Below are positions 1-64,000 of a stretch of DNA of 64,000 nt, one piece after another. The DNA comes from Oceaniovalibus guishaninsula JLT2003 (lineage in GTDB: Bacteria; Pseudomonadota; Alphaproteobacteria; Rhodobacterales; Rhodobacteraceae), in NCBI RefSeq assembly GCF_000299575.1, contig NZ_AMGO01000021.1:248001-312000 (forward strand), read 5' to 3'. The notes under the pieces were generated by a model. It did not search any database. It worked only from the letters and a program-made list of their open reading frames with translations, and was not told where the DNA came from. Every line of letters starts with the position of its first letter. The first letter of the stretch is position 1. Made by a program: the position numbers and the translations under genes.

Positions 1-635
1 CCGATGGCGCGACCCATGCGGGCGCGTTCGACATCGCGTTCCTGTCGAACCTGCCGGGCTTCACCGTGATGGCCGCCTCGGACGAGGCGGAGCTGGTGCA
101 CATGGTCGCGACGGCGGCCGCGCATGACGACGGGCCCATCGCCTTCCGCTTTCCGCGCGGCGAGGGAACGGGCGTCGATCTGCCCGAACGCGGCGTGCCG
201 CTGGAGATCGGCAAGGGGCGCATCCTGCGCGAGGGAAGCGGCGTCGCCATCCTGTGCCTCGGCACCCGCATGGTCGAGGTGTTGCAGGCCCACGAGGCGC
301 TGGCCGCGCGCGGCATCGTCCCGACCGTCGCCGATGCGCGGTTCGCCAAGCCGCTGGACCGCGAGATGATCCTGCAACTGGCGCGCGATCACGACGCGCT
401 GATCACGGTCGAGGAAGGCGCGGTGGGCGGATTCGGCAGCCATGTCGCGCAATTGCTGGCGGACGAGGGCGTGTTCGACGACGGGCTGGTCTTCCGGTCG
501 ATGGTTCTGCCCGATACGTTCATCGACCAGGCCGATCCGCGCGACATGTATGCCGTGGCCGGTCTGAACGCCGAGGATATCGAGGCGAAGGTGCTGTCGG
601 TCATGGGCGTGGCGCGGCTGAACAAGCGCGCCTGA
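1..635 (+). CDS. dxs: 1-deoxy-D-xylulose-5-phosphate synthase, C-terminal part
   Basis: This is the 3' end of dxs; the gene begins before the window and the first complete codon is at base 3. The enzyme condenses pyruvate and glyceraldehyde 3-phosphate into DXP using thiamine diphosphate, the first step of the MEP isoprenoid pathway in the cytoplasm. About 210 residues are visible. They cover the end of the pyrimidine-binding transketolase domain ([12 protein letters not shown]) and the C-terminal transketolase domain ([46 protein letters not shown]), all typical of Dxs. The gene stops three bases before the convergent radC stop codon. Identification is firm; only the missing 5' part is unknown. 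Confidence 0.95.
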
Positions 636-638
636 CGC

Positions 639-1385
639 CTAGAGATGCCCTGCCGCGCGAAAGCTGAGTTCGGCGTTCTGCCCGATGATCAGGTGGTCGT
701 GCAGCACCAGGTCGAGCGCCGCGCAGGCGCGTGCGACCTGCGCCGTCATCGCGATGTCGGCATCCGATGGCGTGGGGTCGCCGGAGGGGTGGTTATGCAC
801 CAGGATGATCGCCTTGGCGTTCAGTTCCAGCGCGCGCTTGACGATTTCGCGCGGATAGACAGGGACGTGATCGACCGTGCCGCGCGCCTGTTCCTCGTCC
901 GCGATCAGGATGTTGCGGGTATCGAGGAACAGCACGCGGAATTGTTCGGTGCCGCGATGGGTCATGGTGGTGTGGCAGTAATCCAGCAGCGCCTGCCAGC
1001 TTGATACGACAGGCCGGCCGATAACGCGGGCGCGCGCGATGCGGTGCGCCGCAGCCTCGACGATCTTGAGATCCTGGGCGGTGGCGGGGCCGATGCCGTC
1101 CACGGCGCAAAGCTGGGCGGGGGTGGCCGACAGGATGCGGCCCAGATCGCCGAAGCGGTCGATCAGGCAGCGTGCCAGCGGTTTCACGTCGCGGCGCGGG
1201 ATTGACCGGAACAGCAGCAGTTCCAGCAATTCGTAATCGGGAACCGCCGCCGCGCCGCCACTGTCGAACCTGTCGCGCAGCCGCGAACGATGGTCGCGGA
1301 TATAGGACGGCAGCGGCTGCGCGGTGTCGTCCGCGGCGGTGAAAAGCGGCAGGGCCGGTTCGGCGAAGTGGCGCGGGCGGGTCAT
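639..1385 (-). CDS. radC: RadC family JAB/MPN-domain protein
   Basis: A 248-residue RadC-family (UPF0758) protein. The N-terminal part carries a helix-hairpin-helix-like segment (VDGIGPATAQDLK) and the C-terminal part a JAB/MPN metalloprotease-like domain. The metal-binding JAMM signature is visible as HNHPSGDPTPSDAD, with an upstream Glu-containing strand. The family was historically named for DNA repair, but its biochemical role is unsettled. Length is normal for the family. It is convergent with dxs (three bases between stop codons) and lies about 40 bases downstream of dnaJ on the same strand, so it could be read from dnaJ transcripts. The ATG start is supported by the N-terminal IRDHRSRLRDRF region, which is conserved in the family. 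Confidence 0.9.
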   Translation of the reverse strand: MTRPRHFAEPALPLFTAADDTAQPLPSYIRDHRSRLRDRFDSGGAAAVPDYELLELLLFRSIPRRDVKPLARCLIDRFGDLGRILSATPAQLCAVDGIGPATAQDLKIVEAAAHRIARARVIGRPVVSSWQALLDYCHTTMTHRGTEQFRVLFLDTRNILIADEEQARGTVDHVPVYPREIVKRALELNAKAIILVHNHPSGDPTPSDADIAMTAQVARACAALDLVLHDHLIIGQNAELSFRAAGHL

Positions 1386-1428
1386 GCCCCAGCCTAGCCG
1401 CCAAGCGGTTAAGCCGGGGTTAAACGCA

Positions 1429-2598
1429 TCAGCCCTTCATGCCGTCCCAGAACGTCTTGACCTTGTTGAAAAAGCCGCTGCTTTCGGGGTTGTTGTCGTC
1501 GCCCAGACGCTCGAATTCGCGCAGAAGCTCGCGCTGTTTGCCGGTCAGGTTCACCGGCGTCTCGACCGCAAGCTCGATATACATGTCGCCGCGTCCGTTG
1601 CCGCGCAGGGCGGGCATGCCCTTGCCACGCAGGCGCATCTGCTTGCCCGACTGGCTGCCGGCGGGCACCTTCACGCGGCTGCGGCCGCCGTCGATGGTCG
1701 GCACCTCGATATCGCCGCCCAATGCGGCGGCGGCCATCGAGACGGGGACGCGGCAGAACAGGTTCTCGCCCTCGCGCTGGAACAGCGGATGGTCCTCGAC
1801 CTCGATGAAGATATAAAGATCGCCCGCCGGTCCGCCGCGCAAGCCGGCCTCGCCCTCGCCGCCCAGACGGATACGGGTGCCCGTCTCGACCCCGGCGGGG
1901 ATGTTGACGCTGAGCTGGCGGTCCTTCTCGACCCGGCCGGCGCCGTGACAGACGGGGCAGGGATTCTTGACGATTTGACCGGCGCCCGAACAGGTGGGGC
2001 AAGTGCGTTCGATGGTGAAGAAGCCCTGCTGCGCGCGCACCTTGCCCATGCCCGAACAGGTAGGACAGACGACGGGTTCCGCGCCGCCCTCGGCGCCGGT
2101 GCCGTGGCAGGTGGCGCATTGCACGGCGGTGGGCACGGTGATCGACTTCTGCAACCCGCGATGGGCGTCTTCCAGCGAGACGCGCAGGTTATAGCGCAGA
2201 TCGGCGCCGCGCGTGGCCCGCTGGCCGCCGCGTCCGCCGCGCTGGCCGCCCATGATGTCGCCGAACAGATCGTCGAAAACGTCCGAGAACGCCGAGGCGA
2301 AATCGCCCTGCTGGCCGTAGGCCCCGCCCGGACGCCGCCCCGCGCCGCCCATGCCGCCATTGCCCATGCCGCCGTCGAAGGCCGCGTGACCGAAACGGTC
2401 ATAGGCCGCCTTCTTGTCGGGGTCCTTGAGAACCTCGTAAGCCTCGTTCACTTCCTTGAACTGAGCCTCGGCCTGGGGATTGTCGGTGTTGCGGTCCGGA
2501 TGAAGCTGTTTCGCCTTCTGGCGATACGCCTTCTTGATCTCGTCTGCGCCGGCGCCCCGGCCGACGCCCAGCACCTCGTAGAAATCGCGCTTTGCCAT
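1429..2598 (-). CDS. dnaJ: Chaperone protein DnaJ
   Basis: Hsp40 co-chaperone, 389 residues, which stimulates DnaK ATP hydrolysis and delivers unfolded clients in the cytoplasm. The J domain occupies residues 1-70 with the HPD motif at 33-35. A Gly/Phe-rich linker follows (about 75-125), then a zinc-binding region with four CxxCxGxG repeats ([32 protein letters not shown]) and the two C-terminal client-binding beta domains. It lies 72 bases downstream of dnaK on the same strand, the usual dnaKJ order. A strong RNA hairpin occupies the intergenic region. An AAGGA ribosome-binding site lies about 9 bases ahead of the ATG. Nothing is truncated. Confidence 0.97.
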
Positions 2599-2623
2599 GC
2601 AATCAGATCCTTTGGGAACGACA

Positions 2624-2652
2624 GGACCGGCCCGATGGAATCGGACCGGTCC
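2624..2652 (-). other. dnaK-dnaJ intergenic RNA hairpin
   Basis: The minus-strand RNA folds into a 13-bp stem (7 bp GGACCGG/CCGGUCC, a U-G wobble, 5 bp CCGAU/AUCGG) around a 3-base loop. The wobble pairs only in the minus-strand transcript; on the plus strand the same position is a C-A mismatch, which argues for an RNA function. No U-tract follows, so this is more likely a processing, stability or partial attenuation element separating dnaK from dnaJ levels than a full terminator. Confidence 0.6.
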
Positions 2653-2670
2653 CGCCAGTCATGCCGTGGC

Positions 2671-4590
<1,920 letters not shown>

Positions 4591-4697
4591 GTTCATGGTC
4601 CTCTTCGTTAGGCGATATATGTGCAGGCAAGCCCGGTGCGGCACCTGCCCGGCGATCCCGTCGCCCGGCCGAAAACCGTCCGAACCGAGCGTCGGGG

Positions 4698-4729
4698 CGT
4701 ATATAGGAGGCCGTCCTGCACCCTGCAAC
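4698..4729 (-). promoter_or_regulatory. Putative heat-shock/sigma-70 promoter of dnaK
   Basis: On the minus strand the sequence GTTG, 18 bases, then CCTATATACG matches the alphaproteobacterial sigma-32 pattern CTTG-N17/18-CYTATNTNNG in all but one fixed position. The same DNA also reads as TTGCAG-N17-TATATA, an acceptable housekeeping promoter. The start point would be near 4690, giving a leader of roughly 100 bases before dnaK. The motif reading is direct; promoter function is inferred. Confidence 0.55.
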
Positions 4730-4799
4730 GGCCCCACAAGGCACGATTGCAGCAAATTCGGAGGGCGGATCGGCGCCATTGCCCGCGATCCGGGGCCGA

Positions 4800-4928
4800 A
4801 GGAGTATCTTCGCCACCCCCGGCGCCATGCGCACGGAGGAGGCGCTGTTCCTCTGCCTGCCCGCCGTCGCCTGGACGAGCGGTCAGATCCTGACCGTATC
4901 GGGCGGCGGCGTGCCGAGGCTTGGCTGA
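4800..4928 (+). pseudogene. C-terminal remnant of a short-chain dehydrogenase/reductase
   Basis: In one plus-strand frame the bases read a short peptide ending at TGA 4926-4928 that resembles the last 35-40 residues of SDR-family oxidoreductases. [19 protein letters not shown] is followed by SGGGVPRLG, comparable to the familiar FLxSPAAxWITGQxLxVxGG ending. No upstream SDR body (glycine-rich NAD motif, YxxxK) is present, and an ATG at 4827 is unlikely to give a functional product. I read it as a decayed gene end stranded between dnaK and the tannase gene. The rest of the 4591-4941 gap holds the dnaK leader and promoter and nothing else I recognise. Confidence 0.45.
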
Positions 4929-4941
4929 CGGTCAGCCCCGG

Positions 4942-6441
4942 TCACTCTGTCTTGCAGGACCAGTTCGCCGCGTCCTGCCATTCGCCCTCGCCCGAAAACA
5001 CCGCCTTAGCGGGCCAGGCGCAGGCGGGGCGGGTCCAGACGGGCGTGCCTTCCGCCGTTTTCGTCGTCTCGATGCTGTCCGGGGCCGCGCCATCCTCGAC
5101 CCAGCGTTCCAGCGCCGTCAGCGGGTCGATCCCGTCCTGCGCGATGCCCGGCCCGGTCGTCTGGATGCCGCAATGGTCCATCCCCGGCACCATGAACAGC
5201 CGCGCGAAGTCGCCGCCGGTGGTTTGCTGCAAATCCTCGAAATAGGCGACCGTCTTGCCGGGGAAGACGATGGCGTCGGCCCAGCCGTGATACATCAGCA
5301 GCTTGCCACCGCTTTCGGCAAAGGCGCCGAGGTCGGGATCGTCGGAATTATAGATGTCTTCCTGCGGCGCCATCCGCGCGGGATCGGTGTCGAAGTCGAA
5401 ATTCTGCGGGCTGTAATCCGCGCCGGGATCGTCGGGGAACGCCATGTAGCGCAGGAAGTTCGGGCCGAAAGCCCGCGGCACCAGCGCGCCACCGCCGCCC
5501 GGCATGCCCGTCAGCCAGAGCGGCCAGAACGCTTCGGACCCGACCGGAACCGCGGCGGGATAGAGCAATGTGCCGGCCGAGTCGACGGGCTCGGAATACC
5601 ACGCGTCGAGGACAGCGATCTTTTCGGGTGCGAGGTCCAGCGTCGCGGGATCGAACCGGCAGGCCGGTGGATCGGATACGATTCCGTCCTCGACCCCGTC
5701 CGCCGCGTCGCAGGCGGCGATCACCGCGTCGGCCACGATCCGCGCATCTTCGGGTTGCAGGATCGGGTTGCCGTCCCGATCGGTATTGGCCTGCGCGATC
5801 CAGGCGAAAGACGTGCCGACAAGGCCCGGATAATCGAGCGCCGGCGCCCCCGAGATGATGCCGTCGAAGGCATCGGGCATCCGCATCGCGGCCATGTTCG
5901 CCATGCGCCCGCCCGTGGAACAGCCCTGGAAATAGGCATGGCGGGGATCCTCGCCGTAAAAGGCCGTGGTCAGCGCCTTGGCGACGCGTGTCGTTTCCTC
6001 GACGGCGCGATAGCCCCAATCGGCCTCGGCCACGGGATTGGCGTCGGCCCAGCGGGCATCGGTCGATCCGCTGCCCCAATGGCCGCCATCCATCGTCGCC
6101 ACCGCATAGCCGCGCTTGAGGGCGTGGTTTATCGCGTTGAACAGGTTCGGCGAATCCGCGTCCACCTTGCCGCAGAAGCCGCCGCATCCGGCCATATAGA
6201 ACTTGCCGTTCCAGTCGGACGTGGGCAGGCGCACCTCGAACCCGATGGCGGGGCGGATGGTGCCCGCGATCCGGCAATACCCCGGCAGATCGTCCTTCGC
6301 CGCCACCTAGGTTGCCATGACGCCGACGGTATCGGCCAGCCCCAGATCGGCCAGCGCCAAACAATCGCCTGCCCCCTCTTGCTGCTGCGCCTGCGCGGTG
6401 CCTGTCGCAAGCAACAGGATGGCTAGTCCGTATCTGACCAT
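4942..6441 (-). pseudogene. Tannase/feruloyl esterase family protein, interrupted by in-frame amber
   Basis: A tannase/feruloyl-esterase family alpha/beta hydrolase, which cleaves ester bonds of gallate or hydroxycinnamate esters, probably outside the cytoplasm. The gene should start at ATG 6441, with GGAGG 8 bases ahead, giving a signal peptide (VRYGLAILLLATGTAQAQ) and CLALADLGLADTVGVMAT. A TAG codon at 6307-6309 then interrupts the frame. The same frame continues as VAAKDDLPGYCRIAGTI and on to the end. The family CS-D-HC catalytic set is intact: GCSTGG, the Asp in YHGWADAI, and MDHCG. Without the stop the protein would be 499 residues. A GTG right after the stop could restart translation, but that product would lack the signal peptide. 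It lies 50 bases downstream of coxD on the same strand. Confidence 0.8.
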
Positions 6442-6491
6442 GATCGTCCCTCCCCGGTTCTTGGCGAAGCCTATCGTGCCGGATCGTCCCG

Positions 6492-6845
6492 TCAATCGGC
6501 GGGTTGGACGGGGGCCGATCCGGGGAAGGTGTCGTCGGTATGGGTGCGCGTCGCTTCGTCGGCATAGGTCAGGGCGAAAAGCAGCGCGGCCATCAGAAGG
6601 CCGGTCAGCAAGGCGAACCGCGACAGCGCACTGGCCGATGCCATTTCCATGAAGATCCAGATGACCAGCCCCGCCTTGAGCGCCGCGATCAGCAGCGCGA
6701 CGGGCAGCTTCAGGTCGCCAAGGGGCAGATACGCACCGACGATCGTGGCACCCAGCAGCAGGTTCAGCAACAGCCAGATCAGCGCGGCCCGCAGCCAGAG
6801 GGATCTTGCGGTCTGCCGGCCGCCGGTGTCGGACGCCGCGCTCAT
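6492..6845 (-). CDS. coxD: Cytochrome c oxidase subunit IV-like protein (caa3 oxidase)
   Basis: A 117-residue membrane protein with three predicted helices (about 18-40, 46-66, 76-94), matching the small subunit IV (prokaryotic COX4/CyoD-like) family of caa3 oxidases. The segment LKAGLVIWIFMEMASASALSRF contains the family's characteristic K-x-x-x-V-x-x-x-F-M-E pattern. Its ATG overlaps the stop codon of the subunit III gene by four bases, and it is the last gene of the respiratory operon. It presumably stabilises subunits I and III. The overlap and the helix pattern settle the start. Confidence 0.85.
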   Translation of the reverse strand: MSAASDTGGRQTARSLWLRAALIWLLLNLLLGATIVGAYLPLGDLKLPVALLIAALKAGLVIWIFMEMASASALSRFALLTGLLMAALLFALTYADEATRTHTDDTFPGSAPVQPAD

Positions 6846-7489
6846 CCGCGCCCCACGAGGTAGAGAAGCGGATAGAGGAATATCCAGATGACGTCGATCA
6901 GGTGCCAATAAAGCGCCAGACCATGCAGCGTGCCCGATTGCGTCCAGTCGGTGCGCCCTTTCGCCACCACCCATGCCACCGTCAGGACCGCGCCGATGCC
7001 GATGGTCAGGTGAACCGCGTGGATGCCGGTCATCATCCAGTAATAGGAAAAGAAGATCTGCGTCTGCGGCGGGTCGAGCGGGAAGGCCACGATGCCGGGG
7101 ATCAAATCCTCGTTGAAATCCTCGCGATACTCGAACCCCTTGAGGACCAGAAAGGCCATGCCCAACGCCGCCGTCAGCCCCAGCCCCGTCAGCACCGTCC
7201 TGCGAAGGCCGTCCCTGGCTGCCCAGGCCGCGACCGCCATCGTCGCGCTGGAGGTGAGCAGGATCGCCGTGTTGATGGAGCCATACCAGATGTTCGTGTG
7301 CGCGCCCGCGACCTCGAACGCGTCGGGCCAGAGATAGCGGTGCATGGCATAGCCCATCATCAGCGCCCCGAAGAACACCATCTCGGACGCCAGGAAGATC
7401 CACAGGCCGAACGTCGTGGCCTCGCGCTGGCGGGACCAGCGCAGGAAGGGCTGGTTGGGTTCGGCTGCATGAACGCTTTCGGGTGTCAT
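6842..7489 (-). CDS. coxC: Cytochrome c oxidase subunit III (caa3 type)
   Basis: Subunit III of the haem-copper oxidase, 215 residues, with five predicted transmembrane helices, the short form typical of caa3 enzymes. Family features are LWIFLASEMVFFGALMMGY, the HxxxxxxG region in TGIHAVHLTIGIG, and LYWHLIDVIWIFLYPLLY near the C-terminus. Subunit III holds lipids next to the proton-uptake side of subunit I and contains no redox centre. It overlaps coxA upstream and coxD downstream by ATGA on both sides, so the start is well defined. Confidence 0.93.
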   Translation of the reverse strand: MTPESVHAAEPNQPFLRWSRQREATTFGLWIFLASEMVFFGALMMGYAMHRYLWPDAFEVAGAHTNIWYGSINTAILLTSSATMAVAAWAARDGLRRTVLTGLGLTAALGMAFLVLKGFEYREDFNEDLIPGIVAFPLDPPQTQIFFSYYWMMTGIHAVHLTIGIGAVLTVAWVVAKGRTDWTQSGTLHGLALYWHLIDVIWIFLYPLLYLVGRG

Positions 7490-9234
7490 CTGCCGCCCCC
7501 CGCCGGATTGTCCGCATGTGGGCCCGGCCCGTGCCGCCCGCCGGACCGTTCCTGCCGCGTCCTGTGGCCGGTGCCCTGCGAATCTTGGTTGCCGCCCCCG
7601 CGTTCCTTCGGATGCTCGTGCTTTTCGTGATAGGCATAGGCTTCCTCTGTAACCAGCGGCAGCCGCTCGAAATTATGCTCGGGCGGCGGCGACGAGGTCT
7701 GCCATTCCAGCCCCGTTGCCTCCCATGGATCGTCGCCGGCCTTGTGCCCCCCGATCAGCGACCAGCCCAGATAGCAGAGCGGCAGGATATAGGCCGCCGC
7801 CAGTATCACGGCCCCCAGCGACGAGGCGACGTTCCACACCTGAAACTGATCGAGATAGACGTGATAGCGTCGCGGCATCCCCAGATAGCCGACGATGAAC
7901 TGCGGAAAGAAGGTGAAGTTGAACCCCAGGAACATCAGGATTGCCGCCGCCCGCGCCATCCGTTCGTTGTAGGTGCGGCCGGTGATCTTGGGCCACCAGA
8001 AATGCAGCCCGGCAAAGAACGCCGCAACCGACCCGCCGACCATGATGTAGTGGAAATGCGCCACGATGAAGTAGGTGTCGTGCACGTGCACGTCGATCGG
8101 CACCGATGCCAGGAACAGCCCCGTCAGGCCGCCCAGCGTGAATAGCCCGACGAACCCCATCGCATAAAGCATAGGGCTTTCGAAGGTGATGTGCCCGCCG
8201 TAAAGCGTGGCCGTCCAGTTGAAGACCTTGATCGCCGACGGAACCGCAATGACGAAGCTGAGGAACGAAAAGATCAGGCTGGCATAAAGCGACTGGCCCG
8301 ACACGAACATGTGGTGCCCCCAGACGAAGAAGCTGACCACCGCGATGGCCAGCATCGCGCCGACCATCATCGTGTAACCGAAAACGCGCCGCCGGGCGAA
8401 GCAGGTAATGACCTCGGTCACGACGCCCATCGCGGGCAGCACCATGATGTAGACGGCCGGATGCGAATAGAACCAGAAGACATGCTGGAACAGGATCGGA
8501 TCGCCGCCGCGCGCCGGATCCAGCAGCCCCAGCCCGAACAGCCGCTCGACCACCACCATCAGCAGCGCCACGGCCAGTGCGGGCGTGCCCAGGACGAAGA
8601 TGATCGACGTGGCATAGATCGACCAGACGAACAGCGGCAGCCGCCGCCAGCCCAGCCCCGGCGCGCGCTGGGTATGGACGGTAACGATGAAATTCACCCC
8701 GGTCGCGATGTTGCCGAACCCCGAGATGAAGACGCCGAGCGCGGCAAGCGTGACGTAGGAGTTGGAATAGACCGACGAATAGGGCGTGTAGAACGTCCAG
8801 CCCGTATCCACCCCGCCCAGCAGCATCGACGCCAGCGCCAGCATCCCGCCCGACAGGGTCAGATACCAGCTGATCAGGTTGACGCGCGGAAACGCCATGT
8901 CGCGCGCGCCGATGGCCAGCGGCAGGATGAAATTGCCCAGCGTCGTCGGAATGGCCGGAACGAGGAAGAAGAACACCATGATCACGCCATGCAGCGTGAA
9001 CAGCTTGTTATAGCCGTCGGCGCTGACGACATCGGCCTCGGGGGTGAACAGCTCCATCCGCATCAGCGTCGCGGCGGCGCCGCCGATCATGAAGAAGACC
9101 GTGATCGTCGCGAAATAGAGGATCGCGATCCGCTTGTGATCGGTGGACAGCAGCCAGGACCGCACCCGCGTTCCGGCCGTCAGATAGTTGGGCGCGCCCG
9201 CGCCGCGTGTGGTGTCGATGGCGGCGTCGGTCAT
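7486..9234 (-). CDS. coxA: Cytochrome c oxidase subunit I, haem-copper type A2
   Basis: The catalytic subunit, 582 residues with about 12 helices plus a C-terminal extension, which reduces O2 to water and pumps protons across the inner membrane. Likely ligands are H82 and H395 for the low-spin haem, H393 for haem a3, and H258, H307 and H308 for CuB, with Y262 as the cross-linked tyrosine. The helix VI motif is FYSHPAVY instead of FGHPEVY: the channel glutamate is missing and Y256-S257 stand in, which defines the A2 subfamily. An Asp in GARDMAFPR could serve the D channel. The start overlaps the coxB stop as ATGA. The C-terminus is hydrophilic, ending near KHEHPKERGG and a Gly/Arg-rich tail. 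Confidence 0.97.
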   Translation of the reverse strand: MTDAAIDTTRGAGAPNYLTAGTRVRSWLLSTDHKRIAILYFATITVFFMIGGAAATLMRMELFTPEADVVSADGYNKLFTLHGVIMVFFFLVPAIPTTLGNFILPLAIGARDMAFPRVNLISWYLTLSGGMLALASMLLGGVDTGWTFYTPYSSVYSNSYVTLAALGVFISGFGNIATGVNFIVTVHTQRAPGLGWRRLPLFVWSIYATSIIFVLGTPALAVALLMVVVERLFGLGLLDPARGGDPILFQHVFWFYSHPAVYIMVLPAMGVVTEVITCFARRRVFGYTMMVGAMLAIAVVSFFVWGHHMFVSGQSLYASLIFSFLSFVIAVPSAIKVFNWTATLYGGHITFESPMLYAMGFVGLFTLGGLTGLFLASVPIDVHVHDTYFIVAHFHYIMVGGSVAAFFAGLHFWWPKITGRTYNERMARAAAILMFLGFNFTFFPQFIVGYLGMPRRYHVYLDQFQVWNVASSLGAVILAAAYILPLCYLGWSLIGGHKAGDDPWEATGLEWQTSSPPPEHNFERLPLVTEEAYAYHEKHEHPKERGGGNQDSQGTGHRTRQERSGGRHGPGPHADNPAGGGR

Positions 9235-10214
9235 CTGTCGGTCTCCATCATCGGGGAACGCAGGGTTTCGTCGCCGGGCGGCATTCCGGCGCCCAGCTCG
9301 CGGATGTAGGAGACGAGCGCCGTAATCTCGCCGTCGTCGAGGATGCGGGAAAAATCGGTCGGCATGATCGGATCGTATCCCGCCACGACATCGCGGGCGG
9401 GCCGCAGGATCGAGTCGCGGATATAGGGTTCGTCCGCCACCACCGACCGGCCATCGATAAGGTTGACCACCCGGCCATACACCCCGTCGAGTTGCGGCGC
9501 ATGCACCGACGAGGCGGGCGAATGGCATCCCGAACAGCCCGCGGCGGTGAACAGCGCCGCCCCTTCGCGCGCAAGGTTGTCGGCCTGCGGCTGCGCGGCG
9601 GTCCAGCTTGCATAAAGCTCGGGCTCCATCACCACGACCTCGCCGCCCATGCGGGCGTGGTCGGTCCCGCAATATTCCGCGCATTCCAATGGATAGCGTC
9701 CGGTCCGCGTCGGCTCGAAATACAGGATCGAGATGCGACCGGGCACCACATCCTGCTTCAGACGGAAAGCGGGCACGAAGAACGAATGAATGACATCCTG
9801 CGACGCCATCTTCAGCACGACGGGTTGGCCGCGCGGGACGTGCAGCGCGTTGAGTTCGCGCGCGCCCGAGGGGTGTTCCACCTTCCACATCCACTGCTTC
9901 GCCTCGACATGGATTTCCAGCGCGTCGTCGGGGATCACGGCGCCGGTGATGCGGAAGGACGCCGCCCACCAGAAGATGAAGATGGCGATGAAGGCTGTTG
10001 CCGCGGTCCAGCCGATCTCGACCTCGCGGCTGACGAGTGTCGGGACAGCGTGCCGCTCGACCTTCGTGCCCTTGCGGAAGCGCACGCCGAAGACGACGAC
10101 CAGCCCGCCCACCAGCAAAACGATGACGACCGACAGGATCACTAGTGCGGTGAACAGCGTGTCGAACCCCTGCACATTGGCGGATGCCGCACCCGGCCCC
10201 CATGCCCCGTTCAT
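9231..10214 (-). CDS. coxB: Cytochrome c oxidase subunit II with fused cytochrome c domain
   Basis: Subunit II of a caa3 oxidase, 327 residues. Two transmembrane helices (about 20-45 and 68-88) precede a periplasmic cupredoxin domain. The CuA ligands are visible: H143, then CAEYCGTDHARM containing C178, C182, H186 and M189. A class I cytochrome c domain is fused at the C-terminus (haem motif CSGCH, C227-H231; axial Met probably in IMPTDFSR). The fused haem lets the enzyme take electrons from membrane-bound donors without a soluble cytochrome, which suits the adjacent alternative complex III. No classic lipobox precedes the first helix. It overlaps the SCO gene and coxA by ATGA. Confidence 0.95.
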   Translation of the reverse strand: MNGAWGPGAASANVQGFDTLFTALVILSVVIVLLVGGLVVVFGVRFRKGTKVERHAVPTLVSREVEIGWTAATAFIAIFIFWWAASFRITGAVIPDDALEIHVEAKQWMWKVEHPSGARELNALHVPRGQPVVLKMASQDVIHSFFVPAFRLKQDVVPGRISILYFEPTRTGRYPLECAEYCGTDHARMGGEVVVMEPELYASWTAAQPQADNLAREGAALFTAAGCSGCHSPASSVHAPQLDGVYGRVVNLIDGRSVVADEPYIRDSILRPARDVVAGYDPIMPTDFSRILDDGEITALVSYIRELGAGMPPGDETLRSPMMETDR

Positions 10215-10945
10215 GACGCCCGCCTTTCACGCAGATGCGCGATGGCCAGCGCGGATCCCAGGCCGAGCGCGAAGGTAACGCCGAAGATCGTCAGGATCCG
10301 TTCGATGGCCAGGTTATAGCGGCCTGTCAGCGGGTCGAAGCCATAGCAGGTCAGCACCAGCCGTTCGGCCAGCCCGCCCACGGTGCCCTGTCCGGCCTCG
10401 ATCAGCGCGCGGCGCATGTCGTCGGGCGCGGGATGGAGCGCGGGGAAAACCCGGCTGACCCGGCCTTCGGGCGTCAGGACAAAGCTTGTCACCGGATGCG
10501 CGAACCTGTCGTATTCGGCGTCATAGACGTAACCGAACCCCATCGCGTCGGTCAGTTCCGCCAGCCGGTCCGGCCCGAGATCGGGCACCAGAGCGGCCGC
10601 CCGCCGGTCGCCGAGGGTTCCGCCCAGAAAGGCATCGCGCGCGGCGGCATTGTCGCGCGGATCCAGACCGACGACGATCAGCCGGTAATCCCGTCCCGCT
10701 GCCAGCCCCGTTCCGGCAAGACTGTCTGCCGTCTGCGCGACCAGCGGGTCGCAGATGTCGGGGCATTCGAAATCCGCGAAGACCAGAACCGCCGGACGGA
10801 TGCCGTCCGACAGGCCCAGCCCCGCCGGAACCTGCGCCGTGTCGCCGGGCCGCAGCCCGACCAGACCGAGTTCGGCCTGCGTCAGCCCCGCCCATGCCGG
10901 AAGTGCGCAGACCAGAAGGGCGAGGATAGCGGAAATCCGTCTCAT
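10211..10945 (-). CDS. SCO1/SenC family copper chaperone
   Basis: A 244-residue SCO/SenC protein with a thioredoxin fold, exported (signal peptide MRRISAILALLVCALPAWA) and probably anchored by a C-terminal helix (ILTIFGVTFALGLGSALAIA). The copper-binding CxxxC motif is CPDIC (C61, C65) and the third ligand is the His in DRFAHPVTSF. SCO proteins load or reduce the CuA site of oxidase subunit II, consistent with its place directly ahead of coxB. SCO proteins with a C-terminal membrane helix are the kind found beside alternative complex III operons. ATGA overlaps join it to the genes on both sides. Confidence 0.9.
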   Translation of the reverse strand: MRRISAILALLVCALPAWAGLTQAELGLVGLRPGDTAQVPAGLGLSDGIRPAVLVFADFECPDICDPLVAQTADSLAGTGLAAGRDYRLIVVGLDPRDNAAARDAFLGGTLGDRRAAALVPDLGPDRLAELTDAMGFGYVYDAEYDRFAHPVTSFVLTPEGRVSRVFPALHPAPDDMRRALIEAGQGTVGGLAERLVLTCYGFDPLTGRYNLAIERILTIFGVTFALGLGSALAIAHLRERRAS

Positions 10946-11286
10946 GGCGTTTCATCCTCGTCGTTCGCGTCCGGCAGCGGCGAGTAGGCGTTGGCGCCCC
11001 GCGCGGCGATCAGCGCCATCGCCTCCTCGATCGGCATGCGGCCCTCGGCGCCGGCAAGGCGGACGCGTTCCCTTTCCCGGTAGGATTGGAATGCCTGAAC
11101 CGGCTCGATCTCCAGCGCGGGCGCGGGAAAGGCCGATAGATTGGATGGCGGGTCGTGCCGGGCGGGCGGGTAAAGCAGCCAGACGGTCACGGCAGCGATC
11201 GGCACGGCGGCGAAGGCCACCGCGATTGCGATGGAAACGCCGACGGGCGGCACGCCGGGCTTTTCGGGGATGCGGGGTTCGGTCAT
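10942..11286 (-). CDS. Small single-helix membrane protein of the ACIII-caa3 operon
   Basis: A 114-residue protein with one predicted transmembrane helix (about 17-38) and a hydrophilic C-terminal tail. The tail contains YRERERVRLAGAEGRMPIEEAMALIAARG. It recalls short proteins I know from other ACIII operons, which end in a similar IPIEEAM-LLA-RG stretch. No cofactor-binding motif is visible. Its position between actF and the SCO gene, with ATGA overlaps on both sides, suggests an accessory or assembly subunit of the supercomplex (ActG-like), but that role is inference. An acidic tail (DANDEDE) closes the protein. Confidence 0.75.
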   Translation of the reverse strand: MTEPRIPEKPGVPPVGVSIAIAVAFAAVPIAAVTVWLLYPPARHDPPSNLSAFPAPALEIEPVQAFQSYRERERVRLAGAEGRMPIEEAMALIAARGANAYSPLPDANDEDETP

Positions 11287-12305
11287 GACGCCCACCTCGG
11301 GCCGACGGCCAGCCGCCCCAGGCTGGCCAGCAACGCGGCCGCCAGCAGGGCCGCGGGGATGGCGCCAAATGCCGCCGGATCGGAAAGCGGCGCGACGATC
11401 CAGACGGTATGCGCCGCGGCCCCGGCAAGGACCAGCGCGCCCGCGACCCGCAGCGCCGGTACGGACCCGCGCCAGGCGGATCGGACGAGGATCGCCAGCG
11501 GCGCGACGGCACCCAGCAGGACCATCGCCCAGATGAACGGCAGCCCCGGTCCGCGATTGCGCGCCAGATACCACGCGGCCTTGCCCGGCAGATCGCCCGA
11601 CCAGCTGACCAGAAACTGCATCCCGGCCAGATAGACGACGCCCAGCAATCCGGTCAGAAGCAGCGCGCCCCAATCCGACCGCGCCTGCCCGTCCGCCCCC
11701 GACAGGCCCAGCACGGCGGGCAGGGCAAACGCGCAGGCGATCTGCGTGATGGCCAGCATCGCCGCGAAGTCGGTCGAGGTGAAGCCGGGCGCCAGCGACA
11801 GCAGCCAATCGACCCCCGCGACCGAAATCGTGACGCCGTAAAGCACAAGGGCCACGGCCGCGACGACCGGCCCGGCCCTGCGCATCGCGACCAGCGCGAT
11901 GCCCGCCCAGACAGCCAGGATCAGCACCAGCCGCAGGGTCCAGAACGGCATGTTCAGCCACAAGGCCCCGACTTCGCCCCACGGCCCAGCGCCGTTTATC
12001 CAGGGATAAAGCAGATCGCGGGCGGCGAAGACCACGGCACCCCCCAGCGCCAGGGCCGGCGTCGCCGCTGCCGCGATCCCCAGCCAGGGATCGCCCGCCA
12101 ACCGCCAGCGGCCGCCGGTCAGCGTGTGGATATGGATGACCACCGCCGATCCGGTCGCGACGGACAGCGCGAAGACCCATCCTGCCAGCCATCCCCGCGC
12201 CGCCGCAAGCGGATCGGCCATGGCCAGCAGGACCAACCCGGCGACCGACGCAAGCGCCACAAGACCCGACCCGAGAGCGGTGCGGCGGACGGCGCGGACG
12301 GTCAC
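11283..12305 (-). CDS. actF: Alternative complex III subunit ActF
   Basis: A polytopic membrane protein of 340 residues with about ten predicted helices and no cofactor motifs. It sits directly after the monohaem cytochrome gene actE. By gene order and general character it is ActF, the smaller NrfD-related quinol-site subunit of alternative complex III (quinol:cytochrome c oxidoreductase). It is shorter than many ActF proteins (often about 400 residues). Recognisable segments include LWLNMPFWTLRLVL and GVDWLLSLAPGFTSTDFAAML, the latter typical of the family. ATGA overlaps link it to actE and to the 114-residue gene. Confidence 0.85.
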   Translation of the reverse strand: MTVRAVRRTALGSGLVALASVAGLVLLAMADPLAAARGWLAGWVFALSVATGSAVVIHIHTLTGGRWRLAGDPWLGIAAAATPALALGGAVVFAARDLLYPWINGAGPWGEVGALWLNMPFWTLRLVLILAVWAGIALVAMRRAGPVVAAVALVLYGVTISVAGVDWLLSLAPGFTSTDFAAMLAITQIACAFALPAVLGLSGADGQARSDWGALLLTGLLGVVYLAGMQFLVSWSGDLPGKAAWYLARNRGPGLPFIWAMVLLGAVAPLAILVRSAWRGSVPALRVAGALVLAGAAAHTVWIVAPLSDPAAFGAIPAALLAAALLASLGRLAVGPRWAS

Positions 12306-12850
12306 GGTGCCACCTCGGACGGAAAGGCGGTGTCGACCGGCACGTCGCCGCGCGCGGGGTGGGACGGCGCGACGCCCCCGGCAAGCTGCAACGCGCGGAT
12401 ATAGGCGACGATGGCCCAGCGGTCGGCGGGCGGCACGCGGTCGCCATAGGGATACATCACGCCGAAACCGTTCTCGATCACGCCAAGGAAATGGGCCGCA
12501 GGGGCCGCGCGCAGGCGGGCCGTCAGGTAGGACGGCGGCGGCGGAAAGCCCCGCTGCACCACACGGCCGTCGCCCGTTCCGTCATAGCCGTGGCAGGGCA
12601 TGCAGTAGATGGTGAACCGTTCTCGCCCGCGTTCCAGCAGGGCCGGCGTGACCTGTGGCGGGACGATCAACGATTCCAGCCGGTCGATGGCCCCGCGCGC
12701 CACGGTGCCGGCAACCAGCGGTCGCGCCGACGCGCCGTCGGACCATGCGCCGGACGGGTCATAGGCGACGTCCTTGGGCTGCTCGGCCATATCCTGCCAG
12801 CAACCCGCCAGCGCGATCAGCGCGGCGAGGGCGATCAGGCGCCGCATCAT
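12302..12850 (-). CDS. actE: Alternative complex III subunit ActE, monohaem cytochrome c lipoprotein
   Basis: A 182-residue exported monohaem cytochrome c. The N-terminus is a lipoprotein signal with a lipobox (ALIALAGC), so it should be anchored in the outer leaflet of the inner membrane. The haem motif is CMPCH, and the axial methionine is probably in NGFGVMYPYGDRVPPADRW, matching the ActE family. In ACIII, ActE passes electrons from the ActA haems toward the oxidase or a soluble carrier. It overlaps actD and actF by ATGA on either side. Confidence 0.9.
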   Translation of the reverse strand: MMRRLIALAALIALAGCWQDMAEQPKDVAYDPSGAWSDGASARPLVAGTVARGAIDRLESLIVPPQVTPALLERGRERFTIYCMPCHGYDGTGDGRVVQRGFPPPPSYLTARLRAAPAAHFLGVIENGFGVMYPYGDRVPPADRWAIVAYIRALQLAGGVAPSHPARGDVPVDTAFPSEVAP

Positions 12851-13371
12851 TCCACCACCTCGGCCGCGATGACTTCGGGCCGGGCGCGCAGCAACTCGAC
12901 CGCGCGATAGCGCGCCTGACGGTCGTTCATGTCCACGGTCAGGAAAAACCCGTCATCGGTGATTGCTGCCGCCTCGCGCGCCTCGAATATCGGGTGATGG
13001 GGCCGGGGCAGCGCGCTTTTCCACAGCATCGTGACGAACCCCGCGATGGCCGCCGCGGCGATCCCCGTCTCGAACGTGGCAAAAAGGTAGGCGGGCCAGG
13101 AGTTAAGCGGCCGGCCCCCTGAATTGATCGGATAGCCGTAGACCGAATTCCACCATTGCAGCGCGAAGATCGCCGCAGCGCCCACCAGCCCCGCCACCAG
13201 CATCGCCGGCCGGACGGGCGAGGCGCGCAATCCCAGCGCCGCATCCATGCCTTCGATGACATGGGGGGAATGGGCATCCGCCGTCTCGAACCCCAGTTCG
13301 CGCGCGGCGCGGGCCAGCGACAGCAGGTCGTCGGCATCGCGCACCCGTGCCATGAACAGCCCCTGGGTCAT
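12847..13371 (-). CDS. actD: Alternative complex III subunit ActD (DUF3341)
   Basis: A 174-residue protein with two transmembrane helices (about 54-71 and 93-117), matching the DUF3341/ActD family, which forms a cofactor-free membrane subunit of ACIII. Characteristic segments are the N-terminal DDLLSLARAARELGF and the central WWNSVYGYPINSGGRPLNSWPA, followed by PHHPIF. The C-terminal soluble domain ends in RPEVIAAEVVE. ATGA overlaps with actC and actE fix both ends. Confidence 0.92.
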   Translation of the reverse strand: MTQGLFMARVRDADDLLSLARAARELGFETADAHSPHVIEGMDAALGLRASPVRPAMLVAGLVGAAAIFALQWWNSVYGYPINSGGRPLNSWPAYLFATFETGIAAAAIAGFVTMLWKSALPRPHHPIFEAREAAAITDDGFFLTVDMNDRQARYRAVELLRARPEVIAAEVVE

Positions 13372-14756
13372 GCCTCGGCCTCGCGCGTGCGTTCCTTGAC
13401 CTCGTGGATCGAAACGGCCGGCACCAGCCTGACGAACAGCAGGAACATCCAGGCGAAGAAGCCCAGCGTTCCGGCCAGCAGCAGCCAGTCCCAGATCGTC
13501 GGCACATAGACCCGCCATTGCGACGGCAGATGGCCGCGCGACAGGGTTTCCGAGATGATCAGGATCCGCTCGAGCCACATGCCGACATTGATCAGGATCG
13601 CGACCGCGATCACGATGGGCAGCGACCGCCGCGCGGCCCTGAACGCGTATAGCAGCGGAAAGAGGCAGTTGCAGGCCAGCATCGTCCAGTAGAATGGTGC
13701 ATAGATGCCCTGAAACTCGAACCAGGTGACGAAGCGTTCCGAATAGTCGCCGGAATACCACGCGAAGAACCATTCGGTGACGTAGGATATCGACATGATC
13801 AGCGATGCGACCAGCAGGATCCGCGCCATGACGTCGAAATGGTTCATCGTGATCAGGTCGTGCAGTCCCAGTCCGCGCCGGATCAGCGCGGCCAGCACGA
13901 CCACCATCGCAAAGCCCGAAAACATCGCCCCGACGACGAAATAGGGCGGAAAGATCGTTTCGTTCCAGCCCGACATCACCCCGGCGGCAAAGTCCATGCC
14001 GACGACAGAATGAACCGACACCACCAGCGGCACCCCCAGGGCGGCCATCGCGCGATAATACGCCTCGTAGTGGTGCCAGTGTCGTGCCGAGCCGCGCCAG
14101 CCCAGCGCGAAGGCGCCGTAAATCTTGCGTCCGATGCGGCCCTTCGCCTTGTCGCGCATCGTGGCAAAATCGGGCAGCGCGCCGGTATACCAGAACAGCA
14201 GCGAAAAAATTAGATAGCTGGCGATGGCGAAGAAGTCCCAGACCAGCGGGCTGCGCCATTGCGGCATCAGGTCCATCGTGTTGGGATAGGGCACCAGCCA
14301 AAAGAAGAACCACGGCCGCCCCAGATGGAAGATCGGGAACAGGCCCGCGATGGCGGCGGCGAACAACGTCATCGCCTCGGCAAACCGGCTGATCGAAGCG
14401 CGCCAGCGCTGCCGCGTCAGCAGCAGCATCGACGAAATCAGCGTGCCCGCATTGCCGATGCCGATCCACCAGACATAATTGGCGATGGCGAAGCCCCAAA
14501 CGTTGGTGGTGTTGATCCCCCAGATGCCGACGCCCTGCCAGACCAGCCAGACCAGGCTGACGATCATCGTCACGGTCAGCCCGCTGGCGGCGACGAAGGC
14601 GATCCACCACAGCCGCCCGAACCGCTGCTCCAGCACCGGATCAGCAACAGTGGCGGTGATCCTCGGATTCGGCATGCCGACCGGCAGATAAGCGCGCGCG
14701 ACCTCGTCCGCGGCATTCTGGGCGCGGATGGCCGGGGTATCCGCCGTCAGGCTCAT
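13368..14756 (-). CDS. actC: Alternative complex III subunit ActC (NrfD-like)
   Basis: A 462-residue NrfD/PsrC-family integral membrane protein with about ten helices, the main quinol-oxidising subunit of ACIII. Recognisable motifs include GIWGINTTNVWGFAIANYVWW, RWRASISRFAEAMTLF, GLFPIFHLGRPWFFFWLVPYPN and SVVGMDFAAG. The frame is open further upstream but the ATG at 14756 overlaps the actB stop as ATGA and matches the family start. It pairs with ActB and is thought to be the quinol entry point in the membrane. Confidence 0.95.
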   Translation of the reverse strand: MSLTADTPAIRAQNAADEVARAYLPVGMPNPRITATVADPVLEQRFGRLWWIAFVAASGLTVTMIVSLVWLVWQGVGIWGINTTNVWGFAIANYVWWIGIGNAGTLISSMLLLTRQRWRASISRFAEAMTLFAAAIAGLFPIFHLGRPWFFFWLVPYPNTMDLMPQWRSPLVWDFFAIASYLIFSLLFWYTGALPDFATMRDKAKGRIGRKIYGAFALGWRGSARHWHHYEAYYRAMAALGVPLVVSVHSVVGMDFAAGVMSGWNETIFPPYFVVGAMFSGFAMVVVLAALIRRGLGLHDLITMNHFDVMARILLVASLIMSISYVTEWFFAWYSGDYSERFVTWFEFQGIYAPFYWTMLACNCLFPLLYAFRAARRSLPIVIAVAILINVGMWLERILIISETLSRGHLPSQWRVYVPTIWDWLLLAGTLGFFAWMFLLFVRLVPAVSIHEVKERTREAEA

Positions 14757-17536
14757 GCCCGCTCTCCGGGGTCGCGATCCTCGATCCGGGCCAGATAGGT
14801 CGTGCGCGGACGGGTGCCCAGTTCGCCCAGCAGCGCGTAATGGCGCGGATCCTCGCGCAGCCGGGCCACCGCCGATCCGTCCGCGTTCAGATCGCCGAAG
14901 GTGATGGCGACGGTCGGACACGCGTCCTGACAGGCCGTGCGGACGGCGCCGGGCGGGATCGGGCGGTTCTCGCGCGCGGCTTCGTGGTGCGCGCGCTCGA
15001 TCCGCTGGACGCAATAGGTGCACTTCTCCATCACGCCACGGGCACGGACGGTGACTTCGGGGTTGCGCAAGGCGGCCAGCAGATCGGCGCCGTCCTCGGG
15101 AACATCCTCGACCCGTCCGGCGATGGCGGGCTGGCCGTTGGCATAGTCGAAGAAGTTGAATCGGCGCACCTTGTAGGGGCAATTGGCCTGGCAAAAGCGC
15201 GTGCCGACGCAGCGGTTATAGACCTGCACGTTCAGGCCCTGACCGTCATGGACTGACGCCGCCACCGGGCAGACCGGTTCGCACGGTGCCTTTTCACAAT
15301 GCATGCAGGGGATGGGCTGGAACGACGGCGCGCCGTCGTCGCGTTCATAGGCGTCGATGCGCAGCCAGTGCATGACGCGGCCGCGGTCGATCTCCTCGGG
15401 GCCGACGACTGGCACGTTGTTTTCGGACTGGCAGGCGACCAGGCAGGCGTTGCACCCGATGCAACGGTCGAGGTCGATCACCATGGCCCAGGCATTCGGC
15501 GCAGAGTTCCAGGGCGGATAGAAGGATGGCTGCGGGCCTGCGGCGTCGAGCGTGGGGTCCGAGGCCGGAACGCTGCGCAGGATGTCGCGCGGGCCCTGTT
15601 CGAAATGATGTTGCGTGCGGTGGACCGGCAGGCGCGAACCTGTCGGCGTGACGGTCACGCCCGTCACGACGGTGGCGCCACCCGGCGGCGACAGGATCGC
15701 GGCATTCGCCCCCACATCCGACCCGATCGGCCCGGCCATCCGCCGTCCGTATCCAAGCGCCATCGACAGCGTGCCTTCGTGCTGACCCTTCAGGATCAGC
15801 ACCGGCGCCTCGACAGTGCCGCCCCGCCCGCCGATGCGCACCGCATTGCCGTCTTCCAGTCCCATGCGCAACGCATCGGCGGGGGCCATCCACACAGCGT
15901 TGCCCCAGACCTGCTTGGTCACCGGCTCGGGGCATTCCTGAAGCCAGGCATTGCCGGCCCCGGCCCCGGTCCAGACCGACGAGGACGGACGCAGCAGCAG
16001 TTCGAACCCCTCGTCCGCAGGGAAGGGCGCATGGAACGGATCGGCGTCGAGGTCGGGCGATATGGGCGCGAAGGCAGTGCCTTCGATCACGCCTTCGTGC
16101 AGCGCGCGGGTCCAGAACGCCTCGAACTCCGGCCCGTCGGCGTCGCGGGCCGCCTGCCAGGTTTCGCGCAGGATCGTGCGCGCCGGGGCAGCGGCGGCAG
16201 GGCCGCGCACCAGAAGGTCGAGCACCTCGTGACGCGACCGCGATCCGTGCAGCGGCGCGATCAACGGCTGGACCAGCGCCACCGTCCCGTCGGGTCCGCG
16301 CAGATCGGACCAGTCCTCCAGCGGATGCGCCAGCGGCAGGCGCCAGTCGCAATGCGCCGCCGTGTCGTTGAACGTGACGCCGCCGAAGACCGTCAGCGGA
16401 ACATGCCGCATCGCATCGGCGAACCCGGCCGAGGGCAGATCGTGGACCGGATCGGCGTCGAGCACGACCAACGCGGTCACGTCGCCCGCCTGCATGTCAT
16501 CAGCCAGCGCGCCAACCGGATCGGGCCGCAAACCCGCCCATGTGTCGGCGGTGGGGCGCCAGTCCAGCGGCGCGCCCAGCCGCGCGTTCAGGCGGGCCAC
16601 GGCCAGCGCGGCCTGCGGCGGCAATTCGGGCGCCGCCAGCACCAGCGCGCCGGCACCCGCCCTTTCCAACCGAAGGGCCGTGGCCTCGGCCAGATCGCGC
16701 AGGCGCGGTGGCGGCAGCGGGGCGGATCCGGTGCCGCCCAGCCGCATCTCCAGCCATTCTGCCAGTGCCGCCAGTTCGGCCATGCCGGCCATCACGCGCC
16801 GGTCGGCCTTGGCGCCCGTCAGCGACGGCGACGGCTCGAACACTTCAAGCCGAAGGGCGTCGGGCCGGACGGCGCGCGCCTCTGCAAAGGCCCGCGCCGT
16901 CGCGATCTGGCCAGGACCGGGCCCAAGGAAGTCGCATCCGAGGCTGACCGCCAGCGTGACCCGGTCGAATGCGGGCCACATCCGCAGCCGTCCGTCGCCC
17001 AACGGCATCTCGAGCGCCGTGGCGGGCGGCCGGGCAGCATGCCAACGCATCTGCGGGCGGCGTTCCAGCAATGCCGCGATCTGCCGGGCCATCGTCGGCG
17101 ACGCGACCGGCCCCGTCAGCAGCCGCGCGCCTTTTCCGTCGGGCGGCAGGCCCCGCGGCAGCGCCGTCTCGAACGCCAGCCAGGATACCGGGATCGTCCC
17201 CTGTCGGGGGGCGCGCGGACGGTGCGGATCGAACAGGTCGAGGATCGCCGCCTCGGCAAAGACGTCCGTGGCCCCTTGGCTGGCGGGATGCGCGGGGTTG
17301 CCGTGCACCTTGGTCGGCCGGCCCTCGTGGCTTTCGACGATAACCCCCCGCCCCGCCCCGCCCAGCGGCAGCGCGGTGGCGAAGAACATCGGCTGCCCCG
17401 GCACCAGCCCCTCGGGCTGGGCGATGTAGGGGACGATCTCGTCCTCGGGCTCGGAACAGCCGGCGACCAGGGACGCGGCACCGGCCGAGAACAGCTTGAG
17501 CGCCTCGCGCCGGGTGGGTCCGGTCAGCGGTGGCAT
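14753..17536 (-). CDS. actB: Alternative complex III subunit ActB (molybdopterin-like/Fe-S fusion)
   Basis: A 927-residue periplasmic subunit of ACIII. The N-terminus has a Tat-type signal with a lipobox (TRREALKLFSAGAASLVAGC). The large N-terminal domain resembles molybdopterin oxidoreductases but, as known for ActB, is expected to carry no pterin. The last 230 residues form a ferredoxin-like domain with four cysteine clusters (CIGCNACLVAC, CMHCEKAPCEPVCP, CVGTRFCQANCP, CTYC and a final CQDACP). The ATG at 17536 has GGAG 8 bases ahead; a GTG at 17545 lies too close to that site. The start overlaps the actA stop by 13 bases. Confidence 0.93.
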   Translation of the reverse strand: MPPLTGPTRREALKLFSAGAASLVAGCSEPEDEIVPYIAQPEGLVPGQPMFFATALPLGGAGRGVIVESHEGRPTKVHGNPAHPASQGATDVFAEAAILDLFDPHRPRAPRQGTIPVSWLAFETALPRGLPPDGKGARLLTGPVASPTMARQIAALLERRPQMRWHAARPPATALEMPLGDGRLRMWPAFDRVTLAVSLGCDFLGPGPGQIATARAFAEARAVRPDALRLEVFEPSPSLTGAKADRRVMAGMAELAALAEWLEMRLGGTGSAPLPPPRLRDLAEATALRLERAGAGALVLAAPELPPQAALAVARLNARLGAPLDWRPTADTWAGLRPDPVGALADDMQAGDVTALVVLDADPVHDLPSAGFADAMRHVPLTVFGGVTFNDTAAHCDWRLPLAHPLEDWSDLRGPDGTVALVQPLIAPLHGSRSRHEVLDLLVRGPAAAAPARTILRETWQAARDADGPEFEAFWTRALHEGVIEGTAFAPISPDLDADPFHAPFPADEGFELLLRPSSSVWTGAGAGNAWLQECPEPVTKQVWGNAVWMAPADALRMGLEDGNAVRIGGRGGTVEAPVLILKGQHEGTLSMALGYGRRMAGPIGSDVGANAAILSPPGGATVVTGVTVTPTGSRLPVHRTQHHFEQGPRDILRSVPASDPTLDAAGPQPSFYPPWNSAPNAWAMVIDLDRCIGCNACLVACQSENNVPVVGPEEIDRGRVMHWLRIDAYERDDGAPSFQPIPCMHCEKAPCEPVCPVAASVHDGQGLNVQVYNRCVGTRFCQANCPYKVRRFNFFDYANGQPAIAGRVEDVPEDGADLLAALRNPEVTVRARGVMEKCTYCVQRIERAHHEAARENRPIPPGAVRTACQDACPTVAITFGDLNADGSAVARLREDPRHYALLGELGTRPRTTYLARIEDRDPGERA

Positions 17537-18180
17537 GTCGAACACTCCGCCAGGTTGCCGTCGTGAATGTCGTAATAATCCAGCAGGCGCTGGGTCTCGG
17601 CCCTAGATGCCTGGGGCCGGGGCGGGAACGGCAGATAGATGTCCTCGGGCCGGCGCAGGTTCGGCCCCACATCCCGGTGACAGGACAGGCACCATTCCAT
17701 CGTCAGCGGCGCGTCCTGACGCATCAGCTTCATCTCGCCGACCGGACCGTGGCAGGTCGTGCAGCCGACGCCGTTCGTCACATGGACGGAATGGTTGAAA
17801 TACACATAATCGGGCAAATCGTTGACCGGCCGCCACTTCAGCCGCACACCCGTCACCAGGCTTTCGCGGACCGGGGCCAGCATCTCGGAATTGGTCCAAA
17901 GCTGGCTGTGACACGTCATGCAAGTCGTCGTCGGCGGGATGCCCGCCTTGGCCGACACCTCAACGCTGGTATGGCAATAGCGGCAGTCGATCCCGATCTC
18001 GGCGGTATGGTGCGCGTGACTGAAGGGGATCGGCTGTTCGACCGTGCGGTCCTGCCCGGTGACATAGTCGGATCGTGCCAGCGTCATCCCCAGCGCCGCG
18101 GCGGACAGCGGCACGACGATCAGTGCCAGCAGAACCAGCCGCGTGACCGTGTTCGCCCCGGATCCGAAGGGTTGAGCCAT
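17524..18180 (-). CDS. actA: Alternative complex III subunit ActA, pentahaem cytochrome c
   Basis: A 218-residue pentahaem cytochrome c, first gene of the ACIII-caa3 operon. An N-terminal uncleaved helix (about 13-33) anchors it. The five haem motifs are CRYCH (66-70), CMTCH (87-91), CTTCH (140-144), CLSCH (164-168) and CSTCH (213-217). Additional His residues (SHAHH, FNHSVH) can provide sixth ligands. It shuttles electrons from the ActB clusters to ActE or the oxidase. I chose ATG 18180 because AGGA lies 8 bases ahead and the protein then starts just before the anchor; two further in-frame ATGs up to 18267 would add a hydrophilic, Cys-rich leader unlike the family. Confidence 0.93.
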   Translation of the reverse strand: MAQPFGSGANTVTRLVLLALIVVPLSAAALGMTLARSDYVTGQDRTVEQPIPFSHAHHTAEIGIDCRYCHTSVEVSAKAGIPPTTTCMTCHSQLWTNSEMLAPVRESLVTGVRLKWRPVNDLPDYVYFNHSVHVTNGVGCTTCHGPVGEMKLMRQDAPLTMEWCLSCHRDVGPNLRRPEDIYLPFPPRPQASRAETQRLLDYYDIHDGNLAECSTCHR

Positions 18181-18301
18181 GGGCAGATCCTGACTGCACA
18201 TCCGAAAGACGGCACCCCCGGATGGGCACGTCTGACGGCAAACGCAGTCCGCACGGAATGGGTTCACCGAAATTTTCCAAAGCCCTTCCGGGGCGTTGGC
18301 G

Positions 18302-18595
18302 TCAGTCCAGCCGCCAGCCCGGATGCGCGAACCAGGTCAGCGGCGGCGGCCCCTCGGCCCGGACGCGCAGACGAATCCGTTGGCCCCCGGCATCGGCGCA
18401 CCCGTCCACCTGGCCCCTGCGCGCCATGATCGCAAGGTCGGGTTCCGCGCCCGACAGCATCAGCGGCCAGTCGTCCACGCGTCGCACTTCCTCGACCCGG
18501 ACGTGAAGCTCGACGAAATCCGCGCGGTGCGGGGCGGGCAGGATCGCCAGCAGGATTCCCACGATCTCGGCCCAGTTCTCGACGATCTGGCTCAC
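18302..18595 (-). CDS. Hypothetical protein, 97 aa
   Basis: A small open frame, 13 bases after the metalloprotease stop codon and on the same strand. The N-terminal residues (WAEIVGILLAILPAP) are weakly hydrophobic; the rest is mixed, with RADFVELHVRVEEVRR and a C-terminal PPPLTWFAHPGWRLD. I do not recognise a family and see no cofactor or catalytic motif. Tight spacing suggests co-transcription with the metalloprotease. It ends 121 bases before actA; that intergenic stretch probably holds the start of the ACIII transcript, but no clear promoter boxes stand out. Confidence 0.45.
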   Translation of the reverse strand: MSQIVENWAEIVGILLAILPAPHRADFVELHVRVEEVRRVDDWPLMLSGAEPDLAIMARRGQVDGCADAGGQRIRLRVRAEGPPPLTWFAHPGWRLD

Positions 18596-18608
18596 CGCGT
18601 CACCGGGT

Positions 18609-20039
18609 TCACCAGAACAACCCGCCCGGCGGGTCGGGATAGCAACTGACCCGAAGGTCGGCCGTCATCACCGGCTGCGACAGCGACAGGTTCTCGACCG
18701 CGACGCAGGTTTCGCACCCCGCGTAACTGCGCGAAGACGGGACCGAATTGGCGTCGAAGACCATCCCTTGCGTGGCCGACCACGGATCGTCCGCATCGCC
18801 GCGATTGGCGCCGGATGCCAGATGATCCTGACCGTCCGCCTGTTCCAGCGCCACGCGCGGATGCGCCTCGTCGCCATTGGTCGCGATGGCGTCGTCGATA
18901 TGCCAGATCAGCAACCCCTCGCCGGGAAGTTCGGCATCGAAGCCGGTCTTCTGCCGGTTCTCGATCAGGAAATATTCCTGCCCGCCGGTGCCGTCCTTCC
19001 AGAGGCGGAACACCTCGAACCCCAGCTTGACGTCAGCCATCGTCGCGGGCCCGTTCGCCGTCACGTTGTTGACCGCGACCCACCCCTGGTTGGCCTTGCA
19101 CCATGCCGACGGATGCGCGGGCGTGTCGCCGCCGCCGTTCCACGACCCCCCCGCCATCAGGCACCAGTTGCCGATGCCCGACGAACTGCGGTCGGTATCG
19201 TAAAGGTCCGGGAAGCCGAACAGCAGATGCCCAAGCTCGTGCGCGCAGACACCGAGGCGGGCATCCTCGGGAATGGTCAGATAGGCATAAAGCCGGATGC
19301 CATCGACCCCCAGTGCCGAGCGGAGAACCCATTTATGCGACCAGATGTCGTTGCCCGATCCGGTCTGTTCCGCGCCGCTTCCGGCATGGACCACGACGAA
19401 GGCATCGACGAACCCGTCGCCATCGTTGTCATAAGGCGCCAGCGCCACGTCGGCATCCGCGGCAATGGCGGCATCGCGGGCAAGGTCGCGGGCATTGGGA
19501 ACATGCGTGCCAGTCCCCGAGGTGCCGCCGGCATAAGCGGCCAGCGTCTCCGGCATGGTGTAGGGGCCGGCGACCTCGCCCGTTATGGCGATGGCGCCGT
19601 TCGTCACCTCGGCGAAATATTCGGTGACGGATCCGGTCGGAACGACGCCGGTGGAAAAGAACAGGTCGCGAAAGCGTTGCGCGGCGCCCGGACCGAAGCG
19701 GCGATCGGTGAACTCGGCCAGAACGACGACGACGCGGACGGTGCCGCGCAGGGGCGCGCGGTGCAGGGCGAAGTTGCGGGCGGCCATGGGCGGTGTTCCC
19801 AGCGGCAACTCCGAGCCGGGAACGATCAGACCGTCGTTGAAGCCCACGCGGAACTGTTCGCGCAAGGTGACGCGGTCGCGCATGCCTTCGGGCGCGGTGT
19901 CGCGCAGGCGGGCGATGGCGGCGTCGATTCGGTCCTGCAATGCGGGATCGGGTGCTACGCTGCATCGGTCGAACGGGCCAGTGCAGGTCTGGCCGAAGAT
20001 GTTGTGCCAGTTGGCCAGAAGATCGTTCGCGTCCTGCAT
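18609..20039 (-). CDS. M6-family (immune inhibitor A-like) metalloprotease domain protein
   Basis: A 476-residue zinc metallopeptidase-like protein. The active-site motif is HELGHLLFGFPDLYD, giving the HExxH zinc site and the downstream residues typical of peptidase family M6. Before it lie TRVR-like beta strands (RVVVVLAEFTDRRF), a substrate-cleft segment (SVTEYFAEVTNGAI) and a calcium-like loop DNDGDGFVD. Family members are usually secreted, but no signal peptide is visible here and an in-frame stop lies eight codons upstream of the ATG. Either secretion is non-classical or the gene has lost its leader. It lies between a sugar ABC transporter and the 97-residue gene on the same strand. Confidence 0.8.
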   Translation of the reverse strand: MQDANDLLANWHNIFGQTCTGPFDRCSVAPDPALQDRIDAAIARLRDTAPEGMRDRVTLREQFRVGFNDGLIVPGSELPLGTPPMAARNFALHRAPLRGTVRVVVVLAEFTDRRFGPGAAQRFRDLFFSTGVVPTGSVTEYFAEVTNGAIAITGEVAGPYTMPETLAAYAGGTSGTGTHVPNARDLARDAAIAADADVALAPYDNDGDGFVDAFVVVHAGSGAEQTGSGNDIWSHKWVLRSALGVDGIRLYAYLTIPEDARLGVCAHELGHLLFGFPDLYDTDRSSSGIGNWCLMAGGSWNGGGDTPAHPSAWCKANQGWVAVNNVTANGPATMADVKLGFEVFRLWKDGTGGQEYFLIENRQKTGFDAELPGEGLLIWHIDDAIATNGDEAHPRVALEQADGQDHLASGANRGDADDPWSATQGMVFDANSVPSSRSYAGCETCVAVENLSLSQPVMTADLRVSCYPDPPGGLFW

Positions 20040-20107
20040 GTCCGGCCCCCCTGCGCGCTGTTAGGGCGACGATACCACGATGGGCCGTATGCACCAAGAA
20101 AACCCGG

Positions 20108-21052
20108 CTATTTCACGCCGCTGGCGAAGTTCGACGCCACGAAAAGACGCTGCAACATCAGGAAAACGACGATCACGGGCAGGATCGACACGGCCAGCGC
20201 GGCCTGTTGCAGTGACTTCTGGTCCAGCGTCTGGAAGGCACCCGACAGCAGGTAGATGCCCACCGGCAGGGTCTGAAGGTCGGGCGCGGCGCGGGTCACG
20301 GTCATCGTCCAGATGAATTCATTCCAGTGATAAACGAATGAGAACAGCGTAAGAGTCGCGATGGCCGGTTTGACCAGCGGCAGCATGATCGAGCGGAAGA
20401 TGCGGTATTCGCTGGCCCCGTCCAGACGCGCGGCTTCCAACAGGTCGTCGGGGATGCCGAGGAAGAACTGCCGCATCAGAAAGACGCCATACCACGTCAC
20501 CACGAAGGGCAGGCACAGCGCGGCATAGGTGCCCAGCAACCCCGCGCCGCCCTGTCCCGCAATGTCGTTGCCGCCCATCAGCGGGGCGAAGCGCAGGATG
20601 AAGAAGATGGGAATGATGAACAGGAAGAACGGAAACATCTGCGCGCCGACCACCAGCCGGAACAGCGGCGAGGCACCTGCAAAGCGGTACTTGGCCAGCG
20701 CATATCCTGCCATGGTCGATGTGGCGACCTGGCACGCGGTGATGATGCAGGTCACGATCACCGAATTGGCGAACCATGTCGTCATCGGCAATTCGCGGAA
20801 CACCCGCGCATAGACGCCCCATTGCGGGTCGGATGGAAGATAGCGGGGCGGGTTGGCATAGACATCCGCCGGACCGCGCAGCGCCCCGACGAACATGTCG
20901 GCGAAGGGCAGGATCATCAACGCCGCACCCAGCGCCAGAACGGCATATTTCACGACGCTGCCCGCATGGCGGCGCCAGCGCGGACGGGGGGCGGCGACGC
21001 GCGTGGCAGGGCCGGTCCGCGCGGGATGCGTCACATCGTCGACCGTTGTCAT
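20108..21052 (-). CDS. Carbohydrate ABC transporter permease (MalG-like)
   Basis: A 314-residue inner-membrane permease of the CUT1 sugar transporter type with six predicted helices after a hydrophilic N-terminus. The ATPase-coupling EAA loop reads EAARLDGASEYRIFRSIMLPLVKPA, the MalG-type signature. It follows the partner permease with an ATGA overlap. Substrate cannot be read from sequence; a sugar, polyol or sugar-phosphate is likely. No ATPase gene is nearby, so the transporter must borrow one encoded elsewhere (MsmX/UgpC type). Confidence 0.92.
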   Translation of the reverse strand: MTTVDDVTHPARTGPATRVAAPRPRWRRHAGSVVKYAVLALGAALMILPFADMFVGALRGPADVYANPPRYLPSDPQWGVYARVFRELPMTTWFANSVIVTCIITACQVATSTMAGYALAKYRFAGASPLFRLVVGAQMFPFFLFIIPIFFILRFAPLMGGNDIAGQGGAGLLGTYAALCLPFVVTWYGVFLMRQFFLGIPDDLLEAARLDGASEYRIFRSIMLPLVKPAIATLTLFSFVYHWNEFIWTMTVTRAAPDLQTLPVGIYLLSGAFQTLDQKSLQQAALAVSILPVIVVFLMLQRLFVASNFASGVK

Positions 21053-21936
21053 GTCCGGCGTTCCCGTTCCCGCAGGGCGCGGAACTGCAGCAGCGACAGA
21101 ACCCCGATGATGACGAACAGGATCAACGCCCCTGCCGAAGCGCGGCCCATGCGAAGATCCTCGAACGCCATCGTGTAGGTGTAAAGCGCCGTCACCTCGG
21201 TCGCGCCGCGCGGGCCGCCGCCGGTCATGGCGAGGATCAGCGCGAAGAACCCCATTCCGGTAATGAAGCTGGTGATCGTCACGAAGATGAAGGCCGGCCG
21301 GATCATCGGCAGCGTCACGGATCGCAAGGTGCGCCATGCGCCCGCGCCGTCCAGCGTGGCCGCATCGTAGATTTCGCTGTCCACCGCTTCCAGCGCGGCC
21401 GAAAAGACCAGCATGTTCTTGCCGGCGTCATACCAGATCATCACCAGCACCACCGACACCATTGCCATGACCGGATCGGTCAGCCAGTCCGGCCCCCGCA
21501 ACCCCGTCAGCCCCAGCGCCCGGTTGATGATGCCGTAACGGTCGTCCAGCACGAATTGCCACAGATAGGCGATGGCGACGATATTGGTCAGTTGCGGCAA
21601 ATAGTAGATCGACCGCCACACCGCCTTGCCGCGCGACCGGCTGAAGACGAAGGCCAGCCCCAGCGACAGCGGCACGCCCAGCGCAACGAAACCGAAGGCG
21701 AAGACGAAGGTATTGCCGACACTGCGCCAGAACGCGTCGTCGCGCGTCAGCAGGTATTCGAACTGCTTCAACCCGACCCAGCTTGGCGTGCCCAGCGGGT
21801 TCCAGCGCGTGAAGGACAGGTAGACCGAGAACCCCAGCGGCACGACGAAGAAGATCAGTGCGAACGCGATCAGCGGTGACACGAAAACCCAAGGCGCCGC
21901 GCCGCCGCCGCCCGGATCGAAGTCGCGCGATCGCAT
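21049..21936 (-). CDS. Carbohydrate ABC transporter permease (MalF-like)
   Basis: A 295-residue CUT1 permease with six predicted helices, the MalF-like partner of the next gene. Visible features are the first helix VSPLIAFALIFFVVPLGFSVYLSF, the typical WVGLKQFEYLLT segment, and an EAA loop DAATLDGAGAWRTLRSVTLPMIRPA. It starts 15 bases after the substrate-binding protein gene ends and overlaps the second permease by ATGA, so the three form one operon. Confidence 0.92.
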   Translation of the reverse strand: MRSRDFDPGGGGAAPWVFVSPLIAFALIFFVVPLGFSVYLSFTRWNPLGTPSWVGLKQFEYLLTRDDAFWRSVGNTFVFAFGFVALGVPLSLGLAFVFSRSRGKAVWRSIYYLPQLTNIVAIAYLWQFVLDDRYGIINRALGLTGLRGPDWLTDPVMAMVSVVLVMIWYDAGKNMLVFSAALEAVDSEIYDAATLDGAGAWRTLRSVTLPMIRPAFIFVTITSFITGMGFFALILAMTGGGPRGATEVTALYTYTMAFEDLRMGRASAGALILFVIIGVLSLLQFRALRERERRT

Positions 21937-21951
21937 CGCCTGGCCCGCGCG

Positions 21952-23205
21952 CTAGTAGAACTCGAACAGGATATCCTCGACCTCGCGGTCCAGATCCTCC
22001 AGCGCGGCCTCGGAACTCGCTTCGCCCGCCATCGCCCGCTCGAATGCCTGAGCCATCAACCCCTCGATCTCGCTGGCCTGCATGACGTTGGGTTGGCTAA
22101 TCGCACGACCGTCCTCGAGTGCCGCGACGAAGGGCGCGGTGAAGGCGTCGGGTGCCTCGCCCGCAGCATTGTCGGCCGTGCTGGCGGTCAGCGCGCCGAG
22201 CTGGCCCAGCATCTCGCCCATGCAGGACAAGCCGCCATCGCGGGGCGTGTTGAGGTGTTCGACCAGCGCCCATGCCGCGTCCTTGCGGTCGCTGCCGCTG
22301 TCCACACCCATGAAAAAGGCGTATTGCAGCGTCCGCCAGTCGTCGCCCATCGGGATCTGGCTGACCGCCACATCCTCGTCGAACCGGTCGCCGAAGCCCG
22401 CCCGGATCTCGCTTTCCAGCCAGTTCGCCATGACGATCATGCCGATGCCGCCCGCCGGAAAGTCGTAGGCATCGACGCTGAGGTCCGCGATTCCGTCGCG
22501 CACCAGTCCGGCCTCGCGCTCGAGCGCGGCGAGGGCCTCGGGGCTGTCGAACAGCGCCTCGGAACGGTCGTCCGAGTAAACCTTGCCGCCTTCGGAATAG
22601 AGCAACGCATAGAAGGGATGCACCAGCCCCGCCCCGGACGAGCTTTGACCGAAGGCGAAACCGGCGGTTTCGGTGCGGCCCTGCGCGTTGCGTGTGGCCA
22701 CGGCCTGCGCCACCTCGCGCAAGCCGTCCCATGTCGTCGGCGGCGCGTCGAACCCCGCCTCGCGCAGCAGGGCCATGTTCGACACCAGCATGTAGACGCT
22801 CACCTCGGTCGGGACGCCCCAGAGCGTGCCGTCGATGGTGGCGGCGTCCACCGTTCCGGTGGAATAACCGTCGCGCACGAAACCGGCCAGATCGTCGGGC
22901 ACCGGATCCAGAACGCCGTTATCGACCATCTGCGCCGCCCAGATCGAATAGACGTTGTAGATGTCGGGCGCCTGCCCGGCCAGCCGCCCGGTCAGCACGG
23001 TTTGCAGATAGTCGCCATAGGTGATCTGCCGGTATTCGGCCCCGATGCCATCGACGTCGTAATCCTCGAGGCAGGCGATCAGCGGCGCGGCCTGTTCCTG
23101 GGTATAGTGCATTGCCACTGTCAGCGGCGCATCATCGGCATGGGCCGGGATGGCGGCACCCAGCATCGCGGCAATGGCAAGCGGGGCTGTCGTTTGATTG
23201 AACAT
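21952..23205 (-). CDS. Carbohydrate ABC transporter substrate-binding protein
   Basis: A 417-residue periplasmic binding protein of the extracellular family 1 (CUT1). The signal peptide is MFNQTTAPLAIAAMLGAAIPAHA. The body shows typical features such as YGDYLQTVLTGRLAGQAPDIYN, the hinge-region TLWGVPTEVSVYMLVSN, and WEND-like MANWLESEI. The frame is open upstream, but the ATG at 23205 has GGAG 7 bases ahead and gives a correct signal peptide. It leads the operon with the two permeases. The ligand is unknown. Confidence 0.9.
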   Translation of the reverse strand: MFNQTTAPLAIAAMLGAAIPAHADDAPLTVAMHYTQEQAAPLIACLEDYDVDGIGAEYRQITYGDYLQTVLTGRLAGQAPDIYNVYSIWAAQMVDNGVLDPVPDDLAGFVRDGYSTGTVDAATIDGTLWGVPTEVSVYMLVSNMALLREAGFDAPPTTWDGLREVAQAVATRNAQGRTETAGFAFGQSSSGAGLVHPFYALLYSEGGKVYSDDRSEALFDSPEALAALEREAGLVRDGIADLSVDAYDFPAGGIGMIVMANWLESEIRAGFGDRFDEDVAVSQIPMGDDWRTLQYAFFMGVDSGSDRKDAAWALVEHLNTPRDGGLSCMGEMLGQLGALTASTADNAAGEAPDAFTAPFVAALEDGRAISQPNVMQASEIEGLMAQAFERAMAGEASSEAALEDLDREVEDILFEFY

Positions 23206-23302
23206 TCGTTCGCTCCGGTTGGTCGCAGAAGGACCGGCCTGAGACGGCCGTGGTCGAGGATCACCTAGACCCGTCCGCCACACCGTCGAGAACGATTTTG
23301 TC

Positions 23303-23327
23303 GCACCCGCCGGCGAAGGGCGGGTGC
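23303..23327 (-). terminator. Hairpin after choX, possible terminator
   Basis: A 9-bp perfect stem (GCACCCGCC/GGCGGGTGC, 7-base loop) begins 9 bases after the choX stop codon. No U-tract follows on the minus strand, so it may be a 3'-end stabiliser or a weak terminator. It separates choX from the downstream sugar transporter operon. Confidence 0.45.
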
Positions 23328-23335
23328 GGTGCGCG

Positions 23336-24265
23336 TCAGATGCCCAGCGCCTGCCTGACCGCGTCGAGGCCCGGCCCGCCATCGGCCGTGGTCACGCCGT
23401 CCAGCCAGCCGTCCAGCACGCCGGGATTGGCCGCGAGCCACTGGCGCGCTGCGGCGGCGGGCATCATGCCGTCGTCGGTAATGCTGCCCATGATCGTGTT
23501 TTCCATGTCCAGCGTGAAGTCGAGCTGTTCCAGAAGCCGCGCAGCATTGGGGCAATCGTCGCTGAACCCGGCGCGGGTCACGGTGTTGACGACGCCCTCG
23601 CCGCCGAAGAAATCCTTGCCTCCTTCCAGATATTCGATGTCGAAGTTGGCGTTCATCGGATGCGGCGCCCAGCCGAGGAAGACGATGGGTTCGTTGCGGG
23701 ACACGGCGCGGCGGACCTCGCCCAGCATCCCCTGTTCGGAGCTTTCGCGCACCTTGAACGCGCCCATGCCGTGCGCGTCCTTCTCGGTCAGGCCGATGAG
23801 ATAGGCGTTGCCCAGATTGCCCGGCTCGATCCCGTAGATCGTCCCGTCCAGATCGTCGGCGAAGGCCGCCAGGTCGTCATAGGTCTTCAGCCCGGCATCG
23901 TAGGTATAAACGGGCACGGCGAGGTTGTAGATCGTGCCGGTCAGGTTCTCGTTCACCGTTTCGATGGTGCCTTCGTCCAGATAGGGCTGGATCGCACCGG
24001 CCTGCGTGGGCATCCAGTTGCCCAGGAACACGTCCGTATCCCCCGAGGCGAGCGAGGCGAAGGTGACGGGGACGGACAGCACGTCGACGTTCACGTCATA
24101 GCCGAGCGCCGTGAAGATTTCGTTGGCGATGGCGGTCGTGGCGGTGATGTCGGTCCAGCCGACATCCGAAAAGGCGATCTCGTCGCACTGGGCCTGCGCC
24201 AGCGCCATGCCGGACGCGACGATGCCGCCCGCCAGAACGGCTGCAAAGGTTCTTTGGTGGGTCAT
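23336..24265 (-). CDS. choX: Choline ABC transporter substrate-binding protein ChoX
   Basis: A 309-residue periplasmic binding protein of the ChoX/ProX (OpuAC) type. A signal peptide (MTHQRTFAAVLAGGIVASGMALAQA) is followed by CDEIAFSDVGWTDITATTAIA, characteristic of ChoX, where the conserved tryptophan belongs to the aromatic box for the quaternary amine. Other aromatic-box candidates lie in LGNWMPT and LGWAPHPMN. It captures choline (acetylcholine or betaine possible) for a high-affinity transporter; the membrane and ATPase genes are not in this window. It is divergent from the choline sulfatase gene, and a BetI-like operator lies between them. Confidence 0.9.
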   Translation of the reverse strand: MTHQRTFAAVLAGGIVASGMALAQAQCDEIAFSDVGWTDITATTAIANEIFTALGYDVNVDVLSVPVTFASLASGDTDVFLGNWMPTQAGAIQPYLDEGTIETVNENLTGTIYNLAVPVYTYDAGLKTYDDLAAFADDLDGTIYGIEPGNLGNAYLIGLTEKDAHGMGAFKVRESSEQGMLGEVRRAVSRNEPIVFLGWAPHPMNANFDIEYLEGGKDFFGGEGVVNTVTRAGFSDDCPNAARLLEQLDFTLDMENTIMGSITDDGMMPAAAARQWLAANPGVLDGWLDGVTTADGGPGLDAVRQALGI

Positions 24266-24290
24266 GGGGTCAGCTCCGGATCGGAAAAGC

Positions 24291-24309
24291 GATTGAAGGG
24301 TTCAGTAAA
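24291..24309. promoter_or_regulatory. Putative BetI operator between choX and betC
   Basis: The sequence GATTGAAGGGTTCAGTAAA holds an imperfect inverted repeat (ATTGAA, three bases, TTCAGT). It resembles the BetI-box pattern around TTGATTGGACGTTCAAT described for bet genes in other proteobacteria, as I recall it. Its position between two divergent choline genes fits a choline-responsive repressor site. No betI gene is in the window. The repeat is seen directly; the regulator is inferred. Confidence 0.4.
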
Positions 24310-24352
24310 GACCAGTTAGGCAATCGTGACAACATGCAGGTCCGGGGGGCAG

Positions 24353-25861
24353 ATGACGAAGCCGAACATCCTTGTGCTGATGGTCGATCAGCTGAACGGC
24401 ACCTTCTTTCCAGACGGGCCGGCCGACTGGCTGCATGTTTCGAACCTTGCCGCGCTGGCCGCGCGGTCGGTGCGGTTCCGCAACGCCTATACCGGATCGC
24501 CGCTATGCGCGCCGGGGCGGGCGGCGTTCATGTCGGGCGCGCTGCCGTCGCGCACCGGCGTCTACGACAACGCGGCCGAATTCGGATCCGACCTGCCGAC
24601 CTATGCCCATTTCCTGCGGCGCGCGGGATACCAGACCTGTCTGTCGGGCAAGATGCACTTTGTCGGGCCGGACCAGCTTCACGGGTTCGAGGAACGACTG
24701 ACGACCGACATCTATCCCGCCGATTTCGGCTGGACGCCCGATTACCGCAAGCCGGGCGAACGCATCGACTGGTGGTATCACAATCTGGGGTCGGTGACGG
24801 GGGCCGGCGTGGCCGAGATCACCAACCAGATGGAATACGACGACGAGGTCGCGCATCATGCCGTCGCCAAGATCTACGATCTGTCACGCGGTCACGATCC
24901 GCGGCCCTGGGCGCTGACCGTCAGCTTCACCCATCCGCACGATCCCTATGTCGCGCGACGGCGGTTCTGGGATCTCTATGCCGATTGCGACCACCTGCTG
25001 CCCGAGGTGCCCGCCATCCCCTACAGCGATCAGGACGCGCATTCGCGGCGGCTGTTCGATGCAAACGACTGGACGCGTTTCGACATCGGCGACGACGAGA
25101 TCCGCCGCGCGCGGCGCGGCTATTTCGCCAACCTGTCCTATATCGACGAAAAGATCGGCGAGATCCTCGCCACCCTGAAGGCAACCCGGCAGGAGGCGAT
25201 CGTGGTCTTTCTGTCCGATCACGGCGACATGCTGGGCGAGCGGGGACTGTGGTTCAAGATGAGCTTCCGCGAAGGATCGGCGCGCGTTCCGCTGATGATC
25301 GCCGCGCCGGGGTTGACGCCCATGCGGATCGACGCGCCCGTCTCGACCATCGACGTGACGCCGACGTTGTGCGATCTGGCCGGTGTTTCCATGATGGATG
25401 TGGAGCCGTGGATCGACGGCCGGTCGCTGGTCCCGACCGCGGAAGGACAGGCGCGCGGGGCGCCCGTCGCGATGGAATACGCCGCCGAAGGGTCCGAGGC
25501 GCCGATGGTCGCGCTGCGGCAGGGGCGCTGGAAATACACGCGCTGCGCCCTCGATCCCGAACAGCTTTTCGACCTCGATGCCGACCCGCACGAGATGACG
25601 AACCTTGCCGCCGATCCCGACCATGCCGAGACGTTGGCGCGATTTCGCGGCATGGCGGACGACAGGTGGGATCTGGACCGTTTCGATGCCGATGTGCGCC
25701 GCAGCCAGGCGCGGCGGCTGGTCGTCTATGAAGGGCTGCGCAAGGGCGGGTATTACCCTTGGGATTTCCAGCCGCTGCGCAAGGCGTCGGAACGATACAT
25801 GCGCAACCACATGGACCTGAACGTGCTGGAGGAATCGCAGCGCTTCCCGCGCGGCGAATAG
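24353..25861 (+). CDS. betC: Choline-sulfatase
   Basis: A 502-residue type I sulfatase that hydrolyses choline O-sulfate to choline and sulfate, feeding glycine betaine synthesis or catabolism; cytoplasmic, as no signal peptide is present. The N-terminal metal site is [12 protein letters not shown]. The formylglycine motif is CAPGR (C52, P54, R56), whose cysteine is converted to formylglycine. [12 protein letters not shown] is the second metal-binding region. The C-terminal YYPWDFQP and YMRNHMDLN segments are typical of choline sulfatases and absent from generic sulfatases. The start at 24353 leaves nine upstream codons unused because [10 protein letters not shown] matches the family. Divergent from choX. 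Confidence 0.95.
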
Positions 25862-25888
25862 GCGCCCGGCCCCGGCGGGACGGGCGCC
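25861..25888. terminator. Shared hairpin between convergent betC and secA
   Basis: An 8-bp perfect stem GGCGCCCG/CGGGCGCC with a 12-base GC-rich loop begins at the last base of the betC stop codon and ends 8 bases before the secA stop. It can form in either transcript. There is no T-run on either side, so its role as a terminator is a reasonable guess only. Confidence 0.45.
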
Positions 25889-25895
25889 CGGTGGG

Positions 25896-28597
25896 TCAGG
25901 CGATCTGGCCGTGGCAATGCTTGAACTTCTTGCCCGATCCGCAGGGGCAGGGATCGTTGCGGCCCGGATTGCCCCATGTGGACGGATCGGTCTCGGTGAA
26001 ACCGGGTGCCGCGGCTTCGGCCTCGGCCTCGCCCTGCGGGGGGTGGCCTGGGCCTGCGACTGGATCGCCTGACGCTGCGCCTCGATCTGGGCCAGCATGC
26101 GCTGCTGTTCCTCGGGCGACAGGGGGCGGATATTGGCCAGCTTCTGCGTCACGTCCTCGCGCAGCGAATCGAGCATGGATTCGAAAAGCTGGAAGGCTTC
26201 GTTCTTGTATTCGTTCAGCGGATCGCGCTGCGCGTAGCCGCGGAACCCCACGACCGAGCGCAGATGTTCCAGCGTCACCAGATGCTCGCGCCATTTGGCG
26301 TCGATGGTCTGCAACAGGATCTGCTTTTCGATGGTGCGCATATTCTCGGCACCGAAGCGGGCGGCCTTGTCGTCCATGAACTCGTCCGACGCCTTTTCCA
26401 GACGCTCGCGGATCACCGCCTCGTCCACGCCGTCCTCTTCGGTCCAGGCGATGACGGGAACGTCGATGCCCAGCTTTTCCAGCGCCGCGACATACAGCCC
26501 CTCGCCGTCCCACTGGTCGGCATAGCTTTTGGGCGGAATATGCGCCGCGATCAGGTCGTCGATGACCTGATGGCGCATATCGCGAGCAATCTCGGCGACC
26601 TCGTCCGTCTCCATAATCTCGCGGCGCTGGCCGAAGATGACCTTGCGCTGGTCGTTCATCACGTCGTCGAACTTCAGCAATTGTTTGCGGATGTCGAAGT
26701 TGCGCCCCTCGACCTTGGCCTGCGCCTTTTCCAGCGACTTGTTCACCCACGGATGAACGATGGCCTCGCCTTCCTTCATGCCCAGCTTGGACAGGACGGA
26801 ATCCAGACGCTCGGACCCGAAAATGCGCATCAGATCGTCCTCGAGGCTAAGGAAGAACGAAGACCGCCCCGGATCGCCCTGGCGTCCCGACCGGCCGCGC
26901 AACTGGTTGTCGATGCGGCGGGATTCGTGCCGTTCGGTCGCCAGCACGAACAGGCCGCCGGCTTCCTTGACCTTCTCCTTCTCGCTCGCCGTCTCGGCGG
27001 CGATGCGGGCGCGCACTTCTTCGGGATCGGCCTCGGGATCGGCTTCCAGCGCCTGCATCACCTTCATGTCCACATTGCCGCCCAACTGGATGTCGGTGCC
27101 GCGTCCGGCCATGTTGGTGGCGATGGTGACGGCGCCGAGCTTGCCCGCATCGGCGACGATCTGCGCTTCCTGTTCGTGCTGGCGCGCGTTCAGGACGTTA
27201 TGCGGAACGCCTTCCTTTTGCAGCAGGGCGGACAGCGATTCGGACTTCTCGATTGATGTCGTGCCGACCAGCACCGGCTGGCCCTTGTCGTGGGCGGCCT
27301 TGATCGCGGCGACGATGGCGTCCAGCTTTTCGCGGGCCGTGCGATAGACGGCATCGTGTTCGTCCACGCGGGCGATGGGGCGGTTGGTGGGCACCTCGAC
27401 CACGCCGAGGCCGTAAATTTCGCCGAATTCCTCGGCCTCGGTCAGCGCGGTGCCGGTCATGCCGGCCAGCTTGTCGTAAAGGCGGAAATAGTTCTGAAAC
27501 GTGACCGAGGCCAGCGTGACGTTCTCGGGCTGGATCTGGACGTTCTCTTTCGCCTCGATGGCCTGATGCAGACCGTCCGACAGCCGCCGCCCGGTCATCA
27601 TCCGCCCGGTGAATTCGTCGATCAGCACGACCTCGCCGTTCCGCACGATATAGTCCTTGTCGCGCTGGAACAGCTTGTGCGCGCGCAGGCCCTGGTTGAC
27701 GTGATGCACCAGCGTCGTGCTTTCGGGATCGTAAAGCGACTGGCCCTCGGGCAGGATGCCTGCGCCGGCCAGATGGTTTTCCAGAAACTCGTTGCCCTCG
27801 TCGGTGAAGGTGACGTTGCGGGTCTTTTCGTCCAGGCTGAAATGCGCGTCGGTCAGCAGCGGGATGACCGTGTCGACGGTCTTGTACATCTCGCTGCGGT
27901 CCTGGCTGGGGCCCGAGATGATCAGCGGCGTGCGCGCCTCGTCGATCAGGATGCTGTCCACCTCGTCCACGATGGCGAAGTTGTGACCGCGCTGATACAT
28001 GTCGGACAGCGACGATTTCATGTTGTCGCGCAGATAGTCGAAGCCCAGTTCGTTGTTGGTCGCATAGGTCACGTCGCAGGCATAGGCCGCGCGTTTCTCG
28101 CCGTCGGGCTGCTGGGGATAGACGACGCCGCAGGTCATGCCGAGCGCGGTATAGACCTTGCTCATCCAGTCGGCGTCGCGCCTGGCAAGGTAATCGTTCA
28201 CGGTCACGATATGCACGCCCTTGCCCGACAGCGCGTTGAGATAGGCCGGGAACGTCGCCACCAGCGTCTTGCCCTCGCCGGTCTTCATTTCGGCGATGTT
28301 GCCCTGATGCAGGAAGATGCCGCCCATCAGCTGCACGTCGAAGGCGCGCAGACCCAGCGACCGGCGCGCGGCCTCGCGGCAGTTGGCGAACGCTTCGGGC
28401 AGCAGGTCGTCCAGCTTCTCGCCCGCCTTGGCGCGGTCGGTCAGCGTCCGGGTGCGGGCCTTGATCTCGTCGTCGGACAGCGCCTCGAATTCGGGTTCCA
28501 GCGCGTTGATCCTGTCGACCAGAGGCCGCGTTGCCTTCACCTTGCGGTCGTTCGGCGTGCCGAAAACCTTCTTGGCGACAGATCCCAGACCCAGCAT
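25896..28597 (-). CDS. secA: Preprotein translocase ATPase SecA, with apparent -1 frameshift near 3' end
   Basis: SecA drives proteins through SecYEG by ATP hydrolysis. The start is ATG 28597 with AGGAG 6-7 bases ahead. The frame covers nucleotide-binding domain 1 ([11 protein letters not shown] Walker [21 protein letters not shown]), the preprotein crosslinking domain, NBD2 ([26 protein letters not shown]), and the scaffold/wing domains. After [12 protein letters not shown] the frame turns into Arg/Pro-rich non-SecA sequence. One base more in the C run (G 26038-26043 on the plus strand) would continue as [17 protein letters not shown] and end with the zinc motif [14 protein letters not shown] at 25896. 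The corrected length is 900 residues. The unshifted frame would run about 385 codons antisense to betC. Sequencing error, mutation or programmed slippage are all possible. Confidence 0.93.
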
Positions 28598-28759
28598 GTT
28601 CTCTCCTGACGGCAACTTGGGGGAAGGGGCTGCTTGCCCGCGCCGTGCAGGACGCATATTCAGGGCGGCAATGGCCCCCTCGAGGCTCAAGGCGATGTAG
28701 GGGGCCGGTTTCACACTGTCAACGCCAGCGCCCGCGGGTCTGGCCGGAGGATTCTGCAA

Positions 28760-29599
28760 ATGCCGACGAACCTGCTCCGCCGCACCGGCGCCGTCTGTGC
28801 CCTGTCCCTGACCCTGGCCGCGCCGCTTGCCGCGCAGGACGCCGGAACGGTGGTCGCCACCGTGGGCGACAAGGACATCACGCTGGGCCACATGATCGCG
28901 CTTCGCCAGGGACTGCCCGCGCAATATCAGCAGCTTGACGACAGGACGCTGTTCGACGGGCTGCTGGAACAGCTTGTGCAGCAGACGGCGCTGGCCGAAC
29001 AGGTGACGGACCCGTCGTCCCGTACCCAGCTTGAACTGGACAACCAGACGCGCGCGCTGCTGGCGGCGGAACTGCTGCGCCAGACCGCGGCCGACGCCGT
29101 GACCGACGAGGCGATCCAGGCCGCCTATGACGCCGCGTTCAGCGGGGCCGATCCGGTGACGGAATACAACGCCGCCCATATCCTTGTGGAAACCGAGGAC
29201 GAGGCCAAGGAGATCGTCGCGCAGCTGAACGACGGCGCCGACTTCGCCGAGCTTGCACGCGAGAAATCCACCGGCCCGTCCGGGCCGTCGGGCGGCGATC
29301 TGGGCTGGTTCGGGCCGGGCCAGATGGTCGGCGAATTCGACGAGGCCGTTCAGAACATGGAACCGGGCAGCGTGTCGGATCCGGTGCAGACTCAGTTCGG
29401 CTGGCACGTCATCAGGCTGAACGAGACGCGACAGCAGGATGCCCCGGCCTTGGACGAGGTGCGCGACCGGCTTGCCGCCGAAATCCAGCAGGAAGCCGCG
29501 CAGAAGCTGATCGACGAGGCTACGGCCGATATCGACGTGACCCGCCCCGAGACCGAGATCGACCCGGCGCTGGTCCGCGACGATTCGCTACTGGACTGA
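28760..29599 (+). CDS. Peptidylprolyl isomerase, parvulin type, exported
   Basis: A 279-residue exported PPIase of the SurA/PrsA-like parvulin class. A signal peptide ([22 protein letters not shown]) precedes an N-terminal helical chaperone-like domain (about 30-130). The parvulin domain lies at about 135-225, with [45 protein letters not shown] and [11 protein letters not shown]. It should assist folding of periplasmic and outer-membrane proteins. Start ATG 28760 has GGAGG 10 bases ahead. It diverges from secA and is followed after 6 bases by argJ, so the two are probably co-transcribed. Confidence 0.92.
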
Positions 29600-29605
29600 C
29601 CGGCC

Positions 29606-30826
29606 ATGCCTGCCCTGTCGCCGCTGGCGCCCGACGCGTTCCCCGACCTGCCCGTCATCGACGGGGCGCGCTTCGCCAGCGCGCAGGCCGGGGTGCGCTA
29701 CAAGAACCGCACCGACGTGATGCTGGCGTTGCTGGACCCCGGCACCACGATCGCCGGGGTCTTCACGCGGTCGGCCACGCGGTCGGCGCCGGTGCTGGAT
29801 TGCCAGGCCAAGATCGGCGGCGAAAGCGGCGAAGGCGCGGCCATCGTCGTCAATTCCGGCAATTCCAACGCCTTCACCGGATCGGCCGGGCAATCGGCGG
29901 TCGATGCCATCGTCGCCGCCGTGGCCGGCGCCACCGGCATCCCGGCGGGGCGCGTCTTTACATCGTCCACGGGGGTGATCGGCGAACCCCTGCCCGCGCA
30001 ACGCATCACCGCCGTGATCGGCGATCTTGTCGCGTCGGTTTCGCCCGACGGCATCCACGGCGCGGCCGAGGCGATCCGCACGACCGACACCTTCGCCAAG
30101 GGGGCGGCTGCGCGGATCGACGTTGATGGCCGGGACGTTCGCATCGCCGGCATCGCCAAGGGGTCGGGCATGATCGCGCCCGACATGGCGACGATGCTGG
30201 TCTATCTGTTCACGGATGCGGCGGTGGATCGGGCGCTGTTGCAGCGCATGCTGACGCGCCAATGCGACCGCAGCTTCAACTGCATCACCGTGGACAGCGA
30301 CACATCGACATCGGACACGGTGCTTTGCGCGGCGACCGGCAAATCGGCCCGCATCGACGACGACAATGCCGCCGCGTTCGAGGACGCGCTGGGCCGGGTG
30401 ATGCTGGATCTGGCGCATCAGGTCGTCCGCGACGGCGAGGGGGCCACCAAGTTCATCGAGGTTGCCGTCACCGGCGCGGCGGACGACAAGGATGCCGACC
30501 GGATCGCGCGCTCGATCGCTAATTCCCCCTTGGTCAAGACGGCGGCCGCGGGCGAGGATCCGAATTGGGGCCGGATCGTCATGGCCATCGGCAAATCCGG
30601 CGCGCAGGCCGATCGCGACCGTCTGACCATCCGGCTGGGCGACATCCTGGTCGCGGAGAACGGCTGGGTCGCGCTCGGTTATGCCGAGGCGGACGGCGCG
30701 GCCTACATGAAGCGGCAGGAATTGCGGATCGGCGTCGATATGGGGCTGGGCGACGGCACCGCGACGATCTGGACCTGCGACCTGACGCACGCCTATATCT
30801 CGATCAACGCCGATTACCGGTCTTGA
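29606..30826 (+). CDS. argJ: Bifunctional glutamate N-acetyltransferase/amino-acid acetyltransferase ArgJ
   Basis: A 406-residue arginine-biosynthesis enzyme that transfers the acetyl group of N-acetylornithine to glutamate and can also use acetyl-CoA. ArgJ precursors cleave themselves into two chains at a conserved Thr. The site is visible as KGSGMIAPDMATMLVY with T196 as the nucleophile. The oxyanion residues are in FTSSTGVIGEPLP. The C-terminal part ends in the typical CDLTHAYISINADYRS. Length and domain order are complete. The stop codon overlaps a TTG start of the next gene by four bases. Confidence 0.97.
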   Translation: MPALSPLAPDAFPDLPVIDGARFASAQAGVRYKNRTDVMLALLDPGTTIAGVFTRSATRSAPVLDCQAKIGGESGEGAAIVVNSGNSNAFTGSAGQSAVDAIVAAVAGATGIPAGRVFTSSTGVIGEPLPAQRITAVIGDLVASVSPDGIHGAAEAIRTTDTFAKGAAARIDVDGRDVRIAGIAKGSGMIAPDMATMLVYLFTDAAVDRALLQRMLTRQCDRSFNCITVDSDTSTSDTVLCAATGKSARIDDDNAAAFEDALGRVMLDLAHQVVRDGEGATKFIEVAVTGAADDKDADRIARSIANSPLVKTAAAGEDPNWGRIVMAIGKSGAQADRDRLTIRLGDILVAENGWVALGYAEADGAAYMKRQELRIGVDMGLGDGTATIWTCDLTHAYISINADYRS

Positions 30827-31224
30827 CGCGGATCGTGCTGGTTTCGGCGGTTGCGCTGATCGACGCGGACGGCCGCGTGCTGCTGGCGCAACGCCCCGAA
30901 GGCCGCAGCATGGCGGGCCTGTGGGAATTTCCGGGCGGCAAGGTGGAACAGGGCGAAACGCCCGAAGCCGCGCTGATCCGCGAACTGTCCGAAGAGCTGG
31001 GCATCGACACCTGGTCGAGCTGCCTTGCCCCGCTGACCTTCGCCAGCCATGCCTATGACGACTTTCACCTGCTCATGCCGCTGTTCGCGTGCCGCCGGTG
31101 GAACGGGCAACCCGCCCCGCGCGAGGGGCAGGCGTTGAAATGGGTCGCGCCCAACCGGCTGCGCGATTATCCTATGCCGCCCGCGGACCTGCCGCTGATC
31201 CCGATCCTGCGCGACTGGCTGTAA
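30823..31224 (+). CDS. mutT: 8-oxo-dGTP diphosphatase MutT (Nudix hydrolase)
   Basis: A Nudix hydrolase of about 133 residues that sanitises oxidised nucleotides such as 8-oxo-dGTP. The Nudix box is complete: GGKVEQGETPEAALIREL followed by SEELGI. The surrounding VALIDADGRVLLAQRP and the C-terminal ALKWVAPNRLRDYPMPPADLPLI are typical of MutT. There is no ATG in the right place. TTG at 30823 overlaps the argJ stop as TTGA, and GTG at 30835 is an alternative that would remove four residues. Translational coupling to argJ is likely. Confidence 0.88.
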   Translation: MTRIVLVSAVALIDADGRVLLAQRPEGRSMAGLWEFPGGKVEQGETPEAALIRELSEELGIDTWSSCLAPLTFASHAYDDFHLLMPLFACRRWNGQPAPREGQALKWVAPNRLRDYPMPPADLPLIPILRDWL

Positions 31225-31348
31225 AACAGCCGCCCGCCGTTAACCAATTGTTGCAAATTGACGCGCCAAGCTGATCTTGCCGATCTGCGGGTTGGCGAAT
31301 GACGGGACGCCGGTTAGCGTCAACATACAACGTGAACGGGAGGGGCAG

Positions 31349-31489
31349 ATGAAGACGATCACGATAGGAAGCTGCGTGTCGGTGCAGGGGCAGGAAGTCG
31401 GGCAATTGGCCGATGGCCGGATCCTTGTCCGCGTGGGGACGGAAACCTTCGCGGGCCGCCCGATCCGCATGGCGACCGGATTGCGTTAG
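31349..31489 (+). CDS. Hypothetical small protein, 46 aa
   Basis: A 46-codon frame beginning MKTITIGSCVSVQGQEVG, with a strong GGGAGG ribosome-binding site 6-7 bases ahead of the ATG. The short sequence alternates hydrophobic and polar residues (RILVRVGTETFAGRPI), suggesting a small beta-barrel-like fold. I believe similar small proteins occur in related Rhodobacterales but can assign no function. It stands alone between mutT and the convergent infB. Confidence 0.55.
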   Translation: MKTITIGSCVSVQGQEVGQLADGRILVRVGTETFAGRPIRMATGLR

Positions 31490-31525
31490 AACGGCGTCGG
31501 CAGGATCGAAGCGGGGATGATCCGA

Positions 31526-31554
31526 ACCGGACCAGCGCGGCGCGCTGGCCCGGT
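31526..31554 (-). terminator. Hairpin at the 3' end of the rimP-nusA-infB operon
   Basis: Six bases after the infB stop the minus-strand RNA can form a 13-bp stem (ACCGGGCCAGCGC / GCGCUGGUCCGGU) with a GCC loop and one G-U pair. As in the dnaK-dnaJ hairpin, the wobble pairs only in the minus-strand RNA. No U-tract follows, so it may protect or define the 3' end rather than act as a textbook terminator. Confidence 0.55.
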
Positions 31555-31560
31555 CGATCG

Positions 31561-34047
31561 TCAGGTCAGGTTACGCTCGACTTCTTCACGGGTGAAGATC
31601 TCGATCACGTCGCCGACGCGGATGTCGTCGTAATTGTCGAACGCCATGCCGCATTCCTGACCGGACTGCACCTCGGCCACCTCGTCCTTGAAGCGCTTGA
31701 GCGTCTTCAGCGTGCCTTCGTGGACCACGACGTTGTCGCGCAGCAGACGCACGCCGGCCGACCGGCGCGCGACGCCTTCCGTGACGAGACAGCCGGCGAC
31801 CTTGCCGACATTGGACACCTTGAAGACCTCGCGGATCTGCGCATAGCCGATGAACGTTTCGCGCACCTCGGCCGAGAGCAGGCCGCTGGCCGCCGCCTTC
31901 ACGTCGTTCACCAGATCGTAGATGATCGAGTAATAGCGGATCTCGACCCCCTTTTGGTTCGCCGTCTGCCGCGCGCTGGCATTGGCCCGCACGTTGAAGC
32001 CGACGACCGACGCCGACGACGCTTCGGCCAGACCGATATCGGATTCGGTGATCGCGCCGACACCCGAATGAAGCACGCGAACGCGCACCTCGTCGTTGCC
32101 GATCTTCTCCATCGCCTGAACGATGGCCTCGGCGGAGCCCTGCACGTCGGCCTTCACCACGATGGGCAGTTCGGCGACGCTGCGGTCGGTCCTGGCGCGG
32201 GCCATCATCTGTTCCAGCGTCGTCGCCGCCCCCACCGCGGCGCGCTTGTCGCGCGCGGCATTGGCGCGGTATTCGGCGATCTCGCGCGCCTGCGCCTCGG
32301 TCTCGACCACGTTCAGCACATCGCCCGCTTCGGGCGTGCCGCTGAGGCCCAGAACCTCGACCGGAACGGACGGACCGGCTTCGGTCACGCGCTCGCCCTG
32401 GTCGTTCTCCATCGCGCGGACCTTGCCCCATTGCTCGCCGACGACAAAGATGTCGCCCTTGCGCAGGGTGCCGTTCTGCACCAGCACCGTCGCCACCGGC
32501 CCGCGGCCGACATCGAGCTGCGCTTCGATCACCGCGCCGCTGGCGGCACGGTCGGGGTTGGCCTTCAGCTCCAGCACCTCGGATTGCAGCGCGATGGCTT
32601 CCAGCAGGTTGTCCAGCCCCTTGCCGGTGGTCGCCGAAACCTCGACATCCTGCACGTCGCCGGACATCTTCTCGACGATGACCTCGTGCTGAAGCAGATC
32701 GGTGCGCACCTTGTCGGGATTGGCCGACGGCTTGTCGATCTTGTTGATCGCCACGATCATCGGCACCTTGGCGGCCTTGGCGTGGTTGATCGCCTCGATC
32801 GTCTGCGGCATCACGGCATCGTCGGCCGCGACCACCAGCACCACGATATCCGTGACCTGCGCGCCCCGTGCCCGCATCGACGTGAACGCGGCGTGACCCG
32901 GCGTGTCGAGGAACGTCAGTTCCTGACCGCCATCGGTCGTCACCTGATAGGCGCCGATATGCTGGGTGATGCCGCCCGCCTCGCCGGTGGCGACGCGCGC
33001 ATGGCGGATCGCGTCCAGCAGCGACGTCTTGCCGTGATCGACATGGCCCATGACGGTGATGATCGGCGCGCGCGGCTTCAGATCGGCGGCCTTGTCCTCG
33101 ACCTGGTCGATGACCTGCTCGACATCGGCATCGCTGACGCGGACGACCTTATGGCCAAAATCCTCGATGATCAGTTCGGCGGTATCGGCGTCGATGGTCT
33201 GGGTCTGGGTTGCCATGATGCCGTTCTGCATCAGCGCCTTGACCACATCGGCCACGCGTTCGGCCATCCGGTTGGCCAGTTCGCTGACGGTGATCGCCTC
33301 GGGCAGGTTGACGTTGCGCACGACCTTCTCGCGCTCGACCTTGCCGCCCATCGCCTTCTGGCGCGCGCGATCCTGCTTGCGGCGCATCTGCGCCAGCGAC
33401 CGCTGCCGGCCGCCCTCGCCGCCAGCAAGCGCTTGGTTCACGGTCAGCTTGCCGGACCGCCGCTTGTCGCCATCGCTCTTGCCGGGTTTGGCCACGCGGT
33501 CGCGCTCGCGGTCCTCGGTGGGCTTGCGCGTCGGCACCGGGCCCTTGGCGGCGCGCGCTTCGGCATCGGCGGGGGTGGGCTGGGGTTGCGCCGCGCGTTC
33601 GCGGGCCGCGGCCTCGTCGGCCAGACGGCGGGCATCTTCTTCGGCCTTGGCGCGCAGGGCATCCTCGCGCTCGCGCTCCTCGGCTTCCTTCGCCTCGATC
33701 TCGGCGCGGCGGCGCTCGCGCTCTTCGGCGCGGGCCTTCTCCTCGGCCTCGCGCTGCGCGGCTTCCTCGCCCTCGCGCGCCCTGGCGGCGGCAAGGGCCT
33801 TCATCCGCCGTTCGAGTTCGGCATCGGTGATCCCGGCGGGCCTGCGGGACGGATCGCCCTTGATCGGTCCGGCGGCGCCCGTGGGCTTGGCACCGGCCGC
33901 GGGCTTGGGGGCCACCACGCGCTTGCGCTTGACCTCGACCGCGACGTTCTTCGTCCGCCCGTGGCTGAAGCTTTGCTTCACCTGACCGGAACGCGGGCCG
34001 CCGGGGCCACGGACACCGAGGGTCTTCTTGCCGTCACTATCGCTCAT
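31561..34047 (-). CDS. infB: Translation initiation factor IF-2
   Basis: An 828-residue GTPase that brings initiator tRNA to the 30S subunit and promotes subunit joining. The N-terminal 300 residues contain basic and Ala/Glu/Arg-rich repeats (for example [18 protein letters not shown]), as usual for bacterial IF-2. The IF2_N motif is at [18 protein letters not shown]. The G domain carries [12 protein letters not shown] (G1), DTPGHAAF (G3) and NKIDKP (G4). Domains II, III and IV follow, ending with the tRNA-binding C2 region [19 protein letters not shown]. It overlaps the upstream RNA-binding gene by ATGA and is the last gene of the operon. Confidence 0.97.
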
Positions 34048-34685
34048 CGAGTCTTCTTCACCTTTCCGGCAACCCCGTCGGAAGGGACACCGTCGCCTGC
34101 GCGAACGCCTGAAAGCCGCACGGCGTCGTCCCTGAATAGATCAGCGAGTCTGCCTGCGGCGAGCGCCGCATGTATCACATGTTCACGTCCGAATGCCAAA
34201 CCCAATTCCCGGGCCGACAGAATGTCGAAATACGATCCCCGACCGCCCGGCCGGTGCAGCTTGCCCTTGCCGCGTTCGGACCCGTCCGAAGCCTGCAACA
34301 GGATCCCCGCCTGATCCTTGCCCAGCCAGTCCTTCACCTTCTCGTAGCCGGCGATCGCGGCACCGGCCTTGCGCGCAAGGGACAGCCGGTCGATCACCCG
34401 GCGCACCAGCGCCGCCTCGACCGAGGCGACCAGATCGTCGGGCACGACCACCTGCCGCTTGGCGCCTTTCGAGAACAGGCGCTTCTTCACCGCCATGTCC
34501 AGCGCCTCGCGCTCGGCCGCGACATACATGCCCCGGCCCGGCAGCTTGTTGGCCACATCGGGCCAGACGGCATCGTCCGGCCCCACGACAAAGCGAATCA
34601 GGCCGCGCCTGGGATTGACCTCGCCCGTTGCCAGACAGCGACGTTCGGGTTCGTCCGGCGCCGGCGCCGGCTTGCCGCGGGTCAT
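34044..34685 (-). CDS. RNA-binding protein with YlxR and L7Ae-like domains
   Basis: A 213-residue fusion of an N-terminal YlxR (DUF448) domain and a C-terminal ribosomal L7Ae-like domain. YlxR is marked by [20 protein letters not shown] and LPGRGMYV; the L7Ae-like part by [21 protein letters not shown] and [19 protein letters not shown]. In many alphaproteobacteria the two domains are one protein between nusA and infB; both bind RNA, and roles in RNase P or ribosome function have been proposed for YlxR. I chose ATG 34685; the frame is open further but upstream residues belong to the nusA 3' region. It starts 17 bases after nusA and overlaps infB by ATGA. Confidence 0.9.
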
Positions 34686-34702
34686 GGCGGGACTCTCCGT
34701 TC

Positions 34703-36310
34703 TCAGGCCTGCGCCTCCTCGACTTCGCCGTCTTCCTCGGCCGCGTCCAGATCGGCGGGATCGACCCAGCCAAGCTGGATCCGCGCCGACATGACCATCG
34801 CCTGCGCTTCTTCGAGGCTGACCTCGAACGGCTCCAGCACGCCGTCGTCCTTCTTGCGCTCGCCGTTCTCGACCGTCCAGCCGCCGGCCAGTTCCCAGTC
34901 GGCGCAAGTGGCGAAATCTTCCAGCGTCTTCACGCCGTCCTTGGCCAGCGCCTCGATCATCTGGGGTGTCAGCCCCTCGAATTCAACCAGGCTGTCCTCG
35001 ACGCCCAGCGCACGGGCCGCTTCCAGCGCCTTGCGGTTCTGTTCGTCCAGATAGTCGCGGGCGCGGGCCTGCAATTCGCCCGCCGTGTCGGCATCGACGC
35101 CGTCGATCACCAGCAGCTCGTCCGCCTCGACATAGGCCACCTCCTCGAGCGAGGTGAAGCCTTCGCTGACCAGAAGCTGCGCAAAGAACTCGTCCAGATC
35201 CAGCGTATCCATGAACAGCTTGGTGCGTTCCTCGAACTCGGCCTGGCGGCGCTGGCTTTCCTGTTCCTCGGTCATGATGTCGATATCCAGCCCGGTCAGC
35301 TGCGACGCCAGACGCACGTTCTGTCCGCGCCGTCCGATGGCCAGCGAAAGCTGCTCGTCGGGAACCACCACCTCGATGCGCTCGGCCTCCTCGTCCAGGA
35401 CGACCTTGCTGACCTCGGCGGGTTGCAGCGCGTTCACCAGGAAGGTCGGCACGTCCTCGTTCCAGGGGATGATGTCGATCTTCTCGCCCTGCAACTCGTT
35501 CACCACGGCCTGCACGCGGCTGCCGCGCATGCCGACGCAGGCGCCCACGGGGTCGATACTGCTGTCATAGGAAATGACGGCGATCTTGGCACGCGACCCC
35601 GGATCGCGGGCGACGGCCTTGATCTCGATGATGCCCTCGTAGATTTCGGGCACTTCCATGCGGAACAATTCGGCCATGAATTGCGGATCGGTCCGCGACA
35701 GGAAGATTTGCGGCCCCCGCACCTCGCGCCGCACGTCCTTGATATAGACGCGGATCCGGTCGTTCGGACGATAGCTTTCGCGGCCGATCTTGTCGTTGCG
35801 GCGCAGCACGCCCTCGCCGGGGTTCAGATCGACGATGACGTTGCCGTATTCCTCGCGCTTGACCAGCACGTTGATGATCGTGCCGACGCGGTCCTTGTAT
35901 TCCTCGAACTGCTTGTCGCGCTCGGCCTCGCGGATCTTCTGCAAGATGACCTGCTTGGCCGATTGCGCGGCGATGCGCCCCATCTCGACGGGCGGCACTT
36001 CCTCGGCGAAGACGTCGCCGACCTTGGGATCGTCCAGATAGGTGCGGGCCTGTTCGACGGTGAACTCGGCCTGGTAATTCTCGACCGCATCGTCCTCGAC
36101 CACGGTGCGCACGCGGGTGAAGGTCGCCCGCCCGGTCTTGCGGTCGATCTTCACGCGGATATCCATCTCGGCGCCGTAACGTGACTTGGCGGCACGGGCG
36201 AGGCTTTCCTCCATCGCCTCGACGACCAACGCGGGGTCGATCATCTTCTCGCGCGCCACGGCCTCGGCTGTCTGCAAAAGCTCGAGCTGGTTGGCGGATG
36301 TGATGGCCAT
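34703..36310 (-). CDS. nusA: Transcription termination/antitermination factor NusA
   Basis: A 535-residue RNA polymerase-binding factor controlling pausing, termination and antitermination. The N-terminal domain includes [18 protein letters not shown]. The S1 domain is around residues 135-200. The KH domains include [21 protein letters not shown] and [13 protein letters not shown]. The C-terminal half has helix-hairpin-helix-type segments ([17 protein letters not shown]-like and [20 protein letters not shown]) and an acidic tail. It lies 6 bases after rimP. NusA commonly regulates its own operon, which fits the hairpin in the rimP leader. Confidence 0.97.
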
Positions 36311-36316
36311 GGGGCT

Positions 36317-36919
36317 TCAGTCCTTCTGGTCGGGAAGACGGGCATCGTCTTCGCTGTCGATTATCGTCTCGATCTCGTCGAACTGGCTTTCGTCGATCTC
36401 GCCCGCGTTCTTGCGCGCGCGCAGAACCTCGCGGATCAGGTCGTCGGTCAGCACCAGCTTGGCGTCGCTCAGCCAGTCGAAGCGCAGCCCGATGGTGCCC
36501 TCGTCGATCTCGATCAGCACCTCGTCGCCCTCGACCCCGGCCAGCACGCCCTTGAAGCGGCGGCGGCCGTCGATCATCTCGGTCGTCTCGATCTTGGCGA
36601 CATGGCCCTGCCAGTCGTCGAAATCCTTCAGCCGGGTCAGCGGCCTGTCGATGCCGGGGCTCGACACTTCCAGCGTATAGGCGTCCTCGATGGGATCCTC
36701 GACATCCAGATGCGCCGAAGCGGCAGTCGAGATGCGGCCGCATTCGTCCACCTCGATCCCGCCGCCGGGACGGTCGGCCATGATCTGAACCGTGGGCGTC
36801 TTGCCGCCCATATAGCGCACGCGCACCAGCTCGAATCCCAGATCCTCGATCACGGGGGTCAGAATTTCGGCAAGCCGTCGGTCGATGCTGGCCTTGGCGA
36901 TCAGGTCGGACATGGGCAT
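36317..36919 (-). CDS. rimP: Ribosome maturation factor RimP
   Basis: A 200-residue factor needed for maturation of the 30S subunit. The N-terminal domain has [23 protein letters not shown], and the signature [20 protein letters not shown]. The C-terminal Sm-like barrel includes [18 protein letters not shown]. Translation may begin at ATG 36919 or, two codons later, at ATG 36913. It leads the rimP-nusA-ylxR/L7Ae-infB operon, and a terminator-like hairpin lies about 20-40 bases upstream of its start. Confidence 0.95.
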
Positions 36920-36937
36920 TCCCGAGATTCAAAGCAC

Positions 36938-36957
36938 AAAAAAAGGGCCAGCGGCCC
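36938..36957 (-). terminator. Terminator-like hairpin in the rimP leader (possible attenuator)
   Basis: On the minus strand GGGCC-GCT-GGCCC is followed directly by seven T residues: a compact intrinsic-terminator signature. It stands 19 bases ahead of the rimP start codon. No minus-strand gene precedes it, because the neighbour upstream (37102 on) runs the other way. It should therefore act within the rimP operon leader. A second small hairpin (GGGU-CCAA-ACCC) lies upstream at roughly 36980-36991. Confidence 0.6.
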
Positions 36958-37101
36958 GTCATGCTATCCGGTGGGTATCGGGTTTGGACCCCGACGCGCC
37001 GCTGTCAGACGATCAGATAAGGAATTGCCCTGCCGGATGCAAGTCCGCGATTGCCGGCGAAAGACACGCGATCTTAACGCATCGCCCCTAGACCCGGCGT
37101 G

Positions 37102-38823
37102 ATGGGCAACAGGTGGACATTCAAGGCGCGGCCGTCCGACCCGGACACGACCCGCCTGCAAATCGCGGCGATCGTGCGCGAACGGCCCAAACGCCTTGCG
37201 GCCATCGCCGCGGCGTCCATCGTTGCGATGCCCTTTCTGCCGCCTCATTGGCCCGCAACCTTCGGCCTTCTCTATTTCGCGATCGACCTCGGCGGCATCG
37301 CGGTGGAACGGCGCATGCTGTCATCGGGACGGCGGCGGTATTTCCTGCTGCATTCGCTGATGATCTTCGTAATCTCGGGCATCACCATCGCGACCCCCGT
37401 CATGCTGATGTCGGACGGGCGCCTTGCCCCCTTCGTCGTCGGCAGCACGATCATGTGGGGCATCGTGATCCATTGCGTCGTGATCCGCTCGTGGAACGTG
37501 CAGCTTTACGTTCTGGCGACCTTGCCGATTCTCGCCGGCTTTGCCGCGATGGTGCCGCCGGTCATCGGGACGGTCGGCAGGGTCGAGATGCTGGCCGTCA
37601 TCGGCAGCCTGCTGGGCGGCATCGCCTATATCGGCGCGGTAACGCGCGACGCCTTTCTTCTCAAGGCCGACCTGATCGGCGCCAAGCGGCAGGCCGATGC
37701 CGCGAACCGCGTCAAGGACCGCTTCCTGACGGCGATCAGCCACGAACTGCGCACACCGCTGAACGGGATCCTCGGCATCGCGCAGATGATGGCCGATGAC
37801 GCCCGCGACCGGGCCGAGGCCGAGCGGGCCGAGATCCTGATCGCATCCGGCACGATGCTGAAATCGCTGCTCGACGATATCCTCGATCATGCCAAGATGC
37901 AGGCGGGCGGATTCACCGTTTCGCCCGCGCCTGCCGATATTCGGCATATCGTCCGCTCGGTCCAGCGCCTGTTCAGAGATACCGCCGCGGCCAAGGGTCT
38001 GGTGCTGGAAACCGTCACGCACCATGCCGTCCCTCCCGCGTTAATGCTTGACACCCTGCGGGTAAAGCAGGTGGTCTCGAACCTGGTGGCGAACGCGATC
38101 GAACATACCGAACTGGGCTGCGTCGAAATTGGCGTCGCGTGGGACGCCGAAACGGGACGCCTGACGGTCGGGGTGCGGGACAGCGGCGCCGGCATCGCGC
38201 CCGACGACCTGCCGCTGCTGTTCCGGTCCTTCGCGCAGCTCGACGACGCATCGGCCCGGCGCGGCATCGGCACAGGGTTGGGGCTGTCGATATCGCGCGA
38301 TCTGGCGCGGCTGATGGGCGGCGATGTCACGGTGACGTCCGAATTGGGGCAAGGGTCGGACTTCACGCTGTCGCTGCCCGCGCCGAAGGCAGCGGATGGG
38401 CAAACGACCGCCGCATCGCCGGCCCCTCTGGCCGGTCTGCGGGTTCTGGTGGTGGACGACAATGCCACGAACCGCCTGATCGCCGGATCCTTTCTGGAAA
38501 GAATGGGCGCGCGGCCCGTCTTCGCCGCCGATGGCCGCGAGGCGCTCAAAGCCCTCGATCCGGCGCGTATGGACGTCGTGCTGATGGACATCCAGATGCC
38601 GGTTCTCGACGGACATGCGGCCACCGCCGCCATCCGCGCCGATCGCGCCTTCGACGCCATCCCTGTCATCGCGCTGACGGCGGGGGGTGGGCCGAACGAA
38701 GGTGACGGCTATCTCGGGCGGGGCTTCGACGGCTTTCTGCCCAAACCGCTGGGACGCAAGGCGATGGAGCGAGAGATCCTGCGCGTCCTGTCGTCGCGCC
38801 TTCCAGGTATCGCCGCCGAATGA
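37102..38823 (+). CDS. Hybrid sensor histidine kinase with receiver domain
   Basis: A 573-residue membrane sensor kinase. The N-terminal 180 residues hold about six predicted helices forming an integral-membrane sensor with no recognised ligand domain. The HisKA H-box is SHELRTPLNGILG with phosphoacceptor H214. The ATPase domain has the N-box NLVANAIEHT, DSGAGIA and GTGLGLSIS. A C-terminal receiver domain has the acidic pair in VVDDNATNRL, the phosphoacceptor Asp in VVLMDIQMPVLDG, the Thr in IALTAGG and the Lys in FLPKPLG. All catalytic residues are present. No response regulator or phosphotransfer gene is adjacent, so its pathway is unknown. A GTG one codon earlier (37099) is an alternative start. 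Confidence 0.9.
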   Translation: MGNRWTFKARPSDPDTTRLQIAAIVRERPKRLAAIAAASIVAMPFLPPHWPATFGLLYFAIDLGGIAVERRMLSSGRRRYFLLHSLMIFVISGITIATPVMLMSDGRLAPFVVGSTIMWGIVIHCVVIRSWNVQLYVLATLPILAGFAAMVPPVIGTVGRVEMLAVIGSLLGGIAYIGAVTRDAFLLKADLIGAKRQADAANRVKDRFLTAISHELRTPLNGILGIAQMMADDARDRAEAERAEILIASGTMLKSLLDDILDHAKMQAGGFTVSPAPADIRHIVRSVQRLFRDTAAAKGLVLETVTHHAVPPALMLDTLRVKQVVSNLVANAIEHTELGCVEIGVAWDAETGRLTVGVRDSGAGIAPDDLPLLFRSFAQLDDASARRGIGTGLGLSISRDLARLMGGDVTVTSELGQGSDFTLSLPAPKAADGQTTAASPAPLAGLRVLVVDDNATNRLIAGSFLERMGARPVFAADGREALKALDPARMDVVLMDIQMPVLDGHAATAAIRADRAFDAIPVIALTAGGGPNEGDGYLGRGFDGFLPKPLGRKAMEREILRVLSSRLPGIAAE

Positions 38824-38826
38824 CGG

Positions 38827-39801
38827 TCAGTCCCCGGCGCGCAGGCGGTCCATCGTGCGCACCAGTTCCGCGCTGATGCCAGGCTCGCTCAGCGCGTGGC
38901 CGGCGCGCGGCACCATCACCAGCGTCGAGGCGGGCCATGCGGCATGCAGCGCATGCGCGGCCGCCGGCGGGCAGATCATGTCATAGCGGCCCTGCACGAT
39001 CGTGCCCGGCACCTGCGCGATCCGCCCCGCATCGCGCAGGATCTGCCCGTCCGTGTCGAGAAACCCGGCATGGGTGAAATAGTGGTTCTCCAGCCGGGCA
39101 AAGGCGCGGGCATATTCCGCCGGGCTGTCGCCGCCCGGCCCTTCGTTCGCCATGCTGGCCAGCGAGTTTTCCCAACTCGCCCAGGCACGCGCGAACCGCG
39201 TCTCGATCTGCGGATCGCCCGAAAACAGCCGGCGGTGATAGGCGGCGATCAGGTCGCCGCGCTCGTCCTCGGGAACCAGCTCGACGAAGCGGCGCCAGAT
39301 GTCGGGCCAGAACCGTCCCGCACCACCGCCATAGAACCAGGCCAGCTCCGCCTGCGTCATCAGGAACACGCCGCGCAGCACCAGATGCGCCACGCGGTCG
39401 GCATGCGCCTCGGCATAGATCAGCGCCAGCGTGGCACCCCAGCTTCCGCCGAAGACGATCCAGCGGTCGATCCCCAGGGTCGCGCGGATCAGCTCGATGT
39501 CGCGCACCAGATGCCAGGTCGTATTCGCCTCGACCGACGCATGGGGCCGCGACCGGCCGCAGCCGCGCTGGTCGAACAGCACGACGCGATAGACGGACGG
39601 ATCGAAATAGCGCCGCATCGACGGCGAACAGCCGCCCCCCGGCCCCCCGTGCAGCACCACGACCGGCACGCCGTCGGGCCGTCCGCATTGTTCGACATAG
39701 ACGCGATGGCCGTCGCCCACGTCCAGCATCCGCTGGTCGAACGGGTCGATCCGGGGATAGAGCAGCGCCGCCGCGCCGTTTTGTCCTGCCGCCTTGTCCA
39801 T
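38827..39801 (-). CDS. pip: Prolyl aminopeptidase (proline iminopeptidase)
   Basis: A 324-residue alpha/beta hydrolase that removes N-terminal proline from peptides in the cytoplasm (peptidase family S33). The oxyanion region is [10 protein letters not shown], the nucleophile elbow [10 protein letters not shown] with S120, the acid in GRYDMICP and the base in [20 protein letters not shown] is typical of the family. The frame is open further upstream, but the start at 39801 gives the usual [20 protein letters not shown]-terminus. It ends 3 bases after the convergent kinase gene and diverges from ubiG; a TATATA box in the 55-base gap could serve either gene. Confidence 0.93.
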
Positions 39802-39856
39802 GACCGGACTATATAAGCGGCAATTCCGCCCCGCCATGCCCGCAAAGGATAAAACT

Positions 39857-40597
39857 ATGCCGACCACCACCATCGACCCCGCCGAGATCGACAAGTTCAG
39901 CGCCATGGCGGCCGAATGGTGGGATCCGCAGGGCAAGTTCAAACCGCTGCACATGATGAATCCGTGCCGGCTGGACTATATCCGCACCCAGATCGCCGCC
40001 GAGTTCGACCGCGACCTGACCGCGCCCCGTCCGTTCGCGGGGCTGCGCATCCTCGACATCGGCTGCGGCGGCGGGCTCCTGTCGGAACCGATGGCGCGGC
40101 TGGGGGCCGATGTGGTGGGTGCCGATGCAGCGGAACGCAACATCCCCGTGGCGCAGGTTCACGCGCGCGAACAGGGCCTCGACATCGACTATCGCCACAC
40201 CACCGCCGAGGCGCTGGCCGAGGCGGGCGAACGGTTCGACATCGTCCTGAACATGGAGGTGGTCGAGCATGTGTCCGACCCGCAGGCCTATCTGACCGCC
40301 TGTCACGATCTGCTGAAACCCGGCGGGTTTATGGTCTGCTCGACCATCAACCGCAATCCTCGCAGCTTCGCCTATGCGATCCTGGGGGCCGAATGGATCA
40401 TGCGCTGGTTACCCAAGGGCACGCATGACTGGTCGAAGTTCATCACCCCGGACGAGCTTTGCGCGATGATCGAACGCGCGGGCCTGACGCCGGTGGACCG
40501 AACGGGCTTCGTCTTCGACTTCGTGCGCTGGTCGTGGTCGCTGTCCGACCGCGACCTGGCCGTGAACTACGTCACCGCCTCGACCAGACCCGCCTGA
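39857..40597 (+). CDS. ubiG: Ubiquinone biosynthesis O-methyltransferase UbiG
   Basis: A 246-residue SAM-dependent methyltransferase performing both O-methylation steps of ubiquinone synthesis (2-polyprenyl-6-hydroxyphenol and 3-demethylubiquinol). Motif I is [13 protein letters not shown], followed by [22 protein letters not shown] and the family segment [30 protein letters not shown]. The frame is open 21 codons upstream, but ATG 39857 has AAGGAT 6 bases ahead and starts the typical [22 protein letters not shown] sequence. It is convergent with grxC, seven bases apart. Confidence 0.96.
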
Positions 40598-40604
40598 AAG
40601 GCAC

Positions 40605-40856
40605 TCAGCCCAGCAGCGCGTCCAGCTTGCCGGCGCGGTCCAGCGCCGCCAGATCGTCGTAACCGCCGACATGCCGCCCGTCGATGAAGATCTGCGGCAC
40701 CGTGCGCCGGCCAGATCGCTGCACCATCGCCTGCTTCTGATCGGCATCGCGCGACACATCGGTTTCGGCGTATCCCGCGCCCTTGGCATCCAGCAGCCGC
40801 TTGGCCGCGTGGCAATAGCCGCAGGTGGGGCTGGTATAGATCTCGATGCTGGCCAT
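40605..40856 (-). CDS. grxC: Glutaredoxin 3
   Basis: An 83-residue dithiol glutaredoxin that reduces protein and glutathione-mixed disulfides with glutathione in the cytoplasm. The active site is TCGYC (C12, C15). The glutathione-binding TVPQIFIDGRHVGGYDDL segment with its cis-proline is intact. Length is normal for GrxC. It lies 29 bases downstream of comF on the same strand, an arrangement common in alphaproteobacteria. Confidence 0.96.
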   Translation of the reverse strand: MASIEIYTSPTCGYCHAAKRLLDAKGAGYAETDVSRDADQKQAMVQRSGRRTVPQIFIDGRHVGGYDDLAALDRAGKLDALLG

Positions 40857-40885
40857 CTAGCACTCCTTCATTCCTTGCCGACGAT

Positions 40886-41599
40886 CTAGGCGTCCTTCAC
40901 CACCCGCGCCAGTACGGTCATGTCCACCCGCGCGGCACCCGCCGCAAGACACGCATCGGCGGCGGCGGCCAGCGTCGCGCCCGAGGTCATCACATCGTCC
41001 ACCAGCAGCACCTCGGCCCCGTTCAGCGCGCGGCCGTGGCGGGGATGGGCCGCGATGGCGTCGCGCAGGTTCTCGAACCGAGCGGCCACGCCGCGCCCGT
41101 CCTGCAACGGCGTCCGCCTGCGCCGCACCAGCGCCTGCGGCAGACAGACCAGGCCCTGCGCCCTTGCGATCTCGTGCGACAGGATCGCGGCCTGGTTGTA
41201 TCTGCGCCGAACCATCCGCGTCCAGTGGATCGGCACCGGCACGACGACCTGACCGGGCCGCAGGGGCGCGACCTTGCGCATCCAGGCGGCGGCCGGGCGG
41301 GCGAAATCCAGCCGGTCGCCGTGCTTCAGCCCCAGCACCATCCGCCGCGCCTTGTCGCGATAGATCAGCGCGGCACGTCCCTGCGACCAGGGCCGCGCCA
41401 TCGCCAGGCAATCGTCGCACGATTCGGCCCGGTCGGACTGGCCCGGCAGGGGCGCGCCGCATCGGTCGCAGCACAGTCCCAGGATGAACGGGGTCTGCCG
41501 CCAGCACGGGCCGCACAAGCCGCCCGCATCCTCGACCTGCGCTTCGCACATCACGCATTGATGCGGATAGACGAAATCCAGCACCGTTTGCATTCGCAT
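40886..41599 (-). CDS. comF: ComF family phosphoribosyltransferase-like protein
   Basis: A 237-residue ComF/GntX-family protein. The N-terminal zinc-finger region has four CxxC-type pairs (CVMC, CGPC, CDRC, CDDC), and the C-terminal PRTase-like domain has the PRPP loop VLLVDDVMTSGATL. In competent bacteria ComF takes part in DNA uptake; in others its role is unclear. PVPIHWTRMVRRRYNQAAIL is the family signature. A second in-frame ATG lies two codons in. It is divergent from the adjacent methyltransferase-like gene with only 22 bases between start codons. Confidence 0.93.
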   Translation of the reverse strand: MRMQTVLDFVYPHQCVMCEAQVEDAGGLCGPCWRQTPFILGLCCDRCGAPLPGQSDRAESCDDCLAMARPWSQGRAALIYRDKARRMVLGLKHGDRLDFARPAAAWMRKVAPLRPGQVVVPVPIHWTRMVRRRYNQAAILSHEIARAQGLVCLPQALVRRRRTPLQDGRGVAARFENLRDAIAAHPRHGRALNGAEVLLVDDVMTSGATLAAAADACLAAGAARVDMTVLARVVKDA

Positions 41600-41621
41600 C
41601 CGCGTCTCCTAAATGCGACCC

Positions 41622-42467
41622 ATGCCGACCGCCCCCCGCATGACCGATACCGCCGCGCTGGCCCGCCACCGCGCCCGCAGCGACCCCGCGGCCCTGTTCC
41701 TGCACGACGCCGCCGCGCTGGAAATCGAGGAAAGGCTGACAGAGGTTAACAGGTCGTTTACCCGACCCGCTGTTGTGACCGGACACCCCGCCTTCTGGTC
41801 CGCGCGTTTCCCGCAGGCCACTATCGTCCCCGACGACGAGGTGCTGGCGCTGACGCCAGGCGCGCATGACCTCGTCATTCATGCGATGGCGCTGCATTGG
41901 GCGAACGACCCGGTGGGACAGATCGTCCAGTGCCGCCACGCGCTGCGGCCCGACGGGCTGTTTCTGGGCGCGGCGCTTGGCGGGCAGACCCTGGCCGAAC
42001 TGCGCGCGGCGCTGGCCGAGGGCGAATCGCGCGTCGCCGGCGGGTTATCGCCGCGCGTCGCCCCGATGGCCGAAATCCGCGATTGGGGCGGTCTGCTGCA
42101 ACGGGCCGGGATGGCGCTGCCGGTGGCCGACACGCTGCCGCTGACGGCCAGTTACGGCGACATGATGGGCCTGCTGCGCGACCTTCGGGCCATGGGCGAA
42201 ACCAACGCGATGCAGGATCGCCTGCGCCGCCCGACGCGCCGCGCCGTCTTTGCGGCCGCGTCCGACATCTATGCGCGCGCTTTCCCCGATCCCGACGATC
42301 CCGCCCGCATCCGCGCCACGTTCGAGCTGGCCTTCCTGACCGGCTGGGCGCCCTCCGACAGCCAGCAAAAGCCGCTGCGCCCCGGTTCGGCCAAGGCGCG
42401 TCTAGCGGATGCCCTGGGCACCCCTGAACGGCCCGCGGGCGATCCTGCGTCGTCCGGTCCGGTTTGA
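41622..42467 (+). CDS. SAM-methyltransferase-like protein lacking motif I
   Basis: A protein of about 280 residues related to the BioC/NDUFAF5 branch of class I methyltransferases. LFLHDAAALEIEERLTEVNR at the N-terminus, HDLVIHAMALHWANDPVGQI and GLSPRVAPMAEIRDWGGLLQRAG are typical of this branch. The usual glycine-rich SAM motif I (LDxGxGxG) is replaced by PAVVTGHPAFWSARF, so SAM binding may be lost or altered. Starts at 41613, 41622 or 41640 are possible; none has a clear ribosome-binding site. It sits between comF and hemH, as I recall for related Rhodobacterales. The function is unknown. Confidence 0.75.
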   Translation: MPTAPRMTDTAALARHRARSDPAALFLHDAAALEIEERLTEVNRSFTRPAVVTGHPAFWSARFPQATIVPDDEVLALTPGAHDLVIHAMALHWANDPVGQIVQCRHALRPDGLFLGAALGGQTLAELRAALAEGESRVAGGLSPRVAPMAEIRDWGGLLQRAGMALPVADTLPLTASYGDMMGLLRDLRAMGETNAMQDRLRRPTRRAVFAAASDIYARAFPDPDDPARIRATFELAFLTGWAPSDSQQKPLRPGSAKARLADALGTPERPAGDPASSGPV

Positions 42468-42533
42468 CGCGCGGGCGCTGTCGTATATCAGACCCCGATG
42501 CGTTCCCTGACGCCGTATTCGGAAAGGCCCCCC

Positions 42534-43619
42534 ATGCTGGATGCAAGATCGACCCACCGCGCCGTCCGGCCCGAGCATGCCCCCGCCGACCATCCGCCGG
42601 TCCCGCCCGCGCGCACCGGCGTCCTGCTGGCCAATCTCGGCACGCCGGACGGGCACGATTACTGGTCGATGCGGCGCTATCTGAACGAGTTTCTCAGCGA
42701 CAAACGGGTCATCGACTATCCCGCCTGGAAATGGCAGCCCCTGCTTCAGGCCGTCATCCTCAGCAAGCGGCCCTTCTCCAGCGGGGCGAACTATCGCCTG
42801 ATCTGGAACGAGGAGCTGAACGAAAGCCCGCTGCTGACCATCACCAAGGCGCAGACCGCCGCGATCCGCGAGACCCTGGCCGATTGGTATGGCGATGACG
42901 TCGTAGTCGATTTCTGCATGCGCTACGGCAATCCCTCGACCGCCTCGAAGGTGCGCCAGATGATCGACGCGGGTTGCCAGCGGATCCTGTTCTTCCCGCT
43001 CTATCCGCAATATGCCGGCGCCACGACCGCCACCGCCAACGACCAGTTCTTTCGCGCCCTCACCGCCGAAAAGTGGCAGCCCGCGATCCGTACCGTTCCG
43101 GCCTATTTCGACCGCCCCGATTTCATCGACGCGCTGGCGCAGTCGGTCGAACGAAGCTGGGCCGACCAGCCGACGCCGCCCGACCTGCTGGTCGCGTCCT
43201 ATCACGGAATGCCGCGGCGTTATCTTATGGAGGGCGATCCCTATCATTGCCAGTGCCAGAAGACGACGCGCCTGCTGCGCGAAAGGCTGGGCTGGCCGGC
43301 CGACCGCATCGTCACCGCCTTCCAGTCCCGCTTCGGACCCGAGGAATGGCTGAAACCCTATACCGTCGAAGAGGTCGCGCGCTTGGCCGAAAAGGGCGTG
43401 AAACGTATCGCCGTCATCGCGCCCGCCTTTTCCGCCGACTGCATCGAGACGCTGGAGGAGATCAACGGCGAGATCCGCGAAAGTTTTGAAGAGGCGGGCG
43501 GCGAAAGCTTTACCTATATCCCCTGCCTCAACGACGACGCCGCGCATGTCCGGGCGTTGTGCAACACCATCGCCGACAACCTGTCGGGCTGGGCGGTCAG
43601 GGCGGAATCGCAGGCATGA
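42534..43619 (+). CDS. hemH: Ferrochelatase
   Basis: A 361-residue enzyme that inserts Fe2+ into protoporphyrin IX, the last step of haem b synthesis. The N-terminal VLLANLGTPDGHDYWSMRRYL, the metal-site LLVASYHGMPRRYLMEGDPY with the conserved His, CQKTTRLL, YQSRFGPEEW-like FQSRFGPEEWLKPYT and APAFSADCIETLEEI with the catalytic Glu are all present. ATG 42534 has GGAAAGG upstream. The window's many haem proteins (ActA, ActE, CoxA, CoxB) depend on this pathway. The 3' end overlaps the terminator of the next, convergent gene. Confidence 0.96.
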   Translation: MLDARSTHRAVRPEHAPADHPPVPPARTGVLLANLGTPDGHDYWSMRRYLNEFLSDKRVIDYPAWKWQPLLQAVILSKRPFSSGANYRLIWNEELNESPLLTITKAQTAAIRETLADWYGDDVVVDFCMRYGNPSTASKVRQMIDAGCQRILFFPLYPQYAGATTATANDQFFRALTAEKWQPAIRTVPAYFDRPDFIDALAQSVERSWADQPTPPDLLVASYHGMPRRYLMEGDPYHCQCQKTTRLLRERLGWPADRIVTAFQSRFGPEEWLKPYTVEEVARLAEKGVKRIAVIAPAFSADCIETLEEINGEIRESFEEAGGESFTYIPCLNDDAAHVRALCNTIADNLSGWAVRAESQA

Positions 43620-43648
43620 AAAAGGCGGCGGGGCACCGCCACGCCGCC
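43619..43648 (-). terminator. Intrinsic terminator of the 60-aa protein gene
   Basis: The minus strand reads GGCGGCG, an 11-base loop, CGCCGCC, then TTTTT: a 7-bp GC stem with a U-tract. It lies 22 bases after the stop codon of the small convergent gene and reaches the last base of the hemH stop codon. Confidence 0.7.
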
Positions 43649-43670
43649 CTTCGCAACTGACCGGATGGGA

Positions 43671-43853
43671 TCAGTCGGTGATGGCAACCGCGGCGATGAC
43701 GGCCAGCAGCAGCAGCGGGATGACGAAACCGCCCGAAGCGTTGGACGATTCTTCGACGACGACGGTGGGTTCCATCATCGGTTCGGCCATGCCACCCGCA
43801 AAGGCACCGGTCGCGGCGACGGAAAGGGCGGCGGCGAGAGCGATCTTCTTCAT
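43671..43853 (-). CDS. Small exported membrane protein, 60 aa
   Basis: A 60-residue protein with a signal peptide (MKKIALAAALSVAATGAFAG), a short acidic linker (EPMMEPTVVVEE) and a C-terminal hydrophobic helix (GGFVIPLLLLAVIAAVAITD). GGAG stands 8 bases ahead of the ATG, and a proper terminator follows, so it is a real single-gene unit. Similar tiny proteins are common in Rhodobacterales and are sometimes mislabelled as ferrochelatase because of their position next to hemH. No enzymatic motif is present; the function is unknown. Confidence 0.75.
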   Translation of the reverse strand: MKKIALAAALSVAATGAFAGGMAEPMMEPTVVVEESSNASGGFVIPLLLLAVIAAVAITD

Positions 43854-44002
43854 ATTCTTCTCCAGTATTCGCCTGGTGCCTAATGGATCGTGAGGCGGCA
43901 GCAGGCACCCAAGACTGTACCTCATGCTGTTGTTAAAGCAGCAACGATCACATTTTGGAAAGCCCCCGATACCGGCGCCGGTTCCAACTCGGAGGTTAAT
44001 CG

Positions 44003-44602
44003 TCAAATAAGCAACACCTGCGTTCCCTCGCGGGTCAGGGCGTAAAGCTCGGCGATATGCTCGTTGTAAAGGCCGACGCACCCGTTGGACGACCGCCGCC
44101 CGATCTTGCGCGTGTCCTGCGTTCCGTGGATGCGGTAATATTGCCAGGTCAGCCACAGCGCATGAGTGCCCAGTGGATTCTGCGGGCCGGGACCGATGAA
44201 GTCCGGCCATTCGGGGTTGCGTTCCTTCATCGCCGGGGTGGGCGACCATGACGGGCCTTCCACCTTCTTGATGATCTCGGTCCGGCCCTTGCGCGTCAGA
44301 TCGTCGGTCAGCGGAACGGAGGTCGGATAAAGCTTGTAGGTCGATTCGTCCTCGCTCCAGAAATGCAGCGCGCGCGAGGTGATATCGACCAGAACCGCGC
44401 CGTTCGTGAGGGTGTCGAAATAGGGCCGCCAGTCGAGCAGCCGAAAGCTGGATGCGTTGCGCCGGTTGTCATCGGCGACACCGGGCACGAATTCGGTCGT
44501 GTCCTGCGCCATCTGCGCCAGCGACGGGCCCGCCGCGATCCCGGCCGCGGCAGCGCCGGCGGCCCCCAGAAAACGGCGGCGATTCAGCAAGGTATCTTTC
44601 AT
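44003..44602 (-). CDS. L,D-transpeptidase (YkuD domain), Tat-exported
   Basis: A 199-residue periplasmic L,D-transpeptidase-like protein. The N-terminus is a Tat signal (LNRRRFLGAAGAAAAGIAAGPSLAQ). The catalytic YkuD motif is at the C-terminus: HGTQDTRKIGRRSSNGCVGLYNEH, with the His and the nucleophilic Cys of SxGC[VI]. These enzymes form 3-3 peptidoglycan cross-links or attach proteins to peptidoglycan. The frame is open to 44665, but ATG 44602 gives a proper Tat signal. About 150 bases separate it from the 60-residue gene downstream. Confidence 0.9.
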   Translation of the reverse strand: MKDTLLNRRRFLGAAGAAAAGIAAGPSLAQMAQDTTEFVPGVADDNRRNASSFRLLDWRPYFDTLTNGAVLVDITSRALHFWSEDESTYKLYPTSVPLTDDLTRKGRTEIIKKVEGPSWSPTPAMKERNPEWPDFIGPGPQNPLGTHALWLTWQYYRIHGTQDTRKIGRRSSNGCVGLYNEHIAELYALTREGTQVLLI

Positions 44603-44753
44603 CCGGCAGGTCCTGCTCTCGATTCTTCTTTTCGCCCCGTTATCCAAGGTCGCCCGACTGCGCAAATCAAACCGGCGTCATGCGGAAGCGTTTGTGCAGC
44701 GCATCCATTCTCGCTAAGGCAGCGCGACATCGACATTTCGAGGCAAGGCACAG

Positions 44754-45266
44754 ATGACCCGGTTCGGCATGATAGTTCTGGCGGCGACCGTCGGATTGGC
44801 CGGTTGCGCGACCACCACGCCGATCGCACTGGATCCCTCGGGCCGCCCCCTGCCGCAGCGCTATGATATCTCGGCGGCCGATTCGGGCGCTATCGTGCTG
44901 CGGATGCAGGACGGGGTTAATGCCGTCCGGCAGGCGGCGGGCGCGCAGCCCGTGGCGCTGAACGCACAACTGAACGCCGCCGCCGCGACCCATTCGCGCG
45001 ACATGAGCGTGCAGAACCGCCCCTGGCACTTCGGATCCGACGGCTCGTCGCCGCTCGATCGCGTGCGGCGCGTCGGCTATGCGGGCACTCTTTTGGGCGA
45101 AAACATCTCGGAAACCTATGAAACCGAGGTCGAGACGCTGGCCGCCTGGATGGCCGATCCGGCCACGCGCGGCGTCGTGCTGGACCCGCAGGCGCGCGAG
45201 ATGGGGTTCGCCTGGTTTCAGGAACCCAACGGCAAGATCTGGTGGACGCTGCTGACCGGCTACTGA
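44754..45266 (+). CDS. CAP-domain (SCP/PR-1-like) lipoprotein
   Basis: A 170-residue CAP-superfamily protein. The signal peptide ends in a lipobox (VGLAGC), so it should be a lipoprotein. The CAP domain has LNAAAATHSRDMSVQNRPWHFGSDGSS and VGYAGTLLGENI, with His and Glu residues at the CAP cavity positions, and a C-terminal GFAWFQEPNGKIWWTLLTG. The role is unknown; bacterial CAP proteins are often envelope-associated. It diverges from the L,D-transpeptidase gene across a 151-base gap, where I see no clear promoter boxes. Confidence 0.85.
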   Translation: MTRFGMIVLAATVGLAGCATTTPIALDPSGRPLPQRYDISAADSGAIVLRMQDGVNAVRQAAGAQPVALNAQLNAAAATHSRDMSVQNRPWHFGSDGSSPLDRVRRVGYAGTLLGENISETYETEVETLAAWMADPATRGVVLDPQAREMGFAWFQEPNGKIWWTLLTGY

Positions 45267-45281
45267 CCGACGCGCAGCCCG

Positions 45282-45767
45282 TCAGGCGTCATGGCGGCGT
45301 CGATGCAGGTCCCGCAGGATCCGGTCCAGCCCCTCTATCGGCCCTTTGATCGGAATGCCGGGGGCGACCTCGCGGATCGCAAGCGACGCGACGGGCGCGG
45401 CTTCGACGCCGATCTCCGACAGCCATTCGCCCAATTGCGCGGCCGAGCTGATATAGACGATCCGCCCCAGACCCGCCCAGGCATGTGCGGCCGAACACAT
45501 CGGGCAATGTTCCCCGGACGTATAGACGACGGCCTGACGGCGCTGGTCCGGCGTCAGATTCTGCGCCGCCCAGCGGGCAAGCGCGAATTCGGGATGCCGG
45601 GTCGGATCGCCCGTCACCGCGCGATTGCGCGCTTCGTGCAGGACGCGGCCGTCGCCATCGGTCAGCACCGACCCGAAGGGCTCGTCGCCCGCTTCCAGCG
45701 CCTCGCGCGCAAGGGCGATACAGCGGTCCAGATGCGGGCGATCCCTGGGGTCCATGTCGACGCTCAC
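45282..45767 (-). CDS. Nucleoside deaminase (cytidine/guanine deaminase-like)
   Basis: A 161-residue zinc deaminase of the CDA superfamily. The first zinc motif is HPE (H58-E60) in TRHPEFALA, and the second is SGEHCPMC (C88, C91). PFGSVLTDGDGRVLHEARN matches guanine deaminase and tRNA-adenosine-deaminase-like members; the family-level activity is hydrolytic deamination of a base or nucleoside. HPE replaces the commoner HAE, which occurs in this subgroup. The start overlaps the upstream L,D-transpeptidase stop by ATGA. Confidence 0.85.
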   Translation of the reverse strand: MSVDMDPRDRPHLDRCIALAREALEAGDEPFGSVLTDGDGRVLHEARNRAVTGDPTRHPEFALARWAAQNLTPDQRRQAVVYTSGEHCPMCSAAHAWAGLGRIVYISSAAQLGEWLSEIGVEAAPVASLAIREVAPGIPIKGPIEGLDRILRDLHRRRHDA

Positions 45768-46252
45768 GGTCGGATCAGAATCGGCGTTCCGTCCTGCACC
45801 ATGGCATAGATCTGTTCGATGTCGCGGTCGTCGACCGCGATGCAGCCTGCCGTCCAGTCCTTCGGCATGGTCTTCTTCCAGCTCGGCCCGCGGCCGTGGA
45901 TGAAAATGTCGCCACCCGGTCGCTTGCCCAGCTCGGACGCAAGCGCACGGTCGAACTCGTTGGGGTAGGAAACGCCGACGGACAGATGGTATTTGCTGGA
46001 CGGATTGCGGCGGTCGATGAAATACATCCCCTCGGGCGTGCGGCCGTCGCCTTCGTATTGCTTGTGGCCGCTGGGCGCGAAGCCAAGGCCGATATCGTAG
46101 GTCTTCAGCACCTCTGCATTATGCAGAAGGTAAAGACGCCGTTCGCTTTTCACGACCAGCAACTGGGTGACTTCGGGGCCGTCGTAACTGCGGAACTTGG
46201 AACCGCAGGCCGCCAAGCCCAACATGACCACGAGGAGGAAAAGATTTCGCAT
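45764..46252 (-). CDS. L,D-transpeptidase family lipoprotein
   Basis: A 162-residue YkuD-domain protein with a lipoprotein signal (LLVVMLGLAAC). The catalytic motif is IFIHGRGPSWKKTMPKDWTAGCIAVDDRDI: the His of the HG motif and the Cys of the TAGC[IV] motif, 19-20 residues later. VVKSERRLYLL and EGDGRTPEGMYFIDRRNP are typical of YafK/ErfK-like enzymes. It probably modifies peptidoglycan cross-links in the periplasm. It is the second L,D-transpeptidase in 2 kb and is coupled by ATGA to the deaminase gene. Confidence 0.88.
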   Translation of the reverse strand: MRNLFLLVVMLGLAACGSKFRSYDGPEVTQLLVVKSERRLYLLHNAEVLKTYDIGLGFAPSGHKQYEGDGRTPEGMYFIDRRNPSSKYHLSVGVSYPNEFDRALASELGKRPGGDIFIHGRGPSWKKTMPKDWTAGCIAVDDRDIEQIYAMVQDGTPILIRP

Positions 46253-46343
46253 TGCCCGACCTTATGCCCGATTCTTTTTTACAAACCGTTACCCGACGCA
46301 AGGTCGTCCGCAAAGGCCTGCCGGCCGCAATTTCGGCGGTGCA

Positions 46344-47564
46344 TCATCCTTGCCGTGTCAGACGGGCCACGATCTCGACATGGGAAGACCAGCGGAACTG
46401 ATCGACGACGCGCACCCAGTCCAGCACGAATCCCGCATCGCAAAGGATCCGGGCGTCGCGCGCGAAGGTAACGGGGTCGCACGATACGGACGCCACCGTC
46501 TTAATCGGGGACGCGGCAATCTGGCGCATCTGCGCCTCGGCCCCCGCGCGGGGCGGGTCGATGGAGACGGCGTCGAAGCCGGCAAGCTCGGCCGCCAGCA
46601 GCGGACGCCGGAACAGATCGCGCGTCTCGGCCATCAGCGGGCGCATGCCGGGCGCGGTGCGCCAACCGCCCAGCAGCGCGGCGGTCAGATCGGCCGCGCC
46701 TTCCACGGCGTGAACCTGCGCTTTCGCGGCCAGCGGCAGCGCGAAGGTTCCGCAACCGGCGAACAGGTCGGCAATCCGCGCCGCATCGCCCAGAGCATGA
46801 CGCACGGATGCCAGAAGCGCCGCCTCGCCATGGCGGGTGGCCTGAAGGAACGCGCCGGGCGGCGGGACGACGCGGGCGGGACCGAAGGTCTGGAAGGGTG
46901 GCCGGCGCAAGGCAACGGTTTCGCCGTCGCAGGTCAGCCGGGCCAGATCCGCGCTTTCGGCCAGAACCGCCAGGTCCGACATGTCTTGTCCCGAGAGATG
47001 GCCCGAACCCGTGACAGCCACATCCAGCCCAGCGGGACCGTCGGTGACCGTCAGGGAAACCTCGCCGTCGCGGCCGGTTGTGGCGCGGACGATTTCCTCC
47101 AGTATCGGCAGGGCGTCGGCGATGGCGGGGGTGACGACGCGGCAAAGCGGGATGGCGGCGATGCGGTCGGATCTGGCGGCATGGAAGCCAACCACGACGC
47201 TGTCGCCTGTTCGTCGCCCCGTCAGCACCGCCCGCCGGCGGGAGGCGGGGGGCGAGGTGGCGATGCCGGTTATCGGGGCCGGAAGGGATCGCGCCGCAAG
47301 GGCCTGGCGGACGATCCCGACTTTCCAGGCGGCGACGAACGCGTCCTCGGCATGCATCAGGGAACAGCCGCCGCATTCGGCGTAATGGGGGCAGGGTGGC
47401 GTGACCCGACGGGGCGACGGCGACAGAATGACAGGGGCGGTCATCCGCCCGTCCGTCACTTTTCCTTCGACCTTTTCGCCGGGCAGGGCGCGGGGGATGT
47501 AGATGGGACCGGGCGCGATGCCGTCGCCGCGATAGCCGAGCCTGTCGATGGTGACGATGCTCAC
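46344..47564 (-). CDS. 23S rRNA/tRNA m5U methyltransferase family protein (RlmD/TrmA-like)
   Basis: A 406-residue class I RNA methyltransferase of the RumA/TrmA family. The Fe-S cysteines are in PPCPHYAECGGCSLMH. A partial TRAM-like N-terminus is present (MSIVTIDRLGYRGDGIAPG). The SAM motif is IADLFAGCGTFALPL, DPPR is DPPRAGAEAQM, the catalytic Cys is in VSCDPVTFARD, and the general-base Glu is in SHVEIVA. It methylates a uridine at C5; whether in 23S rRNA or tRNA cannot be read from sequence alone. Its start codon lies one base from a parS site. Confidence 0.9.
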   Translation of the reverse strand: MSIVTIDRLGYRGDGIAPGPIYIPRALPGEKVEGKVTDGRMTAPVILSPSPRRVTPPCPHYAECGGCSLMHAEDAFVAAWKVGIVRQALAARSLPAPITGIATSPPASRRRAVLTGRRTGDSVVVGFHAARSDRIAAIPLCRVVTPAIADALPILEEIVRATTGRDGEVSLTVTDGPAGLDVAVTGSGHLSGQDMSDLAVLAESADLARLTCDGETVALRRPPFQTFGPARVVPPPGAFLQATRHGEAALLASVRHALGDAARIADLFAGCGTFALPLAAKAQVHAVEGAADLTAALLGGWRTAPGMRPLMAETRDLFRRPLLAAELAGFDAVSIDPPRAGAEAQMRQIAASPIKTVASVSCDPVTFARDARILCDAGFVLDWVRVVDQFRWSSHVEIVARLTRQG

Positions 47565-47580
47565 GGTTTCACGTGAAACA
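47565..47580. promoter_or_regulatory. parS site (ParB-binding centromere element)
   Basis: GGTTTCACGTGAAACA matches the universal parS consensus TGTTTCACGTGAAACA at 15 of 16 positions and contains a perfect 14-base palindrome (47566-47579). ParB loads here for chromosome segregation. Chromosomal parS sites cluster near oriC, so the window is probably origin-proximal. It lies in the 64-base gap between the RNA methyltransferase start and the ABC exporter stop and may also overlap that gene's ribosome-binding region. Confidence 0.85.
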
Positions 47581-47628
47581 TATAACGCTCTGTTAACGAA
47601 CCTTTACCGACCATGACCCCGCCGCGCC

Positions 47629-49464
47629 CTATTCCGCCGCTTCGCGGTAGTCGAGGAATCCGCCCGATTGCCGGTGCCAATAGCGCGCATAGACGCCATC
47701 GGCGGCGAGCAGGTCGTCATGCGTGCCCTGTTCGACGATGCGCCCGTCCTCCATCACCACGATGCGGTCCATGCGGGCGATGGTGGACAGCCGATGCGCG
47801 ATGGCCAGCACGGTCTTGCCTTCCATCACGCGGTCGAGCGCGGACTGGATCGACGCCTCGACCTCGCTGTCGAGCGCGCTTGTCGCCTCGTCCAGCACCA
47901 GCACCGGCGCGTCCTTGAGGATGGCACGCGCGAGGGCGATGCGCTGACGCTGGCCGCCCGACAGCTTGACGCCGCGTTCGCCCAGATGCGCGTCATAGCC
48001 CTTCCGCCCCTTGAAATCCTCGAGTTCCTGAATGAAGTCGTGCGCTTCGGCCTTCTTCGCGGCGGCAATCACCTGATCCTCGGTCGCGTCGGGGCGACCG
48101 TAAAGGATGTTGTCGCGGGCCGAGCGATTGAACATCGCCGTTTCCTGCGTGACCATGCCGATATGGCGGCGCAGGCTTTCCTGCGTCACGTCGGCGATGT
48201 CCTGCCCGGCGATGGTGATGCGGCCCCGTTCGGGATCGTAGAGCCGCAGCAGCAGCGCCACCAGCGTGGACTTGCCCGCGCCCGACGCGCCGACGATGCC
48301 CAGCTTTTCGCCCTCTGCGATGGTCAGGTCGATGTCGCTGATGCCGCCGATCCGGCGGCCATAGGCGAAGCTGACGTGATCGAAGGCGACCGGCCCCGCG
48401 CCCGCCAGATCGCGCGCGCCCGGCGCATCGGTCAGGGCATGGGGCGGGGTCAGGGTGTTCATGCCATCCTCGACCTCGCCCACGCTGGCATAGATGGACA
48501 TCAGCGTGAACGACACCCAGCCCGTCATCTGGGCGATCCGCAGCGATATGGCGCCGGCCGCCGCGATGTCGCCCGCGCTGGCCCCGCCCCGCGACCAGAG
48601 CCACAAGGTGCCGCCGATCAGCAGCACCGGCAGGATCCCCGCCAGCGTCATCAGCGCGAACCGGAACGAGGTTGAGACGAGGCCGAAGTCGATCACCCGG
48701 TCGCGGAACCGCGCGATGGATCCCAGGGCGGCGGCATCCTCGAACTCGGCATGGGCGAACAGTTTCACCGTCTTGATGTTGGTGATCGTGTCCACGACCT
48801 GCCCCGACACCATCGCGCGGGCCGAGGCGCGGGCCATCGACCGCGCGCGGATGCGCGGCATGAACCAGCGGATGAGGCCCAGATACCCCCCCAGCCAGAT
48901 GGCGAGGCCCAGCGCCATCCATACGTCGATGGTTGCCAGAAACACCGCCGATCCAACCAGCGAGGCCAGCGCGAAGAAGCCCACATTGATGGTTTCGGAC
49001 GCGACATCGGTGATCGCGCGGCTGACCTGCATCTGTTTCTGCGCGATGCGCCCGGCGAAATCGTCGTCGAAGAATGTGACGGACTGGCCCAGCGTCCAGC
49101 GATGCAGGCGCGACAGGACCAGCGGATTGACGTTCGGCCCGACCACCAGCGAGTTGGCGGCCGCCGAACTGCCGAACAGGATCGGCCGCACGATCAGGAA
49201 GAAGGCGGCGATGCCCAGCAGCATCGGCAGGTTGGCGTCGAAATAGTCGCCGGGCGCGATGCCGGCCACGCTGTCCACCACCGCGCCCAGCAGCAGCGCC
49301 GTCGCCACCTCGGCCACGCCCGCCAACGCCGAGATCGCGGCGGCGATGGCCAGCCAGAACCACGACCCTTCCAGCGCCCACCGGAAGAACGCGCTCAGCG
49401 TGCGCGGCGGCGGGCCGGGGGCCGGGCGGAAGGCGTCGATCAGATCTGCGAAGCGCCGGATCAT
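47629..49464 (-). CDS. ABC transporter, permease/ATPase fusion (exporter half)
   Basis: A 611-residue ABC exporter half-transporter. Six helices occupy roughly residues 30-330, then an ATPase domain with Walker A GASGAGKSTLVALLL, signature LSGGQRQRIALAR, Walker B VLVLDEATSALDSE and switch His in AIAHRLSTIA. All catalytic residues are intact. It overlaps the next upstream gene, a close homologue, by ATGA, so a heterodimer is likely. Substrate is unknown; lipid or drug export are typical for this MsbA/BmrCD-like class. Confidence 0.92.
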   Translation of the reverse strand: MIRRFADLIDAFRPAPGPPPRTLSAFFRWALEGSWFWLAIAAAISALAGVAEVATALLLGAVVDSVAGIAPGDYFDANLPMLLGIAAFFLIVRPILFGSSAAANSLVVGPNVNPLVLSRLHRWTLGQSVTFFDDDFAGRIAQKQMQVSRAITDVASETINVGFFALASLVGSAVFLATIDVWMALGLAIWLGGYLGLIRWFMPRIRARSMARASARAMVSGQVVDTITNIKTVKLFAHAEFEDAAALGSIARFRDRVIDFGLVSTSFRFALMTLAGILPVLLIGGTLWLWSRGGASAGDIAAAGAISLRIAQMTGWVSFTLMSIYASVGEVEDGMNTLTPPHALTDAPGARDLAGAGPVAFDHVSFAYGRRIGGISDIDLTIAEGEKLGIVGASGAGKSTLVALLLRLYDPERGRITIAGQDIADVTQESLRRHIGMVTQETAMFNRSARDNILYGRPDATEDQVIAAAKKAEAHDFIQELEDFKGRKGYDAHLGERGVKLSGGQRQRIALARAILKDAPVLVLDEATSALDSEVEASIQSALDRVMEGKTVLAIAHRLSTIARMDRIVVMEDGRIVEQGTHDDLLAADGVYARYWHRQSGGFLDYREAAE

Positions 49465-51302
49465 CCCGCTTCCTCCGTATGAATGAAGCCGCCCGATTGG
49501 CGGGCCCAGAATTGCGCGTATAGCCCGCCCCTGGCCAGCAGCATGGCGTGCGGCCCGTCCTCGACGATGCGGCCGTCGTCGATCACCACGATCCGGTCGA
49601 GCTGGGCGATGGTGGACAGGCGGTGCGCGATAGCGATGACGGTCTTGCCCTCCATGACGCCGAACAGGGTCTGCTGGATCGCGGCCTCGACCTCTGAGTC
49701 CAGCGCGCTGGTGGCTTCGTCCAGCACGAGGATCGGCGCGTCCTTCAGCATGACGCGCGCCAGCGTGATGCGCTGACGCTGGCCGCCCGACAGCTTGACG
49801 CCGCGTTCGCCCACATGCGCGTCATAGCCGCGCCGGCCCTCCAGATCCTCAAGCTCCAGGATGAACTCATGCGCTTCGGCGCGTTTCGCCGCCGCGATCA
49901 TCTGTGCCTCGGTCGCGTCGGGGCGGCCGTAAAGGATGTTGTCGCGGACCGAGCGGTGCAGCAGCGCGCTGTCCTGGCTGACCATGCCGATGGCGCGGCG
50001 CAGGCTGGATTGCGTAACGCCGGCGATGTCCTGTCCGTCGATCAGGATGCGGCCCCGGTCGGGGTCGTAAAAGCGCAGCAGCAGCTTGACCAGCGTGGAC
50101 TTGCCCGCGCCCGACCGGCCGATGAGGCCGACCTTTTCGCCCGGATGCACGATCAGGTCGATCCCCTCGACCCCGCCGCGGTCGCGGCCGTAGCGGTGGG
50201 TCAGCCGGTCGAACCGGACCTCGCCCGCTGTCAGCCGCAGCGGTTTTGCGCCGGGGGCGTCGGTCAGGGCGATGGGCTGGGCGATGGTTTCCATCCCTTC
50301 CGCGACGACGCCGAGATTGCGAAAGAAGCTGGACAGCGCCCACATGATCCAGCCGGTCATCGCGTTCAGCCGCAGCGTCAGCGCGGTCGCCGCCGCCACG
50401 ACGCCGACGCTGGCCGTGCCGGTCATCCAAAGCCAGATGGCCCAGCCGACGACGCCGACGATCAGCAGCCCGTTCAGCAGCACCAGCGACACGTCCATGA
50501 TGGTGTAAAGCCGCATCTCGGTCTGGAAGGTGGTGCGCGCGCCCTCGATCGCCTCGCGCCCGTAGGCCAGTTCGCGGTCGTGATGGGCGAAAAGTTTCAC
50601 CGCATGGATGTTGGTATAGCTGTCCACCACCCGCCCCGTCACGGTCGAGCGGGCGTCGGACGCCGCCTTGGACGCCGCCCCGATGCGCCGCATCGTCCAG
50701 CGCACCAGGAACGCGTAAAGCCCCAGCCACACCGCCATCGGCACCAGCAGCAGCGGGTCGGCATCGAACAACAGCACCGCCGCGCCGACCAGATAGGCCA
50801 GTGCGAAGGTGATGGCGTCGAAGGCCTGGAACACCGCCTCGCCGGCCGCCGGGGGGGTCTGCATGATGCGGTTGGCGATCCGGCCGGCGAAGTCGTTCTC
50901 GAACCAGCCGACGGATTGGCGCATGACGTGGCTGTGCGCCCGCCAACGCCACAGCGTCGCATAGTTCGGCATGATCGACTGGTTCAGCAGCGCCACGTTC
51001 AGCGCCTGAAGCAGGGGCCGCACGGTCAGGATGGCGACGGCCACCAGGATCAGCTCGGTCCCGTGCAGCGCCCAGACCGTCGCGGGGTCGTCGCCCGACA
51101 GCAGATCGACGACGCGGCCCATATAGGCGATCAGCCCGATCTCGACCGCGGCGACCAGAACGGATGTCAGCGCCGTCCAGACGAAGACGCGCCCGAACGG
51201 CCGGCTGTAGGCGCGGATGAACGGCCAAAGCTTGCGGGGCGGCGTGTCGTCGACCTCATACGGCGTATAGGGATCGACCAGATTCTCGAACAGGCGGAAC
51301 AT
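49461..51302 (-). CDS. ABC transporter, permease/ATPase fusion (partner exporter half)
   Basis: A 613-residue homologue of the following gene, first of the tandem pair. Transmembrane region at about 25-335 and ATPase domain with Walker A GRSGAGKSTLVKLLL, signature LSGGQRQRITLAR, Walker B ILVLDEATSALDSE and H-loop AIAHRLSTIA. Neither half has a degenerate ATP site, unlike some heterodimeric exporters. A TATATA box upstream (51326-51331) could be its -10 element. Confidence 0.92.
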   Translation of the reverse strand: MFRLFENLVDPYTPYEVDDTPPRKLWPFIRAYSRPFGRVFVWTALTSVLVAAVEIGLIAYMGRVVDLLSGDDPATVWALHGTELILVAVAILTVRPLLQALNVALLNQSIMPNYATLWRWRAHSHVMRQSVGWFENDFAGRIANRIMQTPPAAGEAVFQAFDAITFALAYLVGAAVLLFDADPLLLVPMAVWLGLYAFLVRWTMRRIGAASKAASDARSTVTGRVVDSYTNIHAVKLFAHHDRELAYGREAIEGARTTFQTEMRLYTIMDVSLVLLNGLLIVGVVGWAIWLWMTGTASVGVVAAATALTLRLNAMTGWIMWALSSFFRNLGVVAEGMETIAQPIALTDAPGAKPLRLTAGEVRFDRLTHRYGRDRGGVEGIDLIVHPGEKVGLIGRSGAGKSTLVKLLLRFYDPDRGRILIDGQDIAGVTQSSLRRAIGMVSQDSALLHRSVRDNILYGRPDATEAQMIAAAKRAEAHEFILELEDLEGRRGYDAHVGERGVKLSGGQRQRITLARVMLKDAPILVLDEATSALDSEVEAAIQQTLFGVMEGKTVIAIAHRLSTIAQLDRIVVIDDGRIVEDGPHAMLLARGGLYAQFWARQSGGFIHTEEAG

Positions 51303-51325
51303 CGGGGGGCTTTCGTTGGCCCGCC

Positions 51326-51354
51326 TATATAGGGTGGCCGCCGCGCAAGGGAAA
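51326..51354 (-). promoter_or_regulatory. Weak promoter candidate of the ABC exporter pair
   Basis: TATATA (minus strand, 51331-51326) is 17 bases from TTTCCC. The -10 is good and the -35 poor. It overlaps the hairpin that follows the oxidoreductase gene. Function is a guess based on position, about 25 bases ahead of the start codon. Confidence 0.3.
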
Positions 51355-51365
51355 CCTGCGCGGCG
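51339..51365 (-). terminator. Hairpin after the FdhF/YdeP-like gene
   Basis: A 9-bp perfect stem CGCCGCGCA/TGCGCGGCG with a 9-base loop begins a few bases after the stop codon of the molybdopterin oxidoreductase gene. No U-tract follows. It resembles the other GC hairpins in this window that mark transcript ends. Confidence 0.5.
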
Positions 51366-51371
51366 AACGTG

Positions 51372-53636
51372 TCACGGCTCGATCCGCACCGGGGTGCCCT
51401 TGTAGGCGGGCGTTTTCGATTTCAGGTCGTAGCGGTCCAGCGGGATCAGGGGGTTCACCTCGGGGTAATAGGCGGCGATGCAGCGGTTGGGCAGATCGTA
51501 GGGCACCACCGTCAGGCCGCCGACGCGCCGGTCGGTGCCGTCGTCCACATCGCAGATCAGCGTGACCTTCTGCCCCTCGGCCAGACCGGCGCGCTTCATG
51601 TCGCGGGGGCTGACCAGCACGATCTCGCGCGGGCCCTTCAGCCCCCGCAGGCGGTCCGAAAAGCCATAGACCGTCGTGTTGAACTGATCGTTCGACCGCA
51701 GCGTCAGCAGCGTATAGGCATCCGCGCCCGGTTCGCTTTCCAGCGCCGTCATCGTGTCGGGCGCGGTAAAATGCGCGCGGCCGGTATCCGTCTGCCACTT
51801 GCGTTCCCGCGCGGCATTGCCCTTGTAGAAACCGCCGGGCGTGAACATGCGGTTGTTGAATTCGCGGAACTTGTCGGGATAAGTCCGCTCGATCAGGTCG
51901 CGCACCAGTCCGTAATCGCCGATCCAGTCGTCCCATTTCAACTTGGGGTTCGGATCGAGCGTGGCCTTGGCGATGCCCGCGACGATGGCGGGTTCCGACA
52001 GCAGGTCGGGGCTGGCCGGTTCGCGCTTGCCGACCGATCCGTGGATGTGGCTCAGGCTGTCCTCCATCGTCACGGCCTGCCGTCCGGTGGCCTGCATGTC
52101 CTCCTCCGACCGCACGAGACAGGGCAGCAGCCATGCGCCATCGCCCACCAGCAGGTGCGAGCGGTTGAGCTTGGTCGCGATCTGCACGTTCAGATCCAGC
52201 CGGGACCAGCCCGGATCGGTGCGCGAATGGTCGGGAATGGCGCGGGCGAAGTTGCCGCCCAGACTGACGAACCCCTTGACGGTGCCGTCCGCCACGCCCT
52301 TTGCGGCCTCGACCGTGGTCATGCCGGTATCGCGCGGCGGTTCGAACCCGAACAATTCGGCCAGCTTGTCCAGCGGCACCAGCTTGGGCTTTTCGGATAT
52401 GCCGACGGTGCGCTGGCCTTGCACGTTAGAATGGCCGCGCACCGGGCTGATGCCAGTCCCCTCGCGGCCGATATTGCCGCGCAGCAGCAGCAGGTTGACC
52501 AGCATAGCAATACTTTGCGACCCGTGGACATGCTGCGTCAGGCCCATGCCGTAGATGCCGATGACCTTCTTCGCGCCGATATATGCCTCGGCCACATCGC
52601 GCAGGTCGTCCTGCCGCAGACCCGACGCCGCCTCGATCTCGTCCCAGCCGGTGGCGTGCATCTTCGCCGCGAAGTCATCAAAGCGGTCGGTATGTTCGTC
52701 GATGAAGGCGCGGTCCAGCACGCCGCCGTAAAGCTGTTCGGCCTCCAGCACATGCTTGCACATGCCGGTCAGCGCGGCGATGTCGCCGCCCGGCCGCACC
52801 TGAAGATAGCGTTCGGAGATCTGCGTGGCCTTGCCCACCGTCATCTGCCACGGGCTTTGCGGATCCGCGAACTCGATCAGGCCACGTTCGCGCACGGGGT
52901 TCAGGGTGAAGATCCGGCACCCGCGTTCGACCGCATCCTGCAAGGGATGCAGGAAGCGGGGCGAATTGGTGCCGGTATTCTGGCCCAGGAACAGGATCAT
53001 GTCGCAATGGTCGAAGTCGGACAGGATGCAGGTGCCGACCGGCGACCCGATCACGTCCTTCAGACCCACGCTGGTCGTTTCGTGGCACATGTTGGAACTG
53101 TCGGGCAGGTTGTTGTGCCCGTAAAGCCGCGCGAACAGCGCATAAAGATAGGACGTTTCCAGACTGGCGCGGCCAGACGTATAGAACACCGTCGATTTCG
53201 GATCGAGCCCGCGAAGCGCGGCACCGATCCCGGCGAACGCCTCGTCCCAAGCGCAAGGCACATAACGGTCGGTCGCCGCGTCGTAACGCATCGGATGGGT
53301 CAACCGCCCCGCGCGTTCCAGCTGGTGATCGCTGAGCTTCATCAGGTCGGTCACGGAATGTTCGGCGAAAAACTCGGGCGTGCAGCGCGCCTGCGTCAGA
53401 TCCCACAGCGTCGCCTTGGCGCCATTCTCGCAGAATTCGAACACATGGGGCTTGGCGGGCTTGGTCCAGGCGCAGGACGTGCACATGTGTCCGCCCGGCT
53501 TATTCTGGCGGCGCAGGGTTTCCAGCGCGGCCGGCGACGGATCGTCCTCGCCCCAGATGCTGGCTATGCCCTTGACCGAGCCCCATCCGCCCGCCGGCGC
53601 GTCGTAATGCGGGGTGTCGTCTTCGTCGTAATCCAT
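51372..53636 (-). CDS. FdhF/YdeP family molybdopterin oxidoreductase
   Basis: A 754-residue cytoplasmic molybdopterin oxidoreductase of the YdeP group, related to formate dehydrogenase H. The N-terminal Fe-S region has HMCTSCAWTKPAKPHVFEFC. The molybdenum ligand is probably the Cys in SNMCHETTSVGLKDVIG, where FdhF has Sec or Cys. LGQNTGTNSP, GIYGMGLTQHVHG, RGNIGREGTGISPVRGHSNVQG and GGNFARAIPD are pterin-binding signatures. The C-terminal domain includes TLRSNDQFNTTVYG. The YdeP group is linked to acid resistance in E. coli, but the physiological substrate is unknown. No small subunit or FdhD is adjacent. Confidence 0.88.
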   Translation of the reverse strand: MDYDEDDTPHYDAPAGGWGSVKGIASIWGEDDPSPAALETLRRQNKPGGHMCTSCAWTKPAKPHVFEFCENGAKATLWDLTQARCTPEFFAEHSVTDLMKLSDHQLERAGRLTHPMRYDAATDRYVPCAWDEAFAGIGAALRGLDPKSTVFYTSGRASLETSYLYALFARLYGHNNLPDSSNMCHETTSVGLKDVIGSPVGTCILSDFDHCDMILFLGQNTGTNSPRFLHPLQDAVERGCRIFTLNPVRERGLIEFADPQSPWQMTVGKATQISERYLQVRPGGDIAALTGMCKHVLEAEQLYGGVLDRAFIDEHTDRFDDFAAKMHATGWDEIEAASGLRQDDLRDVAEAYIGAKKVIGIYGMGLTQHVHGSQSIAMLVNLLLLRGNIGREGTGISPVRGHSNVQGQRTVGISEKPKLVPLDKLAELFGFEPPRDTGMTTVEAAKGVADGTVKGFVSLGGNFARAIPDHSRTDPGWSRLDLNVQIATKLNRSHLLVGDGAWLLPCLVRSEEDMQATGRQAVTMEDSLSHIHGSVGKREPASPDLLSEPAIVAGIAKATLDPNPKLKWDDWIGDYGLVRDLIERTYPDKFREFNNRMFTPGGFYKGNAARERKWQTDTGRAHFTAPDTMTALESEPGADAYTLLTLRSNDQFNTTVYGFSDRLRGLKGPREIVLVSPRDMKRAGLAEGQKVTLICDVDDGTDRRVGGLTVVPYDLPNRCIAAYYPEVNPLIPLDRYDLKSKTPAYKGTPVRIEP

Positions 53637-53764
53637 GGCGGTGCCCCTTCTGTCGGTTCAATCGAACAAGAGGCGGGCGGACGCGGTTCCGCCCCGCGAC
53701 GCCGAGGCTTGAGGCCGCCGCGCGGCAATGGTCAGATGCGCCGACCGCAGACCGGGGGGATCCG

Positions 53765-55255
53765 ATGGCCAATCCACTCTACGATGCGCTGATCGCCCCG
53801 CGCAGGCGGGCGCAGACGCCGTTCCTACACCTGCCGGACGGCAGCACGGTTAGTCATGCCGCCTTTGCCGACCGCGCCGCGATGCTGGCCGGCGCGCTGG
53901 AGAAGATGGGCCTCGCACCCGGCGACCGCGTGGCGATGCAGGTCGGGAAATCGGCGGATGCGTTGGCGCTTTACGTCGCGTGCCTGTCGGCCGGGGCGGT
54001 GCTGCTGCCGCTGAACACCGCCTATACGCCGAAGGAAGTCGCCTATTTCGTGCAGGATTCCGGCGCGCGCATGCTGGTCTGCTCGCCAGACGATGCCGAG
54101 GCGCTGCGCGCGGTGGCGGACAAGGCGGGTGCCACGCTGACGACGCTGGATGCGCTGGTGCAGGCCGCGAAGACCGCCGTGCCGTGCCTGCCCGTCCCGC
54201 GCGAGGGCGGCGATCTGGCGGCGATCCTCTATACTTCGGGCACGACAGGGCGATCCAAGGGCGCGATGCTGAGCCACGACAACCTGCTGTCGAACGCCCG
54301 CACGCTGGCGGACCTGTGGCGCTTTACCGCGGACGATGTGCTGATCCATGCGCTGCCGATCTTTCACACGCACGGTCTGTTCGTCGCAACTAACATCGCG
54401 CTGCTGACCGGCGGCGCGATGGTGTTCCTGCCCAGGTTCGATGCGGACGCGGTGGTGGATGCCATGCCGCGCGCCACGGCGATGGTGGGCGTGCCCACCT
54501 TCTATACGCGGCTGCTGGATCATCCGGGGCTGGCCGATGCCGCGCGGACCATGCGGCTGTTCGTCAGCGGGTCGGCCCCGCTGCTGGAGGAAACGCACCG
54601 CCGGTTCCGGGCCGTGACCGGGCACGCGATCCTGGAACGCTATGGCATGACCGAGACGAACATGAACACCTCCAATCCCTATGAGGGCGAGCGTCGTGCC
54701 GGCACTGTCGGCCTGCCGCTGCCGGGCGTCGATCTGCGCATCTGCCGCCCCGGAACGGACGAGGTTCTGCCGCAGGGCGAGATCGGCGTGGTCGAGGTGC
54801 GCGGTCCGAACGTCTTTCTGGGCTATTGGGGAATGCCCGAAAAGACCGCCGCCGAACTGCGCGCCGACGGCTGGTTCATCACCGGCGATCTGGGCGTCGT
54901 CGGGCCGGACGGCTATGTCACCATCGTCGGGCGGGACAAGGATCTGATCATCTCGGGCGGGCTTAACATCTATCCGCGCGAGGTGGAACAGGCCATCGAC
55001 GCGCAGCCCGGCGTGGCGGAATCGGCCGTGATCGGCGTGCCGCATCCCGATCTGGGCGAAGCGCCCGTGGCGGTGATCGTGGCCGAACCGGGGGCGGCGC
55101 CCGACCTGGATGCCATCGCCGCGGCGATGGGCAACGGGCTGGCGCGCTTCAAGCAGCCGCGACGCTATCTGCTGGCGGACGCCCTGCCGCGCAATGCGAT
55201 GGGCAAGGTGCAAAAGGCCGCCCTGCGCGCGCAATGGAAGGAGCTTTTCGCATGA
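53765..55255 (+). CDS. matB: Malonyl-CoA synthase MatB
   Basis: A 496-residue adenylate-forming enzyme that makes malonyl-CoA from malonate, ATP and CoA. The P-loop-like motif is YTSGTTGRSKGAMLSH, and the A5 motif with the malonate-specific stretch is ILERYGMTETNMNTSNPY followed by GERRAGTVGLPLPGV. The hinge and C-terminal domain show FITGDLGVVGPDGYVTIVGR and the catalytic Lys in LPRNAMGKVQK. These motifs match characterised rhizobial MatB closely. The gene overlaps the dipeptidase gene downstream by ATGA, an unusual partner; no malonyl-CoA decarboxylase is present. Confidence 0.93.
   Translation: MANPLYDALIAPRRRAQTPFLHLPDGSTVSHAAFADRAAMLAGALEKMGLAPGDRVAMQVGKSADALALYVACLSAGAVLLPLNTAYTPKEVAYFVQDSGARMLVCSPDDAEALRAVADKAGATLTTLDALVQAAKTAVPCLPVPREGGDLAAILYTSGTTGRSKGAMLSHDNLLSNARTLADLWRFTADDVLIHALPIFHTHGLFVATNIALLTGGAMVFLPRFDADAVVDAMPRATAMVGVPTFYTRLLDHPGLADAARTMRLFVSGSAPLLEETHRRFRAVTGHAILERYGMTETNMNTSNPYEGERRAGTVGLPLPGVDLRICRPGTDEVLPQGEIGVVEVRGPNVFLGYWGMPEKTAAELRADGWFITGDLGVVGPDGYVTIVGRDKDLIISGGLNIYPREVEQAIDAQPGVAESAVIGVPHPDLGEAPVAVIVAEPGAAPDLDAIAAAMGNGLARFKQPRRYLLADALPRNAMGKVQKAALRAQWKELFA

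Positions 55256-64000: not shown

Follow-up and report, generated by a model that had tools for sequence, protein, structure and literature searches.

As described in the text of Naville and Gautheret (2010, PMC2965389), the rimP-leader consists of a terminator stem of the form GGGc(...)gCCC followed by a U-stretch, situated 4-130 nt from the gene start. According to the same text, its general form has no visible antiterminator and NusA was suggested as the controller, and several Gammaproteobacteria carry a second, upstream terminator together with an antiterminator. In B. subtilis, NusA was reported to stimulate intrinsic termination within the leader that precedes the nusA gene itself (Mondal et al. 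2016, as summarised in a passage of the review PMC12288461). A passage of an E. coli 3'-end survey (PMC7815308) reports that a rimP 5' UTR fusion fell in a Rho mutant. Through NusA, IF2 and RimP, transcription is connected with translation and with the assembly of ribosomes. By title and the start of the abstract, no paper was recognised as describing a Rhodobacteraceae rimP leader in a search with subscription papers mostly outside its coverage, and rimP and nusA were absent from the main text of three RNA motif surveys. Rhodobacteraceae leaders may be listed in the supplements of PMC2965389.

The window analysed here is a 64,000-nt stretch of Oceaniovalibus guishaninsula JLT2003, whose minus strand carries rimP, nusA, ylxR and infB in this order, as identified by the Pfam families RimP, NusA, YlxR and IF-2 (Table 1). 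The proteins of relatives, which begin with MSDLI, suggest that rimP starts at the ATG at 36913, 24 nt after the U-tract; the ATG at 36919 lies 18 nt after it. The leader reads ACAGCGGC...GACGGGCCGCTGGCCCTTTTTTTGTGC on the minus strand from 37005 to 36934. An earlier note on this DNA had described a GC stem followed by seven U residues between a probable promoter, TTGCAT-N17-TATCTG, and rimP. The description of the hairpin was exact and both promoter elements are present on the minus strand as claimed, although a simple sigma-70 scan listed no promoter in the region.

Table 1. Features of the rimP leader and its surroundings (window positions)
Feature	Position	Strand	Basis or remark
-35 element TTGCAT	37037..37042	-	sequence
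-10 element TATCTG, 17 nt after the -35 element	37014..37019	-	sequence
Inferred transcription start (G/A of GACAGCGG)	37005..37006	-	distance from -10 element to leader across the family
Switch strand CAGCGGC, antiterminator 5' strand; part can close P1	36998..37004	-	complement of 36949-36955; swap tests, pair counts, folding
P1 hairpin	36969..37001	-	inner stem GUCGGG/CCCGAU, 36995-36990 with 36982-36977
P1 closing stem CGG/CCG	37001-36999 with 36971-36969	-	window fold, pair counts
GCCGCTG, antiterminator 3' strand (terminator 5' arm and loop)	36949..36955	-	swap tests, folding, pair counts
Intrinsic terminator hairpin GGGCC-GCT-GGCCC (GGGCCGCTGGCCC; 5 G-C pairs, 3-nt loop)	36945..36957	-	terminator scan
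U-tract, 7 T	36938..36944	-	sequence, terminator scan
rimP	36317..36919	-	Pfam RimP_N, DUF150_C; alignment A1
nusA	34703..36310	-	Pfam NusA_N, KH domains
ylxR	34044..34907	-	Pfam YlxR; start uncertain, longest ORF overlaps nusA
infB	31561..34047	-	Pfam IF-2, GTP_EFTU, IF2_N
Hybrid sensor kinase, divergent, upstream of the rimP leader	37099-38823	+	Pfam
Hydrolase-like ORF on the far side of the kinase from rimP	38827-39954	-	

RimP was found in 152 of the 159 family genomes, or 151 of 158 genera. Whole-genome searches gave 161 family leaders, 149 of them about one per genus, and 80 further leaders were taken from named genomes, which were partly the same genomes. A total of 237 leaders was parsed, and collapsing the identical ones left 224 distinct leaders. 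The set left out L025-L030 (other families), L240 (less than 100 nt upstream), L156, the match in genome G130 (contig edge) and the matches of two genomes. Two leaders near contig ends, L042 and L056, stand outside the 224 and outside alignment A2; both carry the consensus element. The motif of the terminator 5' arm with a T-run was present in 148 of the 149 leaders taken at about one per genus. These 148 are the 146 leaders of alignment A2 (including a few aberrant ones, e.g. L050 and L162) together with L042 and L056, and the sole exception, L156, had no terminator by the search pattern used.

Conservation of the hairpin and its U-tract in relatives had been named by the earlier note as a test of its proposal, and both elements were kept across the family. 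The common forms of the terminator were CGGGCCGCGCGCCCG and CGGGCCGCTGGCCCG, the former being found exactly in 103 of the 224 distinct leaders. The window stem lacks the final G of the family consensus, and its hairpin energy is among the three weakest of the 224. Local statistics were not beyond chance: 2.5 kb held 3 terminator-like sites against 1.3 +/- 1.3 in shuffles, and the fold of the window leader was no stabler than those of shuffles (z = -0.35; 70 of 200 as good). A chance hairpin, for which these local statistics would be insufficient as a rebuttal, is ruled out by the family-wide conservation; it is because hairpin and U-tract stand before rimP across the family that we judged the hairpin to be real. 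A GTG directly 3' of the U-tract was seen in 133 of 224 leaders (window 36937-36934).

In the family, the order of parts is TTGC at about -35, a TATAT-like box at about -12, AACAGCGGC, P1, CCACCG, a linker that varies, CGGGCCGCNNGCCCG or something close to it, about seven T and often GTG. TTGC situated 46-22 nt upstream of the leader start and joined to a loosely defined -10 hexamer was found in 203 of the 224 distinct leaders, and TTGC stood at -35 or -36 in 186 of them. Counted from the leader start, the positional consensus of the -10 element was TATAT at -12 to -8. Judged from this spacing, transcription would begin close to the first A of AACAG; the start would then lie upstream of the hairpin, whereas the earlier note had named a start downstream of it as a refutation.

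A covariance model, R1, was built on the 146 aligned leaders. In the window it matched 36932-37009 at 70 bits, the next match being at 18.8 bits. In 30 relatives, the best match of each of 18 family genomes reached 51-89 bits just before rimP, and no other listed site exceeded 28.8 bits. Across the order, R1 matched in 149 of 149 genomes and 73 of 73 genera, all shown as Rhodobacteraceae, and the site was at rimP in all 18 genomes whose positions were compared. Secondary matches numbered 24 in 8 family genomes. The idea of several such leaders per genome was rejected, as none of the 10 inspected among these 24 was rimP-like; by eye, most resembled gene-end terminators whose stems are similar, and one lay in apparent coding sequence.

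The part of the leader that the earlier note had not contained is the antiterminator together with the P1 hairpin. In the window, CAGCGGC near the inferred 5' end is the exact complement of GCCGCTG in the terminator. The family consensus of the inferred first RNA nucleotides was AACAGCGGC, and this 5' strand was complementary to the 5' arm and loop of the terminator in most of the 224 distinct leaders. Partners were then swapped among leaders, without phylogeny and with only identical strands collapsed, so that the following values are no count of independent compensatory events. With 54 deviant leaders, none of 5000 partner shuffles paired as well as the real partners. When each of the 53 distinct terminator strands was entered only once, the real value was reached by none of 4000 shuffles, and with the 18 strands lacking GCCGC, by 7 of 4000. 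Covarying examples include CAGAGGC/GCCTCTG (L062), CAACGGC/GCCGTTG (L203, Rhodovulum tesquicola), CAACAG/CTGTTG (L106) and ACAGG/CCTGT (L245). One family leader without the usual 5' strand, L050, carries CGCAGACGC with GTGTCTGCG instead.

Pair counts on the 146-row alignment, likewise computed without phylogeny, gave a more restrained picture. The five core antiterminator pairs were paired in 95.9% of cells, with double changes in 2 of the 5, and the two outer pairs held in only 31.8%. Taken over all 7 pairs, 77.6% of cells were paired compared with 76.4% after shuffling. This small gain is attributable to the near invariance of the core pairs and to outer pairs that hold in a third of the cells. 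Double-change cells were more frequent than in shuffles (12 against 6.3 +/- 1.9; 3 of 500 shuffles as high). RNAalifold predicted no pairs on the same alignment.

For the P1 hairpin, changes on both sides were found at 8 of 8 inner pairs in the 146 leaders, and the closing stem was 96.8% paired with zero double changes. P1, its closing stem and the terminator together had 89.5% of cells paired, compared with 82.9% after shuffling and 28-54% with slid partners. Within their P1 part, 149 of 224 leaders have TCCA[AC][AC]C (window P1 loop, 36989-36983), and CCACCG was found in 196 of 224 (window 36974-36969); the two motifs are conserved and alike, and might form a protein site. Pairing of P1 or CCACCG with the ribosome-binding stretch after the U-tract was also considered and rejected, as 191 of 200 shuffles scored at least as high.

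To follow the order of folding, growing transcripts of all 224 leaders were truncated and folded. Before the terminator emerges, 218 of 224 leaders were predicted to have the 5' strand paired with the P1 region; when the transcript reached two nucleotides beyond the loop, this strand paired with the terminator strand as antiterminator in 217. Once the whole U-tract was included, the terminator was favoured with 5.0 pairs on average, and an antiterminator of three or more pairs was left in 12 of 224. When the first 12 nt were shuffled, pairing with the terminator strand still occurred in 152 of 448 cases. Base composition therefore explains a part of the antiterminator folding, but not most of it. 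The window itself is one of the exceptions, since the antiterminator stays the predicted fold even at the U-tract. If so, readthrough would be greater in O. guishaninsula than in its relatives. As predicted from sequence, covariation and folding, terminator and antiterminator share one strand and are mutually exclusive.

Our main reading, to which we assign a probability of roughly 60%, is that the rimP-nusA-infB leader is a cis-acting transcription attenuator with an embedded antiterminator and with NusA as its most likely controller. RNA polymerase would start at about 37006 and make a leader of about 70 nt, the 5' end of which is the switch strand. This strand would first close P1, CGG pairing with CCG. 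Once the 5' arm and loop of the terminator emerge, it would leave P1 and pair with GCCGC(UG) to form the antiterminator, and with the emergence of the 3' arm the two structures would compete. Should the terminator win, a short RNA of about 70 nt would be released; should the antiterminator persist, the rimP-nusA-infB mRNA would be made. A slower polymerase, or help in closing the short hairpin, would favour termination. As NusA is the product of the second gene, its control of termination would complete a negative feedback loop. Actual termination and readthrough at the leader are deduced from these predicted structures. NusA as the effector is plausible, by analogy with B. subtilis and from the content of the operon, and is the weakest link of the scheme. 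The earlier note had envisaged an attenuator sensing NusA or ribosome status; its attenuator, though not the sensing, is supported as far as sequence goes, by a terminator between a family-wide promoter and rimP and by a 5' strand that covaries as antiterminator. We regard the chances as evenly balanced for a further proposal, namely that the first nucleotides of the transcript form a three-way switch strand (in P1, in the antiterminator or released), shared across the family, by which the leader would respond to NusA and to the speed of polymerase with no need for a ligand-binding domain. If true, it would be a distinct type of attenuator that controls, in the whole of the Rhodobacteraceae, how much of a general transcription factor is made. 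In O. guishaninsula and its relatives, the leader RNA can apparently adopt either a terminating or a readthrough fold, and the transcription factor would probably limit its own production in this way.

The same structures could be read in other ways. Attenuation might respond to another signal, such as RimP or a ribosomal protein bound to P1 and CCACCG, the NTP level or the polymerase speed. The two conserved motifs, TCCA[AC][AC]C and CCACCG, do resemble a binding site, and with its switch strand at the 5' end the leader would sense the elongation rate; the B. subtilis precedent nevertheless favours NusA, and we hold another signal to be possible but distinctly less probable, with a P1-binding protein as the main alternative signal. 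It is rather unlikely that the terminator works without an antiterminator, being weak and having NusA as the only factor that acts on it, with the 5' strand kept for example to close P1. NusA-only control was indeed suggested in the text of Naville and Gautheret and reported for B. subtilis in the review passage, the columns of the core pairs hardly vary within the family, and leaders of other families have hairpin and U-tract with a negative swap test (see below). In the family, however, the 5' strand covaries with the terminator strand, and P1 closure alone would not make it track the terminator loop.

A pseudoknot aiding termination, in which the loop of a formed terminator would be bound by the 5' end, seems improbable to us. 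Most of the covarying letters do lie in the loop, but many loops have only 3 nt, which was judged too tight for three pairs with the stem closed, and in most cases the pairing takes in stem letters (GCC) as well, so that it cannot coexist with the hairpin. It is highly improbable that the hairpin simply ends the transcript of the upstream gene, as gene-end terminators do, and follows the rimP promoter by chance. The earlier note had stated that there is no upstream gene to terminate. This holds for the window, where the upstream kinase is divergent and no codirectional gene ends just 5' of the leader; it may fail for many relatives, since 88 of the 115 leaders with long flanks have, 18-240 nt upstream, the end of a codirectional open frame that spans 150 codons or more, a count from a simple open-frame test without homology in which some frames are possibly not genes. 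The terminator may therefore also serve that upstream gene. On the other hand, the element is still kept in the window and in the 27 of 115 leaders without such a frame, the promoter precedes the hairpin, and the 5' strand covaries with the terminator. Given the frame found before the leader in these relatives, the hybrid sensor kinase may be an insertion in O. guishaninsula.

Outside the family, the hairpin extends further than the antiterminator. Hairpin and U-tract were found before rimP in 21 of 28 leaders of other alphaproteobacterial families, which agrees with the general rimP-leader. Most of these hairpins read GTGGGC(C)...(G)GCCCRC, and besides the 21, L030 has a hairpin with a different sequence. 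In the 21 leaders, the swap test for an antiterminator was negative, 469 of 1000 shuffles being as good. Across the class, 190 genomes gave R1 matches at E <= 0.001 in 14, including 3 Rhodobacteraceae, with kinship shown for the listed genomes. The 11 genomes outside the family reached at most 38.7 bits, at 13 places. Seven of these places (6 genomes) were inspected and 4 of the 7 lie before rimP; among these four, only L304 shows the antiterminator clearly, with ACAGCGGT facing GTGGGCCGCTGGCCCAC in the same arrangement before rimP (match 79-163, minus strand). Another leader from outside the family, L268, has an 11-bp complement between its sequence TCGCTGGCTCG and the rimP terminator TGGGCCAGCGG, which may be an independent antiterminator. 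The L268 and L304 cases may be either independent of the family antiterminator or related to it.

Compared with the described systems, the leader shares its gene and the general idea with the Rfam family RF01770 (rimP). RF01770 gave no match in the genome of O. guishaninsula at E <= 10, its 47-bit cut-off not being reached, and none in window 36000-38000 at E <= 5; a control set gave matches in 12 of 14 genomes, with 1 over the cut-off. No Rfam family had a gathering-score match in the window, and a relaxed threshold returned three weak unrelated matches in 36000-38000, so membership in a known Rfam family was discarded. The E. coli metY-rimP-nusA-infB leader, as described in a part of PMC6511841, likewise has terminators (t1 and t2) upstream of rimP, but its several promoters, the tRNA gene within the leader and the RNase III sites are all E. 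coli's own. With B. subtilis the leader shares a terminator before the nusA operon, and dependence on NusA would follow here by analogy; as a difference, the review passage (PMC12288461) mentions no antiterminator.

The closest relative is the rimP-leader itself. The present leader agrees with its description in PMC2965389 in being the 5' leader of rimP-nusA-infB (with an inferred start), in the type of stem followed by T7 and in the distance to the gene. It differs from the general form described there by its covarying antiterminator, and we have therefore filed it as a variant of the rimP-leader and not as the general form. Compared with the tandem gammaproteobacterial form of the same text, it has one terminator, the antiterminator strand lies at the inferred RNA 5' end and P1 stands between them. 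We call it a Rhodobacteraceae variant of the rimP-leader, in which the terminator is of a known kind; no description of the antiterminator and P1 was recognised among the papers searched. Because the leader is short (about 70 nt) and its predicted antiterminator covaries, it is directly testable by compensatory mutants, one strand having two partners. With it, a type of leader in whose general form no antiterminator had been visible gains one.
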